Source of the DNA: Zetaproteobacteria bacterium CG1_02_55_237
GTDB taxonomy: Bacteria > Pseudomonadota > Zetaproteobacteria > Mariprofundales > Mariprofundaceae
Length of the DNA: 64,000 nt
Direction: 5' to 3'
Assembly: GCA_001871195.1 (NCBI GenBank)
Contig: MNXA01000044.1
Span: 1 to 64,000 of the forward strand
Shown here: positions 1 to 64,000 of the stretch, in pieces
Numbering within the stretch: the stretch's first letter is position 1
Layout of the letters: each line of letters begins with the position of its first letter
Position numbers and translations under genes: made by a program
Notes under the pieces: generated by a model
Databases searched by the model: none
What the model saw: only the letters and a program-made list of their open reading frames with translations
What the model was told of the DNA's origin: nothing

Positions 1-230
1 CACTGTCGTTCGTCTCATCTCTGATTACCTCTCGGGTAATCTTCAGACCGGACAACTTATGAGCTACTGATGAGGACAGGTTATGTGCTGCCGACACAGA
101 AAAGCCATCCGTTGCCGCAGCCATACGCCTTCCATAGCATACCCGATCCATGAACCCGACCGACTGCCAGACACTTTCTCCGACCATCGCCTTCCCTTCT
201 TCCGGAATTACATGGAGGAAAGCATGCAAC
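1..230. other. Leader/intergenic region with a structured segment
   Basis: No convincing gene is visible before the metal transporter operon. Bases 23-29 and 35-41 form a perfect 7-bp hairpin (GATTACC/GGTAATC) with a 5-base loop. Bases 12-19 can pair with 69-77 around it, allowing one bulged G, so bases 12-77 can fold into a stem enclosing a hairpin. No run of T follows, so it does not look like a standard terminator. It could be the leader of the downstream operon or the tail of an upstream transcript. No Zur-like palindrome was found. Confidence 0.3.
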
Positions 231-1028
231 ATGCTGCCTTTTCTCATTTTTTTTGTCATGTCCCTGCTTCCTCTCCCGGCCGGAGCGGGCATCGTCACCA
301 CTTTACCGCCATTAACCGGCCTTGTGCTGCTGCTCGATCCTGAAGCCGATGTGCATTGCCTGCTGCCACCGGGCGCCGACGCGCATGATTTCCAGCTCAG
401 ACCAAAACAGGTTCAAACCCTGAAACAGGCCGATCTGCTGGTGCGCAGCTCTTTTGATGACGGCCACTGGTCGGGCATCAGTCTACCAGGACGAACTCTC
501 GACCTGTGGCCCGGGCAAGCTCATGCATGGCTTTCGCCCGCTGCCGTCATCAATATTCTCCCAAAGCTGGCAGAGGCGCTGCAATTACTGGCTCCCCAAC
601 GCGAGCAGGCCATTACGCAGGCGCTGAGCAAAGCGCTCTCCCATGCCTATGCCATGAACATCAAGTGGTACAAGGCGCTTGAGGCATACCATGAGCGTGG
701 TGTGATTATGCAGCACAACGCGTGGCAACCCGCACTGGCCGCTTACAAGGTGCCCGTCTGGGCCGTGCTGGAGACCCAGCACCACGGCGACGATATCGGA
801 CCACACCGGCTGGAAGAAGCACTGGGACTGCTCAATGCCCACCCCACCGCCCTGCTGTGGGGCAATCGCAGACATGCAGGCCGCGCGCTGCAATGGCTGC
901 AAGAGCATCAGACCGCCAGCGAAAAGGCACGGTTGCTGGATTTTGACCCCTTGGGTGACTGCGGCATGACCTGGCTGGAATTGATGCAACTCAATCTGGA
1001 CCTGCTTGAAAAGGCTTCCACCCCATGA
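231..1028 (+). CDS. znuA: Metal (zinc/manganese) ABC transporter, periplasmic binding protein
   Basis: A 265-residue ZnuA/cluster A-I binding protein that would capture a divalent metal in the periplasm and hand it to the permease encoded two genes downstream. The start at 231 is chosen because GGAGGAA lies at 214-220 and a hydrophobic signal peptide ending near PAGAG follows directly. An in-frame ATG at 150 would put an uncharacteristic leader in front. Candidate metal ligands are the histidines in GADAHDF, HAWLSP and MQHNAW, plus the acidic FDPLGD segment near the end. The long His/Asp-rich loop common in high-affinity zinc proteins is not obvious. The gene overlaps the ATPase gene by 4 bases (ATGA). 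Zinc rather than manganese is inferred from context. Confidence 0.85.
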   Translation: MLPFLIFFVMSLLPLPAGAGIVTTLPPLTGLVLLLDPEADVHCLLPPGADAHDFQLRPKQVQTLKQADLLVRSSFDDGHWSGISLPGRTLDLWPGQAHAWLSPAAVINILPKLAEALQLLAPQREQAITQALSKALSHAYAMNIKWYKALEAYHERGVIMQHNAWQPALAAYKVPVWAVLETQHHGDDIGPHRLEEALGLLNAHPTALLWGNRRHAGRALQWLQEHQTASEKARLLDFDPLGDCGMTWLELMQLNLDLLEKASTP

Positions 1029-1843
1029 CCGCCCCCGCGCTGCGCCTCAACCATGTGGCCTTCGGCCCGCAGGATGCGCGCATTCTCGATAACATTGACC
1101 TGCAGCTGGAAGAAGGTCATTTCCTTGGCATTGTCGGCCCGAACGGGGCCGGAAAAAGCACCCTGCTGCATATCATCTGCGGCCTGCTACAAGCTGCCGA
1201 TGGCCATGTCGATCTGTTCGGTGAATGCCTGTCGCGCAGCAGCAGGCGACGCCTGCTGGGTCAGGTCCGCTTTCTGCCCCAGCGTCAGGAAAGCATGAGC
1301 AGCATGCCGGTCAAGGTGCGCAATGTTGTCGGCATGGGGCTTGAGGACTATCACAAGGCACTCTGGCGTCCTGCCCGGCATAGCGAACAGATTGCCCATG
1401 CACTGGAGCGCACCGGCATGACTGCGCATGCCGATGAGGATTTTCGCTCCCTCTCGGGCGGCCAGCAGCAGCGCGTACGTCTTGCCCGCGCGCTGGTTTC
1501 CGCTCCCCGCATCCTGCTGCTTGATGAACCCGCAGCAGCGCTGGACTCACGGGCGCAGGGCAACCTGTACAAGTTGCTGCGTGAGCTGTGCGACGAAACA
1601 GGCATGGCCGTGGTAATGGTCGAGCACGATATCGCTGCCATCAGTGATTACGTCAATTCTGTTGCCTGTCTGAACCGCCGTATTCATTACCACGCCAAAC
1701 GCGGCGAAACGATTCCCGAACAGGTCTGGCGCGACATGTACGGCGAGCATATGCACATCGTGGCGCACGATGCGCACTGCATCGGCTGTGTCGATCATGA
1801 ATCAGGCGCCCTTGAATCAGAACAAACGGACGCAGGCAAATGA
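1025..1843 (+). CDS. znuC: Metal ABC transporter, ATP-binding protein
   Basis: A 272-residue ABC ATPase. Walker A is GPNGAGKST near residue 40, the signature is LSGGQQQR, Walker B is ILLLDEPAAALD, and the H-loop histidine is in VVMVEHD. The C-terminal 60 residues are rich in His and Cys (HMHIVAHDAHCIGC), which suggests a metal-responsive tail, though that is inference. The gene overlaps both neighbours by 4 bases, as expected for a translationally coupled binding protein-ATPase-permease operon. It is the only ABC ATPase near the two metal permeases in this window, so it may also power the second permease at 2783-3565. Confidence 0.9.
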   Translation: MTAPALRLNHVAFGPQDARILDNIDLQLEEGHFLGIVGPNGAGKSTLLHIICGLLQAADGHVDLFGECLSRSSRRRLLGQVRFLPQRQESMSSMPVKVRNVVGMGLEDYHKALWRPARHSEQIAHALERTGMTAHADEDFRSLSGGQQQRVRLARALVSAPRILLLDEPAAALDSRAQGNLYKLLRELCDETGMAVVMVEHDIAAISDYVNSVACLNRRIHYHAKRGETIPEQVWRDMYGEHMHIVAHDAHCIGCVDHESGALESEQTDAGK

Positions 1844-2667
1844 GCGGCTTTCTGAGCAGCCAAGTCATGCTTGAAGCACTGGGGCCTGCGACGCTGATCG
1901 CCGTGGTCGCCTCCAGCATGTCGGTGATGGTGCTGGCACATCGCTTGGCTTTTCTCACGGTTGGTGTATCGCATGCCACGCTTGCCGGCCTTGGCATTGC
2001 CGTGGTGCTTTCGCTGCCGCTTCTACCCACTGCAGCCGTATCCGCCGTGATCGTCGCCCTGCTGCTCGGTGTGGTTTCTCCCAAGCGCGGCATGAATGAG
2101 GATGCGGCAACCGGCGTGCTGTTTGCTGGAGCCATGGCACTGGGCATTGTGCTGCTCTCCGGGGCCAGCCGGCATGAAGTGGACCTGTTCGGCCTGTTGT
2201 TCGGCAATATCCTGATGGTTTCCGAAGACGATAAATTCTGGCTGCTGTGCGGCAGCCTGCCTGTTATGGCTGCACTTTTATGGGCAGCCCGCCCGTGGTG
2301 GGCCATGGCCTTTGATGCCGCCAGCATGCGCGCCATGGGTCTGCCCGTTCAGGGTTACCGCCTGCTGCTTTATGCAGTCGTCGGCCTGACTGTGGTGATG
2401 TGCGTGAAGCTTGCCGGCATTGTGCTGACCGCCGGTCTGCTCGTGCTACCCGCCGCCAGTGCCTGGCTATGGGGGCGTGGCCTGCTGTCCATTTGGGTGC
2501 TCAGCCTTGTCCTGTCTCTGGCCGGTACCTGGCTGGGGCTTTATGTGTCCTATATGTTCGATCTTCCGTCCGGCGCCACCGTCGTACTGCTGCTCTGCGC
2601 CGTGTTCCTGCTCAGCCGCAGCGCCCACTGGCTCGTCCACCACCGCAAAGCCGGCCAAAGCCACTGA
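1840..2667 (+). CDS. znuB: Metal ABC transporter, permease
   Basis: A 275-residue polytopic membrane protein of the ABC-3 (ZnuB/MntB) permease family. It has about eight hydrophobic segments and the family's conserved stretch VKLAGIVLTAGLLVLPAA in the second half, which corresponds to the region that contacts the ATPase. It would form the inner-membrane channel for the metal bound by the 231-1028 product. The start overlaps the stop of the ATPase gene by 4 bases. The C-terminus ends in a basic/His-rich tail (HWLVHHRKAGQSH). The gene faces a second, separate permease of the same family on the opposite strand. Confidence 0.9.
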   Translation: MSGFLSSQVMLEALGPATLIAVVASSMSVMVLAHRLAFLTVGVSHATLAGLGIAVVLSLPLLPTAAVSAVIVALLLGVVSPKRGMNEDAATGVLFAGAMALGIVLLSGASRHEVDLFGLLFGNILMVSEDDKFWLLCGSLPVMAALLWAARPWWAMAFDAASMRAMGLPVQGYRLLLYAVVGLTVVMCVKLAGIVLTAGLLVLPAASAWLWGRGLLSIWVLSLVLSLAGTWLGLYVSYMFDLPSGATVVLLLCAVFLLSRSAHWLVHHRKAGQSH

Positions 2668-2709
2668 TCGGTTTAACTCCCGCTGATTGGCTGACATCGG
2701 CCATAAACG

Positions 2710-2720
2710 GCCCTTCGGGC
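2710..2720. other. Small hairpin between converging metal-transport operons
   Basis: GCCC-TTC-GGGC forms a short GC-rich hairpin in the 115-base gap between two convergent operons. There is no clear T-run on either side, so it is at most a weak terminator. Nothing else recognisable lies in the gap. Confidence 0.3.
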
Positions 2721-2782
2721 AAGTGCCTAGGAATCCCCAATAAAAGTCATTCGCTAACCGAGGAAAGGATTCTAATAACTGC

Positions 2783-3565
2783 TCATGGAACTCCCGTTGG
2801 CATTTGTCTCAGGGCTCTTTCTTTTCCCTTGCTAAACAGACTCATAACTATCCCTGCCCCAACAAGGCTCCATACCGTTACTGCGCCTGTCGGCAAATCG
2901 AAAACGAATGACAGCAGCAACCCCGCCACGTAGCCCGCGATTCCAGTGGCATATGCCAACGGTAGCTTGAGACATTCCGAATAGCTGCGCACTGCCAGTG
3001 CCGGAACGATCAGGCTGGCGAAAACAAGGTACACACCGACCAGTTGCACCGAGGCTGTGACAGCAAGGGCAAATAACACGTAGAAGCCGATTCGGCCGAT
3101 GCGTTCACGCAAGGCGAACCAGCAGGCAAGCAGCACGATATACAGCACAGAGGTATGCAACAGTGCATCACTTCCCACCCAGAGGATTTGGCCGACCAGC
3201 ATGTCCTTAAGATGTTCACCGCCCTGCGGATTTCCAGCCAGCATCAGAATACTTCCACTGGATGCCAGCACAAAGCCGATGCCAATAAGAGCCTCCAGCA
3301 CATCCGGCCAGTATTTCTCGCACAGATTGAATACCACAGCGCCAGAAAGTGCGGCCAGACCGGCAGCGATCTGCACGGTCCAGCCATTAGCCTCCCAACC
3401 GAAGTATTCGGCTGCGATAACCCCCATGCCGGCCATTTGTGCGACGGCGATATCGATAAAAATGATACCCCTTTTCAGAACGATCTGGCCCAACGGCACG
3501 TGGGTAGATAGCACCAGCAGGCCCGCCAGTAAGGCGGGCCAAAGGATAGACATATCGGCGAGCAT
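2783..3565 (-). CDS. Second metal ABC transporter permease (ZnuB-like)
   Basis: A 260-residue ABC-3 family inner-membrane permease with eight or so hydrophobic segments, including the motif LVGVYLVFASLIVPALAV that matches the family's conserved cytoplasmic-loop region. The start ATG at 3565 shares one base with the TGA stop of the upstream binding-protein gene (TGATG), so the two are translationally coupled. No ATPase gene follows it, which is unusual for an ABC importer. The ATPase at 1025-1843 on the opposite strand is the obvious candidate partner. An alternative start is the ATG at 3553. Zinc as substrate is inferred from the family of its binding protein. Confidence 0.85.
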   Translation of the reverse strand: MLADMSILWPALLAGLLVLSTHVPLGQIVLKRGIIFIDIAVAQMAGMGVIAAEYFGWEANGWTVQIAAGLAALSGAVVFNLCEKYWPDVLEALIGIGFVLASSGSILMLAGNPQGGEHLKDMLVGQILWVGSDALLHTSVLYIVLLACWFALRERIGRIGFYVLFALAVTASVQLVGVYLVFASLIVPALAVRSYSECLKLPLAYATGIAGYVAGLLLSFVFDLPTGAVTVWSLVGAGIVMSLFSKGKERALRQMPTGVP

Positions 3566-4476
3566 CAGCGGCCAGCTGCTCTGAGCAGCAACTGCAGGGT
3601 ATCGTCGTATAGTGCGAACAGATTACCTGCCTGATCGGAACCGCCTACGGTGAACGGCAATTTCACCACAGGAATCCCGGCCTTGCTTCCCAGCCACTCA
3701 GAAGCCTTCCCGTCCTGATATGCGGCATAGATGACCATCAGGGCTGGATCGACCTTTTGCCTGGCCAGCAAATCTGCCAGATGCGCCGCCCCGGGTGGAA
3801 CGCCGGATACAGACTCGATCGTTGCAACCTCATCCAACCCCAGCCAGTCGAGCATATACGCCCAGCCCTTATGGTAGGCGATCAGCTTCACTCCATGCAG
3901 GGGAGAAGCCTCGGCCTGCCAGCGTTGCAAGGCTGCCTGCCAGCGTCCGGAAAAATCCTTATAGCGACGCTGGTAAGCATCTGCATGGGCCACATCCAGC
4001 TGTTGCAGCCGTTCATTCAATGCGCCTGCTACCAGCAGGATATTTCTCGGGTCGGTATGAATATGCGGGTTGCCAGCCGGATGCACATCGCCCTGGATGC
4101 GATCCACGCTAGCCGGCACCTCCAGCATGCGCACAAATGAGGCTGCCTCGAAGTATCCCGGCTTTCCGGGCTGAATGGCGGGGTTGGCACTCTGACGCAG
4201 CAACACCGGCAGCCAGCCTATTTCAAGTTGCGCGCCAGTGGCCACGACCAGATCAGCACGTCGCATGCTGGCGATCAGGCTGGGGCGAGCCTGAATATGG
4301 TGCGGGTCCTGCATGGCGGATGTGGCAGTATGGATATCCACATCTTTACCACCCAACTCCATCAGCAAGGCAGCCCATTCCGGCTCGCAGGCAAAAACAC
4401 GCATGGCGGCATGTGCCGGCATGGCAGATGCAAACAGAGATGTGACAAGCAGTGTAACTGCAAGCAATGACTTCAT
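3565..4476 (-). CDS. Second periplasmic metal-binding protein (ZnuA-like)
   Basis: A 303-residue cluster A-I metal-binding protein. The start at 4476 follows an AGGAG ribosome site and begins a clear signal peptide ending in MPAHA. Visible metal-ligand candidates are the paired histidines of DPHHIQARPS, the histidines of GNPHIHTDPRN, and AYHKGWAY, with a C-terminal GGSDQ segment. These match zinc-binding ZnuA/AdcA-type proteins. It sits between a porin-like gene and its permease, 25 bases from the former, and so probably belongs to a minus-strand metal-uptake operon starting near 6246. It is clearly different in sequence from the binding protein at 231-1028. Confidence 0.85.
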   Translation of the reverse strand: MKSLLAVTLLVTSLFASAMPAHAAMRVFACEPEWAALLMELGGKDVDIHTATSAMQDPHHIQARPSLIASMRRADLVVATGAQLEIGWLPVLLRQSANPAIQPGKPGYFEAASFVRMLEVPASVDRIQGDVHPAGNPHIHTDPRNILLVAGALNERLQQLDVAHADAYQRRYKDFSGRWQAALQRWQAEASPLHGVKLIAYHKGWAYMLDWLGLDEVATIESVSGVPPGAAHLADLLARQKVDPALMVIYAAYQDGKASEWLGSKAGIPVVKLPFTVGGSDQAGNLFALYDDTLQLLLRAAGR

Positions 4477-4501
4477 GGTAATCTCCTTCATATTGTCGAA
4501 C

Positions 4502-5872
4502 CTAGTATTGGTGGGCGCCATGAGCGCCGATCAGGATGATGTATTGCAGGGCGAGCTGATGGTCCACAAGGCGCTGGCTATGATCCCTGCTGTACTGAAG
4601 GCGAAAGCGGCTGAACTCGCTGTTGGCATAGCCCAGTACGACACTGGATCGCCAAGGATGCTGGCCTGCAGCATCGAGCACGCCTCCCGGCACTACAGCA
4701 CTGCCCGAATTAGCCGCAAAGACCATCGAATGGCGAACTCCGATATCCCAGCCCTTCGTGAATTGGTACACAGCCTCTGCATAACCACCGCGCTGACGAG
4801 CGGTGAGCAGGCCGGGTGTACCGGCGGCATCAGTGAATGCTCCTTGTTCATTGCCGAAAAACAGCTCGGACTGCAGCTTGAAGTTACGCTCGACAGGATT
4901 GCCGTCTGGAGCCCATTTCCACACCATATCTGCGATGATCAGGTTGCTGTTTCCATCGAAGGTACCGGTTTGAGCTCCGGCGTTGTCGAAACTGGCACGC
5001 CCCGTTGGTTTGTTGCCCAGCCATGAAACCCCTGCTAACCAGCTGTTGCTGAAACCGACGTCTCCTCCAAGCCTTAGGAATGCATCCCATGCGCCCGAAC
5101 CACGCAACGCAGCGCCCCCGCCCGGGAAGCGGTCACCGCGCAACAGTTCACCACCCAGTTCGACATACATGTCCGTGGGCGCCAACCAGCGAGCCTGCAA
5201 ACCATCACCGGCGAAGGTGTTGTTGAGGAATACACGGTTGGCCAGCGAGCGATCAATGAAATCGTCGTGGTGAGGATGAAACTCGTTGATGTACCCGATG
5301 CCAGAGAAGAAACGTCCACCCTTGATGGTTAGGCCGGCCGGCAGATCGAGGGTTTGCGCATAGGCTTCTTCAACAGTTAATCCACCCTGCGGTGCCAGCG
5401 ACAGGGTCGATGAGGCATAGAAGCGGTTATCCACGTTAGCAGCGAAATTAAGCTCCGATTCGTTGATGCCTAGTCCCCGGTCTCCAAGGCCCGCCGCATC
5501 GCCGGTTGCGAAGCCCGGAACTGCGAACAGCGCCGGATCCCTCGAAAAGCCCCTGTATGAACCGTTCAGAATCATGCTGATCTGCGGATTGAATGCATTG
5601 GCGTCGGAGCGAGTCACACCGCTGCCTGCATCTCCCTGATTAACCGGAGGCGCCTGTACCACAATCGGAGGCACAGGCTGCGCAGCTTTTGCTGCTGCCT
5701 CGGCCTCGCGTTGTTTAGAGGCTTGCATCTCAGCCTCCATTTTGTCGATTTTCTCCTGCATCTGACGCATCTGCTGTTTCAGCAACTGCAGGTCATCCAG
5801 AGTGGCTGCCTGTGCCTGTGGCACGACCAGCAGCATGCATGGCAACAGCCATGCGATAATTGTCTTTCGCAT
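4502..5872 (-). CDS. Outer-membrane porin-like protein with N-terminal coiled coil
   Basis: A 456-residue secreted protein. The start at 5872 is chosen because GGAGG precedes it by about 6 bases; an in-frame ATG at 5884 overlaps that ribosome site. A signal peptide ending in AQA is followed by a charged coiled coil (LLKQQMRQMQEKIDKMEAEM), a Pro/Val-rich linker and then a long stretch with alternating aromatic and polar residues typical of a beta-barrel. The C-terminus is HGAHQY, ending in an aromatic residue and carrying two histidines. A FHPHHDDF motif lies mid-barrel. Position upstream of a binding protein and a permease suggests that it brings the same metal across the outer membrane. That substrate is inferred. 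Confidence 0.75.
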   Translation of the reverse strand: MRKTIIAWLLPCMLLVVPQAQAATLDDLQLLKQQMRQMQEKIDKMEAEMQASKQREAEAAAKAAQPVPPIVVQAPPVNQGDAGSGVTRSDANAFNPQISMILNGSYRGFSRDPALFAVPGFATGDAAGLGDRGLGINESELNFAANVDNRFYASSTLSLAPQGGLTVEEAYAQTLDLPAGLTIKGGRFFSGIGYINEFHPHHDDFIDRSLANRVFLNNTFAGDGLQARWLAPTDMYVELGGELLRGDRFPGGGAALRGSGAWDAFLRLGGDVGFSNSWLAGVSWLGNKPTGRASFDNAGAQTGTFDGNSNLIIADMVWKWAPDGNPVERNFKLQSELFFGNEQGAFTDAAGTPGLLTARQRGGYAEAVYQFTKGWDIGVRHSMVFAANSGSAVVPGGVLDAAGQHPWRSSVVLGYANSEFSRFRLQYSRDHSQRLVDHQLALQYIILIGAHGAHQY

Positions 5873-5893
5873 TGTATCCTCCATATGCCTTGG

Positions 5894-5912
5894 CCATCGG
5901 CTAGGCCGATGG
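5894..5912 (-). other. Perfect 8-bp hairpin ahead of porin gene
   Basis: CCATCGGC and GCCGATGG pair perfectly around a 3-base loop in the leader between the small membrane protein and the porin-like gene. No T-run follows on the minus strand. It may stabilise or process the message; that role is inference. Confidence 0.35.
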
Positions 5913-5949
5913 ATGGTTTGTTTCGTTCAGGAAAGTGAAAGAAAAACCG

Positions 5950-6246
5950 TCAAGCGGTTGGAGGAGCTCTTATGAGAGTAGAATCACGTCGTGCAACGAC
6001 ATTGGGCCGCGCTTGAGCGAGTATGGCCACAGCCATGACCGGAACAGCGTCAGGAGCCCATGCCTGTGCAGGGGCGCAGCCACCGGAGACAGCATTTTCA
6101 AGTGCACATACTGTACAGACAACCGGGGCGTGCAGGCCGGTCTGGTGTGTATGCAGGTCCACCGCCGCCCACATTGCAGCCAGCATGGCCAATGTCGCAA
6201 CAGCAACACGCAGATGTCGAAAGTAGTGGAATAACCGAGTGGTCAT
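5950..6246 (-). CDS. Small membrane protein with CxxC, DUF2946-like
   Basis: A 98-residue protein with one strong N-terminal hydrophobic segment (AVATLAMLAAMWAAV), followed by a His-rich patch (DLHTHQTGLHAP), a CTVC pair, a second hydrophobic stretch, and an end with the pattern RAPP. This layout resembles DUF2946-type small proteins often found beside metal uptake or efflux genes. It is first in the minus-strand metal operon, 77 bases before the porin-like gene. The ribosome site is weak. Function is unknown; metal sensing or delivery at the membrane is a guess from the His and Cys content and the neighbours. Confidence 0.55.
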   Translation of the reverse strand: MTTRLFHYFRHLRVAVATLAMLAAMWAAVDLHTHQTGLHAPVVCTVCALENAVSGGCAPAQAWAPDAVPVMAVAILAQARPNVVARRDSTLIRAPPTA

Positions 6247-6396
6247 CTCGGGAATTCTTGCCTTACATCATACATCGTGCAAGGGCGCACATTGCAGAGG
6301 TAAATAAAACACCACTCTATTTCCAGACTTATATAAAAAAACCAACGTCCGGTTCTGGTGCTGGCCGAAGGACCGTTCATGGCCGACTTCAGCCGG

Positions 6397-7110
6397 TCAG
6401 TCGTTGCGCTTGGTGGGGGATGGGGCCACATCGCTGACGGGGATGGGTTGTGCAAGAGCGGCAGGGTCAACGGTTTGGTCGTGGTTGCGGTCGATGGTGT
6501 CGAGATAATGCGTCAGATTGGCAATCATCAGCGCATACACCGCAACGCCGAACACCATCAGCATCACGGCAACAATACGGCCCATTTCGGTATGCGGAAC
6601 GATGTCGCCGTAACCCACTGTGGTCAGGGTAACGAAAGCCCACCACAGACCATCCTCAATCTTTTCAAAGCCGGGATTCTGGCCATGCTCAATCAGGAAG
6701 GTGCAGCTTCCGAACAGGAATACCATGCCGAAAATGATGGCCATGGCGACAGGAAAGCTGTCGCGTGAGAGTAAAATCAGACGCAAAAGGCGCTTACGAT
6801 TGTTATGCAGAAACGTGCCAAGCTTCAGCGCAGGAAGAACCCGGACAAATCTGAGCGCGGAAAACAGGCGGAGTACCGGAGAAGCCAGCAGCACGACAAA
6901 CACCAGATCGAACCAGTTTTGGCGGATATAGGTGCGACGGCTCTCGGCGATATGCCAGCGCACAGCGAACAGCACTACGAACGACGACAGCACGGACATC
7001 TGCACCCAGTCGGGAACGGTTTCCCAGAACGTTACAGCCAGTGAAGCGATGGTGAGCAGGAAAAGCAGGACATCAAGCCCCCGCCGTCGCCAGTCGATGG
7101 CGTCCGTCAT
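6397..7110 (-). CDS. Six-transmembrane potassium channel
   Basis: A 237-residue ion channel. The hydrophobic segments run S1 (LDVLLFLLTIASL), S2, S3 (NWFDLVFVVLLAS), an S4-like helix with spaced arginines (LRFVRVLPALKL), S5, a pore loop carrying the K+ selectivity filter TLTTVGYGD, and S6. This is the plan of voltage-gated-type bacterial K+ channels. No RCK/TrkA-N regulatory domain follows, only a 45-residue polar tail. S4 holds few positive charges, so real voltage sensing is uncertain. It lies 24 bases downstream of the UPF0114 gene on the same strand and is probably cotranscribed with it. Confidence 0.85.
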   Translation of the reverse strand: MTDAIDWRRRGLDVLLFLLTIASLAVTFWETVPDWVQMSVLSSFVVLFAVRWHIAESRRTYIRQNWFDLVFVVLLASPVLRLFSALRFVRVLPALKLGTFLHNNRKRLLRLILLSRDSFPVAMAIIFGMVFLFGSCTFLIEHGQNPGFEKIEDGLWWAFVTLTTVGYGDIVPHTEMGRIVAVMLMVFGVAVYALMIANLTHYLDTIDRNHDQTVDPAALAQPIPVSDVAPSPTKRND

Positions 7111-7134
7111 GCCACAGAACCTGTCAACAGAACC

Positions 7135-7647
7135 TTAATGCTTGCCAGACTTGTGGCTGAAATAGAGGGCCAGCGAAACCAGCAGGATACCGCCACCCAT
7201 GTACAGGATGTTCAGAGGGTTATCGAAGGTTACATGCAGGACATTCTTGAAGAAGGAAACGACCAGAATCATCAGAACGACCTTGGCCAGGCGATCCTTC
7301 AGGTCATCCAGGCTGTTAATCGTCAGGATGTTGCTTGCATTATCCTCACCGTGGGCAATATCGATTTTACTGATAAACAACTCGTACATACCCATCGCGA
7401 AAATCAGCAGCACAGTGGCAAGCAGGAAATCATCCACCGCCGAAATAATCTGACCGACAACCTCGGTATGGAAATCCGGATGGTGCACGCCCAAAAAGGT
7501 CATCTCGATAAACTGCCAGGCGAGATGCACCATGCTTTCGGCTGCCAGAGTAAACAGCAGTAGCATGCCGATCATCGATGACAGCACAGCCAGAATCACT
7601 ACAAACCGGCTGTTCCACAGAAACCATTCAAACGCGCGTTCAATCAT
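7135..7647 (-). CDS. UPF0114 (YqhA-like) integral membrane protein
   Basis: A 170-residue membrane protein with four predicted hydrophobic segments. The pattern of an N-terminal ERAFEWFLWNSR segment, a central DDFLLATVLLIFAMGMYELF helix and INSLDDLKDRLAKVVLMIL matches the UPF0114/YqhA family, whose function is not established. The start at 7647 is preferred because AAGGAG precedes it; an ATG at 7671 would overlap that site. It sits between the K+ channel gene and a major facilitator gene on the same strand, with short gaps. Confidence 0.75.
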   Translation of the reverse strand: MIERAFEWFLWNSRFVVILAVLSSMIGMLLLFTLAAESMVHLAWQFIEMTFLGVHHPDFHTEVVGQIISAVDDFLLATVLLIFAMGMYELFISKIDIAHGEDNASNILTINSLDDLKDRLAKVVLMILVVSFFKNVLHVTFDNPLNILYMGGGILLVSLALYFSHKSGKH

Positions 7648-7680
7648 TCCCTGCTCCTTGTCCATTCCCATACCCCCAGA

Positions 7681-9084
7681 CTAACCGGCCTGAACAGCCA
7701 ACCGCAAGGCAGCATCATCAAGCCGCTTGCTGTCCACCTTGCAGTATGCCGTCTGCTCATCGGCATACAATTCCACTTCAACCACACCCTCCACGCCCAG
7801 CAAACGCTGGCGCAGGGCCTCAATCGCCGCATCCCCTTCCGCTTCAATATGCAGCATACGGGTCGCCACATGGCGCGGCTGCGGCATGAACAGGGCAACA
7901 AGCAACCACATGCCCAGCAGGCCGGCAATCACTAGAAAGGCCTCTGCTTCGTTATGCTTCTCCGGGAGATAAAGAAGGCCGCCCAGCATACCGCCGACAA
8001 AGGCGCCGAAGAACTGGCAGGTATTGAAAACCCCTACCGCTGTGCCCTTGGCCGAGGCCGGAGCAATCTTGGAAATCAGGGATGGAAGTGTGGCTTCGAG
8101 TGCATTGAAGCCGATAAAAAAGATCGCCAGGGCAGTCGCGATAATAGCCAGCGAGTGTGCATGCATGGACAGCAGGCCAAGGCTCAGCACCAGCATCAGA
8201 ATAGCCGATACAAAAACCTGCTTCATCTTGCGTTTGGCCTCGGCAATGATGACCAGCGGTATCATCAGCAGAAAAGCACCACCCATCACCGGCAGATACA
8301 GCTTCCACTGCTCAGCACTTGCCAGCAGCGGATGCGCCGGATCCATCAGCACCATGGGCAGCACGACAAACATCGCGGTCAGCCCGGCATGCAGCACAAA
8401 GACACCGAAATCCAAACGCAACAGTTCGGTATTACGCAGCACTGAGGTAAACATGCCTGCGGTGACCTCGGCATCACGGTGATGTACCTGCCGCTTCGGA
8501 TCGGGAACCACCAGATAAAGAAAGAGGATAGAAATCAGGGCCAGCGCACCGGTCAGCCAGAAGATGCCGCTCACACCGATGACATGCCCCAGCAGTGGTC
8601 CAAGCACCATCGACACCGTGAACGAAACACCAATGGTCATGCCGATCATGGCCATCGCCTTGGTACGATGCTCCTCGCGGGTCAAATCTGCGGTCAAGGC
8701 AATCACGGCAGCAGCCACGGCACCAGAGCCCTGAATAATACGGCCGATGAGCACGCCGGTGATAGAATCGGACATGGCGGCAACGATGGAACCGATGGCA
8801 AACAAGAGCATACCGGCGGCAATCACCGGCTTGCGCCCGAATCTATCGGACATCATGCCGAAAGGAATCTGCAGCACAGCCTGGGTCAGTCCGTAGGCAC
8901 CCAGCGCCAGACCAACCAGCATCGGATTGGCCGCCGCACCCTCAAGGCCATGCGCATAGGGTGCAAAAACCGGAAGGATAAGAAACAGACCAAGCATGCG
9001 CAGGCCGAAAATACCGGCCAACGAGATGGCGGACCTGCGTTCCTCAGCATTCATTGCGGTCCCATCATCCTGAGTGCGTGCCAT
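7681..9084 (-). CDS. yajR: Major facilitator exporter with C-terminal YAM-like domain (YajR type)
   Basis: A 467-residue MFS transporter with twelve hydrophobic segments. Motif A reads GMMSDRFGRKPV between TM2 and TM3, and GRIIQGSGA matches the family's TM4 region. After TM12 comes a roughly 65-residue soluble tail (from about residue 400) with a ferredoxin-like alternation (MLHIEAEGDAAIEALRQRL). This corresponds to the YAM domain of E. coli YajR. YajR is a proton-driven exporter of unknown physiological substrate. The start has GAGGTGAG upstream. It is the first gene of a probable yajR-UPF0114-K+ channel transcript. Confidence 0.85.
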   Translation of the reverse strand: MARTQDDGTAMNAEERRSAISLAGIFGLRMLGLFLILPVFAPYAHGLEGAAANPMLVGLALGAYGLTQAVLQIPFGMMSDRFGRKPVIAAGMLLFAIGSIVAAMSDSITGVLIGRIIQGSGAVAAAVIALTADLTREEHRTKAMAMIGMTIGVSFTVSMVLGPLLGHVIGVSGIFWLTGALALISILFLYLVVPDPKRQVHHRDAEVTAGMFTSVLRNTELLRLDFGVFVLHAGLTAMFVVLPMVLMDPAHPLLASAEQWKLYLPVMGGAFLLMIPLVIIAEAKRKMKQVFVSAILMLVLSLGLLSMHAHSLAIIATALAIFFIGFNALEATLPSLISKIAPASAKGTAVGVFNTCQFFGAFVGGMLGGLLYLPEKHNEAEAFLVIAGLLGMWLLVALFMPQPRHVATRMLHIEAEGDAAIEALRQRLLGVEGVVEVELYADEQTAYCKVDSKRLDDAALRLAVQAG

Positions 9085-9261
9085 ATTCTCTCACCTCACT
9101 AGCCTTTGCCGGCCATGTCGACCGGCCGGCATGCTGGGCAATCACCGGCATACAGGCAAGCGGCAGAAGCGGCGGCGTATGGGGATGCGCGGGAGATTCG
9201 TGCCATGCAGGTATTAATTTGGTGGTAAATAGCGCATAGTGCGCAGCGTTCGAGGCAAAAG

Positions 9262-9288
9262 AAAAAACCCGGCGCTTGCGCACCGGGT
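9262..9288 (-). terminator. Rho-independent terminator after tRNA-Leu
   Basis: On the minus strand a GC-rich hairpin (ACCCGG...CCGGGT, with an inner GCG/CGC pairing) is followed directly by six Ts. It lies 25 bases downstream of tRNA-Leu and fits as its terminator. Confidence 0.85.
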
Positions 9289-9313
9289 CGGATTTAATCT
9301 AAAACAACAATAA

Positions 9314-9400
9314 TGGTACCGAGGACTGGAGTCGAACCAGCACTTCCATACGGAAACTAGCACCTGAAGCTAGCGCGTCTACCAATTCCGCCACCTCGGC
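9314..9400 (-). tRNA. tRNA-Leu, anticodon CAG
   Basis: The reverse strand reads as an 87-base tRNA with a 7-bp acceptor stem (GCCGAGG/CCTCGGT, first pair G-U), a long variable arm typical of class II tRNAs, the T-arm GGTTCGACTCC, and an encoded CCA end. The anticodon stem CTAGC/GCTAG holds the loop TTCAGGT, giving anticodon CAG for CUG leucine codons. Confidence 0.97.
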
Positions 9401-9462
9401 ATAAAACGGCATCTCCAGCAGGGAATCTGCGGGAGGCGCGAATCATAGGATGGAGCAACTAC

Positions 9463-11727
9463 GTGTCAAGAAAGAAAACCCGCCCGGACAAAGCACAAAC
9501 CGGAAAGCATGACAAACACCGCAAGCAGGACGCCGGCACATCGCCGTGGGCTGCCGCCGACAAAAAAAGAAGTGCCGGCGCCAAAGCACCGTATAGCGAT
9601 CGGAAAGACGAAGGCGGCAAAATAGAAAGCAACAAAGACGGGCAAAGCGCCTGGGGCCGCAAAGAGCCCAATCACGGTACGCGTGGCCGCGCTGCTGCCC
9701 TGCGCGGCGAAGCCGTCGACAAGGCCGAACGCAAGCCATGGGAGCGCAGCGAGGGAACTCGTGGTGGTCGTAACCGGGCCGATACAGGGCGCGCCTCGGG
9801 TAAACGTTTCACCGGCATTGTCTCGGCACACCCCGATGGTTTCGGCTTTGTCGATGTACCCGGGCGCGAAAAAGGCCTGTTTCTGCCACGCGAGGAAATG
9901 CGCACGCTGATGCATGGCGACGAGGTGGAGGTTCAACTCAGCTTCTCGCGCGGCCGCGAATCCGCTGAACTGGTACGCATTATCCGTCAGGCACCATCTG
10001 TGATCATCGGCCAGTATATCCTGCAGGGCGGCGTTGGCATGGTGCAGCCACGCTCGCGACGTATACCGCAGAATATCCTGATCGGTTCCCGTGATAGTGC
10101 GGGTGCGGCCGATGGCGACTGGGTGCGTATCGAAATCCAGCGCGGGCAGCAACCGCTGCGCGGCCGGGTGCAGGATGTGCTGGGCAATGTAACCGACCCG
10201 ACCTCCCTGATTGATCTGGTGGTCAGCGAACTGCAACTGCCGGATGAATTCCCCGCAGCCGTCGAACGTGAGGCCGAGGCCCTGCCCGACAAGGTAAAGA
10301 AAAGCGATCTTGAAGGTCGGCTGGACCTGCGTCATCTCCCCTTCGTCACCATCGATGGCGAGACGGCGCGCGATTTCGACGATGCCATCTGCGTGCAAGC
10401 ACGCGGTGATGGTTTCGAGGCATGGGTAGCCATTGCCGACGTATCGAATTATGTGCTGCCGCACTCGGCCATGGATACCGAAGCACTTGAGCGCAGCAAT
10501 TCATTCTACTTCCCGGATCGCGTCATTCCGATGCTGCCCGAAAAACTGTCCAACGGCCTGTGCTCGCTTAATCCCAAGGTGGATCGACTAGCCATGGTCG
10601 TGCGCATGCGCTTTGATGTGGCAGGCCGCCGGCGCACAGCACGCATGTATACTGCAGTGATTCATTCGCAGGCACGCCTGACCTACACACTGGCCTCGGC
10701 ATGGCTGGAGGATCGCGATGAAAAGGCCGTCCCCGAGGAAGGCTTGCGCAGCATGCTCGACTCTGCGGCACAGCTGTTTACCCTGCTGGCCAAAATGCGT
10801 AAAAGCCGTGGCGCACTGGATCTGGATGTGCCGGAGGTGCGTGCCGTGCTGCATGAAGGCAGCGTGGCCCGCATGAATTCGGATGAGCGCAATATCGCCC
10901 ATCACCTGATCGAGGAAATGATGCTGGCCGCTAACACCGCCGTGGCTGAATACATGGATACGCATCACTGCCCTTTGCTGTATCGCGTGCATCCCGCGCC
11001 CAAGCGTGAATCCATCGAAAAGCTGAATGATTTTCTGCTGCCCTTCGGCCTGTTCGTCAAGCTGCCCAAGATAGCGGACAAAGACTCCACCGTGCGTCCC
11101 GGCGATGTACAATTCGTACTGGAGCAGGCCGTGGACAAACCCTTCGCCCATCCCCTGCAGCGCATGGTTCTGCGCTCCATGCAGCAGGCCAGATACACTA
11201 CGGAAAACGAAGGGCATTTCGGTCTGGCTTACAAAAGCTACTGCCATTTCACCAGCCCGATCCGACGCTACGCCGATCTGACCGTCCATCGCCGCCTGAA
11301 GGCGCTGATCAGCAAAGAGAACCCGGACAAGGTGCAACCTGTCGCAAAGCTTGCCGAAATCGGTGTACAAACCTCCGTGCAGGAGCGTAAACAGCAGCGT
11401 GCCGAATGGGATGTACAGGCCATGCTGGCCGCCCTTTATCACCACAAGGATATCGGACGGGAAATGCCGGCGCGCATCTCGGGCCTTTCCCAGCGGCGTA
11501 TCTTCTTTGAATTGCAGGAATCACTGGCCGAAGCCGGTATGCCGAGCGATTTGCTGGAGGGCACATATGAGCTCGATGAAAGCGGGCACCGTCTGGTATC
11601 AAGACGCAGCGGCCATGCCTGGCAGTTGGGCGATGAGGTCACACTGCGCATCGACTCCACCGACCCGGTGCGCGGTCAGATCAACGTCACGCTGATTCTC
11701 GCCGACACACCGGCAACTGAGGCGTAA
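9463..11727 (+). CDS. rnr: Ribonuclease R
   Basis: A 754-residue RNB-family 3'-5' exoribonuclease that degrades structured RNA. The start is GTG at 9463 with TGGAG nine bases upstream. Residues 1-105 are a low-complexity, strongly basic segment rich in Lys, Arg, Gly and Asp. They are followed by cold-shock/OB domains (KRFTGIVSAHPDGFGFVDV), the RNB catalytic core (VTIDGETARDFDDAICV with the metal-binding aspartates) and a C-terminal S1 domain. The usual N-terminal helix-turn-helix is not evident, and the basic tail that E. coli RNase R carries at its C-terminus is absent; the basic segment is at the front instead. The rsuA gene follows 2 bases later. Confidence 0.92.
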   Translation: MSRKKTRPDKAQTGKHDKHRKQDAGTSPWAAADKKRSAGAKAPYSDRKDEGGKIESNKDGQSAWGRKEPNHGTRGRAAALRGEAVDKAERKPWERSEGTRGGRNRADTGRASGKRFTGIVSAHPDGFGFVDVPGREKGLFLPREEMRTLMHGDEVEVQLSFSRGRESAELVRIIRQAPSVIIGQYILQGGVGMVQPRSRRIPQNILIGSRDSAGAADGDWVRIEIQRGQQPLRGRVQDVLGNVTDPTSLIDLVVSELQLPDEFPAAVEREAEALPDKVKKSDLEGRLDLRHLPFVTIDGETARDFDDAICVQARGDGFEAWVAIADVSNYVLPHSAMDTEALERSNSFYFPDRVIPMLPEKLSNGLCSLNPKVDRLAMVVRMRFDVAGRRRTARMYTAVIHSQARLTYTLASAWLEDRDEKAVPEEGLRSMLDSAAQLFTLLAKMRKSRGALDLDVPEVRAVLHEGSVARMNSDERNIAHHLIEEMMLAANTAVAEYMDTHHCPLLYRVHPAPKRESIEKLNDFLLPFGLFVKLPKIADKDSTVRPGDVQFVLEQAVDKPFAHPLQRMVLRSMQQARYTTENEGHFGLAYKSYCHFTSPIRRYADLTVHRRLKALISKENPDKVQPVAKLAEIGVQTSVQERKQQRAEWDVQAMLAALYHHKDIGREMPARISGLSQRRIFFELQESLAEAGMPSDLLEGTYELDESGHRLVSRRSGHAWQLGDEVTLRIDSTDPVRGQINVTLILADTPATEA

Positions 11728-11729
11728 GC

Positions 11730-12461
11730 ATGGCGGCAATAAAAATGGAGCGCATTGATCGTTTGTTGTCCCGCCTGGGTTACGGCTCGCGCAGCGATGT
11801 GCAGGTGTGGCTGCGTCAGGGTCTGGTCAGTATCGATGGAAAACTGGTGAAATCAGCATCACAGAAGGTTAATCCCGCTGAAGTCCTGCTTGAGGACCAG
11901 GCACTGGATCACCCCTTCGGCCTCACCGTGATCTACCACAAGCCGCTCGGAGCAGTGTGCTCGCACCGGGAAAGCGGCCGTCTGATTTATGATGACTTCC
12001 CCGCCCGCTGGGTGGACCGGAAACCTTCACTATCAAGTGTCGGGCGATTGGACAAGGAAACCTCCGGCCTGCTTATTTTAACCGACGATGGCCAGCTCAA
12101 TCACCACATCACCAGCCCTAAGAATCATATCAGCCGCACCTATGCCGTCAGTCTGCATGCGCCGCTTGCTGGCAATGAAGCTCAAATTTTTGCCAGCGGA
12201 AAGTTACTGCTCAAGGATGATGACAAACCCTGCCTGCCTGCCGAGCTAAGCATTATCGATGAACAGCATGTCTCGGTTGTGCTGCATGAGGGGCGCTACC
12301 ATCAGGTACGGCGCATGTTTGCTGCCGTCGGCAACCATGTCACAGAACTCTGCCGCAGCCATATCGGCGCGCTCTCGCTTGAATCAACCGGACTCGCTCC
12401 CGGCGAATACCTGACGGCGACAGTAGAAGAAGTGCAAGGCATGCTGGCCGGGGAAAGCTAG
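11730..12461 (+). CDS. rsuA: Pseudouridine synthase, RsuA family
   Basis: A 243-residue enzyme with an N-terminal S4 RNA-binding domain (ERIDRLLSRLGYGSRSDV) and a C-terminal RsuA/RluB/E/F catalytic domain. The catalytic aspartate lies in SSVGRLDKETSGLLILTDDG, and the family motif GRYHQVRRMFAAVG is present. RsuA isomerises U516 of 16S rRNA; assignment to RsuA rather than RluE/RluF rests on overall layout and is less certain than the family. It starts 2 bases after rnr and is surely cotranscribed. A second in-frame ATG lies at 11745. It converges with trkH. Confidence 0.85.
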   Translation: MAAIKMERIDRLLSRLGYGSRSDVQVWLRQGLVSIDGKLVKSASQKVNPAEVLLEDQALDHPFGLTVIYHKPLGAVCSHRESGRLIYDDFPARWVDRKPSLSSVGRLDKETSGLLILTDDGQLNHHITSPKNHISRTYAVSLHAPLAGNEAQIFASGKLLLKDDDKPCLPAELSIIDEQHVSVVLHEGRYHQVRRMFAAVGNHVTELCRSHIGALSLESTGLAPGEYLTATVEEVQGMLAGES

Positions 12462-12482
12462 GGCCTTCCCACAGAGAAAAAC

Positions 12483-13931
12483 TTACTTACGCCAGAACTC
12501 GGGCACCAGCAGCACAAAGAAGGTAAATATTTCAAGCCGTCCGAGCACCATACCGAACATCAATGCGCCCTTGGCAAAATCGGGCAAAGAAGCGTAATTA
12601 CCGGCAGGTCCTACACCGCCGAAACCGGGGCCGGTATTGGTGATGCAGGCCGCCGATGCGGCCAGCGAGGTCAGCATATCCACACCGGAAAACGCCACCA
12701 GAATGGCGATCATCATGAAACAGACGATGTAGAGCACAAAGAAGCCCCAAAGGGCTTCCACAACCGATCCACCCACATTGGCACCATTCAGCTTGATGGC
12801 CAGCACCGCGTGCGGATGAATCAGACGGCGTACCTCGCGCATACCCTGACGGAAGAGCAGCAGAACACGAACCATCTTCATGCCGCCACCTGTGGACCCG
12901 GCGCAAGCGCCGCAAAACATGGCAGCAAACAGGATCAGGCTGGTCACCACCGGCCATTGGCCGTAGTCGCTTACCGCAAAGCCCGTAGTCGTTGCCACGG
13001 CCACCGTGTTGAACAACACCTCGTCCCAACTTGCCGAGGTGGTTAAAAGGGTCGGCAAGCCGATTAGAACGACCAGCGCAATCATCCATTTCAGATAGGC
13101 ACGGAACTCATCATCGGCAAAATAGGTGCGTGGCGTATCCAGACTCAGGCCCCGGCGCATGGATGCAAAATGCAGCGTGAAGTTAATGCCTGCGGCAAAC
13201 ATGAAATAGACCGTCGCCAGACGCAGCGGCTGCGAATCGAAATAACCCATGCTGGCGTCGTGCGTTGAGAAGCCACCAATAGCGATGGTGGTCATGGCAT
13301 GATTAACGGCGTCAAATCCACTCATACCGAGAAACCAGTAAACCAGAGCAACAATCATGGTCATGGCAAGATACATATACCACAGAATCTTGCCAGTTTC
13401 GGTCACGCGCGAGGTCAGCTTGTCCTTAACCGGACCAGGTGCCTCGGCGCGGAACAACTGCATGCCACCGATACCGAGCAGCGGCATAATGGCAACAGCC
13501 AGCACAATAATACCCATGCCGCCAACCCACTCCTCCATGGAGCGCCAAAACAGGATGGAAGGCGCCATCGTATCCAGGCCCGAGAAGACCGTCGCCCCGG
13601 TCGTAGTCAGACCCGAGGCGGATTCGAATAAGGCATCCATGATGGTGTCCGCCGTCCCTGTCGTCCAGAAGGGAACCGCACCGAGCAGGGACAGCACCAC
13701 CCAGGCCAGAGCAACGATCAGAAAACCATCGCGATGACTGAGTACTTTGGGCGCCTTGCCAGCAGCACGCATCATAAGCAGGCCAACGAGCGCAACGATA
13801 AAGCCTGCTGTCAGAAACTCGCTCATATGAGAGGTCTCGTAATGCCAAGCCACCAGTGCAGGCAGCAACATACTGACCCCGAAAAAGGCCGCAAGAATCC
13901 CGATGGTCCAGGTCACACCGCGATAGTTCAT
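12483..13931 (-). CDS. trkH: Trk potassium uptake transmembrane protein
   Basis: A 482-residue TrkH/KtrB-type K+ transporter with about ten transmembrane helices and four pore-loop repeats. The selectivity-filter regions can be seen as LTTTGATVFSG, IAIGGFSTHDASMG, TTTGFAVSDYG and ITNTGPGFGGVG. It forms the K+-conducting subunit gated by TrkA, whose gene ends 3 bases upstream. It is the last gene of the leftward DUF4390-ntrY-ntrX-trkA-trkH block and converges with rsuA across a 21-base gap with no obvious terminator. Confidence 0.93.
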   Translation of the reverse strand: MNYRGVTWTIGILAAFFGVSMLLPALVAWHYETSHMSEFLTAGFIVALVGLLMMRAAGKAPKVLSHRDGFLIVALAWVVLSLLGAVPFWTTGTADTIMDALFESASGLTTTGATVFSGLDTMAPSILFWRSMEEWVGGMGIIVLAVAIMPLLGIGGMQLFRAEAPGPVKDKLTSRVTETGKILWYMYLAMTMIVALVYWFLGMSGFDAVNHAMTTIAIGGFSTHDASMGYFDSQPLRLATVYFMFAAGINFTLHFASMRRGLSLDTPRTYFADDEFRAYLKWMIALVVLIGLPTLLTTSASWDEVLFNTVAVATTTGFAVSDYGQWPVVTSLILFAAMFCGACAGSTGGGMKMVRVLLLFRQGMREVRRLIHPHAVLAIKLNGANVGGSVVEALWGFFVLYIVCFMMIAILVAFSGVDMLTSLAASAACITNTGPGFGGVGPAGNYASLPDFAKGALMFGMVLGRLEIFTFFVLLVPEFWRK

Positions 13932-13934
13932 ATC

Positions 13935-15305
13935 TTAAAAGAATTCCAGATGAACTTCGAAAAGTTTTTCCGTAGCGACAACCGAGCTGCTGCGCGTAAC
14001 CATCATCACGTGATCATGCGCCAGAATTTCGGTGCTCCCATCGGGGATGACCACCTCGCCATCGCGCAGAATGGCTCCGACCACGGTTTCTTCGGGTAAT
14101 TCAAGCTCGCGCAAAGGCGTGTTCAGAATTTTACTGGTCTCCAGCGCTTCCGCTTCGAGCACCTCGATGCTGCCATCACCCAGCGATGACATACCCAGAA
14201 TGCGGCCCTTGCGGATATAACTGAGCACGCTTGATACCGTGGTCAACCTCGGGGAAACGGTAACATCGAGGCCAATCTGGGAGATCAGATCTGTATAGAT
14301 GGAACGATTAACCAGCGTAACGATATGCGGAACCTTGTACTTCTTGGCAATCAGGCTGACCAGAATATTGGTCTCATCATCGTTGGTCAGGGCCAGAAAG
14401 TCGTCCATTTCACTGATGTTTTCTTCTTCCAGCAGTTTCCGATCCATGGCATCGCCATGAATCACTGTCGCTTTGGACAGATGTTCGGCCAACCACTGGG
14501 CGCGTTCTTCATTGAATTCGATGATTTTCAGGGAAACATTCAATGCCTCCATATGTTGGGCCACAACAAATCCGATATGTCCACCGCCCACCATCATCAC
14601 ATGCTTGGTACCGACTTCGGAGCACTCCAGACCTGCGGCATCCATGAATGCATCGGTGTTCGTCTTGGCCATGGCGACATAGACCGTATCGCCAGCCAGC
14701 AGCACAGCATCTCCGCTCGGCACATGCCACGTCTGGTTGTGTTCATGCGCCACGACGATCACAGGAATGCCGTTGATGGCCTCACTTGTTTCTTTGAGGG
14801 AAATACCGGCCAGTGCACTCTTCGGCGGAATACGCAGACCAACCAGCGAGGTCTTTCCACCGGCAAACTCCTGTGCATCCGCCGCTGAGGAAACCTGGAA
14901 ACGCTGAACGATGGCCTTGGCCGCTTCCCGTTCCGGTGAAATCATCAGATCGATGGGCAAATCATCGCGGCCGCACAGCTTTGCATGTTCGACATACTCC
15001 GATTCACGCACCCGGGCCAGCTTGGTCGGCACCTTGAACAGAGAATGAGCTACCTGACAGGCCATCATATTGAGCTCATCATTGGTGGTTGCTGCAACCA
15101 AAAGATCGGCATTGGCGGCATTGGCCTGAGCCAGAACGCTGGGCAGCGAGGCATGGCCACAGACGGTTTTCACATCCAGACTATCTGCCACGCGTTTGAG
15201 AAGCGCAGCATCCCTGTCCACCACAACCACATTGCAATTCTCCGAGGCAAGACGCTGCGCAATGCTGAACCCCACCTCTCCGGCACCGAGAATGAGTACA
15301 TTCAT
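13935..15305 (-). CDS. trkA: Trk system K+ uptake regulatory protein, NAD-binding
   Basis: A 456-residue peripheral membrane regulator with two RCK units. Each has a Rossmann fold: MNVLILGAGEVGFSIAQ at the start and KHVMMVGGGHIGFVVAQ in the middle. Each is followed by a TrkA-C domain. It binds NAD(H)/nucleotides and gates TrkH. It overlaps ntrX by 4 bases and is followed 3 bases later by trkH. The linkage of ntrYX to trkAH is a recurring proteobacterial arrangement. Confidence 0.95.
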   Translation of the reverse strand: MNVLILGAGEVGFSIAQRLASENCNVVVVDRDAALLKRVADSLDVKTVCGHASLPSVLAQANAANADLLVAATTNDELNMMACQVAHSLFKVPTKLARVRESEYVEHAKLCGRDDLPIDLMISPEREAAKAIVQRFQVSSAADAQEFAGGKTSLVGLRIPPKSALAGISLKETSEAINGIPVIVVAHEHNQTWHVPSGDAVLLAGDTVYVAMAKTNTDAFMDAAGLECSEVGTKHVMMVGGGHIGFVVAQHMEALNVSLKIIEFNEERAQWLAEHLSKATVIHGDAMDRKLLEEENISEMDDFLALTNDDETNILVSLIAKKYKVPHIVTLVNRSIYTDLISQIGLDVTVSPRLTTVSSVLSYIRKGRILGMSSLGDGSIEVLEAEALETSKILNTPLRELELPEETVVGAILRDGEVVIPDGSTEILAHDHVMMVTRSSSVVATEKLFEVHLEFF

Positions 15306-16660
15306 GACCGTCCCTCCTTGAGACCAAAGCTCTTGAGCTTGCGATGCAGCTGACTTCGTTCCATACCGATATCTTCTGCCGTCCGACTGACATTCCAGTC
15401 GTTTTTATTCAGGTGATAAAGCAGATAACTACGTTCAAAAGCCTCTCTGGCATTGTGAAAATTCGCAGAAATATCAGCCTCGGCACGCATACCGCCCTGA
15501 TCCTGCGGCGGCATATCGGCCGAACTGATCTCCTCACCCTGACGCAGAATGTGGCAACGTTCGACATAATTACGCAGTTCCCGCACGTTACCGCCCCAGC
15601 GGCAGGATTGCAGAATGGCCATGGCATCAGCGGTAAAGTGTACCGGCTCACCACTGAGGACTTCAGCCTGCTCAGCTGCCAGATCTTCAATCAGAAGAGG
15701 AATATCTTCGGGACGTTCGCGCAGGGCAGGCATGCGGATGCTCACCACATTCAATCGATAATAGATATCCTCACGCAGAATTCCTGCACGCATCGCCTCT
15801 TCCGGATCGGCATTACAGGCGGCGATCAGACGAATATCCACAGGCACAGGCTCAGGCGAACCGATGCGCTGCACGGCATGCTCCTGCAACACGCGCAGCA
15901 CCTTGGCCTGGGCACTCGGAGCCAGATCGGTTAATTCATCAAAGAAAAGCGTTCCGCCCTGGGCCATTTCAAAACGTCCGCGCTGGCTGTGCAGCGCCCC
16001 CGGGAAAGCGCCTTTCTCATGCCCGAAAAGCTCCGAATCCATCCGCGAATCAGCAATCCCGGCCGAATTGACGGCCACAAACGGGGCCTGGGCACGCCTG
16101 GAGTGCTGATGCAGAAGCTGGGCAGCCACCGCTTTACCGGTACCGTGCTCGCCAAGGATCAATACCGGGGCATCCGTCTTGGCCACCTGCCGAATCAACT
16201 TGCGTACGCTTTCAATCGCGGCACTGGAACCGATTAGTTCCTGCGATTCCGGGACCACGGTCTGTTGCTTCAGTTCCTGATTCTCGATGGCCAGCTTGCG
16301 CTTCTCCAGCGCGTTGCGAACCAGAATCAGCAAGCGATCCGATGACAACGGCTTTTCAACAAAATCGAAAGCCCCCTGACGGGTAGCACGCACTGCGGTA
16401 TCAATCGTGGCATGGCCGGACATCATAATCACAGGCACATCGGCATCCATGGACTTCAGACGCGACAGAGTCTCCAGACCATCAATCCCGGGCATCCAGA
16501 TATCCAGCAACACGCACCCCGCCGGATGCTTGCGGAAACGGGCCACGGCCTCTTCTCCTGAGGCGGCACACATCACGGAATATCCCTCATCCTCAAACAG
16601 ACCTTGCAGCGAATCGCGGATGGCCTCTTCATCATCAACGACTAGGATACGCTTAGTCAT
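15302..16660 (-). CDS. ntrX: NtrX-type sigma-54-family response regulator
   Basis: A 452-residue regulator with a receiver domain (phospho-acceptor Asp in CVLLDIWMPG), a AAA+ domain and a Fis-type helix-turn-helix (SRTAEDIGMERSQLHRKL). The start at 16660 gives a 4-base overlap with ntrY and follows GGAGG. Walker A is GEHGTGKA and Walker B is GGTLFFDELTD. The loop that contacts sigma-54, normally GAFTGA, reads GAFPGA here, and Walker A ends in Ala rather than the usual Glu. Threonine is the key contact residue of that loop, so activation of sigma-54 polymerase may be impaired, and it could act as a repressor or conventional regulator. That consequence is inference. Confidence 0.9.
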   Translation of the reverse strand: MTKRILVVDDEEAIRDSLQGLFEDEGYSVMCAASGEEAVARFRKHPAGCVLLDIWMPGIDGLETLSRLKSMDADVPVIMMSGHATIDTAVRATRQGAFDFVEKPLSSDRLLILVRNALEKRKLAIENQELKQQTVVPESQELIGSSAAIESVRKLIRQVAKTDAPVLILGEHGTGKAVAAQLLHQHSRRAQAPFVAVNSAGIADSRMDSELFGHEKGAFPGALHSQRGRFEMAQGGTLFFDELTDLAPSAQAKVLRVLQEHAVQRIGSPEPVPVDIRLIAACNADPEEAMRAGILREDIYYRLNVVSIRMPALRERPEDIPLLIEDLAAEQAEVLSGEPVHFTADAMAILQSCRWGGNVRELRNYVERCHILRQGEEISSADMPPQDQGGMRAEADISANFHNAREAFERSYLLYHLNKNDWNVSRTAEDIGMERSQLHRKLKSFGLKEGRS

Positions 16661-18819
16661 GCGCCCTCCAAAACAGCGGGAAGATGTCCCGGAATGGTCA
16701 AACAGAAATGGGTCGGGCGGGCCGCAGAGAGGATGCACAGATCACCCTCATGCTCCTGGGCAATGCGCCGGGCAATGGCCAGGCCCAAACCTGAACCATC
16801 GGATTTGGTCGAAAAATAGGGTTCAAATATATGCTCCACCGCTTCAGGACCGATACCATTGCCGCTATCCTCGACATGCAGTTCGATACCCTCGCCTGTT
16901 TCAGTAGCATAAAGTTTCACATCCCCTCCCTTGGCTGTGCCGGCAAGCGCATTATCCATCAGGTTGATCAGCACTTGCCTGATCTGATCGATATCGCAAA
17001 AACAGTGCACACCCGCAGCGGGAGCTTGCATATGTACCCGTGCATACGGGGCATAAAGATCCCTCATTTCTTCAATCAACTGCAACACCGAAACCTCCGC
17101 CAAGCGTGGCTGGGGCAGTCGGGCCAGGGTGGAAAAATCGCTGATCAGGCGCTGCAGGCGTTCCACCTGAGCGATAATGGTATGCGTACAGGAATCAAAC
17201 ACATCGATATTATCCACCTGAGTGGAGAAACGCCGCTGCAGGCGCTCCGTAGCAAGCTTGATCGGTGTCAGCGGATTCTTGATTTCATGTGCCAAACGCT
17301 GCGCTACCTCAGCCCACGCCTTGCTGCGCTGCGCCTCGGCAAGGCTGCTGATATCATCCATAACGATCAGATAGCCCGACAAATCATTACTGCCAACGCC
17401 GAACAGGCGCGCTCCGCGCAGCAGAATATGCAAATTATGCTTACCCACAGAAATATCCAGCTCCCGCTGCAACTGTTCCTGACTCTGATCGCGCAGTTCA
17501 GCAACAAAGTCCCCGATAGCGCGCAGACGACCCGTGCACAGGCTTTGCACATCCCGGCCCGGAGCCCAACCGGCAGGCAGATTCAGCAAGCTACCAAGTG
17601 CTGCATTGAGCAGGCGTATTCGACCATCAGGGCCGCAAAGCAGCACACCGCTCTGCAAACTGGCCAGTAGCTTTTCCAGAATAAGCCGGCGCTGCCTGCT
17701 GTTATCCAGCGCCTCGGTCAACTCCTGCTGCGTGCGCTGCAGAGCGGCGACGTTCTGTCGCAGACGTTCAGCCATGCTGTTAAAGGATTGTACCAGAGAG
17801 CCCAGTTCGTCACGCGCCGTGGATTCGACTGAAACACGCAAATCGCCTTCACCAATACGGCGTAGCGCATAAGCCAGATGCCCGATCGGTGTGGTCAGGC
17901 GTCGGGCAAAAACAACAGCGACGCCACCGGCAATAACAACCACCAGCAGGGTGACAATCAGCATGGTGTTGGTAAAAAGACTACCGATCGCCTGCCGGTT
18001 GCGCTCTAATTCGCGGTAGGTGCGAAAATCCTGCTCAACAGCCCGCGCGCTCTTCACCACGCCGGAAGGAAGCGCAATTTCGGCGTGCAGCACACCAACA
18101 ATATTCTGCTGGTCATGCAGCGGGGCATAGCCAATCACCACCTCACTTCCACTACCTGCCTTCAGATCTGTCATCACCCGCCCTAAAGTCAAAGCAAGCC
18201 TGGCATTCTCGGCAAAAGGCTCGGTCTCAAGCGCCTCCAGTCCCCTCTGCTGCACACCGGCCAGCAAGCGTTCCCCAGGATCGAATAATTGCACCTGCTG
18301 CCACCCTTCCTTGGCCATAATGTCAGCAAGGCGGGAGGTAAGGGCAGGATAATTGATTGCGCCATCCATAGCTGCAAGTAGAGCCGGATCGGCAGTGTAC
18401 TGCTGCAGACCGCGTTTCATGTCTGTCTCGATGCGTCCATAGAAGCCGCGAGCCAGCTCCAGCGCCCGATCCAGAAGGGTATCAACACGAACGTCAAACC
18501 AGACATTCAACCCTCTTTCCATCATTTGATTGGCAGTTATCTGGGTTGTCATGGATGGAATGATAAGCATGCCAACCAGCGCCATAACCAGTTTTGCTCG
18601 CAGCCTGGATCCCGGACGCGGCTCATGCTTTTCGCGCAACAGGCGCAGACCATAATACATGGACAACACGGCCAGAGTGAGCATAAGAAAGATATTCGCC
18701 CACGAAACAAGAATATTGATGCCACTGGTTGATGTTTCTGGCCAGAGGAATACAACGCCGCCGAACAATACGCCGGATGTCAGAAGCGGCAGAAACCGCA
18801 TCAAGCCCAAGCCGTTCAT
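16657..18819 (-). CDS. ntrY: NtrY-type membrane sensor histidine kinase
   Basis: A 720-residue kinase. Two N-terminal hydrophobic segments and a further one near residues 40-60 anchor it. A large periplasmic-type region follows, then a fourth membrane segment (TLLVVVIAGGVAVVF), a HAMP domain (RRLTTPIGHLAYALRRIGEGD), a PAS-like region and a HisKA domain with the phospho-accepting His in AQRLAHEIKNPLTPIKLA. The ATPase domain has N and G boxes (QVLINLMDNAL, DSGNGIGPEA, GSGLGLAIA). It is the partner of NtrX, with which it overlaps by 4 bases. NtrYX pairs are linked to nitrogen, envelope or redox signalling in different proteobacteria. Confidence 0.92.
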   Translation of the reverse strand: MNGLGLMRFLPLLTSGVLFGGVVFLWPETSTSGINILVSWANIFLMLTLAVLSMYYGLRLLREKHEPRPGSRLRAKLVMALVGMLIIPSMTTQITANQMMERGLNVWFDVRVDTLLDRALELARGFYGRIETDMKRGLQQYTADPALLAAMDGAINYPALTSRLADIMAKEGWQQVQLFDPGERLLAGVQQRGLEALETEPFAENARLALTLGRVMTDLKAGSGSEVVIGYAPLHDQQNIVGVLHAEIALPSGVVKSARAVEQDFRTYRELERNRQAIGSLFTNTMLIVTLLVVVIAGGVAVVFARRLTTPIGHLAYALRRIGEGDLRVSVESTARDELGSLVQSFNSMAERLRQNVAALQRTQQELTEALDNSRQRRLILEKLLASLQSGVLLCGPDGRIRLLNAALGSLLNLPAGWAPGRDVQSLCTGRLRAIGDFVAELRDQSQEQLQRELDISVGKHNLHILLRGARLFGVGSNDLSGYLIVMDDISSLAEAQRSKAWAEVAQRLAHEIKNPLTPIKLATERLQRRFSTQVDNIDVFDSCTHTIIAQVERLQRLISDFSTLARLPQPRLAEVSVLQLIEEMRDLYAPYARVHMQAPAAGVHCFCDIDQIRQVLINLMDNALAGTAKGGDVKLYATETGEGIELHVEDSGNGIGPEAVEHIFEPYFSTKSDGSGLGLAIARRIAQEHEGDLCILSAARPTHFCLTIPGHLPAVLEGA

Positions 18820-18931
18820 ATTAACTCAGTCTTGAACAACTGACGGCAGGAAGTCGCCAGCCAATCATTCTGCTATTAAGTCTTTCACACATGCTCAATA
18901 CGCACAGAGAGGTGACGCCTCAGATCACAAT

Positions 18932-19483
18932 TCATGGCATCAATAATTCGGTGGCCGCCGTACCACTCTTGGTGCCAAACCACGATGCCCAAAAATCATC
19001 CCGCCTCTTGCCTTCCCATTCGCTGACCGTCACCGCAACGACATAAGCCTGCCCGGAACTCAACAGGCTTCGATCCACAACCGGGAAATCGGACAAGGTA
19101 GTAAGAAACTTGATCGCCTCTTCAAGCGAGAATACACGCCGCGTAATACCGCTGGTCAAATCCTCCAGCTTCCAGCTGCGCGATACCAGGTCGGGAACCA
19201 CCTGACGATTCACCAACACGCTCGCTACGGTATTGTTAAGCCAGTATTTTCGTTCAATAACAACGCTAATCTTCCACTCAACACTAATCTCGCTACCTTC
19301 ACTGAGCGCCCGACTCATCCCCTCCGGCGGATCATGTATCACCGCATTACAGCTTAGCACATCTCCCTGAACAGCCACCTTAAAATCCATGGCAGATGCG
19401 GCCTGAGCATAGACCACTGGCAGGCAGAAAAGGAGCAGCCAAAGGGAAAAATGCCACATGCGGCGAAGGTATAAGTTGGTCAT
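18932..19483 (-). CDS. DUF4390 secreted protein
   Basis: A 183-residue protein with an N-terminal hydrophobic signal/anchor (WHFSLWLLLFCLPVVYAQA) and a beta-rich body containing EWKISVVIERKYWLN. Position directly before ntrY and the general pattern fit the DUF4390 family, which is commonly found upstream of ntrYX in beta- and related proteobacteria. Its function is unknown; a periplasmic input to NtrY is plausible but unproven. A 112-base gap separates it from ntrY with no terminator. The start at 19483 lacks a clear ribosome site; ATG at 19459 is an alternative. Confidence 0.7.
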   Translation of the reverse strand: MTNLYLRRMWHFSLWLLLFCLPVVYAQAASAMDFKVAVQGDVLSCNAVIHDPPEGMSRALSEGSEISVEWKISVVIERKYWLNNTVASVLVNRQVVPDLVSRSWKLEDLTSGITRRVFSLEEAIKFLTTLSDFPVVDRSLLSSGQAYVVAVTVSEWEGKRRDDFWASWFGTKSGTAATELLMP

Positions 19484-19584
19484 CGGCTGGTATTGTAGCA
19501 GCAGCTTTGCATATGCAGAAGGAAGGAAGAAGCAATCTCGAATTCTATTGCCAATTTACACTGGCACCGGCTAGCTTCTTAAGT

Positions 19585-20034
19585 ATGTCAGCCATCAGCA
19601 TTGAAGACAGCCTCCTTGCAACCGAATACACCGTGCGTCAGTCCGACCTGAATGGCTACAAACTGCTGCACGGTGGCCGATTGTTAACACTCGCAGATGA
19701 AATTGGCTTTCTGGCCGCACATCGATTCTGTGGCCACGACTGCCTGACTGTAGCCGTGCATAGGGCTCGCTTTCATCGTCCGGCCAGACTCAATGATAGC
19801 ATTAATCTGAAATCGCAGGTGGCGCTTACCGGCAGAAGCAGCATGTGGGTCTCCGTCACTGTGACAAACAGCAAGGGCGAACCCCTGATGGATGCCGTTG
19901 TTGTCTATGCAGCTGTTGATGATCAGCATCGACCCGTTCGGGTTAGCCCGATTCAGGGCATGAGTGAAGCGGGACAAACCCTGCAAGATCACATGCAGCA
20001 ACTAAAAACAAGCGTGCATGGAGATAAACCCTGA
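19585..20034 (+). CDS. Hotdog-fold acyl-CoA thioesterase
   Basis: A 149-residue single hotdog-domain protein. The N-terminal part has QSDLNGYKLLHGGRLLTLADEIG, which matches the acyl-CoA thioesterase pattern of an aspartate/asparagine, then HGG, then a central-helix Asp. The start at 19585 places the domain at the usual distance from the N-terminus but has a poor ribosome site. An upstream in-frame ATG at 19513 would add 24 residues without family character. It probably hydrolyses an acyl-CoA or acyl-thioester; the substrate is not evident. The stop overlaps the apparent CTG start of the next gene (CTGA). Confidence 0.75.
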   Translation: MSAISIEDSLLATEYTVRQSDLNGYKLLHGGRLLTLADEIGFLAAHRFCGHDCLTVAVHRARFHRPARLNDSINLKSQVALTGRSSMWVSVTVTNSKGEPLMDAVVVYAAVDDQHRPVRVSPIQGMSEAGQTLQDHMQQLKTSVHGDKP

Positions 20035-20783
20035 GCCCGACAAGCACTCCCGACACATTAAGACTGGCCAGTTATAATATTCAGGCCGGTATCGGCAGCC
20101 GGCACATGCGCCATATGCTGACCTACAGCTTCCGCTATGTACTACCCCACCGTCAGGCCATTGCCAATCTCGACCGCATCTCCGAGCAGATGCAGGGATT
20201 CGATTTGGTTGGCCTGCAGGAAGCAGACTGCGGCTCTTTCCGCAGCAATCAGATTCAGCAGGCACAATACATTGCCTTTCACGCGGATATTCCTTATTGC
20301 CTTACGCAGGTCACACGCGATATCGGCTCCATTGCCAGCATCGGCCTGGGCTTGCTCAGTCGCTTCCCCTGCACCCATGTGGAACAACACAGACTCCCTG
20401 CTTCGCGTCATGGTCGCGGTCTGTTAAAAAGTGTGCTTCATATTGCCGGCATGGAGGTGGCTGTTTTTGTGACCCATCTTTCGCTGAAACAGTCCAGTCG
20501 CGTCCGCCAGTTGCGCTATATTGCTCAGCATATGAATAAGTATGAACACGCCATTTTGATGGGGGATTTGAACTGCGAACCCGATTCCAGTGAGTTTCAT
20601 ATGCTGCTTGATGAGGCAACACTTCACCCGCATGGCAACCCGCCGGCATCCTTTCCAAGCTGGCAGCCACAACGCCGCATTGATCATATCCTGACGCGAG
20701 GAAGACCGCGCGTGACAAGTATCGAGGCAATCCCATTCGTCGGATCAGATCATCTTCCGGTAGTCGCCGAGGTGGCAATCTAA
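20031..20783 (+). CDS. Endonuclease/exonuclease/phosphatase (EEP) family hydrolase, apparent CTG start
   Basis: A 250-residue EEP-fold metal-dependent hydrolase. The conserved first strand LRLASYNIQAGIG with its catalytic Asn lies upstream of the first ATG (20106), so the gene must start earlier. The frame is open back to a TAA at 20025-20027. The only candidate near a ribosome site is CTG at 20031, with GGAG at 20020-20023 and a 7-base spacer, overlapping the preceding stop as CTGA. Other catalytic motifs are GLQEAD, MGDLNCEPDS, RIDHILTRG and SDHLPVVAEV. The substrate could be a nucleic acid, phospholipid or phosphoester. Coupling with the thioesterase gene is clear. Confidence 0.8.
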   Translation: MSPTSTPDTLRLASYNIQAGIGSRHMRHMLTYSFRYVLPHRQAIANLDRISEQMQGFDLVGLQEADCGSFRSNQIQQAQYIAFHADIPYCLTQVTRDIGSIASIGLGLLSRFPCTHVEQHRLPASRHGRGLLKSVLHIAGMEVAVFVTHLSLKQSSRVRQLRYIAQHMNKYEHAILMGDLNCEPDSSEFHMLLDEATLHPHGNPPASFPSWQPQRRIDHILTRGRPRVTSIEAIPFVGSDHLPVVAEVAI

Positions 20784-20828
20784 GCTGTCAGGCGACTGCT
20801 GCGTTAAACAGAAAAGAAAAGTGATGGC

Positions 20829-20858
20829 AAAAAAAAGACCCTGGCAAAAGCCAGGGTC
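20829..20858 (-). terminator. Strong Rho-independent terminator
   Basis: GACCCTGGC and GCCAGGGTC pair perfectly around TTTT on the minus strand and are followed by eight Ts. It terminates leftward transcription from tRNA-Gln, about 140 bases upstream. Confidence 0.9.
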
Positions 20859-20996
20859 ATAATAGTCCGGCGAAATTTTAGGGAGGGGAGGAGGGAATCG
20901 CGCCGAACTAGGCGCAACCTTATGTCCCTATTATTGAAAAAAGATGAAATGCCAGTTAAAAAACATTTAATCTTTTCACAAAGTCCCATTTCAAAC

Positions 20997-21070
20997 TGGC
21001 TGGGGGACGAGGATTCGAACCTCGGTTGACGGAGTCAGAGTCCGTAGTCCTACCGCTAGACGATCCCCCA
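20997..21070 (-). tRNA. tRNA-Gln, anticodon CTG
   Basis: The reverse strand reads as a 74-base tRNA starting TGGGGGATCG with acceptor partner CCCCCA, discriminator G and an encoded CCA. The anticodon stem ACGGA/TCCGT holds the loop CTCTGAC, giving anticodon CTG for CAG glutamine codons. The T-arm contains GGTTCGAATCC. Confidence 0.97.
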
Positions 21071-21174
21071 TTTGGGAGCGCGAACTATAAGAATGAAGCT
21101 TGCCAAGTCAACCTCATCAGCAGGCAGCCTGGGTATGCACGAACGAAATATCTCCATTCCTGGAAATTTGAAAC

Positions 21175-21729
21175 TCAGGCAACAATAGACTGGCGAATTT
21201 CCGCCGCCTTTTCCTCACCGCACAAACGGGCAACCAGACGCAGGGAAAACTCCACCGCAGTGCCTGCTCCACGACTGGTGATGAGAAAATCATCCTCCAC
21301 CACGGCATCATCCACATACACGCAAGAAGGCTGTAAAGCCTCCATCTCGGAACGGCAAGCGGGATAGGAGGTTACCCGTCTGTCCGCCGTCAGCCCGTAG
21401 GCCGCGAGTGCCGTGGGTGCGGCACAAATGGCAGCAATGGATTTGCGCTCGGCCCGCAATCGCTCAACCACCGTCTTCACATGCGCGTCATCGCGCAGCA
21501 GATGGGCATTGGGCAGCCCTCCGGGCAACACCACCATATCCCAGTTGTCATTCATCACATCACCCAGCGCAGCATCGGGAAAAATGCCAATACCGGAGCG
21601 GCCAGTCACAGGGGCACCATCAAGACTCGCCATGCAAACCTCAACACCGGCGCGGCGCAAAACATCCACCACCGCAACAAATTCGATTTCCTCAACACCA
21701 TTGGCAAACGGAACCAACACTCTGATCAT
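21175..21729 (-). CDS. DJ-1/PfpI family protein (YajL-like)
   Basis: A 184-residue single-domain DJ-1 superfamily protein. The start at 21729 follows GGAGG with a short spacer and begins the typical first strand MIRVLVPFANGVEEIE, which includes the conserved Glu. The nucleophile-elbow cysteine is in AAICAAPTALAAYG, and PGGLPNAHLL matches the family. DJ-1/YajL proteins act as chaperones, deglycases or stress-response factors; the exact activity cannot be read from sequence. It is divergently placed from the acyltransferase gene. Confidence 0.88.
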   Translation of the reverse strand: MIRVLVPFANGVEEIEFVAVVDVLRRAGVEVCMASLDGAPVTGRSGIGIFPDAALGDVMNDNWDMVVLPGGLPNAHLLRDDAHVKTVVERLRAERKSIAAICAAPTALAAYGLTADRRVTSYPACRSEMEALQPSCVYVDDAVVEDDFLITSRGAGTAVEFSLRLVARLCGEEKAAEIRQSIVA

Positions 21730-21897
21730 GTCATACCTCCAATGATCGATATCCGACTTGTACCACCGAATACACCGAACAGGAATCCCTGCATCAGCCG
21801 AACCCCCCTCCTGCGCTGTCATTCGCCTGCCATGCCTATGTAATTAACGTGTCATTAGTCAGCAGCATCATGCTGGCAAACGACATGGAGGAATTGC

Positions 21898-23619
21898 ATG
21901 CTGAATGTCGAAGCGCTGACTGCGGAACACCTGCCGGGACTGCAAAAAAAACCGGCACTGCTGCGTAAATCGCTGAAGGCCGCATTGCGCATCCTGTTTC
22001 ACGAAAAGCAATTGCACCGCTTTCAGGCAAGTTACCCGCATCTCGAAGGCTTCGATTTTGTCGATCAGTTCCTCGAACACTTCGATTTCAGTTATTCGCT
22101 GCGTGGCAACGAGCGCGAATGCATTCCGCAATCCGGACGTGTTGTCATCATTGCCAACCACCCCATCGGCACGCTCGACGCCGCCGTACTGATTCGTCTT
22201 GTCGGCGAAATCCGGCGTGACGTCAAGGCGGTAAGCACGCAGGTCCTGTCCGGCATCAAACCACTTTCTCCGCTACTCCTGCCAGTTGATAACATGGGAG
22301 GACGAAGCAGTCGGGAACAGCTCAAAGCCGTTTATCGTCATCTGGAAAACGAAGGTGCGGTCATAATCTTTCCGGCCGGCGAGGTCTCCCGCATGAGTCC
22401 GGCCGGTATTCGCGACGGGCACTGGCACAGCGGCTTTCTGCGCATCGCCACGGCCACACGTTCGCCAATTCTTCCGGTCTACATCGATGGCAGGAATTCA
22501 CTGTTCTTCTATGCCCTGTCACTTTTTTCGCGGCCCTTGTCCACCCTCTGGCTGGTTCGCGAAATGTTCAAGCAGGCGAGCCGCTCGGTGCATATCTCCA
22601 TCGGCAATCCAGTGTCCTTCGACAGCTACCAGCGCACGCATCTGCCACTGAAATCGCGCGTCAAACTGTTCCAGCGACATGTCTACCGCATCGGCAAACA
22701 GAAAGAGCCGGTCTTCGCAACGCAGCGGGCCATCGCGCATCCTGAAGACAGGCAACTACTAAGACGGGAAATCCATGCCTGCGAATTACTCGGCAAAACC
22801 CGCGACAACAAACAAATTTACCTGTTCGACTTCAACCCCGATTGTTGCCTCATGCGGGAAATCGGTCGCTTGCGTGAAATCGCCTTCCGAGCGGTTGGAG
22901 AAGGCACCGGACAACGCCGCGATGTCGACCCCTTCGACCGCCATTGTCGGCAGATCATCCTCTGGGACGAGGCAGAGCTTGAAATCGTGGGTGCCTACCG
23001 CATGCGCGACACCCGAAATCATGCTCAACAGGCAAGCGAAATCTACAGTGCAACCTTATTCGATCTTCAGCCCGCCATGCAACCGATTCTTGAGAAAGGC
23101 CTGGAACTTGGCCGCAGTTTTGTGCAGCCACGCTACTGGGGCAAGCGCAGCCTTGATTACCTGTGGTTCGGTATCGGCGCCTTCCTGCGCAACAGCCCCG
23201 ACTACCGCTATCTGTTCGGGCCGGTGAGCATCAGCGATACCTATCCAGCAGCGGCCAAAGATATGCTGGTTTATTTCTACACCACTTATTTCGGTGAGCA
23301 GATAGATACAGCCAAGGCTCGCATACCGTATCGTCTAAGTGCCGATACCATTCAGCAAATGCAGGAAGTTTTCTGTGGCACAGACAGTAAACAAGACTAC
23401 ATCGTGCTGAAAAGCCGGCTAGGTCATCTGGGCTGCAGCGTTCCAACCCTGTTCAAACAGTACGGTGAATTATGCGAAGCCGGTGGTGTACGTTTTCTGG
23501 ATTTCAATATTGACCCTGATTTCGCCGATTGTGTGGATGGATTGGCAGTCGTTGATCTTGCCATGCTGAAAAAGTCGAAATACAAACGTTACATCGATCC
23601 GACAGGACTAGAGGACTAG
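21898..23619 (+). CDS. Two-domain acyltransferase resembling ornithine lipid synthase OlsF
   Basis: A 573-residue fusion. The N-terminal half (to about residue 270) is a PlsC/OlsA-like lysophospholipid acyltransferase with NHPIGTLD as its active-site block and FPAGEVSRMS as its second motif. The C-terminal half resembles the OlsB/hemolysin-type GNAT N-acyltransferase domain, with EIVGAYRMRDT, ELGRSFVQPRYWG and YRYLFGPVSIS. In OlsF the C-terminal domain attaches a 3-hydroxy fatty acid to ornithine and the N-terminal domain adds a second acyl chain, making phosphorus-free membrane lipids. GGAGGA precedes the start. Another amino acid acceptor is possible. Confidence 0.8.
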   Translation: MLNVEALTAEHLPGLQKKPALLRKSLKAALRILFHEKQLHRFQASYPHLEGFDFVDQFLEHFDFSYSLRGNERECIPQSGRVVIIANHPIGTLDAAVLIRLVGEIRRDVKAVSTQVLSGIKPLSPLLLPVDNMGGRSSREQLKAVYRHLENEGAVIIFPAGEVSRMSPAGIRDGHWHSGFLRIATATRSPILPVYIDGRNSLFFYALSLFSRPLSTLWLVREMFKQASRSVHISIGNPVSFDSYQRTHLPLKSRVKLFQRHVYRIGKQKEPVFATQRAIAHPEDRQLLRREIHACELLGKTRDNKQIYLFDFNPDCCLMREIGRLREIAFRAVGEGTGQRRDVDPFDRHCRQIILWDEAELEIVGAYRMRDTRNHAQQASEIYSATLFDLQPAMQPILEKGLELGRSFVQPRYWGKRSLDYLWFGIGAFLRNSPDYRYLFGPVSISDTYPAAAKDMLVYFYTTYFGEQIDTAKARIPYRLSADTIQQMQEVFCGTDSKQDYIVLKSRLGHLGCSVPTLFKQYGELCEAGGVRFLDFNIDPDFADCVDGLAVVDLAMLKKSKYKRYIDPTGLED

Positions 23620-23628
23620 GGGTTTTAC

Positions 23629-24360
23629 ATGTGGATGGCTCCCTCTTATCTTCCTGATATGCGTTTTCTGATTATCCAGCACCTGGACATTGAACCGCCG
23701 GCACTCATTGCCGATGTGCTGCGCAATGCGAGGCATGAACTCAGTTACGTGCATTTATCGAAGGGCGAAACCTTGCCACAGAACACGCATGATATTGCCG
23801 GCGTTATCATCATGGGCGGCCCGCAATCGGCCAACGACTCCCACCTGCCATACATTCAGGCAGAACTAAAATGGCTTGAGCAAGGTATCCGCGAGGGCCT
23901 GCCGATGCTTGGCATCTGCCTCGGTGCCCAGCTCATGGCCAAGGCAGCCGGAGCGGCTATCACCGCATCACCATCCCGGGAGTTGGGCTGGTATCCGGTT
24001 TTTCCTACATCGAATGCAGCAAACGACCCACTGTTTTCATTCCTTCCCGAAAATGGCTTGCCTGTTTTCCAATGGCACGGCGAAACATTTTCAATCCCCG
24101 ACAGCGCAAGCCCGATTGCCACACACCCGGAGGTGCCGGCGCAGGCATTCCGGCTGGGAAAAGCCCAATACGGCATGCAGTTTCATTTCGAGGTCGATGC
24201 ACCACTTATCGCACAATGGATTGATGCCGGTGAAAGTGAACGGAGTCACCTCGGTCCACAAGGCATCAGCGAGTTGAACACTCAAACCACTCTCTACCTT
24301 GATGCCACCCGTGGGTATGGCCGACAGATCGTGTTGAACTGGTTGTCATTACTAGACTGA
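23629..24360 (+). CDS. Class I glutamine amidotransferase-like protein
   Basis: A 243-residue stand-alone GATase I. The nucleophile cysteine is in MLGICLGAQLMA, and the His-Glu pair of the triad is in MQFHFEVD. GMP synthase-like strands (IIMGGPQSAND) are present. No synthetase domain is attached, so the acceptor of the ammonia is unknown; such proteins may also hydrolyse gamma-glutamyl compounds. It starts 9 bases after the OlsF-like gene, so the two are probably one transcript. ATG at 23659 would also begin at the first strand but has no ribosome site. A strong terminator follows at once. Confidence 0.85.
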   Translation: MWMAPSYLPDMRFLIIQHLDIEPPALIADVLRNARHELSYVHLSKGETLPQNTHDIAGVIIMGGPQSANDSHLPYIQAELKWLEQGIREGLPMLGICLGAQLMAKAAGAAITASPSRELGWYPVFPTSNAANDPLFSFLPENGLPVFQWHGETFSIPDSASPIATHPEVPAQAFRLGKAQYGMQFHFEVDAPLIAQWIDAGESERSHLGPQGISELNTQTTLYLDATRGYGRQIVLNWLSLLD

Positions 24361-24366
24361 AAAAAC

Positions 24367-24397
24367 AAAAGGGCGCGGCCATTGGCCGCGCCCTTTT
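24367..24397. terminator. Bidirectional Rho-independent terminator
   Basis: A 10-bp perfect stem (GGGCGCGGCC/GGCCGCGCCC) with a 3-base loop is flanked by AAAA on the left and TTTT on the right, so it works for both the rightward amidotransferase gene and the leftward ammonium-transport operon that converge here. Confidence 0.92.
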
Positions 24398-24415
24398 CCT
24401 TTGACACAACAGGCC

Positions 24416-25627
24416 CTAATGACCAGCCATGTCCTGTTCCGGATTGGAACTGATCTTGTGAATGGCCAGATCTGCTCCCTGATACTCATCCTCTTCGGAC
24501 AAACGGATGCCGATGGTGGCCTTGATGGCGCCGTAGACGACAAAACCACCGGCCACGGCGATGCTCAAACCTGTAAGCGTACCAATCAACTGGGACATGA
24601 AGGTGACACCGCCTGCTCCACCCAGAGCGGTGGAGCCGAAGATTCCGGCAGCAATACCGCCCCATACACCGCAAGCACCGTGCAGTGGCACCACGCCAAG
24701 CACGTCGTCGATTTTAAGATGGTTCTGCACAAGCTGGAAGCCATAAACAAAAGCTGCGCCGGCGATACCACCAATCACAAGAGCACCAATCGGATGCACA
24801 ATGTCGGAACCGGCACAAATCGCAACGAGACCTGCCAAGGCACCGTTATGCACAAAGCCGGGATCGTTTCTGCCTGCCACCAGTGCAGCCAGCAGGCCAC
24901 CAACCATGGCAAGCAGCGAATTCATGGCCACAAGTCCGGAAGCTCCTTCGACATTGCCGGCGCTCATCACATTGAAGCCGAACCAACCGACACAGAGAAT
25001 CCACGAACCCAGTGCCAGGAAAGGAATATTGGATGGCAAAATCGCATTCACACGCCCACTACTGGTATATCGTCCCTTTCTTGCGCCAAGCATCAGCACA
25101 GCCCCGAGCGCAATAAAACCGCCCATGCCATGCACCACCACCGAACCGGCAAAATCATGGAACGGTGCGCCGAACATCCCTTCAAGCCACCCCTGATAAC
25201 CGTAGTTACCGGCCCAGATCAGTCCTTCGTAAAAGGGATAGACCAGCCCAACCAGCAGCACGGAGGCCAGCACATTGGGCCAGAACCGAACACGCTCGGT
25301 GATGCCGCCGGAGATAATCGCCGGAATGGCAGCGGCAAAGGTCAGCAAAAAGAAGAAATGCACCATTTCGTAGCCGTTGGCCTTCCCGCCCAGCACAGAC
25401 AGCTCGGCGACAGGGGCAAAAAAGGAGATGCCGTAGGCCACGAAAAAGCCGACAAAAAAATAAGCCACAGTGGAGAAACCGAAATCGGACAGCACCCGAA
25501 TCAGTGCATTCACCTGATTTTTTTTGCGCACCGTACCCGCTTCCAGAAAAGCAAAGCCGGCATGCATGGCCAGCACCATGGCCGCACCCAACGTTAAAAA
25601 GAAGACATCAAATCCCGCATTATTCAT
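24416..25627 (-). CDS. amtB: Ammonium transporter (Amt family), distal copy
   Basis: A 403-residue Amt channel without an obvious cleaved signal peptide, beginning in TM1 (DVFFLTLGAAMVLAMHAGFA). The pore twin histidines are in VVVHGMGGF and PLHGACGVWGG. The C-terminal cytoplasmic tail (LSEEDEYQGADLAIHKISS) is the usual PII docking region. It differs in length and N-terminus from the copy at 27359-28651, so it is a distinct Amt subtype rather than a recent duplicate. It is the last gene of the leftward operon. GTG at 25639 is an alternative start. It would import ammonium under GlnK control. Confidence 0.93.
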   Translation of the reverse strand: MNNAGFDVFFLTLGAAMVLAMHAGFAFLEAGTVRKKNQVNALIRVLSDFGFSTVAYFFVGFFVAYGISFFAPVAELSVLGGKANGYEMVHFFFLLTFAAAIPAIISGGITERVRFWPNVLASVLLVGLVYPFYEGLIWAGNYGYQGWLEGMFGAPFHDFAGSVVVHGMGGFIALGAVLMLGARKGRYTSSGRVNAILPSNIPFLALGSWILCVGWFGFNVMSAGNVEGASGLVAMNSLLAMVGGLLAALVAGRNDPGFVHNGALAGLVAICAGSDIVHPIGALVIGGIAGAAFVYGFQLVQNHLKIDDVLGVVPLHGACGVWGGIAAGIFGSTALGGAGGVTFMSQLIGTLTGLSIAVAGGFVVYGAIKATIGIRLSEEDEYQGADLAIHKISSNPEQDMAGH

Positions 25628-25689
25628 TACAACACCCACATTCCCTTATTATTATGTTCCATTCGTTAGTAAATAATTATCAGGTCTGA

Positions 25690-26049
<360 letters not shown>

Positions 26050-26147
26050 CTATTTTTCGGATCGCCACATGGTTTCGATCCCCGAATTGCAATTCGAATA
26101 CCGACAGCCTACATATTTTGGAAACGAATCGCATGCAGCGGCATACC

Positions 26148-27227
26148 TCAATCGCCTGCATCCGGCAGGCCTTTGACGATGCGGGCAAGCACTATCTGCT
26201 GCTGCGCCAGCATACGCGAATGCAGCATTTGCAGAATAATCTCACACTGCTTACCGGTGCGGCGCAGCATTTCCGCCTTTTCCTCAAGCAGGCTTTGGCC
26301 ATGCTCAAATGGCAGGCGCATACGCGGCCACAGTGGCGACATCCCCGGCATGTCAAAAGCCTTCAATTCACCGATGATGCTTTCGAACAAGACGGCAAGA
26401 TCATGCACTTCGCTTTGTTGGCAGGTGCGCTGGGCGGAAAGTTCGGCGAGGCGCAACATTGATTCACCACTGTCGCAGACCAGCCTGTCCCATTCTTCTG
26501 CAGCAACATCCTCCTGACGTGACTGGCGCATCAGGCGCATCGCTTCACTGTATAGGCCTGTTTCCTCTTCGCTGTCCCAGACCTTCTGGTACATGCGCAT
26601 TACCTGTGCACGTAAGGCCATCATGTTGCGTAGTGAATACAGGGCATGCCGCACCTCATCGCGCGGCAAGGCAGTTGAATTCACCAGCGGCGACAGTACA
26701 AAACCAGCTGCAGCTCCATTCTTCATCTGGTCGTTTCCGAAAAGGTAAAGTTGCCCATCATAAAGCTGTTGTCCGAACATCTCCCCGGCGATCAGCTTGT
26801 CGCAGGCATCGCGCTGCAGGGGCACATCCGAGAAGTAGGCTTCATACTGAAAATCGGCATGCAACATATCGCTCTCCAGGGAAAGCTCGGGCAAGGAGGT
26901 GGCTTTTCCGAAAACCTCCATATGCCTCCAAATGCCAAGAAAATAAAAATAACGCGAGGCCAGTGAATCGTCGGCCAGCGAAATAACCACGGTGTAGGTG
27001 CGCCCCTTGCCTTGCGCATCAAAGGCCACTACATCCTTGTTGCTCAGTGAAATACCTGATGCTGTCATCCCCAGCTCCGAAAGCATGGTCAGGCAATGGC
27101 CGATAAAACCATCTCGTGTGCAATCTTCCTTGGCATAACCCCATACCCGTCCGTGCAGAGGGAGTCGATTGGGCTCAAGAATGCGATCATTCAGCGAAAG
27201 AGCATGCAATAACAGCGGCTTACTCAT
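26148..27227 (-). CDS. Unrecognised 359-residue protein inside the ammonium operon
   Basis: A soluble-looking protein of about 359 residues with no signal peptide and no membrane segment. The first 150 residues alternate strands and helices (TYTVVISLADDSL, RYFYFLGIWRHMEVFG). The last 150 are mostly helical and charged (QSLLEEKAEMLRRTGKQCEIILQMLHSRMLAQQQ), with possible coiled coil. No catalytic or nucleotide-binding motif was recognised. The start at 27227 is 6 bases after GGAG; ATG at 27230 is also possible. It is placed between two Amt/PII modules on the same strand, which suggests a role in ammonium sensing or signalling. That is inference from position only. Confidence 0.7.
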   Translation of the reverse strand: MSKPLLLHALSLNDRILEPNRLPLHGRVWGYAKEDCTRDGFIGHCLTMLSELGMTASGISLSNKDVVAFDAQGKGRTYTVVISLADDSLASRYFYFLGIWRHMEVFGKATSLPELSLESDMLHADFQYEAYFSDVPLQRDACDKLIAGEMFGQQLYDGQLYLFGNDQMKNGAAAGFVLSPLVNSTALPRDEVRHALYSLRNMMALRAQVMRMYQKVWDSEEETGLYSEAMRLMRQSRQEDVAAEEWDRLVCDSGESMLRLAELSAQRTCQQSEVHDLAVLFESIIGELKAFDMPGMSPLWPRMRLPFEHGQSLLEEKAEMLRRTGKQCEIILQMLHSRMLAQQQIVLARIVKGLPDAGD

Positions 27228-27260
27228 CATATTCTCCTGTGTATTCCATCTACGGAAAGC

Positions 27261-27286
27261 GGGGAGCGGCCCGATGGCCGCCCCCC
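27261..27286 (-). other. GC-rich hairpin between amt and the unknown gene
   Basis: GGGGGGCGGCC and GGCCGCTCCCC pair with one bulged base around a short loop on the minus strand, 30 bases upstream of the start of the unknown protein. Only three Ts follow, so it looks like an attenuator or message-processing stem rather than a full terminator. Confidence 0.45.
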
Positions 27287-27358
27287 TTTTCCATGAATGC
27301 CTTCGCCTGAGGGTGGGTGGTTGATTGGCTCAGGCATCCATTTGTTCGGCAAACAGAT

Positions 27359-28651
27359 TTATTCGTAAACCTGCTCGCCATGCTGGGTGATATCCAGACC
27401 TTCGCGCTCCTGCTCCTCGGTAACGCGCAGTCCGATCACCATATCAATCAGCTTGAGAATGACGTAGGTGACAACAGCATCGTAAACGATGGTGTAGAGC
27501 ACTGCTTCACCCTGCACCGCCAACTGATGCACCATCGTTACGCCCTCGGCAAAACCAGCACCACCGAAAGAGGACGAAACAAACACGCCGGTCAGCATGG
27601 CGCCAACGATGCCGCCAACTGCATGCACACCGAAGGCATCCAGCGAATCATCATAACCAAGCATCTTCTTCAGACTGGTAACAGCCCAGAAGCAGACCAG
27701 ACCAGCTGCAAGGCCAATGGCCAGCGCGCCCATCGGGCCGACGAAGCCGGAGGCCGGGGTGATGGCTACCAGACCGGCCACAGCACCCGAACATGCGCCC
27801 AGCAGGGATGGCTTCTTATAAACCACCCATTCGGCAAAGGTCCAGGCCAGAACAGCCATGGCTGTAGCAACCTGCGTAACCAGCATGGCCATGCCTGCAG
27901 TGCCATCAGCAGCCAATTCCGAACCTGCGTTGAAGCCGAACCAGCCGACCCACAGCATGGCTGTACCGATCATGGTCAGGGTCAGGTTGTGCGGCATCAT
28001 GCCTTCCTTTGGATAGCCGATGCGCTTGCCAAGCACGAGTGCGCAGACCAGACCGGCCACACCGGCATTGATATGCACCACCGTACCACCAGCGAAGTCG
28101 AGCGTTCCGGCTGCGCCGAGGAAACCGCCGCCCCACACCCAGTGGGTGACAGGTGCGTAAACAGCCAACACCCAGGCCGTCATGAAGGCCAGGATTGCCG
28201 AGAATTTCATGCGCTCGGCAAAGGCACCGATGATCAGCACCGGGGTAATAATGGCGAAGGTCATCTGGAAGGTGGCAAACACGGTTTCAGGAATCGTTCC
28301 GGAAATCGCATCCACACCAACGCCACTGAGGAAAGCCTTGGAAAGATCGCCGATAAAGGCATTGCCTTCAGTAAAGGCCAGCGAATAACCGCATACAACC
28401 CAGAGCACACTCATCAATGCGGCGATGCTGATGGTCTGCATACACACCGACAGCACATTCTTCTTGCGCACCATGCCGCCGTAAAACAGTGCCAGTCCTG
28501 GCAGTGTCATCAGCAACACCAATGCGGTTGCGGTAATCATCCAGGCGGTATCGCCTGAATTAATGGTCGGCACTTCATCGGCCAGTGCCAGAGAGGGCGT
28601 CAGCAGCATCGCTGGCAAGTACCCCATTGTTTTCTTAAATAACTTTCTCAT
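27359..28651 (-). CDS. amt: Ammonium transporter (Amt family), proximal copy
   Basis: A 430-residue Amt channel that starts with a cleavable signal peptide ending in ALADE, as in E. coli AmtB, followed by eleven membrane segments. Pore histidines are in VVHINAGVAGL and FGVHAVGGIVG. The phenylalanine-gate segment AFAERMKF and the C-terminal tail TEEQEREGLDITQHGEQVYE, the PII docking region, are present. It is 36 bases downstream of its PII gene and read leftward from the sigma-54 promoter at 29928-29943. Confidence 0.95.
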   Translation of the reverse strand: MRKLFKKTMGYLPAMLLTPSLALADEVPTINSGDTAWMITATALVLLMTLPGLALFYGGMVRKKNVLSVCMQTISIAALMSVLWVVCGYSLAFTEGNAFIGDLSKAFLSGVGVDAISGTIPETVFATFQMTFAIITPVLIIGAFAERMKFSAILAFMTAWVLAVYAPVTHWVWGGGFLGAAGTLDFAGGTVVHINAGVAGLVCALVLGKRIGYPKEGMMPHNLTLTMIGTAMLWVGWFGFNAGSELAADGTAGMAMLVTQVATAMAVLAWTFAEWVVYKKPSLLGACSGAVAGLVAITPASGFVGPMGALAIGLAAGLVCFWAVTSLKKMLGYDDSLDAFGVHAVGGIVGAMLTGVFVSSSFGGAGFAEGVTMVHQLAVQGEAVLYTIVYDAVVTYVILKLIDMVIGLRVTEEQEREGLDITQHGEQVYE

Positions 28652-28687
28652 GGTTATCTCCTTTTTTATTATATGAATGGGTTCGTT

Positions 28688-29092
<405 letters not shown>

Positions 29093-29099
29093 TCACGCA

Positions 29100-29873
29100 T
29101 CAGTAGGACATATTCAGTGCGGCTACGAACTCGTTCTTGGCCGCAGTGCCATAGATGTAGCGGTTACCATCAGGCTGCTTTTTAGCGACCGGAATGGTGG
29201 CGGTCAGGGAAGCGGACAGATTGTCGGTTACGCCCTTGCTCATACCCAGAGTGATCAGGTTCACGCCGCTCTTCCAAGTGTTGGTAGCGCCGATCGCACG
29301 GACAGTGGCATTCTTCTTCCACTTGGCATAAGACACAGTGCCGGAAAGATCGAAACCGTACAGGGAGCCGGAAACGCCCAGATCGGCCCACATATCGCCA
29401 GCCAGGTAGAACTTGCTCTTACTGTCGCTGGTCACATAGTAACCGGTCAGAGAAACCGGGCCGTAGGACAGCCCTGCATTGACTTCATTGAAGTTCGAAG
29501 CGGAGTCGTACAGGTAGGTGTACAGGATATCGCCCACCGAGTATGAGAAACCAGAATCGCCAATCTCTCCGCCATAGCTTGCAGTCCAATCGAATTCGAC
29601 AACGTCACGACCTGCGAACTGCGGCGCAGTTGCAGGATAGGCATTGGAGAACCAGCCGCCGATTGAGAAACCACCGAGAGCCAGACCCAGATCACCCTGC
29701 ACGGCCGTCTTGCCTGCAGTCTGCGTCACACCGCGCCAGACGTACTGGCTGGCAATACCGATATCGCCCGAAGCGGTGATACCCATTGGCAATTCTTCAG
29801 CTAGCGCAGTGTTTGCCATCATACCGGTGCCCATCAGACCGGCCATCATCATTGCTACATATGTTTTTTTCAT
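29100..29873 (-). CDS. TorF-family putative porin
   Basis: A 257-residue outer-membrane beta-barrel protein. The start at 29873 follows AAGGAG and begins a signal peptide ending in ALAEE. The mature N-terminal part has SGDIGIASQYVWRGVTQT, the hallmark of the TorF/Gcw_chp family, and the C-terminus NMSY ends in an aromatic residue as expected for barrel assembly. It is first in the ammonium operon, directly behind a sigma-54 promoter. It probably provides an outer-membrane path for a nitrogen source under limitation; the substrate is inferred from context. Confidence 0.85.
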   Translation of the reverse strand: MKKTYVAMMMAGLMGTGMMANTALAEELPMGITASGDIGIASQYVWRGVTQTAGKTAVQGDLGLALGGFSIGGWFSNAYPATAPQFAGRDVVEFDWTASYGGEIGDSGFSYSVGDILYTYLYDSASNFNEVNAGLSYGPVSLTGYYVTSDSKSKFYLAGDMWADLGVSGSLYGFDLSGTVSYAKWKKNATVRAIGATNTWKSGVNLITLGMSKGVTDNLSASLTATIPVAKKQPDGNRYIYGTAAKNEFVAALNMSY

Positions 29874-29927
29874 TGTTATCTCCTTTACTACATAAGTGTG
29901 CGGGCATTCCCGCCATACCTTTAATAA

Positions 29928-29943
29928 AGCAATGACCGTGCCA
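29928..29943 (-). promoter_or_regulatory. Sigma-54 promoter (-24/-12) of the porin-PII-Amt operon
   Basis: On the minus strand TGGCACG, four bases, then TTGCT match the sigma-54 consensus exactly, with GG and GC at the required spacing. It lies about 55 bases upstream of the porin start codon, so the transcript would begin near 29917. Nitrogen-limitation control through an NtrC-type activator is the expected regulation; upstream activator sites were not identified. Confidence 0.9.
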
Positions 29944-30147
29944 ACTTTTGTTTTTCTTGTTTTTTCTATATTTTTCAACGTTTTTCTAAATCATACAGGC
30001 TAGGGTCACTTCATCTTTGTGCTTATTTAATATGCATTTTATAAAACTTATGCCTGTTTTATGTGCTCGCAACATGATTGTGACGAAGCATCTCTCTGCT
30101 GCTAGGCTTGCGCAGCATCACAAAGTTAAGAAAGGCAGGTAAACAGC

Positions 30148-30645
30148 ATGGAATCACAGGCACAGCAACTGGCGTGGGGCATCGGCTTTGCAGGCATGAT
30201 GTATGTCATCGGCAATGGCGTCTGGACCAACCACCTCGCCCGCCAGAAAATGTGGATGGGCTGGCTTATGTGGCTCATTGCGGCCATCGCCATCATCATT
30301 GTCGGTGCCTTTGTTGACATCCGCCTTTCCGGCTCGCAATCCGGCCTGTGGGAGCAACTGACAGGCGTGGACAAAGAAAATCACTGGATTGCGCTAACCC
30401 TCTTCGCACTGATGAGCGTACCGGGTGCAGCTTCGGTAATTCTCAAACAAGCTTCAACCTGGACGCGCTTGGCGCTGATTCTGCCAGCAGTGGTTGTGTT
30501 TATTCCCGCCGGCATGCAACTTGGCAGCGGCGCCAACAGCATTGCGGCCGGCCTCGGCCTGGCGCTTGTTGTCTCTGCCCTGATGTTCGTCTGGCAGTTC
30601 ATGCTTGATACCCCCCCGCTTGAGAAGCAACGCAAAGCCGCCTGA
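30148..30645 (+). CDS. Hypothetical integral membrane protein
   Basis: A 165-residue protein with about four hydrophobic segments (FAGMMYVIGNGVW, WLMWLIAAIAIIIVGAFV, LALILPAVVVFIPAGM, GLGLALVVSALMFVW) and a polar C-terminal tail. No family was recognised. It has a ribosome site (AAGGCAGG) and is divergently placed from the sigma-54-driven operon across a 170-base AT-rich region. No function is proposed. Confidence 0.6.
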   Translation: MESQAQQLAWGIGFAGMMYVIGNGVWTNHLARQKMWMGWLMWLIAAIAIIIVGAFVDIRLSGSQSGLWEQLTGVDKENHWIALTLFALMSVPGAASVILKQASTWTRLALILPAVVVFIPAGMQLGSGANSIAAGLGLALVVSALMFVWQFMLDTPPLEKQRKAA

Positions 30646-30718
30646 ACCGGCTATTACACAAGCGTCCGGACAGCCTTTCTGTTGCGCAGCAAGCTGTCCG
30701 GCCTGCTAGAATCCACAT

Positions 30719-32224
30719 ATGAACAACCCTTCCCCTCCCCTGATTCAGGCCATGTTGCGGGAAGATTTCTATCAACATCCCGTAGAAGAAGTCCGCCTAC
30801 TTCAAACGCATGCCTCATGGGTATTGCTCACTGGCTCCTTTGCCTACAAGGTAAAAAAACCGGTTAATTTCGGCTTTCTTGATTTCTCCACACTGGATAA
30901 GCGACACCACTTCTGTGAAGAGGAATTGCATCTGAATCGGCGACTGGCGCCCAAGCTTTATCTCGATATTTTACCGATTGGATATGAGGATGGGAGCTTC
31001 AAGCTTGGTGGAACAAAAGATATCCGCGACTATTGCGTAAAGATGCGCCAATTCGCCGATAGCGACCTGTTAAGTGAACGCATCAATAACACAGCCTTCG
31101 ACACCGCATGGATGGATGTTTTGGCAAGGAATATCGCAAACTTCCATGCACAGGCCACACAAAACGATGCAATCAACACCTTCGGCGCGCCTCGCTACCT
31201 GTTAAGCCATATCGATGCCTCACTGAACACAGCGCTGCACCACCCGGAAGCAATCAAAGCAGAACTGATCCATGACTTGCGACGCCTCTGCATGCAGCAG
31301 ACAAAGCATCTTGTCGATATTTTCGCACAACGCATAGCCGATGCCCGCATCCGCGACTGCCACGGCGATCTCCATCTAGGCAATATCGCGCTCTATGACG
31401 GCAAGCCAACGGTGTTCGACTGCATCGAGTTCAATCCAGAGTACCGCGCCATCGACACCCTGAACGATGCCGCCTTTCTCGTTATGGACTGCGATGCGCG
31501 CGGGCACGCCGATCTAGCCTTCCGTTTTCTGTCGCGCTATCTCGAATTCAGCGGCGATTATAGCGGCATGCCATTGCTACCCTTGTTTCTTTCCTACCGC
31601 GCCGGGGTGCGCGGCAAGGTTGCCTGCCTGCTGGCCGAAGACGCGGCAACAGGGAAGAACGAGAAGCAGACCAAACTAGAAGAGGCAGCACGCTATTTCG
31701 AACTGGCCGCGACCTACCTGAAACCATCCACCACACCATGTCTGTATGCAGTCGGCGGACTCTCCGGTAGCGGAAAAAGCCATCTGGCACTGCTCGGCTG
31801 CGGAATTGCGCGCGCTATCATTATTCGATCCGATGCCACACGCAAACGCATTGCAGGCATACATCTGGAACTGGATCTGTATAGCGAGGAAATGCATCGC
31901 CATACCTATCAGGCAATGTTCGACGCAGCGATCACCCTGCTGAGCACCGGCTGGCCGGTCATTCTCGACGCCACATTCCTATCCATGGATGAGCGACAGC
32001 GGGCAAGGAATACAGCAAACGCATCAGGTGTCCCTTTCCGTTTCGCATGGATTGATGCATCCGAGGATAAACTCAAAGAGCACATCCATCGGCGCATGCA
32101 GAAAGGTGCGAATATATCGGATGCGGATATTCCGGTGCTGGAAATGCAGCTGACCCATTACCATCGGCCTGAAGAACAGGACATCCACTTCCTTCCTTCG
32201 GCCAACGCTTGGCCATGGACATAA
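30719..32224 (+). CDS. Fused APH-like kinase and AAA/P-loop ATPase (COG2187-COG0645 type)
   Basis: A 501-residue fusion. Residues 1-330 resemble an aminoglycoside/choline-type phosphotransferase: the nucleotide-binding N-lobe has LLTGSFAYKVKKPVNF and the catalytic loop is RDCHGDLHLGNIALYD followed by FDCIEFNPEYR. Residues 345-500 are a P-loop kinase-like ATPase with Walker A GGLSGSGKSH and a Walker B-like PVILDATFLS. Proteins of this layout are common in proteobacteria, but their substrate is unknown; the annotation as aminoglycoside kinase should not be taken as evidence of resistance. It ends just before a bidirectional terminator. Confidence 0.85.
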   Translation: MNNPSPPLIQAMLREDFYQHPVEEVRLLQTHASWVLLTGSFAYKVKKPVNFGFLDFSTLDKRHHFCEEELHLNRRLAPKLYLDILPIGYEDGSFKLGGTKDIRDYCVKMRQFADSDLLSERINNTAFDTAWMDVLARNIANFHAQATQNDAINTFGAPRYLLSHIDASLNTALHHPEAIKAELIHDLRRLCMQQTKHLVDIFAQRIADARIRDCHGDLHLGNIALYDGKPTVFDCIEFNPEYRAIDTLNDAAFLVMDCDARGHADLAFRFLSRYLEFSGDYSGMPLLPLFLSYRAGVRGKVACLLAEDAATGKNEKQTKLEEAARYFELAATYLKPSTTPCLYAVGGLSGSGKSHLALLGCGIARAIIIRSDATRKRIAGIHLELDLYSEEMHRHTYQAMFDAAITLLSTGWPVILDATFLSMDERQRARNTANASGVPFRFAWIDASEDKLKEHIHRRMQKGANISDADIPVLEMQLTHYHRPEEQDIHFLPSANAWPWT

Positions 32225-32248
32225 GAAACCAGAGCTAAATATAAAACG

Positions 32249-32277
32249 AAAAAAGGCGACCCATGGCCGCCTTTTTT
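32249..32277. terminator. Bidirectional Rho-independent terminator
   Basis: AAAAAAGGCG and CGCCTTTTTT form an inverted repeat with extra CC/GG pairing inside, giving A- and T-runs on both sides. It serves the converging kinase-fusion and sspA genes. Confidence 0.88.
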
Positions 32278-32296
32278 CATTACTCCGTAGACTGGA

Positions 32297-32887
32297 TCAG
32301 TCGTGCATCATCTGTTCGTGTTCGGACAGGGAGCGCTCGAAAGCCGGGCGCTCAAACAGGCGATCCATATACGCTTCAAGATGCGGCCATCTGGCGGTGT
32401 CGATACCCATAGGCGACAAACGCCACAGAATCGGCGCCAGCGATACATCAGCCAGCGTGTAGCATTCGCCGACAAAATATTCCTGACGAGCCATATAGGT
32501 ATCAAGCGCCTCAAGATAATCGCCAATCTTCTTTCTGCCCGCAGCCTTGTCGCTGGCTTTCTCAAGCTCATCATAGATCGGAAACAACTCCTGCTCGATA
32601 CGCATTACCGCCAAGCGCATCTGGGCACGCTCAGCAGGCGAACCCGGCTTCAGCGGGGGATGCGGGTAGCGCTCATCAAGGTATTCATTAACAACAGAAG
32701 CCTCGAAGAGAACCGTGCTGCGGTCCTCCAGCGTCGGCAGCTTGCCAACCGGATTGATGTCCTGCAGCGCCTTGGAGGATTCATCGTCCTCAACATCAAT
32801 GATTTCGCTGGGCAATTCCTTCTCAGCAAGAACGATGCGTGTGCGATGGGAATCTGGGCTGGCTGGATCCGAATACAGCTTAATCAT
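32297..32887 (-). CDS. sspA: Stringent starvation protein A / GST-fold protein
   Basis: A 196-residue glutathione-S-transferase-fold protein: an N-terminal thioredoxin-like domain (MIKLYSDPASPDSHRTRIVL, INPVGKLPTL, LFEASVVNEYLDERYPHPPL) and an all-helical C-terminal domain (MRIEQELFPIYDELEKA, CYTLADVSLAPILWRL). The match to RYPHPPL and ADVSLAP patterns favours SspA, which binds RNA polymerase and aids stress survival, over a catalytic GST. The catalytic Ser/Cys position of GSTs is not obvious. sspB, often next to sspA, is not adjacent here. Confidence 0.8.
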   Translation of the reverse strand: MIKLYSDPASPDSHRTRIVLAEKELPSEIIDVEDDESSKALQDINPVGKLPTLEDRSTVLFEASVVNEYLDERYPHPPLKPGSPAERAQMRLAVMRIEQELFPIYDELEKASDKAAGRKKIGDYLEALDTYMARQEYFVGECYTLADVSLAPILWRLSPMGIDTARWPHLEAYMDRLFERPAFERSLSEHEQMMHD

Positions 32888-33001
32888 TAAATAAAACCTC
32901 CGTTGGCAGGGCGCGGCACTATAGCGTTTCTTGCCGAAAAATAAAGATATTTCTCGCCTTAAGCGCCCTGAAGTATCAACTGGCGCAAGAACGCCTGCGA
33001 A

Positions 33002-34121
33002 TCAAGCTTCGCCGCGCCGAACTCCCATCAACTGGGCCTGAATGAAGGCATCGATGTCCCCGTCGAGAAATGCCTGCGTATTGCCCGTTTCCATACCGGT
33101 GCGCAGATCCTTGATGCGCGACTGATCGAGCACATAGGAGCGAATCTGGTGACCCCAGCCGATATCGGACTTACCGTCCTCCATCTCCTGCTTCTCAGCA
33201 TTCTGTTTCTCCAGTTCGAATTCGTACATGCGAGCCTTGAGCATCTTCCAGGCAGCAGCACGATTCTTATGCTGGCTACGATCATTCTGGCACTGCACCA
33301 CAATTCCGGTCGGAATATGCGTCAAGCGGATGGCTGAATCGGTTTTGTTGATGTGCTGGCCACCGGCACCGGAAGCGCGGTAGGTATCGGTGCGCACATC
33401 GGATTCATCGATATCAATTTCAATTTCCCGGTCGATATCGGGATAAACAAACACGGAGGCAAAGGATGTGTGGCGGCGATTGCCGGAATCGAATGGCGAT
33501 TTGCGCACCAGCCGGTGAATCCCCACCTCGGCGCGCAGCAGTCCAAAGGCATATTCGCCCTTCACCGACACGGTCACCGACTTGATGCCGGCCTCTTCAC
33601 CCTCGGTGCACTCCATCAGCTCGGTGGCAAAACCCTTACGCTCGGCCCAGCGCAGATACATGCGCAGCAGCATTTCCGTCCAGTCCTGCGCTTCGGTACC
33701 ACCGGCTCCGGCATGGACTTCCAGAAATGCCGATTCGGCATCGTTCTCGCCGCCCAGCATCACTTCCATTTCGAGTGCTGCAATACCTTCCTCAACACTA
33801 TCCAGAGCATACGCAGCTTCACTCTGAATCTCCGTGTCGCCTTCATCGGCACCCATCTCATAGAGCATCACCTGCTCCTCAAGAGTCTCCAGTGTGTCTT
33901 TGTATGCCTTCAGCGGCCGCTCCAGACGTGTGCGCTTCTGCATCACCGCCTGCGCCTGCTCGGGATCGTTCCACAGTGTGGGATCCTCAATGCGCGCGGC
34001 AAGTTCGATCAGATCGTGTTCCTTGCCCTCAATGTCAAAGTGACCTCCGCAAAGCGGTCAAACGTGTGCCCATCTCTTCCGCTCGCGTACGAAATCCGGC
34101 AATCCGGTCTTCCATCGTCAT
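33002..34121 (-). CDS. prfB: Peptide chain release factor 2, programmed +1 frameshift
   Basis: RF2 encoded in two frames. Bases 34121-34038 give 28 codons starting MTMEDRIAGF after GGAG. The zero frame then meets TGA at CTT-TGA-C. Slipping +1 (skipping base 34037) continues from GAC at 34036 to 33002 for 344 more residues, a total of 372, close to the usual 365. The stop-codon-recognition tripeptide SPF is near residue 210 and the peptidyl-hydrolysis motif GGQ is near residue 255 (ASGAGGQHINK). RF2 recognises UGA and UAA, so the in-frame TGA autoregulates its synthesis. This is not a pseudogene. Confidence 0.96.
34034..34050 (-). promoter_or_regulatory. Programmed +1 frameshift site of prfB
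   Basis: On the minus strand an internal Shine-Dalgarno-like GGAGG is followed after TCA by CTTTGAC, the slippery Leu codon and TGA stop. The spacing equals that of the well-studied E. coli site. Low RF2 slows termination here and favours the shift. Confidence 0.95.
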
Positions 34122-34235
34122 CGTTTACTCCATGCCTCGACTGAATTTCGAAGGTTTGGGAAGGTATCGCTTCACCATCTTAAATCAACCTGCTTTGTCC
34201 CCTGCCCTTTCAGGGTAAAGGACAAGCCAGGGAAA
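34122..34235. other. Gap between prfB and the uracil-DNA glycosylase gene
   Basis: This 114-base gap holds an imperfect inverted repeat (TTGTCC...GGACAA, 34196-34226) with an inner CCCTG/CAGGG stem. No T-run follows, so termination is uncertain. The prfB promoter probably lies here too, but no clear -10/-35 was picked out. Confidence 0.35.
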
Positions 34236-34859
34236 TCAGCTCGCTGCCGCCAGTTTCAGCACATCCCTGAACATCGCCTCAGTCAGTCGTTTCGTCTGGG
34301 TGTTGTAGCGCGAGCAATGGTAGGAATCAGTGAGTCTGCGCCCATCCGGCAAGCCATGGCTGGCAGCGTGCCCGAATTTCAACTCGGAAAGCTTTAAACC
34401 GTAGGCTCGCAGCACAGCATCATGGGCGATCTTGCCCAAGGCCAGCAGATTGCATCCAGCTGGCAATGCTTCGATTTCTGTTTTCAGAAAGCCATTGCAT
34501 TGAATGATCTCGGACGTCTCCGGCTTATTCTGCGGCGGCAGGCATTTCACAGCATTGCTGATACGCACACCGTGCAATTCAAGCCCGTCGTCCACATGTT
34601 CCGACACAGGGGCAGAAGACAAACCCAGATCGAACAGGGTTTGATACAACAGAATACCGGCGAAATCCCCGGTGAAAGGTCGTCCACTGCGATTCGCCCC
34701 ATGCATGCCTGGAGCCAGACCTACGATTAACAGCCTCGGATTTTTATCGCCAAAGGCAGGTACCGGGGCGGCAAAATAATCGGGATACTTATCCCTTACT
34801 TCGTCGAGAAACCCGGCCAATCGCGGACAGGCGCGACAGTGCGGGTTAAATGATTGCAT
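34236..34859 (-). CDS. Uracil-DNA glycosylase, family 5 (UdgB-like)
   Basis: A 207-residue uracil-DNA glycosylase. The active-site motif GLAPGMHGANRSGRPFTGD is the signature of family 5 (UDGb), with the second motif SYHCSRYNTQTKR near the end. Cysteines in HCRAC near the N-terminus and in KCLPP and IQCNG mid-protein can hold the 4Fe-4S cluster of families 4 and 5. It removes uracil and related bases from DNA. It overlaps the 3' end of rdgB by 14 bases, giving a nucleotide-hygiene cluster rph-rdgB-udg. Confidence 0.88.
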   Translation of the reverse strand: MQSFNPHCRACPRLAGFLDEVRDKYPDYFAAPVPAFGDKNPRLLIVGLAPGMHGANRSGRPFTGDFAGILLYQTLFDLGLSSAPVSEHVDDGLELHGVRISNAVKCLPPQNKPETSEIIQCNGFLKTEIEALPAGCNLLALGKIAHDAVLRAYGLKLSELKFGHAASHGLPDGRRLTDSYHCSRYNTQTKRLTEAMFRDVLKLAAAS

Positions 34860-35433
34860 CGGCTTTCAGCCTTTCGGCCATTATCCGCAGGGCCCGACCA
34901 CGGTGGGATACCGAAGCCTTTTCCTCTGCGCTCGCCTCGGCGAATACCTTGCCGAGTTCGGGGCAGAAGAACAGGGGGTCGTAGCCGAAACCGCTCTCGC
35001 CGGATGGAGCCCTACGTATGAAGCCCTCAACCCTGCCTTCAGCGCTTAGCGAATCGCCATCTGGCTGGCAAAGATACAGAGCACAGGCAAAGTGGGCAGC
35101 GCGATCTTCAGTACCATTGAGCGCTTCGAGAAGTTTGGCGTTGTTATCGGTATCAGAAGCATTTCCACCGGCAAAACGGCTGGAATAGACTCCCGGCGCG
35201 CCGCCGAGCACATCGACGCACAGGCCGGAATCGTCAGCCAGGGCAGCACAACCATTGGCTGCGGCAAATGCTTCGGCTTTCTTCCTCGCATTGCCGGCGA
35301 AGCTGTCGGCATTTTCCTCGACCTCGATGAAGACTGTTTGCTCTACGGGAACGATTTCAATACCGAGACTCCCGAGAATCGCGGCAATCTCCTTGCGTTT
35401 TTTGGCGTTGTTGCTGGCGACGACCAGTTTCAT
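34846..35433 (-). CDS. rdgB: Non-canonical purine NTP pyrophosphatase (RdgB/HAM1)
   Basis: A 195-residue Ham1-family enzyme that hydrolyses dITP/XTP and keeps deaminated purines out of DNA. It begins MKLVVASNNAKKRKE with the substrate-binding SNN(A/K)K pattern, followed by ALADDSGLCVDVLGGAPGVYSSRFAG and SGFGYDPLFF, then SHRGRAL near the end. The start at 35433 is chosen from this family N-terminus; an upstream in-frame start would add unrelated residues. It is 16 bases downstream of rph. Confidence 0.95.
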   Translation of the reverse strand: MKLVVASNNAKKRKEIAAILGSLGIEIVPVEQTVFIEVEENADSFAGNARKKAEAFAAANGCAALADDSGLCVDVLGGAPGVYSSRFAGGNASDTDNNAKLLEALNGTEDRAAHFACALYLCQPDGDSLSAEGRVEGFIRRAPSGESGFGYDPLFFCPELGKVFAEASAEEKASVSHRGRALRIMAERLKADAII

Positions 35434-35449
35434 GGATGGTGTAATAAAA

Positions 35450-36163
35450 TCAGCCGCCGACGGCACGAAGTTGCAGTTCGGACAGTTCGCGGATGCCCTT
35501 CTCGGCAAGCGACTTCAGGGCCAGCACATCGTCCCAGTGCATCGGCTTGTCCTCTGCTGTGGCTTGAATCTCGATAATGCCACCATCCGGCGTCATGACG
35601 AAATTAGCATCCATCTGGGCACGGGAATCCTCTGTGTATTCAAGATCCAGCAGAGCCTCATTGTCCACAAAACCGCAGCTGACTGCAGCGACCTGACCGA
35701 TAATCGGGTCTTCCTCTAAAAGCCCCTCGGCCAGCAGCTTGTTCACAGCAATACGTAGCGCCACCCAGGAGCCGGTAATGGCAGCTGTACGCGTACCTCC
35801 ATCGGCCTGCAATACATCACAGTCAAGCACAATCTGGCGTTCGCCCAGCTTGTGCAGATCGACCACTGCGCGCAGCGAACGACCAATTAGGCGCTGGATT
35901 TCAACTGTGCGGCCACCCTGCTTGCCACGCGCGGCCTCGCGATCGCTACGGGTATGCGTGGAGCGCGGCAGCATGCCGTATTCAGCCGTCACCCAACCCT
36001 TGCCGGAGTTGCGCAAAAAAGGCGGCACCCGCTCATCAACGGAAGCTGTGCAGTGCACGCGCGTCTGACCGAAACTGATCAGCGCTGAACCTTCAGCATG
36101 CCGGTTGAAGCCGGTATCAATATCCACCGTACGCAGGGCGTCGGTCTTTCTTTCTGTGCGCAT
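35450..36163 (-). CDS. rph: Ribonuclease PH
   Basis: A 237-residue phosphorolytic 3' exoribonuclease that trims tRNA precursors. Typical motifs are [39 protein letters not shown] with the phosphate/RNA-binding arginines, [10 protein letters not shown], and [18 protein letters not shown] with catalytic acidic residues. It is full length, unlike the truncated Rph of some laboratory E. coli. It heads the rph-rdgB-udg run, with dsbC upstream on the same strand across a 49-base gap. Confidence 0.96.
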
Positions 36164-36212
36164 ATTGTCTCCTAAACTTGTCTGATCCGATTATCGGACC
36201 TGATGGGCAGGT

Positions 36213-36944
36213 TTACTGCTTGACCCACTGTTCAAGCTGCTCGGCGGTGAAGCTGCCGGCATGCTTGCGACCATCACCAGCAATCAGGGTTGGTGTGCCA
36301 TTGATACCGAGGCTTTCAGCCAGCGCAATGTTTTCGGCAATCGGGGTTTTGCAGTCTTTGGATTTGAGGTCTGCAGCCTGTTTATCTTCAAGCATGACAG
36401 CCTGCAGCGCCTTGTGCTGATCTTTGGCGCACCAGATGGCCTCGGATTTGGCACGGGCATGCTTGTGGATGCTCTCCAGCGGCATCAGGAAGGTATAAAC
36501 CTTTACACCTTTGACATTGGGCATCTCCTTTTCGAGATGACGGCAGAACGGACAGTCCGGATCGGTAAACACGGCAACAGGCTTACCCTTCGGGTCGCCC
36601 GACACGATGGCATTTTTCAGCGGCAGCGTGCTCCAGTCGACGCGATTCATATCCTCGATGCGTGCCTGGGTCATGTCGGCGTGTGCAGCGGTATCGAAGA
36701 TATGGCCGGAAATCATGTGGTCGCCGGTGGCATCGGTGTAGAAGATGTTATTGCCGATGCGTACTTCGTAGAGACCGGGAATGGCGTCAAACGGACGCAC
36801 ATCCTGCACGACCAGCTGGGGGGAAAGACGCTGCAGATTCTTGGCAATGGTCGCCTTGACCTGATCGTTGTCCATCGGGGCACCTGCCAGAGCAGCCGTG
36901 GAAAAGGCCAGCAGGGTAAGTGCAAAAAGGGCGCTGCGGTACAT
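36213..36944 (-). CDS. dsbC: Thiol:disulfide interchange protein DsbC
   Basis: A 243-residue periplasmic disulfide isomerase. It has a signal peptide ending in ALAGA, an N-terminal dimerisation domain and a thioredoxin domain with the active site DPDCPFCRHLEK (CPFC) and a cis-Pro loop GINGTPTLIAG. A second cysteine pair (IWCAKD and SKDCKT) matches the structural disulfide of DsbC. Its activity would require electrons from a DsbD-type protein, not seen here. It is divergent from the macrodomain gene. Confidence 0.93.
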   Translation of the reverse strand: MYRSALFALTLLAFSTAALAGAPMDNDQVKATIAKNLQRLSPQLVVQDVRPFDAIPGLYEVRIGNNIFYTDATGDHMISGHIFDTAAHADMTQARIEDMNRVDWSTLPLKNAIVSGDPKGKPVAVFTDPDCPFCRHLEKEMPNVKGVKVYTFLMPLESIHKHARAKSEAIWCAKDQHKALQAVMLEDKQAADLKSKDCKTPIAENIALAESLGINGTPTLIAGDGRKHAGSFTAEQLEQWVKQ

Positions 36945-37018
36945 GGTAAACTCCTGTGAATAAATCGGTGTCTTGCTGACGGGCTATAATGGATAAATCG
37001 ACAAGGAGGGCAAGTGCA

Positions 37019-37567
37019 ATGTATACGCCGCCAAAAACCATGCTGCATGCCGTTCGTGGAGACATCACCCGACTTAAGATTGACGTCATCGTCAATGCTG
37101 CCAACACATCCCTGCTTGGCGGCGGTGGTGTGGACGGGGCGATACACCGTGCAGCAGGCCCGGAACTGCTGGCTGAATGCCGCGCGCTCGGCGGCTGCGC
37201 CACCGGTGAGTCAAAGATCACCCATGGATATCTCTTGCCCGCACGCTTTGTGATTCATACCGTGGGCCCGGTTTGGCACGGCGGATCGCACAATGAGGAT
37301 GATCTGCTCGCTTCCTGCTATCGCAACAGCCTGCAACTGGCCTTATCCCATCAACTGCAAAGCATCGCCTTTCCGGCCATCTCCTGCGGTGTGTACGGAT
37401 TCCCGCTCAAGCGGGCGGTTGCTATTGCCGTAAAGGAGGTGCGCGCATTCCTTGCCTCAGAGCCGGGGGAAGCATTCCGGGAGATTGTTTTCTGTTGTTT
37501 TGATGAACAGGCACTAATTGCCTATGAAATTGAAACACGACAATTCGGGGAATCGCCTGATGCTTAG
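37019..37567 (+). CDS. Macrodomain protein (O-acetyl-ADP-ribose deacetylase type)
   Basis: A 182-residue single macrodomain, similar to YmdB. ADP-ribose-binding motifs are [34 protein letters not shown] and [13 protein letters not shown]. The start at 37019 lies 9 bases after GGAGG; an in-frame ATG at 36989 lacks a ribosome site. It probably removes acetyl or ADP-ribose groups. It ends 43 bases before the copper-cluster genes, but shared transcription with them is not certain. Confidence 0.92.
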
Positions 37568-37610
37568 ATGTATCTTGAAAGCAACTTCAAACTCTGTGTA
37601 GTGTGCAGGC

Positions 37611-37970
37611 ATGCGCAAGTTCATTTCTCTAGGGATGATTGTCGGACTGCTGATTGTCAGCAGTGCCCCGATGGTATCCGCCTCGGAAATGTGCGGCACG
37701 GATGCGATGCAAAAGCATGCTGCACATTCGATGTCACCCGCGACGGTCCATGATCCGGTACTGGACCTGCCTGCCGACACCTGTCGTCTGGAATGCGGCT
37801 GCGGCTGTCACAGCAGCACCGATACCCTGCCGCTCCTGCTCGCACCGCATGCGGTTTCACTGTGTGCGCTCGATATTGTGCAATCGGAAGATGCAGACAT
37901 TGTCGCATCGCCAAATAATTTTACCGCCCACGAGCCCCTTCTTTCCACCCCTCCTCCTCGAAAAGCCTGA
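37611..37970 (+). CDS. Small secreted Cys/His-rich protein of the copper cluster
   Basis: A 119-residue protein with a signal peptide ending in VSASE. The mature part has a HAAHSM patch and the cluster CRLECGCGCHSS, together with CGTD near the N-terminus, a likely soft-metal site. A second hydrophobic stretch (LPLLLAPHAVSLCAL) follows, and it ends STPPPRKA, somewhat like DUF2946-type proteins. It leads a cluster with a Met-rich outer-membrane protein, SCO and PCuAC, so copper is the likely ligand. No exact family was recognised. Confidence 0.6.
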   Translation: MRKFISLGMIVGLLIVSSAPMVSASEMCGTDAMQKHAAHSMSPATVHDPVLDLPADTCRLECGCGCHSSTDTLPLLLAPHAVSLCALDIVQSEDADIVASPNNFTAHEPLLSTPPPRKA

Positions 37971-37995
37971 TTTTCCCGACCCTTTAACCTAATCC

Positions 37996-38034
37996 CTGCC
38001 AAGTGGCAGGCCTGATATGCGTGCCGTTGGCACG
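37996..38034 (+). other. Two tandem hairpins ahead of the Met-rich protein gene
   Basis: CTGCCA-AG-TGGCAG (37996-38009) and CGTGCC-GTT-GGCACG (38020-38034) are perfect 6-bp stems, ten bases apart, in the 96-base gap after the small Cys-rich gene. No T-run follows either. They may stabilise the downstream message or serve as an RNA regulatory element; this is not established. Confidence 0.45.
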
Positions 38035-38066
38035 TGGGAAAATAAACATTTGGGGAGAATGAATCA

Positions 38067-39236
38067 GTGAAAAGACAAACTATATTTTATTACATGGCAG
38101 CCGCGCTGCTTGCTGCGATACCTGTATCACCAAAATCTGCGGATGCCTATGTCGGCCTGTGCTGCGGTAAATGCGGCGGCAATATGCCGATGAATATTCC
38201 CGGCGGCGGCATCCCGGAAACCCATGAATTCCGCTTCAAGATCCAGCCGATGCAGATGCATATGTCCGGCTTGCGCTCCGGCACGAATGATGTCGCGCCA
38301 GCCAGCATCCTGGGCATGCCTGCTGCGGGTAAATACATGGCAGCACCGACAAGCATGGACATGCGGATGCTCAGCCTTTCTGCCGGCTACAGCTTCACCG
38401 ACGACTTTTTTGCCGGTGTGATGGGCATGTACGGTGAAAACGACATGGATATGCAATTCAGCAGCATGATGCAAACCACAACCGGCGTGGCCGGCTACAC
38501 CATGAAATCAAAGGGCCTGATGGATACCATGCTGATGACCAAGTATCGCATCTATGCCGACGATACGCTGATTCCGACCCAGCAGGCGTCATTATTTCTG
38601 GGCCTGTCCATGCCGACCGGCTCAATCGACAAGCGCAACACCGCACACCCGCTTGCCATGCGCCGAACGGAACTCCTTCCCTATGCCATGCAGATGGGCA
38701 GCGGCACATGGGACCCCATTGTCGGTGCCTTGTTTCAGGGCTCCAGCTCGCCGTGGTGGTGGGGCGCGGATGCCCGCTACACCGTCAGGGCAGGCAACAA
38801 CAAGCGCGGCTATCATCTCGGCAATCGCACACAATTGGATGCCTATGTGATGTATCAGCCGCACTATGCACTGTTGCTCTACGGCCAGATCAACGGTGAT
38901 ATCATAGGCAAAATAAAGGGCGAGGCGGATGAGGCGGTAAGCGGTGCTTCCGGCCATGCCACCCAGGGAAGCGCTACATCCACCTATATGACGCCGATGT
39001 GGGATCCTGCTTCCATCGGCAAGAAACAGATATTTGCAACCCTTGGTGTGCAGTGGCAGCCGATGCCCTTGCAGATTGTCGACATCGGCGTGCAGTTGCC
39101 GCTGTATCAGCGCATGGACGGGCTGCAGATGAAAGATAAATGGCGATTGATGTTAAGCTGGTATGTCGAGATACCGACCAGCAAAAGCATACGCGCAACC
39201 GGCAAATCAACCGGGCCAAGCGATCTCGGATTCTAG
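38067..39236 (+). CDS. Methionine-rich outer-membrane beta-barrel protein, putative copper-related
   Basis: A 389-residue secreted protein. After a signal peptide (ending near SADA) comes CCGKCGGNMPM, a Cys/Met cluster at the mature N-terminus, then many MxM motifs (IQPMQMHMSG, SMDMRMLS, ENDMDMQF). The rest alternates as a beta-barrel, including YSFTDDFFAGVMGMYGEN. Met and Cys clusters are typical of Cu(I)/Ag(I) binding. GGGGAG precedes the start. The context with SCO and PCuAC favours copper transport or tolerance at the outer membrane. The exact family is uncertain. Confidence 0.7.
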   Translation: MKRQTIFYYMAAALLAAIPVSPKSADAYVGLCCGKCGGNMPMNIPGGGIPETHEFRFKIQPMQMHMSGLRSGTNDVAPASILGMPAAGKYMAAPTSMDMRMLSLSAGYSFTDDFFAGVMGMYGENDMDMQFSSMMQTTTGVAGYTMKSKGLMDTMLMTKYRIYADDTLIPTQQASLFLGLSMPTGSIDKRNTAHPLAMRRTELLPYAMQMGSGTWDPIVGALFQGSSSPWWWGADARYTVRAGNNKRGYHLGNRTQLDAYVMYQPHYALLLYGQINGDIIGKIKGEADEAVSGASGHATQGSATSTYMTPMWDPASIGKKQIFATLGVQWQPMPLQIVDIGVQLPLYQRMDGLQMKDKWRLMLSWYVEIPTSKSIRATGKSTGPSDLGF

Positions 39237-39250
39237 GGGGTGGGGTGGTG

Positions 39251-39517
39251 ATGAAAATACTAACGATGATTGTATTGCTTTGCATCGTCGCCCCCGCCTG
39301 GGCGGCGGAAATTCCTGATGCCGATTCGGCAGTCGGTCAACTGTATGCCGAACGTTGCAGTACCTGCCATGCCCTGCCGCATCCCAAGCGACTGGACTGG
39401 GAAGGCTGGCGGCATATGCTGGGTGTGATGAAACTGCGCATGGATGAAAAAGGCATGCAGATGGACAAGGCAGAGTGGCGGCAGATTTCCGCCTATGTAA
39501 AGACAAATGCGCGCTAG
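39251..39517 (+). CDS. Small monoheme c-type cytochrome
   Basis: An 88-residue protein with a signal peptide ending in AWAAE and one heme-binding site CSTCH. The distal region LGVMKLRMDEKGMQM offers a Met as sixth ligand. The start at 39251 is chosen for the signal peptide; translation further upstream would add unrelated residues. It sits 14 bases after the Met-rich protein gene and overlaps the next gene by 11 bases, so it belongs to the same operon. It probably serves periplasmic electron transfer linked to copper redox state. Confidence 0.82.
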   Translation: MKILTMIVLLCIVAPAWAAEIPDADSAVGQLYAERCSTCHALPHPKRLDWEGWRHMLGVMKLRMDEKGMQMDKAEWRQISAYVKTNAR

Positions 39518-40070
39518 GCTTTGTGTCGCACTGGCCGTGCTGTTCGCGCTCTGGGTGCTCTCCCCCCAGAGCGCTGCGGCAGCTGGCACGCTGGATGAAG
39601 CCATGCAGTCCTTCGGTGTCCAAATACCAAGCGAGCACAAACCCGCACCAGATTTTTCCCTGTCCATGGCGGGCAGTGGAACGGATACCCTGAAAAACCA
39701 TCATGGCAGATTGGTCCTACTGCATTTCTGGGCCACCTGGTGTGTACCGTGTCGCAAGGAAATGCCCTTGCTGCATCATCTGGACAGGGAGCTTTCCGCC
39801 AAGGGCCTGAGCATTGTCTGCGTCAATGTGGATCGCGGCGATGAACAAAAGGTGCACGACTTCATGCAGGAGGTCAGCCCCCGATTCCATACCCTGCTCG
39901 ATCCGGAAGGCGTGGTGCGCAATCGCTATGAAGTGCGCGCCTTGCCAACCAGCTACCTGATCGGTGGCGACGGCAAAATCATCGGGCGTTTTATCGGTGA
40001 GCGGGGCTGGGATGGCGAGGAATCGCTAAGCTTGTTTCGTCAACTGGTGGCTGCGTATGCCAAACCCTGA
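39507..40070 (+). CDS. TlpA/ResA-type periplasmic thioredoxin
   Basis: A 187-residue thioredoxin-like protein with an N-terminal signal or anchor (LCVALAVLFALWVLSPQSAAA). The catalytic motif is FWATWCVPCRKEMP (CVPC), and the cis-Pro is in VRALPTSYLI. Such proteins reduce cysteines of apocytochromes or of copper chaperones. Together with the neighbouring SCO and PCuAC genes it fits copper delivery to cytochrome oxidase CuA. The start overlaps the end of the cytochrome gene. Confidence 0.88.
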   Translation: MRARLCVALAVLFALWVLSPQSAAAAGTLDEAMQSFGVQIPSEHKPAPDFSLSMAGSGTDTLKNHHGRLVLLHFWATWCVPCRKEMPLLHHLDRELSAKGLSIVCVNVDRGDEQKVHDFMQEVSPRFHTLLDPEGVVRNRYEVRALPTSYLIGGDGKIIGRFIGERGWDGEESLSLFRQLVAAYAKP

Positions 40071-40116
40071 GTAGAGAAATAAGACAATAATTGATTTGAG
40101 AGAAAGAAAAGATCCG

Positions 40117-40200
40117 ATGACTGCAGACCTGTTAGCGAGCCTGGGAGACGCCTTCCGGCATGGTCAAACAACAAAGAGGAATATACGATTACTGCAATGA
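40117..40200 (+). CDS. 27-codon ORF overlapping the sco start
   Basis: A short ORF (MTADLLASLGDAFRHGQTTK and seven more residues) fills the gap before sco. Its TGA overlaps the sco ATG as ATGA. sco's own nearest ribosome-like site (AGAGGA, 40175-40180) is 16 bases from its ATG, too far for efficient use, so translational coupling through this ORF is plausible. The ORF's own ribosome site (AGAAAAG) is weak. It may be a leader peptide or an artefact of an open frame; no homologue is known to me. Confidence 0.4.
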   Translation: MTADLLASLGDAFRHGQTTKRNIRLLQ

Positions 40201-40787
40201 ATAAATCCGCTGTCAGAAACATTTTTATAGTCATAGGTATCATGGCGGCCGTTGGCATAACCGCCTGGCTACTGGAGATGCAAAAACCGTCGGTACCACC
40301 TGCTTTACAAGGAATGGGGGGGGATTTCCGGCTGGAGTCGGCCACCGGCCCCGTCAGCCTGCACGATTTTCGCGGCAAGGTGATGCTGGTCTTTTTCGGC
40401 TATACCCATTGCCCCGATGTCTGCCCGGCGGCACTCGGCGTTATAGCCTCCGCCATGCAGCAGATGGAAGCGTCGCAGGCCGGACGTGTGGGCGGCATAT
40501 TCATCAGTGTCGATCCCCAGCGTGATACCCCTGCATTGCTGAACAAGTATGTAAGCTTCTTCGACAAGCGTATCAGGGGCCTAACCGGAACTCGCGAACA
40601 GCTCGACCAAGTGGCGGCACAATGGCGGGTGGATTATGAAGTCCCGGAGCATCCTGCCGATGCCAATTATGAGGTGGAGCACACGAACTTTATCTATCTG
40701 GTCAACCGGGACGGGAAGGTTGTCGATCTGTTTGATGAACAGACCGATCCTGCCCTGATTGCAGACAGGATGCGGCCTTGGCTGTGA
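40197..40787 (+). CDS. SCO1/SenC family copper chaperone
   Basis: A 196-residue membrane-anchored thioredoxin-fold protein. The N-terminal hydrophobic anchor is IFIVIGIMAAVGITAWLL. The copper-binding motif is CPDVC in GYTHCPDVCPAALG, and the third ligand His is in EHTNFIYLV. SCO proteins assemble the CuA site of cytochrome c oxidase, working with PCuAC and TlpA-like reductants encoded beside it. The gene is followed 13 bases later by PCuAC. Confidence 0.92.
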   Translation: MNKSAVRNIFIVIGIMAAVGITAWLLEMQKPSVPPALQGMGGDFRLESATGPVSLHDFRGKVMLVFFGYTHCPDVCPAALGVIASAMQQMEASQAGRVGGIFISVDPQRDTPALLNKYVSFFDKRIRGLTGTREQLDQVAAQWRVDYEVPEHPADANYEVEHTNFIYLVNRDGKVVDLFDEQTDPALIADRMRPWL

Positions 40788-40800
40788 AAGGGGTAAGTCG

Positions 40801-41253
40801 GTGAAAAAAACATTATGGATGTTATTGGCCCTGCTCAGTGCCTCGCCGGCATATGCCGACGATCTGCTGATTGAGGATGCCTGGGTGCGCCTGTCGCCAC
40901 CGGTGGCCGATAGTACGGCTGCCTACATGGTGGTGCGCAATACGGGGTCCGAGAGTGTGAAGCTGACGGGTGTGGCCTGCGATGTGGCGGACTCGGCGGG
41001 GATGCACGCCATGCGCATGGACGGGAACAGGATGGTGATGTCTCCTTTGAGCGAGGTGGGCATACCGGCCAACGGGGAGGCGCGTTTCTCGCCCGGCGGC
41101 TCGCACGTGATGCTGATGGGGCTCAAGCACCCGCTCAAAGAGGGAGAGATGGTCGAAATTGTGTTCCGGTTATCGGATGGCGAAAACCTTACGCTATCGG
41201 CCCCTGTGCGCGATATGCGTGCCGGGCACGCACAGCACAGCGGCATGCACTGA
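40801..41253 (+). CDS. Periplasmic copper chaperone PCuAC
   Basis: A 150-residue secreted protein with a GTG start at 40801 (AAGGGG upstream) and a signal peptide ending in SPAYA. The copper ligands follow the family pattern: GMHAMRMDGNRMVM, then HVMLMGLK, with the His/Met sites in order, and a His/Met tail HAQHSGMH. PCuAC passes Cu(I) to SCO or directly to CuA. It is last in the operon; a 93-base gap then leads to ftsY. Confidence 0.9.
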   Translation: MKKTLWMLLALLSASPAYADDLLIEDAWVRLSPPVADSTAAYMVVRNTGSESVKLTGVACDVADSAGMHAMRMDGNRMVMSPLSEVGIPANGEARFSPGGSHVMLMGLKHPLKEGEMVEIVFRLSDGENLTLSAPVRDMRAGHAQHSGMH

Positions 41254-41346
41254 AAACCCCAACTCCACGGTTGACTGTTCCCCCTCGTCTCCCAGCATGC
41301 CCGAATCGGGGCTGTAACGCCGCCCGCTTCCTTTGGAGGAGATGAC

Positions 41347-42288
41347 GTGTCTTTATTTTCCAGACTCAAACAGGGCCTAAGCCGTAGCCGGGAGAATCTT
41401 TCCCAACTGCTTCCAGGGCGCGATGTTGTAAAATTAAGTGAGACCGAGTGGGCAGATGTCGAGGACGGCCTGATTCTGGCCGATTGCGGTGCGCAGACTT
41501 CACTAGCGCTTGTCGGCAAGGCAAGAAAAGCCAAACAACCGCTGGATGGCCTGAAAACAGCCATGCTGCAAATGTTCCCTGAAGTTAAACCGCTCAACCT
41601 GCCTTCAAGCGGACCGTTTGTACTGCTTGTGGTGGGCGTGAACGGTACCGGGAAAACAACCACGATCGGCAAACTGGCCACGATGTTTCGTGCTGAAGGC
41701 AAGCGCGTTGTAGTCGGCGCCTGCGATACCTTCCGTGCCGCAGCGATTGAGCAGTTAGCCGTCTGGGTGGAGCGTGCCGGGGCCGATATGGTACGCCAGC
41801 ATGACGGCGCCGATCCCGCTGCTGTGGCCTATGATGCCGTGCAGCGTGGCATCTCAAGGGACTACGATGTGGTGATTATCGATACCGCCGGACGGGTACA
41901 AACCGACAAGGGCCTGATGGATGAATTGGGCAAGGTACGCCGGGTGATCGGCAAGGCACTCGATGGTGCGCCGCACGAGGTCTGGCAGGTGGTGGATGCC
42001 GGCACCGGACAGAATGCTGTAGCGCAGGTCGAAAAATTCCGTGAGGTAGCCGGCACCAGCGGCCTGATCGTTACCAAGCTCGATGGCACTGGCAAGGGCG
42101 GTATTGTCCTGCAACTGGTGCACCGCTTTGGCCTGCCCGTGCGTTATGTCGGCGTGGGCGAAACACTGGCCGATATGATGCCCTTCGATGCAACTGACTT
42201 TGTAAACGGACTGATCCCCGAAGTGGGAAGCGACAACCCTGAAAATGAAACCGACGAGGAGAATGACAATGCAAAGCCTGTGGAATGA
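41347..42288 (+). CDS. ftsY: Signal recognition particle receptor FtsY
   Basis: A 313-residue SRP GTPase with a short N-terminal N domain and the G domain: P-loop VGVNGTGKTTTIGKLA, DTFRAAAIEQL, DTAGRVQ and TKLDGTGKGG. The GTG start at 41347 follows GGAGG. The acidic A domain of E. coli FtsY is missing, as in many bacteria, while the acidic stretch is found at the C-terminus (ENETDEENDN). It docks SRP-ribosome complexes at the membrane. Its end overlaps the next gene by 20 bases. Confidence 0.95.
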   Translation: MSLFSRLKQGLSRSRENLSQLLPGRDVVKLSETEWADVEDGLILADCGAQTSLALVGKARKAKQPLDGLKTAMLQMFPEVKPLNLPSSGPFVLLVVGVNGTGKTTTIGKLATMFRAEGKRVVVGACDTFRAAAIEQLAVWVERAGADMVRQHDGADPAAVAYDAVQRGISRDYDVVIIDTAGRVQTDKGLMDELGKVRRVIGKALDGAPHEVWQVVDAGTGQNAVAQVEKFREVAGTSGLIVTKLDGTGKGGIVLQLVHRFGLPVRYVGVGETLADMMPFDATDFVNGLIPEVGSDNPENETDEENDNAKPVE

Positions 42289-44230
42289 TGCGGAGGCTGC
42301 AAGCTGTGCCGATGCCCTTGCCCTGCGAGTGTACACCTCCCGCCTGCTGGGCCGCGAACCATCGCTGGTACTGCACGGCGGTGGTAACACCTCGCTTAAG
42401 GCAACGGCCAGGGATGTGTTCGGCGATGCCGTGGAGACACTGTATGTGAAGGGTAGCGGTTGGGATCTGGCGACCATTGAAGCCGCAGGCTTTGCCCCGG
42501 TGCGCATGTCCGCCCTGCTCCGGCTGGCCAAGCTGGATGAACTCAGCGACACCGATATGGTACGCGCCCAGCGCATCGCCATGCTCGATCCATCCGCACC
42601 GAACCCCTCCGTCGAGGCGATCCTGCATGCACTGATTCCATTTGCCTACGTTGATCACACGCATACCGATGCAGTGGTCACCATCAGCAATACTCCGGAT
42701 GGCGAAACGCGCATCCGCGAGCTATTCGGCGAACGCGTGCTGGTGATTCCCTATGTGATGCCGGGTTTCATTCTGGCTAAAACAGTTCGTGATCTGACCC
42801 GCGATGTCGATTGGAAAGAGCTCGACGGCATGGTGTTGATGCATCACGGCCTGTTCACCTTTGCTGATGATGCAAAAGCAAGCTATGAGCAGATGATTAC
42901 GCTGGTCAGCAAGGCCGAGGCCTATCTTCAAAAGCATGCGGCCTACGCCCTGCCGAAGGCTCAAACGCAAACCGATTTATTGGCTCTGGCCACCCTGCGC
43001 CGTGAGGTAAGCCGGCTGCGTGGCGCACCCATGCTGGCCTGTCTGGATGATGGCCCGGAAGCAGCAGGCTTTGCCGCGCATGACAGGGCTAAAGCTGTAA
43101 GCCGCGGCACGCTGACCCCGGACCATGTGATTCGAACCAAACCATCACCGCTGTTCGTCGACGGTGATGTCGCAGCATGTGTGGCTGCCTATGCGGATGA
43201 CTACCGGGCCTATTTTTCACGACATGCCGATGACGCACTGACCTGCCTGGATGTGGCTCCCCGCTGGGCTATCTGGCCCGGAACCGGCTGCATCAGCTTC
43301 GGGCGCAGTGCGCAGGAGGCCGGCATCATTGCTGATATCAGTACACACACTCGACCTGCTGTGCTGCAAGCAGAATCCATGAGCCGCTGGACTCCGGTAA
43401 CGGAGGCCGAATTATTCGAGGTCGAATATTGGGAACTGGAGCAGGCCAAGCTGGGCAAAGGTGGCGCCTCAAAATTGCATCAGGGCAAGGTGGCTCTGGT
43501 GACCGGAGCTGCCAGCGGCATCGGCCGGGCCTGCGCCGAGGTACTGCGCTCTCAGGGTGCGGCCGTGCTCGCACTGGATATCAATCCACAGGTAAGGGAG
43601 TTGTTTGCCGCAGCGGATGCGCTGGGACTGGTTTGCGACGTAACCGATGATGCCGCCCTGAAAGCCTGTGTGGAGCAGGCTGTACGCCGCTTCGGCGGCC
43701 TGGATATCGTAGTTTCCAATGCCGGTATCTTCCCTGCCAGCCGGCGCATCGCCGATATGGATGCCGCTGGATGGGAAAAGAGTCTTGCCCTGAATCTGAG
43801 CAGCCATCAGCGCCTGCTCACATTTTGCCAACCCTATCTGGCCCTGGGTATGGAGCCTGCTGTGGTCATCATTGCGTCGAAGAATGTGCCGGCACCCGGA
43901 CCGGGCGCCGCCGCCTACTCAGTGGCCAAGGCCGGACTCACCCAGCTGGGCCGCGTAGCCGCACTGGAAATGGCTGAACAGGGCATACGTATCAATATGC
44001 TGCACCCGAATGCGGTGTTTGATACGGCCATCTGGACGGATGAAGTGCTGGCTGCACGTGCCGCGCATTACGGGCTCAGTGTGGAAGCCTACAAAACCAA
44101 CAATCTGCTGCATGTGGAAGTAACCTCGAAGCATGTCGCCGAGCTTGCCTCAGCCATGGCAGGACCCCTGTTTGCCTGTACCACAGGCGCGCAATTACCG
44201 ATTGATGGCGGTAATGAACGGGTAATCTGA
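42269..44230 (+). CDS. Fused class II aldolase / short-chain dehydrogenase
   Basis: A 653-residue fusion. The start at 42269 is 7 bases after GAGGAG. Residues 1-400 are a class II aldolase-type domain with the metal ligands in VDHTHTDAVV and MHHGLFTF. From about residue 410 a classical SDR domain follows, with the NAD site GKVALVTGAASGIGRA, NAGI, and the catalytic Tyr-Lys in AYSVAKAG. Such COG3347-type enzymes act on rhamnulose-phosphate-like or related sugars, but no rhamnose pathway lies here, so the substrate is open. It overlaps ftsY by 20 bases. Confidence 0.88.
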   Translation: MQSLWNDAEAASCADALALRVYTSRLLGREPSLVLHGGGNTSLKATARDVFGDAVETLYVKGSGWDLATIEAAGFAPVRMSALLRLAKLDELSDTDMVRAQRIAMLDPSAPNPSVEAILHALIPFAYVDHTHTDAVVTISNTPDGETRIRELFGERVLVIPYVMPGFILAKTVRDLTRDVDWKELDGMVLMHHGLFTFADDAKASYEQMITLVSKAEAYLQKHAAYALPKAQTQTDLLALATLRREVSRLRGAPMLACLDDGPEAAGFAAHDRAKAVSRGTLTPDHVIRTKPSPLFVDGDVAACVAAYADDYRAYFSRHADDALTCLDVAPRWAIWPGTGCISFGRSAQEAGIIADISTHTRPAVLQAESMSRWTPVTEAELFEVEYWELEQAKLGKGGASKLHQGKVALVTGAASGIGRACAEVLRSQGAAVLALDINPQVRELFAAADALGLVCDVTDDAALKACVEQAVRRFGGLDIVVSNAGIFPASRRIADMDAAGWEKSLALNLSSHQRLLTFCQPYLALGMEPAVVIIASKNVPAPGPGAAAYSVAKAGLTQLGRVAALEMAEQGIRINMLHPNAVFDTAIWTDEVLAARAAHYGLSVEAYKTNNLLHVEVTSKHVAELASAMAGPLFACTTGAQLPIDGGNERVI

Positions 44231-44288
44231 CCGCATGGTCTAACCTTCAGGTCTTGCCAGCCTCCGGTGCATCACCGCATCATGGGGC

Positions 44289-44849
44289 ATGGCTCTGAAA
44301 ACCCCCATGCGCTTCGTCCCCTCGCCGCATCACGATGCTCGACCGGCAGGCACGGCTGTGGACCTGATTGTGCTGCACGCCATCAGCCTGCCCCCCGGCC
44401 AGTTCGCCATGCAACACGTCGAGGCGTTGTTCTCAGGCCGGCTGGATACCTCGGCGCACGCATCCTTCGCAAGCCTTGAAGGCATGCGCGTGGCGGCGCA
44501 TTTTGTGGTGGATCGGGTGGGGAATATCACCCAGTTCGTGCCGGTTGAGCAGCGCGCATGGCATGCCGGAGCATCCATCTGGCAGGGCAGAGAGCGCTGT
44601 AATGATTATTCCATCGGCATCGAAATGCTGGGCGATGAGCAAGCCCCGTTCACTGCGGTACAATATCGGGAAACCGCACGCCTGTGTCGGGCGCTGATGC
44701 TGCGCTTTCCGGATGTGGCTACGGAGCGTATCGTAGGACATCAGGATGTCGCGCCGGGCCGCAAATGGGACCCCGGCAGGCAGTGGGACTGGGGGCATTT
44801 CCGCCGCTCACTTTCACATATCCGCAACACTGAAATGACTTTGCGCTGA
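44289..44849 (+). CDS. ampD: 1,6-anhydro-N-acetylmuramyl-L-alanine amidase AmpD
   Basis: A 186-residue amidase_2 enzyme with no signal peptide, as expected for the cytosolic AmpD that recycles cell-wall muropeptides. Zinc ligands are His in IVLHAISLP and in GHQDVAPGRKWDPG (His and Asp), plus a mid-protein His; SIGIEMLG holds the family's central Glu. No ampC or ampR is nearby. The ribosome site is weak. Confidence 0.9.
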   Translation: MALKTPMRFVPSPHHDARPAGTAVDLIVLHAISLPPGQFAMQHVEALFSGRLDTSAHASFASLEGMRVAAHFVVDRVGNITQFVPVEQRAWHAGASIWQGRERCNDYSIGIEMLGDEQAPFTAVQYRETARLCRALMLRFPDVATERIVGHQDVAPGRKWDPGRQWDWGHFRRSLSHIRNTEMTLR

Positions 44850-44865
44850 CAGGGAGGGTGATTCG

Positions 44866-45522
44866 ATGGGTTCTATAATGCAGGCATTCCCCGATCTCGC
44901 CCAGTTGCCGGCGTCCATACGCGATGAGCTGGATGCTCTCCCTTTGATGCAGGTGCCGGGTGGCACGGTGCTGTTTCGCGACGGCGATGCCTGTCAGGGC
45001 TATGTGTTCGTGCTCAGCGGCTCCGTACGCGTTCAGAAGATGGACCCGGAGGGCCGTGAGATCGTGCTCTACCGTGTTGAGGATGGACAGACCTGCATGC
45101 TGACCACGTCCTGCCTGCTGGGTGGCCGCCCTTATCCTGCCGAGGGTATTGCCGAGGAAGAAACCGAACTGGCCCTGCTTTCTCCAAAACGCCTAGACGC
45201 CCTGCTCTCCGACGCCGCTTTCAGGCGCTTTGTGCTGTCCATGATCAGCCTGCGCATCGCCGATCTGATGGCGCTGATTGAGGATGTGGCCTTCGGCCGT
45301 ATGGATGTGCGACTGGCGCGAAGGCTGCTTGAACTCGACAACGGCAGCGGGGAATTGCGCCTCACCCACCAGCAACTGGCCACAGAGCTCGGCACTGCAC
45401 GCGAAGTTATCAGTCGCCTGCTTAAGGATTTCGAGCGGCGCAGAATGGTGACCCTGGGCCGCGGCATTGTCCTGCTACCAGAATCGAAAGAACTGCGCGA
45501 ACTGGCAGCCCAGCAGGTCTAG
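44866..45522 (+). CDS. Crp/Fnr family transcription regulator
   Basis: A 218-residue regulator with an N-terminal cyclic-nucleotide-binding-type domain (YVFVLSGSVRVQKMDPEGRE) and a C-terminal winged helix (LTHQQLATELGTAREVISRLL). The four cysteines of FNR's iron-sulfur cluster are not present and the cAMP contact residues of Crp are not conserved, so it belongs to one of the other subgroups, with the ligand unknown. GGGAGGG precedes the start. It ends right before a repeat array. Confidence 0.88.
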   Translation: MGSIMQAFPDLAQLPASIRDELDALPLMQVPGGTVLFRDGDACQGYVFVLSGSVRVQKMDPEGREIVLYRVEDGQTCMLTTSCLLGGRPYPAEGIAEEETELALLSPKRLDALLSDAAFRRFVLSMISLRIADLMALIEDVAFGRMDVRLARRLLELDNGSGELRLTHQQLATELGTAREVISRLLKDFERRRMVTLGRGIVLLPESKELRELAAQQV

Positions 45523-45538
45523 CCTGCTAAAACCATAC

Positions 45539-45700
45539 ACCACAGAATACACGGACCACACGGAAGAAATCAAAACCACACCCACTCATACTATCGATTA
45601 TTTCCGTGTGACAAGGTGAATGGCGCAGTCAGAGAGTATCCCCTGGGGGAAGCCAGAGAGGGTGCCCTGGGGCATCCGTGGTCATTGCCTCTGTATCTTA
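45539..45700. repeat. Palindromic element copy 1, interrupted
   Basis: Left arm at 45539-45566 (ACCACAGAATACACGGACC and on), then a spacer nearly identical to that of copy 2. The right arm starts at 45600 and is broken off near 45609. About 65 unrelated bases follow, and the arm's last part (CCGTGGTCATTGCC) resumes near 45676. The tail resembles the 3' flank of copy 4. The inserted segment holds two 18-base near-repeats (45631-45648 and 45655-45672) with a 24-base period. Confidence 0.8.
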
Positions 45701-45716
45701 ACCTTTAAACCATCTA

Positions 45717-45805
45717 CCACTGAATACACGGACCACACGGAAGAGAGCAAAGCCACATTCTCTCATACTATCAATTATTTCCGTGTATTCAGTGTGTTCC
45801 GTGGT
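45717..45805. repeat. Palindromic element copy 2
   Basis: Left arm 45717-45744 and right arm 45778-45805 are near-perfect inverted complements of about 27 bases, separated by a 33-base spacer that contains CATACTATCA, shared with copy 1. The right arm reads TTTCCGTGTATTCAGTGTG and on to CCGTGGT. It lies in the 406-base stretch after the Crp-type gene that has no protein gene. Confidence 0.88.
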
Positions 45806-45839
45806 TTCTGTCTATGATTCTCAACCTTACATCCAGCCC

Positions 45840-45920
45840 ACCACGGAATACACGGACCACACAGAATGGTTCAAAACCCCATCCTATTATTATTTCCGTG
45901 TATTCAGTGTGTTCCGTGGT
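45840..45920. repeat. Palindromic element copy 3, next to GxxExxY stop
   Basis: Left arm 45840-45866 and right arm 45893-45920 form the same long hairpin as copy 2. Its right end lies 8 bases from the stop codon of the GxxExxY gene. Confidence 0.88.
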
Positions 45921-45928
45921 TGCATCGG

Positions 45929-46300
45929 CTATAGCACGATCCTTTCGATTTCAGCCTTGGGGTAATGGCCGAAATTCACCAGTAGGCCAAGCTCATAACC
46001 TGACGCCCTCAAATAATTGTGAACCTGCGCTCGATGCTCATTACAAAGCTCTTTTACTGCCTTGATTTCAATGATTATTTTCTCAAAACAGATGAAGTCG
46101 GGCCTATATAGTTGGTTCAACCGATCACCTTTATACTCAAGTCGCAATTCTGCTTGTGCCGTAAATGGGATGCTCTGCCGGGTCAGCTCCCTTTCCATAC
46201 ATTCCTGGTAAACAGCCTCAAGAAATCCGCTCCCCATCTCACGGTAAACTTCATACACGGCACCACGTATCCGAAAACTCTCTTCCTCGTATTTCAACAT
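45929..46300 (-). CDS. GxxExxY family protein (putative nuclease-fold)
   Basis: A 123-residue protein with the defining motif GFLEAVY near residue 25, then YRPDFICFEKIIIEIKAVK, the Asp and Glu-x-Lys arrangement of PD-(D/E)XK nucleases, and LRASGYELGLLVNFG near the end. The family is widespread in environmental bacteria, and its activity is not established; nuclease fold is a family inference. It is tightly bracketed by palindromic copies 3 and 4 (8 and 15 bases away), which suggests that repeats and gene form a unit. Full length for the family. Confidence 0.88.
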   Translation of the reverse strand: MLKYEEESFRIRGAVYEVYREMGSGFLEAVYQECMERELTRQSIPFTAQAELRLEYKGDRLNQLYRPDFICFEKIIIEIKAVKELCNEHRAQVHNYLRASGYELGLLVNFGHYPKAEIERIVL

Positions 46301-46315
46301 TCAACCAACCTCATC

Positions 46316-46396
46316 ACCACGGAATAGACGAACCCACGGAGAAATTTAAACCACGCTTACATCTATCATTTCCGTGTATTCCGTGTGTTCTGTGGT
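46316..46396. repeat. Palindromic element copy 4, next to GxxExxY start
   Basis: Left arm 46316-46343 and right arm 46369-46396, more diverged on the left (ACCACGGAATAGACGAACCC), with the right arm TTTCCGTGTATTCCGTGTG and on. It lies 15 bases upstream of the GxxExxY start codon. Its 3' flank CATTACCTCTGCATCTT resembles that of copy 1. Confidence 0.85.
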
Positions 46397-46442
46397 CATT
46401 ACCTCTGCATCTTTACGGTGGTTATGCCCTTACCCAATAGCT

Positions 46443-46970
46443 CTAACGCTTCAGGCGGTACCATTTGGCCATGCGCGTTTTCCAGAAGGCCCGATACTCG
46501 TCCTCAGTCACTTCGCCATTACCGTCTGCATCCATGGCTTTAAAACGCGCCTCAACCCGCTGCTGAACCATGATAAGGTATTCTTCCACTGACACACTTC
46601 TGGATTCGTCGGTATCCAGCGCCATGAATTTTTCAACAATCTTGTCCGTTGCCGTTTTCGGACCGCCTGTCTGCACCTCCGCTGCCGCAACCGGTTCGGC
46701 AGGCACTGCATCGGCAGCCTCCTCATCGTCAAACACAGCGGACTCGCCGGGCGCTGCGGCCGACGGAGCTTCTGCCGATGCAGCATCAGGCTCAGCAGGC
46801 TGACCCGGCATCCTGATTTTAGGAAATGCCGGTTGAGACGCCGCATCCACAGGCTGCTCCACCGCCTGAGGCTGCATCGCCCTAAAGGGCACATCCTCGG
46901 CTAGCGCGCTGGTACAAACAGCACCCAGAGTGGCGACAAAAATCAGTGTTGAACGTATCCATGCATGCAT
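46443..46970 (-). CDS. Secreted EF-hand protein
   Basis: A 175-residue protein. The start at 46970 follows AGGAG and begins a signal peptide ending in SALAE. A low-complexity Ala/Pro/Glu/Val linker covers roughly residues 40-105. Two EF-hands follow: a degenerate one (LDTDESRSVSVEEYL) and a canonical one (MDADGNGEVTEDEYR). It is likely a periplasmic calcium-binding protein with unknown partners. It is divergent from thyA. Confidence 0.82.
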   Translation of the reverse strand: MHAWIRSTLIFVATLGAVCTSALAEDVPFRAMQPQAVEQPVDAASQPAFPKIRMPGQPAEPDAASAEAPSAAAPGESAVFDDEEAADAVPAEPVAAAEVQTGGPKTATDKIVEKFMALDTDESRSVSVEEYLIMVQQRVEARFKAMDADGNGEVTEDEYRAFWKTRMAKWYRLKR

Positions 46971-47127
46971 CAGACTGCTCCTGATAAAAACTGAAGGCAC
47001 ATGTTGCACGACACACAGGTTTTGCCAACTTCTTTCTTGCCCGTTTGCTTTGATCGGTTGCTTTGTTTGGTTCACAAGGGGCGGCACACGGGGCAGCATA
47101 AGCCCATTCTAATGATGGGAGGAACGA

Positions 47128-47961
47128 TTGAAGCCTTATCTGGATCTGATGCGCCATGTGCGCGATCACGGCGTACAAAAAGGCGACCGTACCGGCACCG
47201 GCACGCGCTCGATTTTCGGCCATCAGATGCGCTTCGATCTGGCTGCCGGCTTTCCGCTGGTCACCACCAAGAAAGTCCACCTCAAATCCATTATCCATGA
47301 ACTTCTCTGGTTCATCAAAGGCGAAACCAACACCGACTACCTGCGCGACAATGGCGTGAAAATCTGGGATGAATGGGCCGATGATGCCGGTGATCTTGGC
47401 CCCGTGTACGGCTACCAGTGGCGCAACTGGCCGACTCCGGACGGGCGTCATATTGATCAGATTGCCGAGCTTGTTGGGCAGATCAAAGCCCGCCCGAACT
47501 CACGCAGACTGATTATCTCTGCCTGGAATGTGGCCGATCTGCCGGATGAATCCATCAGCCCGCAGGCCAATGTGGCACTGGGCAAGATGGCCCTGGCTCC
47601 CTGCCATGCCTTCTTCCAGTTCTATGTCGCCGAGGGCCGTCTGTCCTGCCAGCTCTATCAGCGCAGTGCCGACATCTTCCTCGGCGTGCCATTCAATATC
47701 GCCTCCTACGCCCTGCTCACCATGATGCTGGCACAGGTCTGCGACCTTGAGCCCGGAGATTTCGTACACACCTTCGGCGATGCACACCTGTATTCCAACC
47801 ATGCCGAGCAGGTTGCAACCCAGCTCTCCCGCGAGCCCTTCCCTCTGCCGACCATGCGCCTGAATCCGGATGTGAAATCAATTTTCGATTTTACGTTTGA
47901 TGATTTTGAACTTCTAGATTACCAGTCTCACCCCGGCATCCGCGCACCCATCGCAATCTGA
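47128..47961 (+). CDS. thyA: Thymidylate synthase
   Basis: A 277-residue ThyA that makes dTMP from dUMP with methylene-tetrahydrofolate. It starts at TTG (47128) after GGGAGGAA, and the protein begins [11 protein letters not shown]. The catalytic Cys is in [11 protein letters not shown], the dUMP-binding segment is [21 protein letters not shown], and [13 protein letters not shown] is the conserved N-terminal arginine region. It has the usual length. No folA/dfrA follows. The TTG start may limit expression. Confidence 0.96.
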
Positions 47962-48018
47962 TTGTTCGGACACCAACCTGAAACTCGCATGAGGTGAGAA
48001 TTGTTAACTACAACATTC

Positions 48019-49422
48019 TTAGTAGGCGTTTTTTCCTGCAAATCCGCGGATAATGGTCAGGAAAATAATTTTCAGGTCGAGCCATACAGACCAACGGCGG
48101 ATATAATCCAGATCATACTCTACTCGCTTCTTCATTTTCTCCAGCGTATCCGTTTCTCCTCGCCAACCGCTTACTTGAGCCAAACCGGTAATTCCCGGCT
48201 TCACCTTGTGCCGCCACATATAGCCCTTAATCAACTTACGATACTGCTCATTATGCACCACGGCGTGAGGGCGCGGCCCGACGATGCTCATCCGCCCCTG
48301 CAAAACATTGAAAAACTGGGGCAATTCATCCAGAGAAGAGCGCCGTAAGAAAGCACCGAATCGGGTCACTCGCACATCGCCCACCTTAGCCTGTTCGATG
48401 ACCCCACCATCCTCGCATACAGCCATGGTACGAAACTTGTACACCTTGATGAGCCTGCCGTTCAAACCATAGCGCCGCTGTTTAAACAACACCGGACCCG
48501 GTGAAGTCAGCTTAACCCCAAGGGCAATGAAGAGCATCAGTGGCCAAACAAAAAACAGAATTAAGCTTGCCACAATAATGTCCTCCATCGCCTTGAAAAG
48601 ACCGAAGGGCCCTGTCATCGGGCTTTCACACAAGGCGAAAACAGGCAGACCAGCAATATCCTGTTCGCGTGCTCCCATCAGCTCAAAAACAAAAAGATCC
48701 GGAACCATAAATATAGAGGTCGTGCTGTCCTGTAATGCATCGTAAACCTCCCGCATGCGTTTCTCAGATCGCATGGGCAGGGCAAGGTACACCATATCCA
48801 CCTTATGTTGGCGCACATAGGTTGACGCATCCGTTGATTTGCCAAGCAATGGGAGCCCAGACACCTCTCCCCCAGCTTTACGGACATCGTCATCGAAAAA
48901 ACCGGCTATGCGGATACCCATCCAGTCAGCATCCAGGATGCGCTCAGCCAAATCCCGACCGAGATCGCCTGCGCCTACGATTACCGCAGTGCGGGAATTT
49001 CTCCTTTGCTGACGCAGGACCCGCAGAAATATCCTGCCGACTATGTGCATCCCAATCAGCAACACCGGTGCTAGCACAAACCATGCACCGACAACCAGAC
49101 GTGAATATTGGCCGGTAAACTTGATAAACCAGGCAAGGAATAGAAAGCCAGCCACGACCAAGAACCAAGCAACAAGGATTGTCTGCATCTCCTGCCAAAG
49201 CCTCGCTCCCCGCCAAGGTCGGTAGGCATCCACAGCACCCATAGCAATCCAGGTCATCGCCGCACCAAGAACCGCAGCCAGTTGATAAGGCTGATCGTAG
49301 CTAATGCCATACCCCAGACACAGAACAGGCAACAGCAACAGCACCGCACCAGCATCAATCAGCCTCTGCCCCAGAGCAAACCACGTATGATAGCGGCGAA
49401 ACCTTCCTGACTTTTGAACCAC
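48019..49422 (-). CDS. Undecaprenyl-phosphate sugar-1-phosphate transferase (WcaJ type)
   Basis: A 467-residue polyisoprenyl-phosphate hexose-1-phosphate transferase that would start the repeat unit of an exopolysaccharide. Four N-terminal membrane helices are followed by a Rossmann-like CoA-binding domain (VIVGAGDLGRDLAERIL), a fifth membrane segment, and the catalytic domain with LTSPGPVLFKQRRYGLNG, KFRTM, FLRRSSLDELPQFFNVLQG and MSIVGPRPH. The sugar is most often glucose in this family. It is the last gene of the leftward polysaccharide locus. Confidence 0.92.
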   Translation of the reverse strand: MVQKSGRFRRYHTWFALGQRLIDAGAVLLLLPVLCLGYGISYDQPYQLAAVLGAAMTWIAMGAVDAYRPWRGARLWQEMQTILVAWFLVVAGFLFLAWFIKFTGQYSRLVVGAWFVLAPVLLIGMHIVGRIFLRVLRQQRRNSRTAVIVGAGDLGRDLAERILDADWMGIRIAGFFDDDVRKAGGEVSGLPLLGKSTDASTYVRQHKVDMVYLALPMRSEKRMREVYDALQDSTTSIFMVPDLFVFELMGAREQDIAGLPVFALCESPMTGPFGLFKAMEDIIVASLILFFVWPLMLFIALGVKLTSPGPVLFKQRRYGLNGRLIKVYKFRTMAVCEDGGVIEQAKVGDVRVTRFGAFLRRSSLDELPQFFNVLQGRMSIVGPRPHAVVHNEQYRKLIKGYMWRHKVKPGITGLAQVSGWRGETDTLEKMKKRVEYDLDYIRRWSVWLDLKIIFLTIIRGFAGKNAY

Positions 49423-49477
49423 GGATTTTCTCCCTCTTTATACCTGTCCTAAACAGGTCCACCCAAAACCATCATTT

Positions 49478-50767
49478 CTAATGCTCTACCAAGTCCCTTA
49501 GCGACTGTTCAAACTTACCAAGCACCCTCTCCATGTCAATTTGCTGCTCCGCATAGACTCGAGCGTTGATCGATATCTTTTCGACCATATCCTTGTTTCC
49601 ATACAATTGGACAATCGCCGTTTCCAGTTTCTCAGCATTTTCCGGGTCACATCGGAATACACAAGGGTTATCTCCCTCAGCTAACCGCCCCAACTCAGAA
49701 TCCTCTTCTACAGTAACAATAGCAGGTCCACCAATCGCCAAAATATTGGCAAGCTTAGAAGGCATTACCAGATCAGCAGCACCTCTTCTCTGAATCACCA
49801 GATGGATATCAGCAGCGCTCAGCATGGCAGGCAGGCGCTCCAACGGCTGTAGTGGCAGGAAAGCAATGTTTGCAAGTTCAAGGCGATCCACCTCATCCTG
49901 CAATGCTTTTCGATTAACCCCATCACCACAGATCACAAAGCGAAAATCAGGAAGCTTCTCAGCAACCTCCAGTAATATCTCTAACCCCTGCTTGACTGCG
50001 ATATTGCCCGAATAGAGACAAAGGCACTGGCCCTCACCTACCCCGAGCTTCGCCCTAAACAACGTTCTTCCAGAGCCATCAAACCGCATAGAGGAAATAT
50101 CTGACCAGTTCGGAAATAGAATTGGCTCATCAACACCCTTCTTACGAAGACTGTTGAGCATCGAATGGGAGATCGTGGATACAGCATCGAAACGGCGCAT
50201 CACCCAACGTTCAATCGCACTGGCCATGTGTTTCATCCAAGCATACGGAATAATACCAAGATCAAAGGCTGCGTCGACTTCAAAGTCCTGAATATGCAGC
50301 CAGCACTTGGCTCTCGATAATCGGGCAACCAGCCAGGCTGAAGGAGCGCAAAATAGTGGCGGCTCAACAACAATGACCACATCCGGTTTCCATAAGATTT
50401 GCCGGATCATTATCGGCAGACTGCTTAGGGAAAAACTAGCTAGGTGCATGATTCGATTTAGCCCAGAGGGCTTTGCTGGAACATACAGGGGACAGCGCCA
50501 GACATACAAACCATCGATATCTTCATGCTTATAATAGGAAGTCGAGTAACCTAGAGCTACTTTCCATTCGGGATAATAGGGTGGTGCAGTCACCACACAA
50601 ACTTTGTGCCCCTGAGCCACCAGCCAAGCCGCCATCTCTCCAGTATACTTACCGATTCCAGTCAATTCAGGAGCATAATTGATACCATGGATGAGGATGC
50701 GCAAGGGCTTAGAGCTCAAGTTTTCTGAAAAGGAAATCAGCTTGGACCGCCATGCTACACTTGTCAT
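49478..50767 (-). CDS. Glycosyltransferase, WcaI-like (GT4 fold)
   Basis: A 429-residue (or shorter) GT-B glycosyltransferase. It has IHGINYAPELTGIGKYTGEMA near the N-terminus, HIQDFEVDAAFDLG, and in the acceptor-distal domain GNIAVKQGLEILLEVAEKLPD and RGAADLVMPSKLANILAIGG, typical of WcaI and its relatives. The 5' end is uncertain: ATG at 50767 has no ribosome site and would overlap the fkbM gene by 59 bases, and TTG at 50719 would also begin just before the family motif. It sits between the initiating transferase and an FkbM methyltransferase. Confidence 0.85.
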   Translation of the reverse strand: MTSVAWRSKLISFSENLSSKPLRILIHGINYAPELTGIGKYTGEMAAWLVAQGHKVCVVTAPPYYPEWKVALGYSTSYYKHEDIDGLYVWRCPLYVPAKPSGLNRIMHLASFSLSSLPIMIRQILWKPDVVIVVEPPLFCAPSAWLVARLSRAKCWLHIQDFEVDAAFDLGIIPYAWMKHMASAIERWVMRRFDAVSTISHSMLNSLRKKGVDEPILFPNWSDISSMRFDGSGRTLFRAKLGVGEGQCLCLYSGNIAVKQGLEILLEVAEKLPDFRFVICGDGVNRKALQDEVDRLELANIAFLPLQPLERLPAMLSAADIHLVIQRRGAADLVMPSKLANILAIGGPAIVTVEEDSELGRLAEGDNPCVFRCDPENAEKLETAIVQLYGNKDMVEKISINARVYAEQQIDMERVLGKFEQSLRDLVEH

Positions 50768-51431
50768 AAGTCATGTTATAGACCCCGGATAAGCTGAATC
50801 CGCTTTGATACAAATAATCAATGACCTCATGGGCTAGTGACTGTCCTTCATATAGTTCAATAAACGAGCACTCGCAGTAAATGTACCGGAAATTCCCGAT
50901 AAGACTTTTGCAGCCGCGCAGGGCCTCCATCTCGTAGCCCTGCACATCCATTTTTAGCAATGCGGGCTTGCTGATCTCAGACGCACTCAACGCGCTATCC
51001 AGCGGCGCAACACGGATCATTCGGGTCTCGCGTTCGCCCGTGCCGGGAAACAGCGTGGTCTGAGCGCCAGTAATGGGCAACAGCGAGGATGAATCGTCTC
51101 GTCTGGACACATGAATCGTCGCCTCCCCCTTCTTTTCCCCGATAGCTAGGCGATGCAAATGAACATTCCCATCCTTGGCAAAAACCTTCTCATACCGATC
51201 CGCCGGTTCCGCAAGGGGCTCAAAGGAATCAATCCGGGCATCTGGAAAGCATTTGCGCGAGATCAAGGCGAACTGCCCACAATTAGCCCCAATATCTACG
51301 ACATGCCTGCAAGCAAGATTCTGTAACAGCCTAATGTGTTCCGTTCCTGCTGCGACGCCTTTCAACAATGCCTTAAAATAGAAAAAATTACACAAAATTT
51401 TGTATAATTTTTTGACTTGCTTGATTTTCAT
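50709..51431 (-). CDS. FkbM family methyltransferase
   Basis: A 240-residue SAM-dependent methyltransferase of the FkbM type. Motif I is HVVDIGANCGQFAL, followed by IDSFEPLAEPADRYE, and the C-terminal half has LLKMDVQGYEMEALRG. The start at 51431 gives an ATGA overlap with galE and follows AGGAAAG. It probably methylates a hydroxyl of a sugar or other group in the polysaccharide; the exact acceptor is unknown. Confidence 0.85.
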   Translation of the reverse strand: MKIKQVKKLYKILCNFFYFKALLKGVAAGTEHIRLLQNLACRHVVDIGANCGQFALISRKCFPDARIDSFEPLAEPADRYEKVFAKDGNVHLHRLAIGEKKGEATIHVSRRDDSSSLLPITGAQTTLFPGTGERETRMIRVAPLDSALSASEISKPALLKMDVQGYEMEALRGCKSLIGNFRYIYCECSFIELYEGQSLAHEVIDYLYQSGFSLSGVYNMTYDKCSMAVQADFLFRKLEL

Positions 51432-52414
51432 TCGCAATCTTTCCTGTGCCATTCCCAAGCGCTCCCAATAATATCATCCAACGAAACCCATAGAGGCTTC
51501 CAATCTAATATCCTTCCGGCCTTCTCTGCGGAAGCAACTAGAACTGCCGGATCACCGGACCGAGGCGGTTTGATATTATATGGTATGTTCGAGCCCAATT
51601 TCCGTTTTGCAGATTCAATAACATCTAGTACTGAATATCCTTTTCCATTCCCGAGATTAACGGCCGTACTTTCTCCGCCATCCAGAAGGTATTGAGCTGC
51701 CTGAATATGCGCCCTAGCCAAATCCTCCACATGAATATAGTCCCGAACGCAAGAACCATCAGCGGTAGAATATGCATTCCCATAAATTTCAAATACTTTG
51801 CCATCCTTGCGCAGCATAGAGCGTAATATATTCGGAATAAGATGGGATTCCGGCTCATGCCTCTCACCTATCCCAGCACCCGGAATTGCACCCGCAGCAT
51901 TGAAGTAACGCAAACTTACATACTGTAATCCGTAAGCTCGTGAATAATCAGCAAGCATCATTTCAATCATCATTTTCGACCACCCATAAGGAGAGATCGG
52001 TAAAAGAGAATGTTCTTCCGTAATGGGAATTTCATGTGGAATTCCATACACGGCCGCCGAGCTTGAAAAGATAATGTTCTGCACTCCGGAAGCCAGCATA
52101 GCATCAAGCAAGTTAATTGTTCCTACAACATTATTTCCATAATACATCGATGGCGCAGCTACAGACTCAGCCACAAGTGATCGAGCTGCGAAATGCAACA
52201 CAATATCGGGTTTGCACTTTTGCAAGAGAGCAAAGACCTTTTGGCGATCACGCAAATCTGCTTCCACCAATAAACATCCAGCATTGGCCGCCAGATCAGC
52301 ATGCCCGGTTGAAAGGTTATCCACGATAACCGAATCCCAATTACGTGCATGCGAATAGTAAGCAACAGAAGAGCCGATATACCCACCGCCGCCAATGATA
52401 AGCGCAGATATCAA
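51428..52414 (-). CDS. galE: UDP-glucose 4-epimerase
   Basis: A 328-residue extended SDR. The NAD motif is ALIIGGGGYIGSSVAYY, the catalytic Tyr-Lys is in SPYGWSKMM, and SLRYFNAAGA plus DYIHVEDLARAH are typical of GalE. It interconverts UDP-glucose and UDP-galactose (or the N-acetyl forms) for repeat-unit synthesis. GlyGlyGlyGly in the first loop is slightly unusual (GxxGxxG is conserved). It overlaps the methyltransferase gene downstream by 4 bases. Confidence 0.92.
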   Translation of the reverse strand: MISALIIGGGGYIGSSVAYYSHARNWDSVIVDNLSTGHADLAANAGCLLVEADLRDRQKVFALLQKCKPDIVLHFAARSLVAESVAAPSMYYGNNVVGTINLLDAMLASGVQNIIFSSSAAVYGIPHEIPITEEHSLLPISPYGWSKMMIEMMLADYSRAYGLQYVSLRYFNAAGAIPGAGIGERHEPESHLIPNILRSMLRKDGKVFEIYGNAYSTADGSCVRDYIHVEDLARAHIQAAQYLLDGGESTAVNLGNGKGYSVLDVIESAKRKLGSNIPYNIKPPRSGDPAVLVASAEKAGRILDWKPLWVSLDDIIGSAWEWHRKDCE

Positions 52415-52446
52415 TGTATTATTCCTCGGCTCAAAATATTAAACAC

Positions 52447-53538
52447 CTAACCTGCAATAATATCTTTGCATAAAGCATCCAATGCTTTTTGATAAGTTCC
52501 TCGTTGGGTGGCATATTGTTTATAAGCACTGGCCGACAACTTATGGTAAACAGAGGGCGAGGAAATCAAGTCAGATAAATAATTTACAGCAGCGCTAACA
52601 AAATCCTCGTGCTGTTCTACAACAAGGCCGCTTTCATGCGAAACAATATTTTTAATACATCCCCTCTGCCATGCAACTACTGGAATCCCATAAGACATTG
52701 CTTCATGGATCGTGACTGGCTCTGCTTCATTTATATATTTTGTTGGGAACAAAAGAATATCAATGTCCTGAAAAAAACATTCTTTTTCTTTACCATGCTG
52801 GGGACCAAGATATGTAACATTGGGCAATGCCTTATGTAGCACCCTAAACTTTGTTTCCACTGATTTACTTTCAAACGGGCCCGCAATCAAAGCGCGGACC
52901 TCAGGCTTTGGCCTTCTTTTTGAAAGCTGATCAACCACATCAAGAAACTCAAATATTCCTTTCTCAGCAGATATATTTCCTAAGAAACCGAGAGTCTTCA
53001 TCGTGCTACGGGATGTTAAGTCCGATCTTTGGCCTGAATGAATAATAGCAGCATTCGAAATAATAACTAATTTCTCAATTTGAGGGTAACAACCTATTAG
53101 ACTTCTTCCCATGTTTTCGCACAGTGCAATATGTGTCGCATTTTTTCCTGCTATTCGTACCAAGCATTCAGTAACAAATCTCTTCTTGTCTAGATATGCA
53201 TAACTGTGATGATGCAGAAAAATTCGCATGTGACGTAACCGCGCCACAAACAAAAACAACATCTCGTAGACCTGCCCCAGCGAACCAGAAACACTAATGT
53301 ATAGAGCAGCCCTGCGCACGGAACTCATAAAAAATCGGGAGAACCCTTTCAGCACTATTGGAAATCTCCCAGCTCTGATGCTGAATGATCGATCCAGACT
53401 TTTGCCGCCTATATCAATCACATCAAGCATAGCGCCATCATTTTTTAGCCGCTCGCACATCGCTGCATTCACAACCGATAGACCCGATATAGGTGGAGGG
53501 TAGGCACCCACCATAAAAACTTTCGCTTTAAAGCCCAT
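52447..53538 (-). CDS. Glycosyltransferase family 4
   Basis: A 363-residue GT-B glycosyltransferase. The start at 53538 begins the first strand MGFKAKVFMVGAYPPPISGLS; a start at 53619 would add residues coded inside the neighbouring gene. The donor-binding domain has GFLGNISAEKGIFEFLDVV, LFPTKYINEAEPVTIHEAMS and YGIPVVAW, typical of GT4. The donor sugar is not evident. It overlaps the neighbour upstream by 11 bases. AT-rich composition, as in the rest of the locus. Confidence 0.85.
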   Translation of the reverse strand: MGFKAKVFMVGAYPPPISGLSVVNAAMCERLKNDGAMLDVIDIGGKSLDRSFSIRAGRFPIVLKGFSRFFMSSVRRAALYISVSGSLGQVYEMLFLFVARLRHMRIFLHHHSYAYLDKKRFVTECLVRIAGKNATHIALCENMGRSLIGCYPQIEKLVIISNAAIIHSGQRSDLTSRSTMKTLGFLGNISAEKGIFEFLDVVDQLSKRRPKPEVRALIAGPFESKSVETKFRVLHKALPNVTYLGPQHGKEKECFFQDIDILLFPTKYINEAEPVTIHEAMSYGIPVVAWQRGCIKNIVSHESGLVVEQHEDFVSAAVNYLSDLISSPSVYHKLSASAYKQYATQRGTYQKALDALCKDIIAG

Positions 53539-54664
53539 TGCTCTTGGCTTCAAGCTTTCTTTTCGGAATAGCAAGAAGACTCTCAACAAAATGTTCAAAG
53601 TCTTCTGCATATCGATCATGATTTCTTGTGATTGCCAAATCAGATGCCTGCCGACCCATCCTTAGCCGCTCCTCCAGGTTACTCGCCAGAAAAAGCATTC
53701 TTTCAAAAAGCAGATCAGTGCTTTTTGGAGGAACAATAAATCCTGCAATAGCTTCAGGAAGGCGAAGTCGAATATCCCCTGCCGCTTCTGTGCATATAAC
53801 GGGCAGTCCTGCCGCCATTGCCTCTTCCACCACCAATCCGTATGGATCACCAAGCGTGGGGAAAACCATTACATCTGCTACTGCATAATACTCTGGCAGG
53901 TCCCTTTCCTGTATAAATCCAGCAAATTTAACTCCTTGAACGCCTCTCGCCATTTCACGATATCTCGTTTCATCAACACCATCGCCAACAATCAGAAGAG
54001 ATACATCAGATGTATTCGGCAACATTCTCTTATAGGCTTCCAACAAATAATTCAGCCCTTTGCCTTCCCAAAGACGGCCAACATAAATAAAGACGCAGCC
54101 ATGGACTCCTAGAGCATCCCGGAAACGATTCCGTTCAGCCATGCTCATTGATCGAGCAGTCGCAAAATGTTCGACATCAATTGATTGAGTTACTTTAAAT
54201 ATACGATTTGGCGGAACACCATACTTTAATGCAACCATCGAACCGTCTTTTCCCGGCACTTTTACGCCATCGACAAGCCGAAACATTAATCTTTTGCTTG
54301 CTTCTTTAAAGCGCGATCGTGCCACCCAAGCATCATACGTTGGCAATACCCGGTAAGCCGTACGTATTCCCAATATTTTTGCCAATAAATTCCCCGATAT
54401 AAATTTTGGGGTGTTGTATAGAGAAACGAGCAAATCTGGTTTGTTTCTAATCATCTCGCGAAAAAAACCGGCACTAACCTTTGAGTCATTGAAAGCGAAC
54501 GGAAACATCCATTCATTTTCATCTATTATCCAACTTCTATCTTCTTCCCGTCTTTGGTTAAACCACACAGATAAATCTAAATTCCCTCTTTGAACAAGCG
54601 CATTCATTCGCCCAACAAAGTATGGCGATGGAATATTGTTCCAATAAACAATTCGTGGCTTCAT
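53528..54664 (-). CDS. Glycosyltransferase family 4
   Basis: A 378-residue GT-B glycosyltransferase with N-terminal IVYWNNIPSPYFVGRM and C-terminal-domain motifs IYVGRLWEGKGLNYLLEAYK, LIVGDGVDETRY, VFPTLGDPYGLVVEEAMAAGLPVICT. The Glu-rich EX7E motif (PYGLVVEEAMAAGLP) is the GT4 signature. Sugar and acceptor are not known. It starts 6 bases after the methyltransferase gene that precedes it. Confidence 0.9.
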   Translation of the reverse strand: MKPRIVYWNNIPSPYFVGRMNALVQRGNLDLSVWFNQRREEDRSWIIDENEWMFPFAFNDSKVSAGFFREMIRNKPDLLVSLYNTPKFISGNLLAKILGIRTAYRVLPTYDAWVARSRFKEASKRLMFRLVDGVKVPGKDGSMVALKYGVPPNRIFKVTQSIDVEHFATARSMSMAERNRFRDALGVHGCVFIYVGRLWEGKGLNYLLEAYKRMLPNTSDVSLLIVGDGVDETRYREMARGVQGVKFAGFIQERDLPEYYAVADVMVFPTLGDPYGLVVEEAMAAGLPVICTEAAGDIRLRLPEAIAGFIVPPKSTDLLFERMLFLASNLEERLRMGRQASDLAITRNHDRYAEDFEHFVESLLAIPKRKLEAKSNGL

Positions 54665-54670
54665 GATTAT

Positions 54671-55357
54671 TTATTTTTTTGCCACTAACATGGCGTTCCC
54701 GGAAAAAAATTCTCTGACAAAAAAACTGCCGGAAAATCGATTGAAAAACTGACGAACCGCTGGCAATCGACCATTGAGATTAACTAATGCACGACTTTCC
54801 ACCATCCGAAACTCAAAGCCAGAGAAAACATCCCGGAGATCGCGGTGTGTAAAGTAATGCAAATGACCATCATCCCAGACACCATCCCTGATATCATCAT
54901 TCGCGGTTTTTGGTCCTTTTCCTTGTACCACAAGCCGTAAAATGTGATGGATATAGCGAATATTCGGGGTGGTCACCACAACAACCCCCTCAGGCCGTAA
55001 CACCCTTAATATCTCCCCCACAAAAAAACATGGGTCCGCCACATGTTCAATCACCTGGTTTGCCAATATACCATCTACACTTGATGATTTGAAAGGTAAT
55101 CCACGATTTAAATCACCCATCACAAACTTCCAGTTTGAGAGCGGTGTACCCCTCTCATCAAGCCTGATGGTCGACACATCCATCCCAACAGTCGTGTCGT
55201 AGCAACTGCTTACTTCATCCAACGAATATCCCGCGCCACAGCCCACTTCCAAGAAAACAGCGCCTGATTGAGGAAACATCCTCCTGACGCGCCCATCCCG
55301 CATAACAGGACACTCCAGAAATCCGCCATATCCATACTCTCGGATTGACACTTCCAT
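54671..55357 (-). CDS. Class I SAM-dependent methyltransferase
   Basis: A 228-residue methyltransferase. Motif I is VFLEVGCGAGYSLDEVS; the middle has VMGDLNRGLPFKSSSVDGILANQVIEHV, and post-motif III is LRPEGVVVVTTPN. This matches the methyltransf_11/UbiE-like set used in polysaccharide clusters. It is the first of three separate methyltransferase genes in a row; its acceptor is not evident. Confidence 0.85.
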   Translation of the reverse strand: MEVSIREYGYGGFLECPVMRDGRVRRMFPQSGAVFLEVGCGAGYSLDEVSSCYDTTVGMDVSTIRLDERGTPLSNWKFVMGDLNRGLPFKSSSVDGILANQVIEHVADPCFFVGEILRVLRPEGVVVVTTPNIRYIHHILRLVVQGKGPKTANDDIRDGVWDDGHLHYFTHRDLRDVFSGFEFRMVESRALVNLNGRLPAVRQFFNRFSGSFFVREFFSGNAMLVAKK

Positions 55358-55415
55358 AACTTATATCCTTCTGCTTCTGACTAAGGCTGGAAATTCTTCA
55401 TACATTCTGTTATCT

Positions 55416-56141
55416 CTATTTACTATCAATGCGCTGACAGACCAATGCTGAATGATAAGTAAAAAAGCTTGTCGCTAAAGATGGAAATAATTTTAACGCA
55501 AATTCCTTTATGTAGTAGTCGATTAGTCCTTTCTTACCTTTTTGAAACGTGTACAGCGATTTTGATGGGTTTACTGTATGTTGGTTAAGCACCTTGAGAT
55601 GACAGGTTTGAACGAGTCTTCGAATTGTTTTTGGTGAATAAAAATTAATATGCCCCACTTTATCAAAGATAAAATCTTGCGGAAGTCTCGCTGTATCTTC
55701 AAGTGGAACTTCAACATAAACATACTTCGCAATGCGCCTTGCCTCATCAATCAGTTTTCTTGGATATTCAACGTGTTCAATAACATGACTTAACACAGCT
55801 AAATCGAACTTCACGTCTTCGTATGGAATGTTGTAACCGTCATACAGAGAACATTCAGTTAGCCTCGATATACCTTTATTCTTTATCGTCTCAATACCTG
55901 TTGGAGATATCTCAAGAGCATAAAGCTGCTGGCCGAAGTTCAATTCTTCCAACCTTTTTAGTACTGAACCTTCACCTGCACCAATATCTATGACAGAAGC
56001 ATGCGGCAAATTATTACATAGCGATACAATATTCTCCGCCTTATCTATAGCCCCCAACCAACGCCATGCAGAATCACCCTCTTCGTAGTAATCCGCATAA
56101 TTGCTTAGCAAATGGTCGCTAACCTTTGTTTGATTTACCAT
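55416..56141 (-). CDS. Class I SAM-dependent methyltransferase
   Basis: A 241-residue methyltransferase with motif I SVIDIGAGEGSVLKRLEEL, then LYALEISPTGIETIK, and AVLSHVIEHVEYPRKLIDEA, the UbiE/methionine-biosynthesis-type pattern. The C-terminal part has YSPKTIRRLVQTCHLKVL. It differs strongly from its neighbour at 54671-55357, so the two are not a tandem duplication. The gene is clearly AT-rich. Confidence 0.83.
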   Translation of the reverse strand: MVNQTKVSDHLLSNYADYYEEGDSAWRWLGAIDKAENIVSLCNNLPHASVIDIGAGEGSVLKRLEELNFGQQLYALEISPTGIETIKNKGISRLTECSLYDGYNIPYEDVKFDLAVLSHVIEHVEYPRKLIDEARRIAKYVYVEVPLEDTARLPQDFIFDKVGHINFYSPKTIRRLVQTCHLKVLNQHTVNPSKSLYTFQKGKKGLIDYYIKEFALKLFPSLATSFFTYHSALVCQRIDSK

Positions 56142-56242
56142 TCATCCATCCCTCATTCGGACCAGTATCCTCAGTTGTTAAACTCACCCTTCCCTAACGA
56201 TCCCCAGTGGATTTATCGCAGCCACCATAATCCTGCCGACTT

Positions 56243-56869
56243 TTATTTCTTGCATTCAACACCCAGACAGTTATCCCATCTTTCCCTTGACTCAACTGCC
56301 GCAAATGCAGGATTTTCAGCATCCCTAAATTTGGCTCTTCTAATATTCGAAAACCCAACATTAGCAAGCTCGACTTCAATGGATTTATAATCCCATCCCC
56401 AAAGATGATTACTATTCCCAAACCACTCAAAAACAAAACCTTTCAGATACCTGTTTCTGGATTCTCTTCCCAGCCCTGTTTCTCTAATGAAATTAATGGC
56501 TGCTTCCGGTGATTTGGTGCTAACATATCTTTGAATCGCAAATTCCAAATCGGGCAGAACAAGGCGAAACAGGCCGCCAACTTCGAGAATGCGCCATGTA
56601 TTCCTAAGCGCCTTACGGAAATCATCCAGTGGCAGATGCTCAAGAACGTGAGAACAATAAACACCCTTACATGACCCATCAGAAATCGGCAAACCTTCAA
56701 CAATATCCCCGAATTCAACATTGTGCGGAAATCGGGTTTTATTCTTCGTGTATAATTTCCCAACAAGGGGCATCCGCTCAAAATACAATGTCGGTGATGC
56801 ATCGAAATTTCGCCAATCCTGAGGGGCATTCCATCCGCAGCCATACTGCACATACATATTGCTACCCAT
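56243..56869 (-). CDS. Methyltransferase-like protein
   Basis: A 208-residue protein with a truncated-looking SAM domain. The N-terminus QYGCGWNAPQDWRNFDASPT resembles motif I of short predicted methyltransferases (GCG then FDASPT), and YCSHVLEHLPLDDFRKALRN with GGLFRLVLPDLE matches motif III regions. The glycine-rich loop GCG is shorter than in its neighbours. Activity is uncertain. ATG at 56857 is an alternative start. It follows the GT9 gene by 14 bases. Confidence 0.72.
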   Translation of the reverse strand: MGSNMYVQYGCGWNAPQDWRNFDASPTLYFERMPLVGKLYTKNKTRFPHNVEFGDIVEGLPISDGSCKGVYCSHVLEHLPLDDFRKALRNTWRILEVGGLFRLVLPDLEFAIQRYVSTKSPEAAINFIRETGLGRESRNRYLKGFVFEWFGNSNHLWGWDYKSIEVELANVGFSNIRRAKFRDAENPAFAAVESRERWDNCLGVECKK

Positions 56870-56883
56870 GAAGATGGAGACTC

Positions 56884-57975
56884 CTACGCAATTTCATACA
56901 CTAGGCTTTCGTTTATATCTTTTTCAGCCTGTCTTCTTTCGACAGGATCGTCAGGCTGACGGCACAACTTCTCTTTCACCGCAACAAGAACCTCTTCAAC
57001 AGTGATCGCGCTAACAGCATTACTATTGTCAGCTTCTTTTCCAACAATCACAATTGCTCCGTCCACTTGGGGCGCATTCTTGCTCACGCTAGTGTTTCCA
57101 AAAAGCGCAATCACCGGCGTACCAACGGCTGCCGCCAGATGCATAAGACCACTGTCGTTGGATATAAACAAATCACAGTTTGCAATGGCCCCTGCAGTAT
57201 TCATGATATCCAGCCGATTCACATAGCTCGGAATTGGATCATCCAGATCGTTCATGATCAGTTGCGCCACATCCTTATCATCCGGGCCGCCAAACAGAAT
57301 TGGAGAGAGTTCCATTTCCTTCATAAGAACATGAATTAATAGCGCAAATCGCTCAGCTGGCCAACGCTTTTCTCTGAGAGTATTACTACAACCTGGATGC
57401 AACCCCACGATAGGTCGCCGATTGCAGGTGGCGGCATGTTTCGTAGCCCATCTTGCGCATACTTCAACTGGCAACCTTAACTTCGGGCGCTCATAGGCAA
57501 CATGGTGCCCAAGCGCTCGCAACAGGTCCAACCGCCATTCCACTTCGTGCGCATCCGGCGCGATGGGAACAGCGTGACTCAACACACAATCCAGTGCCGT
57601 TCCAGATGCGTGCCCAATACATTCCTTCGCTTTTGCAAGCCATACAAAAAGGGCTGATTTAACCGATGGTGACTCAAGGATAAATAGTATATCCGCTTTT
57701 TTCTTCCGGATGACCAATATCAACCGCAGCATTTCCCATGCGTACTTTATACGCGACAGCCAACCACCATTTTTCGATTTCCTTGGGCTGAGGCTATTGT
57801 TATATAACACAAATTCGCCAATCAATCCCTGCCCATCAAGTAAATCTATTACAACTCTCTGGGTCACCACCATCAAGATTCTAGCCGTGGGATATGATTT
57901 TTTCAGATTGCTGAGAAATGGCAACAGCAGGAGGGTGTTGCCAATGCCGTATGGATTGAAGATAACGATGTTCAT
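56884..57975 (-). CDS. Glycosyltransferase family 9 (heptosyltransferase-like)
   Basis: A 363-residue GT9 enzyme. The N-terminus IFNPYGIGNTLLLLPFLSNL fits the family, and the donor-binding half has VGLHPGCSNTLREKRWPAERFALLI, then ISNDSGLMHLAAAVGTPVIALFG. GT9 includes LPS heptosyltransferases and O-antigen ligase-associated enzymes. The start overlaps the O-antigen ligase stop by 4 bases (ATGA). Heptose as donor is not certain in a polysaccharide locus. Confidence 0.88.
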   Translation of the reverse strand: MNIVIFNPYGIGNTLLLLPFLSNLKKSYPTARILMVVTQRVVIDLLDGQGLIGEFVLYNNSLSPRKSKNGGWLSRIKYAWEMLRLILVIRKKKADILFILESPSVKSALFVWLAKAKECIGHASGTALDCVLSHAVPIAPDAHEVEWRLDLLRALGHHVAYERPKLRLPVEVCARWATKHAATCNRRPIVGLHPGCSNTLREKRWPAERFALLIHVLMKEMELSPILFGGPDDKDVAQLIMNDLDDPIPSYVNRLDIMNTAGAIANCDLFISNDSGLMHLAAAVGTPVIALFGNTSVSKNAPQVDGAIVIVGKEADNSNAVSAITVEEVLVAVKEKLCRQPDDPVERRQAEKDINESLVYEIA

Positions 57976-59282
57976 GATGCATGAATACTCAAGGCTTTTT
58001 CTTGCCGCCTGCTGATTGTAATAACCGCCGTCAGCAGGCTAAGATAAAACCAAAAGTAGTAGTGAAAGCTAGGCCCTAATGGAGAGGTGGCAGCATAAAG
58101 AAAATAAGCAACGACGCCCGCTACGGCAGCATGGCCTGCGCTTCTTAAAAAAGACGATTTACCTACAACACTCTTTGCTGCTCGTCGTGCAAGGATCAAA
58201 GCAAGCGCTATATAACTTAGCACTCCCAGCAATCCTATTTTATATAAAAAAACCAGATGGGCATTATGAGCTGAGCCAATGTATAATACCAAATCCCCAG
58301 CGTGTTGCTGAATAAACAAATCAATGGCATCACCATGGTTGCCCAAGCCATGCCCAAGTATGGGACTCTCCATAAACCGCTGGAACAGAATGTCCCAGGC
58401 AACCCACCTTGCGTAGACGCTCCCACTAATCTGGTAAAGATCTTGCATGCTTCTCACGGTATCTAATGTTCTTTCGCTGTTATAACTGAAAAATACGAGC
58501 ATGATTAAACCAACAAGCGTGCCCGTAACAAGGAGCCTCTTAAGCCGAACACCTTCAAGCAGCATGAAGATACCTGTTGCTAAAATGACACACAGGATTG
58601 GTCCTCTGGCTCCATCAAGCATAAGCGTCACCAGATATAACATGAGAGCAATCCCTACACAGGCCTTCACTGGTCTTGAAGATCGCTTCGCATGAAGGAT
58701 GGCAAGAGATGCAATAAATCCCAACGCTCCGTACATTCGATTAACATAAACATAGCCTTTTCCGAAATACAGCCACCCTCCCTCTTCCCACCGAAGATAA
58801 TATTGATAACTTGAGTCAATAAACCATATTACAATAATAAAAATTAAGAAACGATACAGGTTATTCTCATTCCGAAATGCGATGGCAGCACCAACGCCTA
58901 ACACCCCCAAAGCGAAGAGTCGAAAATTAGCCAGAACATCTCCTGCACCCTTCAAAAGAATACTGTAGCCGAGGAAAAAAAAGCCGATAGCCAGAAAAAC
59001 AAGAATCGGCTTGAGCAGCGGCCATAAAAACGTCCATAGGGATCGTTTAAGCGACAAGTCGCCAACCACAATAAAACTCAGCAACACCACCAGTAAATCC
59101 TCGATGAGAATGGTGGAACCACCTAATCCCGCTGCCGGATTGAGGCTGACATACAACTCCGTCGCAGGCTCAAACACTTCGAGCCATTTAAATAAAACAA
59201 TGGCATAGATCAGAGCCAGCAGAAATTTCCTGTCCGGGATCGTGGCCCGTCCCTGTGTAGCCATGGATGGCGATTCAATCAT
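57972..59282 (-). CDS. O-antigen ligase/polymerase family membrane protein
   Basis: A 436-residue membrane protein with about ten hydrophobic segments and one larger extracytoplasmic loop with the motif FMESPILGHGLGNHG, as in the Wzy_C/O-antigen ligase family (RFxxxxxxGxGxGxH pattern). It would either polymerise repeat units or ligate them to lipid A-core. The start at 59282 overlaps the upstream gene's stop by 8 bases; a GTG at 59285 is also possible. It joins the initiating transferase and glycosyltransferases in the same locus. Confidence 0.85.
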   Translation of the reverse strand: MIESPSMATQGRATIPDRKFLLALIYAIVLFKWLEVFEPATELYVSLNPAAGLGGSTILIEDLLVVLLSFIVVGDLSLKRSLWTFLWPLLKPILVFLAIGFFFLGYSILLKGAGDVLANFRLFALGVLGVGAAIAFRNENNLYRFLIFIIVIWFIDSSYQYYLRWEEGGWLYFGKGYVYVNRMYGALGFIASLAILHAKRSSRPVKACVGIALMLYLVTLMLDGARGPILCVILATGIFMLLEGVRLKRLLVTGTLVGLIMLVFFSYNSERTLDTVRSMQDLYQISGSVYARWVAWDILFQRFMESPILGHGLGNHGDAIDLFIQQHAGDLVLYIGSAHNAHLVFLYKIGLLGVLSYIALALILARRAAKSVVGKSSFLRSAGHAAVAGVVAYFLYAATSPLGPSFHYYFWFYLSLLTAVITISRRQEKALSIHAS

Positions 59283-60948
59283 CACTGTCTCTTTCGATAT
59301 ATTCCCGAAGATTGCTAATCACCGCCAAGCGGGTAAGCCCCCTGCTGCTGAAGCTGGAGTAAACCCGCTCAGGATATCGCTCCAAAGCTTGCCGGCGCAC
59401 CCAAGGGCTACGCTGCAAGCGTGCCTTGATGAGTTCTGCCAAGTTAAACCTATCGCATTGATCTCCGGGTACCGGTGGCGGTGCGGAAAAATGGTCCTCT
59501 AGATTTCCACGATCAATCGCCCATGGCGACCACCGCGACACATAATCGATAAGCTCATTCGTGAGTCCCGAATACCAGTTTTCCAAAGGATCATTCCAAC
59601 TCGAACCGGTACTGAAAGGAACGTCCTTCAATCGCCCAAAGGTATTCAGCACTGCAAAGATCACCTGTTTGTTGGTTCTATATTTACTGGGAATTCGTCG
59701 GGCCACTTCGACGCTGTTTTGCCACAGGAGAGGTGCGTCGGCCACCATCCAGTTATCAAGCAACCAGATATTCTGGGCAATACATCCATACTCACGAATA
59801 GACTGATAGAGCTCATTTTTCAAATTACTCAATGATCCATGATATTCACGATATTCTTCGATAATCGACTTGCGACTCTCCTCACCTAGCTCAAATACAT
59901 CCTCAGGAGCCTTGAACCAGACAGCAGAGCGCAATACTGCTACCATAGGGGAAATTTCCAATTGATGTAATACATCCACAACACTTCCCACGCCAGATTT
60001 CCAGCCGTAAATTCCCTCTCCATCCCCACGTAAAACAACATCATATTCCGATACCCCCTCAAAAAAATCCCACGGTAGCTTGCCTAGTGCCCACATGTCG
60101 CTCCAATTGGATTTTTCCGCAAGAGACTTCCAGTTTTCACGGAACTGATCCGCACTTGCGGTGTAGGGCCGGATGGGCCTACCCAAGCGATGTGCAACCA
60201 CACTTGCTATCGGAAAATCGCTGGCATTCACCGTGCTCTGACCAAATGTGATAAAATCTGGATTTAACCTCGCCTCTATGGCACAAGCAGCAATGATACG
60301 GCTATCTGCACCACCGGAAAGCATCACCGCCACCCGCTGTCCTTCATATCTTTTTAAACCGTGGACAATGCCAGCCTTCAGGTTATCGACACACCATTGC
60401 CATGTCTGCGGCTGTTCCACATATGAAAAATCCTGTGCAACCCGTTGCTCAGCCACCTTGCCACTGTACAGGTCGATCTGTAATTCATGGTTGGGCAACA
60501 ATCGCCGCACGTTTTCGAGCAGTGTCCTGCCTCTGATAAAAACATAGCTGGCAAGCATCATCTCGGAACAAGCACCCATATCCAGCGTCAACCTGATTCC
60601 CAACTGACGGCAAGCCCGGATCAGTATGGCAAGCGAAGATGAAACCAGAACCGCACCATCCATTTCAAAGATAAATATCGGAATTCCACTGATTACATCG
60701 GAACAAAAGGAGATACTGCTTTGCCGCACACCCACCTTTGCGTATAGCCCATCACCATTTGCATGCATCTGGCCGACCAGAAATGATCCTTCCAAAGCAG
60801 GCTGCACTTCGCCATTTCCTTTTGGAGAAACCCACAAACTCCAGCACTCACCGGTATCCACTTGTGAGGCGACACTTAGCAGGCCATCTAAAGAGACCCT
60901 ATTAGCTGCAGGGTGCTGAATAAAACAGAAATGAATAATTTTTTGCAT
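59275..60948 (-). CDS. Asparagine-synthase-related protein
   Basis: A 557-residue protein. The start at 60948 begins MQKIIHFCFIQHPAANR and lies 4 bases after the asnB stop, giving translational coupling. The C-terminal half is an asparagine synthase-type domain with the AMP-forming loop VAVMLSGGADSRIIAACA, whereas the N-terminal half is an amidotransferase-like domain without the N-terminal nucleophile Cys (the second residue is Gln). It probably uses ammonia or a different amine donor to make an amide in the polysaccharide or an associated compound. Proteins like this are frequent in exopolysaccharide loci; function unknown. Confidence 0.82.
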   Translation of the reverse strand: MQKIIHFCFIQHPAANRVSLDGLLSVASQVDTGECWSLWVSPKGNGEVQPALEGSFLVGQMHANGDGLYAKVGVRQSSISFCSDVISGIPIFIFEMDGAVLVSSSLAILIRACRQLGIRLTLDMGACSEMMLASYVFIRGRTLLENVRRLLPNHELQIDLYSGKVAEQRVAQDFSYVEQPQTWQWCVDNLKAGIVHGLKRYEGQRVAVMLSGGADSRIIAACAIEARLNPDFITFGQSTVNASDFPIASVVAHRLGRPIRPYTASADQFRENWKSLAEKSNWSDMWALGKLPWDFFEGVSEYDVVLRGDGEGIYGWKSGVGSVVDVLHQLEISPMVAVLRSAVWFKAPEDVFELGEESRKSIIEEYREYHGSLSNLKNELYQSIREYGCIAQNIWLLDNWMVADAPLLWQNSVEVARRIPSKYRTNKQVIFAVLNTFGRLKDVPFSTGSSWNDPLENWYSGLTNELIDYVSRWSPWAIDRGNLEDHFSAPPPVPGDQCDRFNLAELIKARLQRSPWVRRQALERYPERVYSSFSSRGLTRLAVISNLREYIERDSDD

Positions 60949-60952
60949 TTGG

Positions 60953-62776
60953 TTAGGAGGAAATGAATTTCCGATGCCACAACTCATAGCCAAGCAGCGG
61001 CCAGGCAACATCGATAAATTCTCTTTGGTTGTATGTCCCCCCGTTCCACCATGCCCTAAACCTGTCCGGATCAACGATTTTCTTATCCAGAAAGCAATCT
61101 TCCCCCAGCACAGAGGCGACTGTACGCAAATCAGCATTTTCCGAGAACCATTTATCTATAGGCAAGGAAAAACCCATTTTTTCCCGATAAATGAGTTCAT
61201 GGGGAAGGTATTTCTCAGCCAAACGCTTAAGCACCAACTTAAGCCCATTTCTATTGGCTTTAACGCTCGCAGGAAGCGAATTCGCAAACTCCATTAATTG
61301 ATGGTCACAGAATGGAACCCGACCTTCAATCGAGGCAGACATGGTCATTCGGTCAAACCGCCTCAACAGCTCCCTAAGCGAAGTAGCCTGATCAAAAACC
61401 GGAATATCATGTTCCGCATCATATTGATTCATCATGCATAAACGTTCCTGATAACCGTACCGCAACTGCTCGGGAGACATATAATATGATAAATCTTTGC
61501 CCTTTCGCGTCTCAACAAACATGGTCTTAAAATCAGGCACACCCTTGATAAGCGACTTCACATAACCAAACTTACCGATATCGGGTAGCAAGGCTCCACT
61601 AAGTGGGTTTAGACTGATTAGAAGGCCAAGCAAACCGCGATGCACACTGAATTTATATTTTGGGTAGCCGAAGAAAGCCTCATCAGCTCCCTCGCCGCTA
61701 AGAATCACTGTAACATATTGCTTGGCATATTCGGCAAGCTTCATAATGGCTACGGCATTGGGATGAACAATCGGATAATCATTATGCCATACAGCATGAT
61801 CAAGATACTTCTGAAAATCGACGCCGGTAAACGGAATATCATGATGCGTAATGCCATATTGCCCTGCAACCATCATCTGATACCTGCTCTCATCCATTTC
61901 CGGCGAATCAGTCATGGAAATCGAAAAAGAATGAAGCGAAGCCTTATGGAAGTGCGTCTGCACAATTGCCGCAATCAGGCCTGAATCTACACCCCCGCTT
62001 AATTGGAGCCCGACTTCCACATCACTGATCAATCGCCTTCCGATTGCCTCGATAAGCAGCTTTTCTGCCTGTTCAACAGCTTCATCCATATCAAGCCTTT
62101 GCATCTCCTGCGTCGGAGCATAATAAATATCCCGATGAACAACCTCTTTCGGATGGTCAAAAACAAGATACTCACCGGGCAAAAGTGAACAAACATCATT
62201 GAACAGTGTCTTTTCCCCAACAACAGAACGATAAATTAAATGCTCAACGACCTTCTCACGATTCTCGGTAAACGGAACAATGCCTTTCAGTGCCTTAATT
62301 TCGGAGGCAAAGGCAAAGAATTCACCCTTCTTATGAACATAGTAAAGCGGCTTAATTCCCAAGCGATCACGTATAAGCATGACCCGTTTATTCCGTTCAT
62401 CAATAATTACTGTGGCAAACATCCCATTGAATTTCTCGAGGCAATGAAGACCCCATGCATGAAAACCCTTTAGAAACACTTCAGTATCAGTCTTTGACTC
62501 AAAAGAATAACCTTTTCGGCATAGCTCATTCCGGACTTCTCTGAAATTATAGATTTCGCCATTGTGCAATATGGTAAGACCATCGAATGTCATGGGTTGA
62601 TGCCCATCAGTTGATGTATCCTGAATAGACAACCTTCTAAAACCTGCACACATCCACTCGGATTGATAAAGACCCGAATCATCGGGCCCTCTGTGGCTCA
62701 ATATCTCTAAGTTGTTTATTGTTTTTGAAAACATGAGATTGTGTTTGTTACTTGCGCCCCCCACAAAACCACACAT
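60953..62776 (-). CDS. asnB: Asparagine synthase (glutamine-hydrolysing)
   Basis: A 607-residue asparagine synthetase B-type enzyme. Cys2 of MCGFVGG is the glutaminase nucleophile, with HRGPDDSG and HNGEIYNF from the same domain; the synthetase domain has LQLSGGVDSGLIAAIV and LSGEGADEAFFGYPKY. It is the full-length type used for amide formation in polysaccharide loci or for asparagine synthesis. The downstream paralogue starts 5 bases after its stop. Confidence 0.93.
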   Translation of the reverse strand: MCGFVGGASNKHNLMFSKTINNLEILSHRGPDDSGLYQSEWMCAGFRRLSIQDTSTDGHQPMTFDGLTILHNGEIYNFREVRNELCRKGYSFESKTDTEVFLKGFHAWGLHCLEKFNGMFATVIIDERNKRVMLIRDRLGIKPLYYVHKKGEFFAFASEIKALKGIVPFTENREKVVEHLIYRSVVGEKTLFNDVCSLLPGEYLVFDHPKEVVHRDIYYAPTQEMQRLDMDEAVEQAEKLLIEAIGRRLISDVEVGLQLSGGVDSGLIAAIVQTHFHKASLHSFSISMTDSPEMDESRYQMMVAGQYGITHHDIPFTGVDFQKYLDHAVWHNDYPIVHPNAVAIMKLAEYAKQYVTVILSGEGADEAFFGYPKYKFSVHRGLLGLLISLNPLSGALLPDIGKFGYVKSLIKGVPDFKTMFVETRKGKDLSYYMSPEQLRYGYQERLCMMNQYDAEHDIPVFDQATSLRELLRRFDRMTMSASIEGRVPFCDHQLMEFANSLPASVKANRNGLKLVLKRLAEKYLPHELIYREKMGFSLPIDKWFSENADLRTVASVLGEDCFLDKKIVDPDRFRAWWNGGTYNQREFIDVAWPLLGYELWHRKFISS

Positions 62777-62795
62777 TTAATACCTCCAGAAAAGC

Positions 62796-63623
62796 TTAAT
62801 AAAATACATCAAAAGGCTTTCTAAAAGCTTGTGGATGGAGATCTGCAAGTTGCAGGAACATAATACGCCTGAAAAGCCTCAGCCACTTAGCCTTCTTGCT
62901 CAGGAACGGCCAGCCACAAGAGAACGGTTCCAGATCAACCTTCTTTAAAGAAAACAGAACATCCGCGTGGGAAAAAATTGGCCATTCGACCAATTTACCT
63001 CCCTCCACCTTGCAAGGTGTATATTGATCAGTATAAAGATTATATCCCATCGGCAAGAGCATGTCAGCAATCGCTTTAAAGGTGCACCCTTCGCCCCCCC
63101 CCCGTACTTCAATCAATATATCAGGATGATTATTCTCAATAAACCCCATACCGCCCGTGATCATATCGGCTTCAGCTCCCTCCACATCCACCTTCAAAAA
63201 AAAGTTACCCCCCTTTTTAAAAGATTTTCCTGATACGTATTGGTCCAACGTAATCATCTCAACCGGGATGGGCTTTGGTGTCAAATCACCCTCACCAACA
63301 ACCATCTCCCGATCAAGCGAATGAGAACCCGGTTTCGTACTATGGTGATAAAGAGTTCCCTGCCCAACTCGGTTAGATAAGGCAATGTTATTGATATAAA
63401 GATTCCCCAATCTTCGAAACAACCTCTCCAAACTCAACCATCGGGCTCTTGTCTGAAGCACTCGATAATAATAAGGATGTGGTTCGAAAATATGGCAATC
63501 AGAACCGGCACGGGCAACAAAAAAAGAAAACATCCCGATGTTTGCGCCAATATCAAAAAAAACTACATCACTTCCTTTTGCAAGACATCTAGCCGCAAGG
63601 AGCATGTTAAATTCCTTGGTCAT
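62796..63623 (-). CDS. FkbM family methyltransferase, possibly 5'-truncated by frameshift
   Basis: A 275-residue FkbM methyltransferase beginning MTKEFNMLLAARC. Motif I is VVFFDIGANIGMFSFFVA, followed by CHIFEPHPYYYRVLQ and FFLKVDVEGAEADMITGG. The start at 63623 lacks a clear ribosome site and sits close to motif I. An adjacent 39-codon ORF on the same strand with a good ribosome site overlaps it (63625-63744) and reads like the missing N-terminus, so the gene may carry a frameshift. The C-terminal end LADLHPQAFRKPF is intact. Confidence 0.8.
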   Translation of the reverse strand: MTKEFNMLLAARCLAKGSDVVFFDIGANIGMFSFFVARAGSDCHIFEPHPYYYRVLQTRARWLSLERLFRRLGNLYINNIALSNRVGQGTLYHHSTKPGSHSLDREMVVGEGDLTPKPIPVEMITLDQYVSGKSFKKGGNFFLKVDVEGAEADMITGGMGFIENNHPDILIEVRGGGEGCTFKAIADMLLPMGYNLYTDQYTPCKVEGGKLVEWPIFSHADVLFSLKKVDLEPFSCGWPFLSKKAKWLRLFRRIMFLQLADLHPQAFRKPFDVFY

Positions 63624-63624
63624 A

Positions 63625-63744
63625 TCATTCTCTGACCTTTATAAATTGATTTGTCAGTTCTGGATCACTTCCACTGTGTTTGAGACTCTGCACCACTACA
63701 CCATCGGCGCGTAATTTTCTCATGCAATAGCTTTGGTATTCCAT
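63625..63744 (-). pseudogene. Short ORF reading like the N-terminus of the FkbM gene
   Basis: 39 codons, MEYQSYCMRKLRADGVVVQS and on to DPELTNQFIKVRE, with AGGAG 6 bases before its ATG. Its TGA (63627-63625) is two bases short of the FkbM ATG. A single inserted base would fuse it as RE-x-DMTKEFN with the methyltransferase. It may instead be a genuine tiny protein; a sequencing error is also possible. Confidence 0.5.
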
Positions 63745-63753
63745 TGGCTACTC

Positions 63754-64000
63754 CTATCTTACATTCTCAGAGTATAATTTCATTGCTCTTGTACAAAAAT
63801 CTTCAAGTCTTTCAATTCCATTTTCGAGCGAATAGAATGAAATGTTCTCCCTAGAATGCCTTAGGACACTGCCCCTGAGCGCTGAATCCCGTAACAATAA
63901 TGCCAGTTTCTCAGCCAGAGATTTGGGATCGTCTTGCCTGAAATAAACCGCACCGTCCGCGAAAAACTCTCTGGTTTCCGGAATATCCGCCATGATTGCA
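63754..64000 (-). CDS. Glycosyltransferase, C-terminal part (runs off the window)
   Basis: The last 81 or so codons of a GT4-like glycosyltransferase; the reading frame stays open to the window edge, so the N-terminus lies beyond it. The visible DIPETREFFADGAVYFRQDDP followed by LAEKLALLLRD is the typical C-terminal nucleotide-sugar-binding segment (PE loop and helix after GGxPEV). It ends 9 bases before the small ORF of the FkbM gene. Confidence 0.75.
   Translation of the reverse strand, partial: AIMADIPETREFFADGAVYFRQDDPKSLAEKLALLLRDSALRGSVLRHSRENISFYSLENGIERLEDFCTRAMKLYSENVR

Follow-up and report, generated by a model that had tools for sequence, protein, structure and literature searches.

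At which codon does translation of the EEP-family (endonuclease/exonuclease/phosphatase) gene of Zetaproteobacteria bacterium CG1_02_55_237 (G000) begin? This gene (positions 20031-20783, plus strand; 250 codons and a stop, assigned by Pfam PF03372 and predicted fold) lies in the window, the whole 64,000-nucleotide stretch of DNA that was analysed. The open frame spans 20028-20783: it is closed by an in-frame TAA (20025-20027) one codon 5' of a CTG, after which it reads ACC CTG AGC CCG. When the frame was scanned from this TAA, ATG, GTG and TTG were absent until the ATG at 20106-20108, as the initial annotation had claimed for the region 5' of the strand with the catalytic Asn. The only codons one base off ATG before the Asn codon are CTG 20031 and CTG 20064. 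The CTG at 20031-20033, the putative start, forms a 4-nt CTGA overlap (20031-20034) with the TGA stop (20032-20034) of the upstream gene on the same strand. That gene (19585-20034, plus strand, with a predicted start position) encodes a hotdog-fold acyl-CoA thioesterase (4HBT; Pfam PF03061, E-value: 1.3e-15). A GGAG Shine-Dalgarno (SD) core (20020-20023) precedes the CTG with a 7-nt spacer, and CTG 20031 is the sole near-cognate codon ahead of the EEP domain. The CTG, its GGAG and the overlap that had first been noted can thus be read directly from the sequence; the geometry is that of coupled genes, and the two genes may well be coupled. A tRNA-Gln gene (CTG anticodon; 20997-21070, minus strand) is convergent to the EEP gene.

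The EEP protein and its junction in relatives

The CTG-started protein matches PF03372 over residues 14-241 (E-value: 7.2e-19; 68.8 bits against a cut-off of 24.5). Eleven aligned relatives share invariant N16, Q63-E64, G178-D179-N181 and S239-D240-H241, so that the EEP motifs QE, GDxN and SDH are all present together with the Asn of strand 1. The structure model (pLDDT 87, pTM 0.88) places the first strand at residues 9-16, ending in Asn16 (AAT, 20076-20078), and inclusion of this residue requires a translation start before 20076. A phmmer search against PDB sequences gave no match. Foldseek returned the EEP fold for the model, with top matches including (neutral) sphingomyelinases and TDP2 (query TM-scores of about 0.63-0.76). 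By profile and predicted fold, the gene is a member of the EEP superfamily with putative phosphodiesterase or phosphatase activity.

Relatives of the window genome, including same-genus Zetaproteobacteria (PEWE01000006.1 and JAJRWP010000029.1 among them), differ at the junction, so that all four NTGA forms are found at one position: ATGA in G001, TTGA in G014, GTGA in G022 and CTGA in G000, G002 and G013. CTG occupies the start position in three genomes of two genera. The ATGA of G001 falls exactly at the position of the G000 CTGA; comparison of orthologues at this junction had been proposed as a test of the start, and this one favours CTG. The SD core and spacing recur as well, with GGAG at 7 nt in both G002 and G013. 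Because the gene upstream of EEP in G013 is rmuC (named from its sequence) rather than a thioesterase, CTGA with GGAG occurs over a different neighbour too. A TTG lies three codons past the CTG in G002, and in G013 a GTG lies within the first strand.

G000 is a draft assembly of 54 contigs, but an assembly error or pseudogene confined to it is the least likely explanation of all, given that CTGA recurs in the independent genomes G002 and G013 and that the frame is intact over 250 codons with a model pLDDT of 87. Another near-cognate codon could in principle serve as the start, since CTG 20064 and ATT 20079 are each one base off ATG. This is scarcely more plausible: CTG 20064 sits within the LRLASYN strand, the first of the EEP fold, ATT 20079 is past the Asn, and the SD spacing and stop overlap common to the relatives belong to CTG 20031.

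A start at ATG 20106, or at another canonical codon further downstream, would leave the upstream part untranslated. ATG 20106 is the first canonical start in the frame and the protein truncated there still matches PF03372; however, the profile match then begins at position 19 instead of position 2. Such a protein would lack beta strand 1 and, of the invariant positions, Asn16 alone (QE, GDxN and SDH would all be kept), and ATG 20106 is therefore judged not to be the start. Relatives also carry ATG, TTG or GTG at the position of CTG 20031. The Asn strand, which lies 5' of the equivalent of ATG 20106, is present in 11/11 aligned relatives. This reading is very improbable.

Equally improbable is a fusion protein in place of a new start, made by ribosomes that shift frame by -1 where the upstream gene ends. 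The thioesterase and EEP frames do overlap in a -1 relation, and the CCC preceding TGA could partly re-pair. However, the CTGA junctions share no slippery heptamer, their terminal codons differ by family and species, the upstream partner of EEP is not conserved (thioesterase or rmuC), and other species have free-standing ATG starts. Slippery-site fusion was rejected on the lack of a common heptamer and the varying terminal codons. The NTGA junctions of relatives and the conserved Asn strand instead argue for the CTG start at 20031 that had been suggested initially.

CTGA junctions in the genome and the class

A survey of 4-nt overlaps between coding-like frames covered 2.24 of the 2.33 Mb (96%) of G000. 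Most unfiltered CTGA sites are CTGATG, i.e. ordinary ATG starts. With the requirement that no other canonical start lie within 20 codons upstream or 10 codons downstream, there remained 100 ATGA, 21 GTGA, 10 TTGA and 8 CTGA overlaps. Three of these eight CTGA junctions are preceded by an SD core at a distance of 5-8 nt: those of EEP, of a DUF498 gene after secF and of an SLT lytic transglycosylase gene. The remaining five are without an SD core, and in them a canonical codon occurs 10-29 codons into the frame. The EEP CTGA junction with its SD core exceeds chance. A second survey, based on upstream coding scores and insensitive to short extensions, gave no additional convincing CTG starts; it did pick up DUF498 and prfB (release factor 2; window 33001-34121, minus strand), whose usual programmed +1 frameshift, GGAGGTCACTTTGAC, served as positive control. 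A CheW-like frame near the end of a contig (G000:C26, minus strand, about 56625-57089) has no canonical start before its conserved part and could be due to an assembly break or frameshift.

The DUF498 gene (G000:C28:57772-58161, plus strand) overlaps secF as CTGA, with GAGG 7 nt upstream. Within the class, the same CTGA overlap is found in 18 of 60 species, and ATGA, GTGA or TTGA in 0 of 60; the other 42 loci have no secF overlap and a canonical start nearby. The 18 species span two families, G039 being the member of another family. For 15 of the 18 genes, the distance to the next canonical codon is at least 19 codons, and in G033 the DUF498 frame is wholly devoid of ATG, GTG and TTG. In Gammaproteobacteria (n = 30, from different families), canonical codons are available to DUF498, mostly at about residue 6. 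The last codon of secF is CCC (Pro) in all 18 overlap species, which were picked by NTGA overlap and not by N = C. CCA, CCG or CCT would leave SecF unaltered and turn the CTG into ATG, GTG or TTG. In 78 columns of secF the fourfold box is invariant, and the third base is invariant in just one of them, where it is the C of CTG (median majority across columns 0.56; this statistic, too, ignores shared ancestry). Because this C is uniquely invariant among comparable fourfold sites, the alignment suggests that selection keeps CUG at the secF-DUF498 junction.

The SLT gene (G000:C44:20810-21496, minus strand) likewise has a CTGA overlap with GGAG 7 nt upstream. The 42 SLT overlaps found in the class comprise 37 CTGA (from 37 species), 3 TTGA and 2 ATGA. 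On the tree this distribution requires five changes, with CTG on either side of the deepest fork under a midpoint root, itself an arbitrary choice. In 13 species the following canonical codon is no closer than 16 codons, and many other SLT genes have one 5-12 codons in; with these, and with the nearby TTG in the EEP gene of G002, single junctions are ambiguous. The N-terminal codons (LNAxELRxRL) vary mostly at the third position (mean entropy 1.66 bits vs 0.94 and 0.74 bits) and so behave as translated sequence.

Across the class, 49/58 CTG junctions have an SD core at a distance of 5-8 nt, against 3/8 other NTG junctions (Fisher p 0.008, a value that ignores shared ancestry). CUG looks conserved among species as the putative start of EEP, DUF498 and SLT genes. 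The rarity of non-ATG/GTG/TTG starts, which had been raised at the outset, holds in general (PMC5622118); within the class, however, CTG recurs at CTGA overlaps and is conserved in DUF498 and SLT. The literature searched contained no account of bacterial CUG starts being conserved, and the EEP CTG is one case of a broader class pattern without earlier description in that literature.

A model for initiation at CUG

In our view, EEP translation probably begins at CTG 20031, through SD-assisted termination-reinitiation at the 4-nt overlap, and CUG is probably a weak start that has been retained. The proposed sequence of events is as follows. The ribosome finishing the thioesterase at UGA would be held in place by GGAG, re-phase one base back onto CUG and initiate EEP there with fMet-tRNA. 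As the ribosome would already be positioned and the SD sequence is good, a start codon with a mismatched first base may suffice, at low yield. CUG would then be a minor yet regular start in the class, one that at least three families of genes use where start and stop overlap as CUGA. The CUG reading is based on sequence geometry, conservation, codon interchange and the constraint on C, from which we infer fMet initiation, coupling and low yield.

Published work bears on both sides of this model. AUGA with an upstream SD sequence supports coupled reinitiation (PMC9955659), and S. aureus has conserved AUU and AUA starts with strong SD sequences (PMC13009471). Counting against a CUG start, CUG complexes are less stable than those of AUG, GUG and UUG (PMC11497404), and in mycobacteria CTG is not selected as a start even with an SD sequence (PMC4633059).

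The strongest alternative, though still an unlikely one, accepts the CUG start and has the 30S subunit initiate there de novo, guided by the SD sequence in the ordinary way; the overlap with the stop would then be incidental and the coupling step wrong. The strong, well-spaced SD sequences at 49/58 CTG junctions fit this reading. However, CTG is found with an overlapping upstream TGA in all three families (in a search that was built on overlaps and could miss free-standing CTG starts), and those DUF498 genes that do not overlap secF have a canonical start close by. Coupled reinitiation at the overlap is the reading that we retain.

A wider proposal is more doubtful, and we offer it with less than even confidence: in Zetaproteobacteria, CUG may serve, where stop and start overlap, as a genuine fourth NUG start codon, with selection preferring it over AUG (e.g. 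at secF-DUF498) to fix a low coupled yield, perhaps by means of a class-specific initiator tRNA with a short D-loop. The D-loop of the initiator tRNA is two bases shorter in 57/57 Zetaproteobacteria matched than in 42/42 Gammaproteobacteria matched, which is a correlation only. The G000 initiator tRNA (L045 1501-1575, on G000:C36) keeps the three G-C pairs of the anticodon stem. A relaxed anticodon stem was ruled out, the GGG/CCC pairs being intact and invariant in 57 class genomes (the search pattern required them). Separately, infC of G002 (L057, minus strand, near 1240 of the reversed locus) has an apparent AUU/AUC start after AGGAG, as in infC of other bacteria.

Relation to known systems

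The EEP junction resembles 4-nt stop/start overlaps that use termination-reinitiation (PMC10666635, PMC9955659) in its TGA/start overlap, its SD sequence in the last codons of the upstream gene and its -1 downstream frame. It differs in having C as the first base of the start; ATGA and GTGA are the forms that PMC10666635 names, with no mention of CTG. A weak start with a strong SD sequence is likewise kept across species in infC and in Staphylococcus cvfC1 (AUU) and ccpN (AUA) (PMC13009471), where non-canonical starts give about 10% of the AUG yield. Unlike the AUU and AUA of cvfC1 and ccpN, the start here is CUG, lies at a stop overlap, belongs to other kinds of gene and extends across a class. 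A study of 36 genome triplets (PMC5622118) shares the replacement of AUG, GUG or UUG by CUG at an orthologous start. Only 2 of its 61,358 ancestral AUG starts had switched to CUG, whereas the CUG described here persists across genera, with a C that seems to be under selection. Coupling at a stop/start overlap with a conserved non-canonical start would thus be of a known kind, and the CUG version appears to be a new variant.

As far as we know, CTG is not among the start codons that widely used bacterial gene finders accept, and genes that start at CUG would therefore be truncated or missed. The ATGA, GTGA, TTGA and CTGA at one junction form a natural series which, together with two deeply conserved CUG starts, makes it possible to test whether terminating ribosomes are relaxed in their choice of start and whether weak starts are under selection. 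CUG, usually dismissed as a start codon, here looks like a real and preserved start signal.
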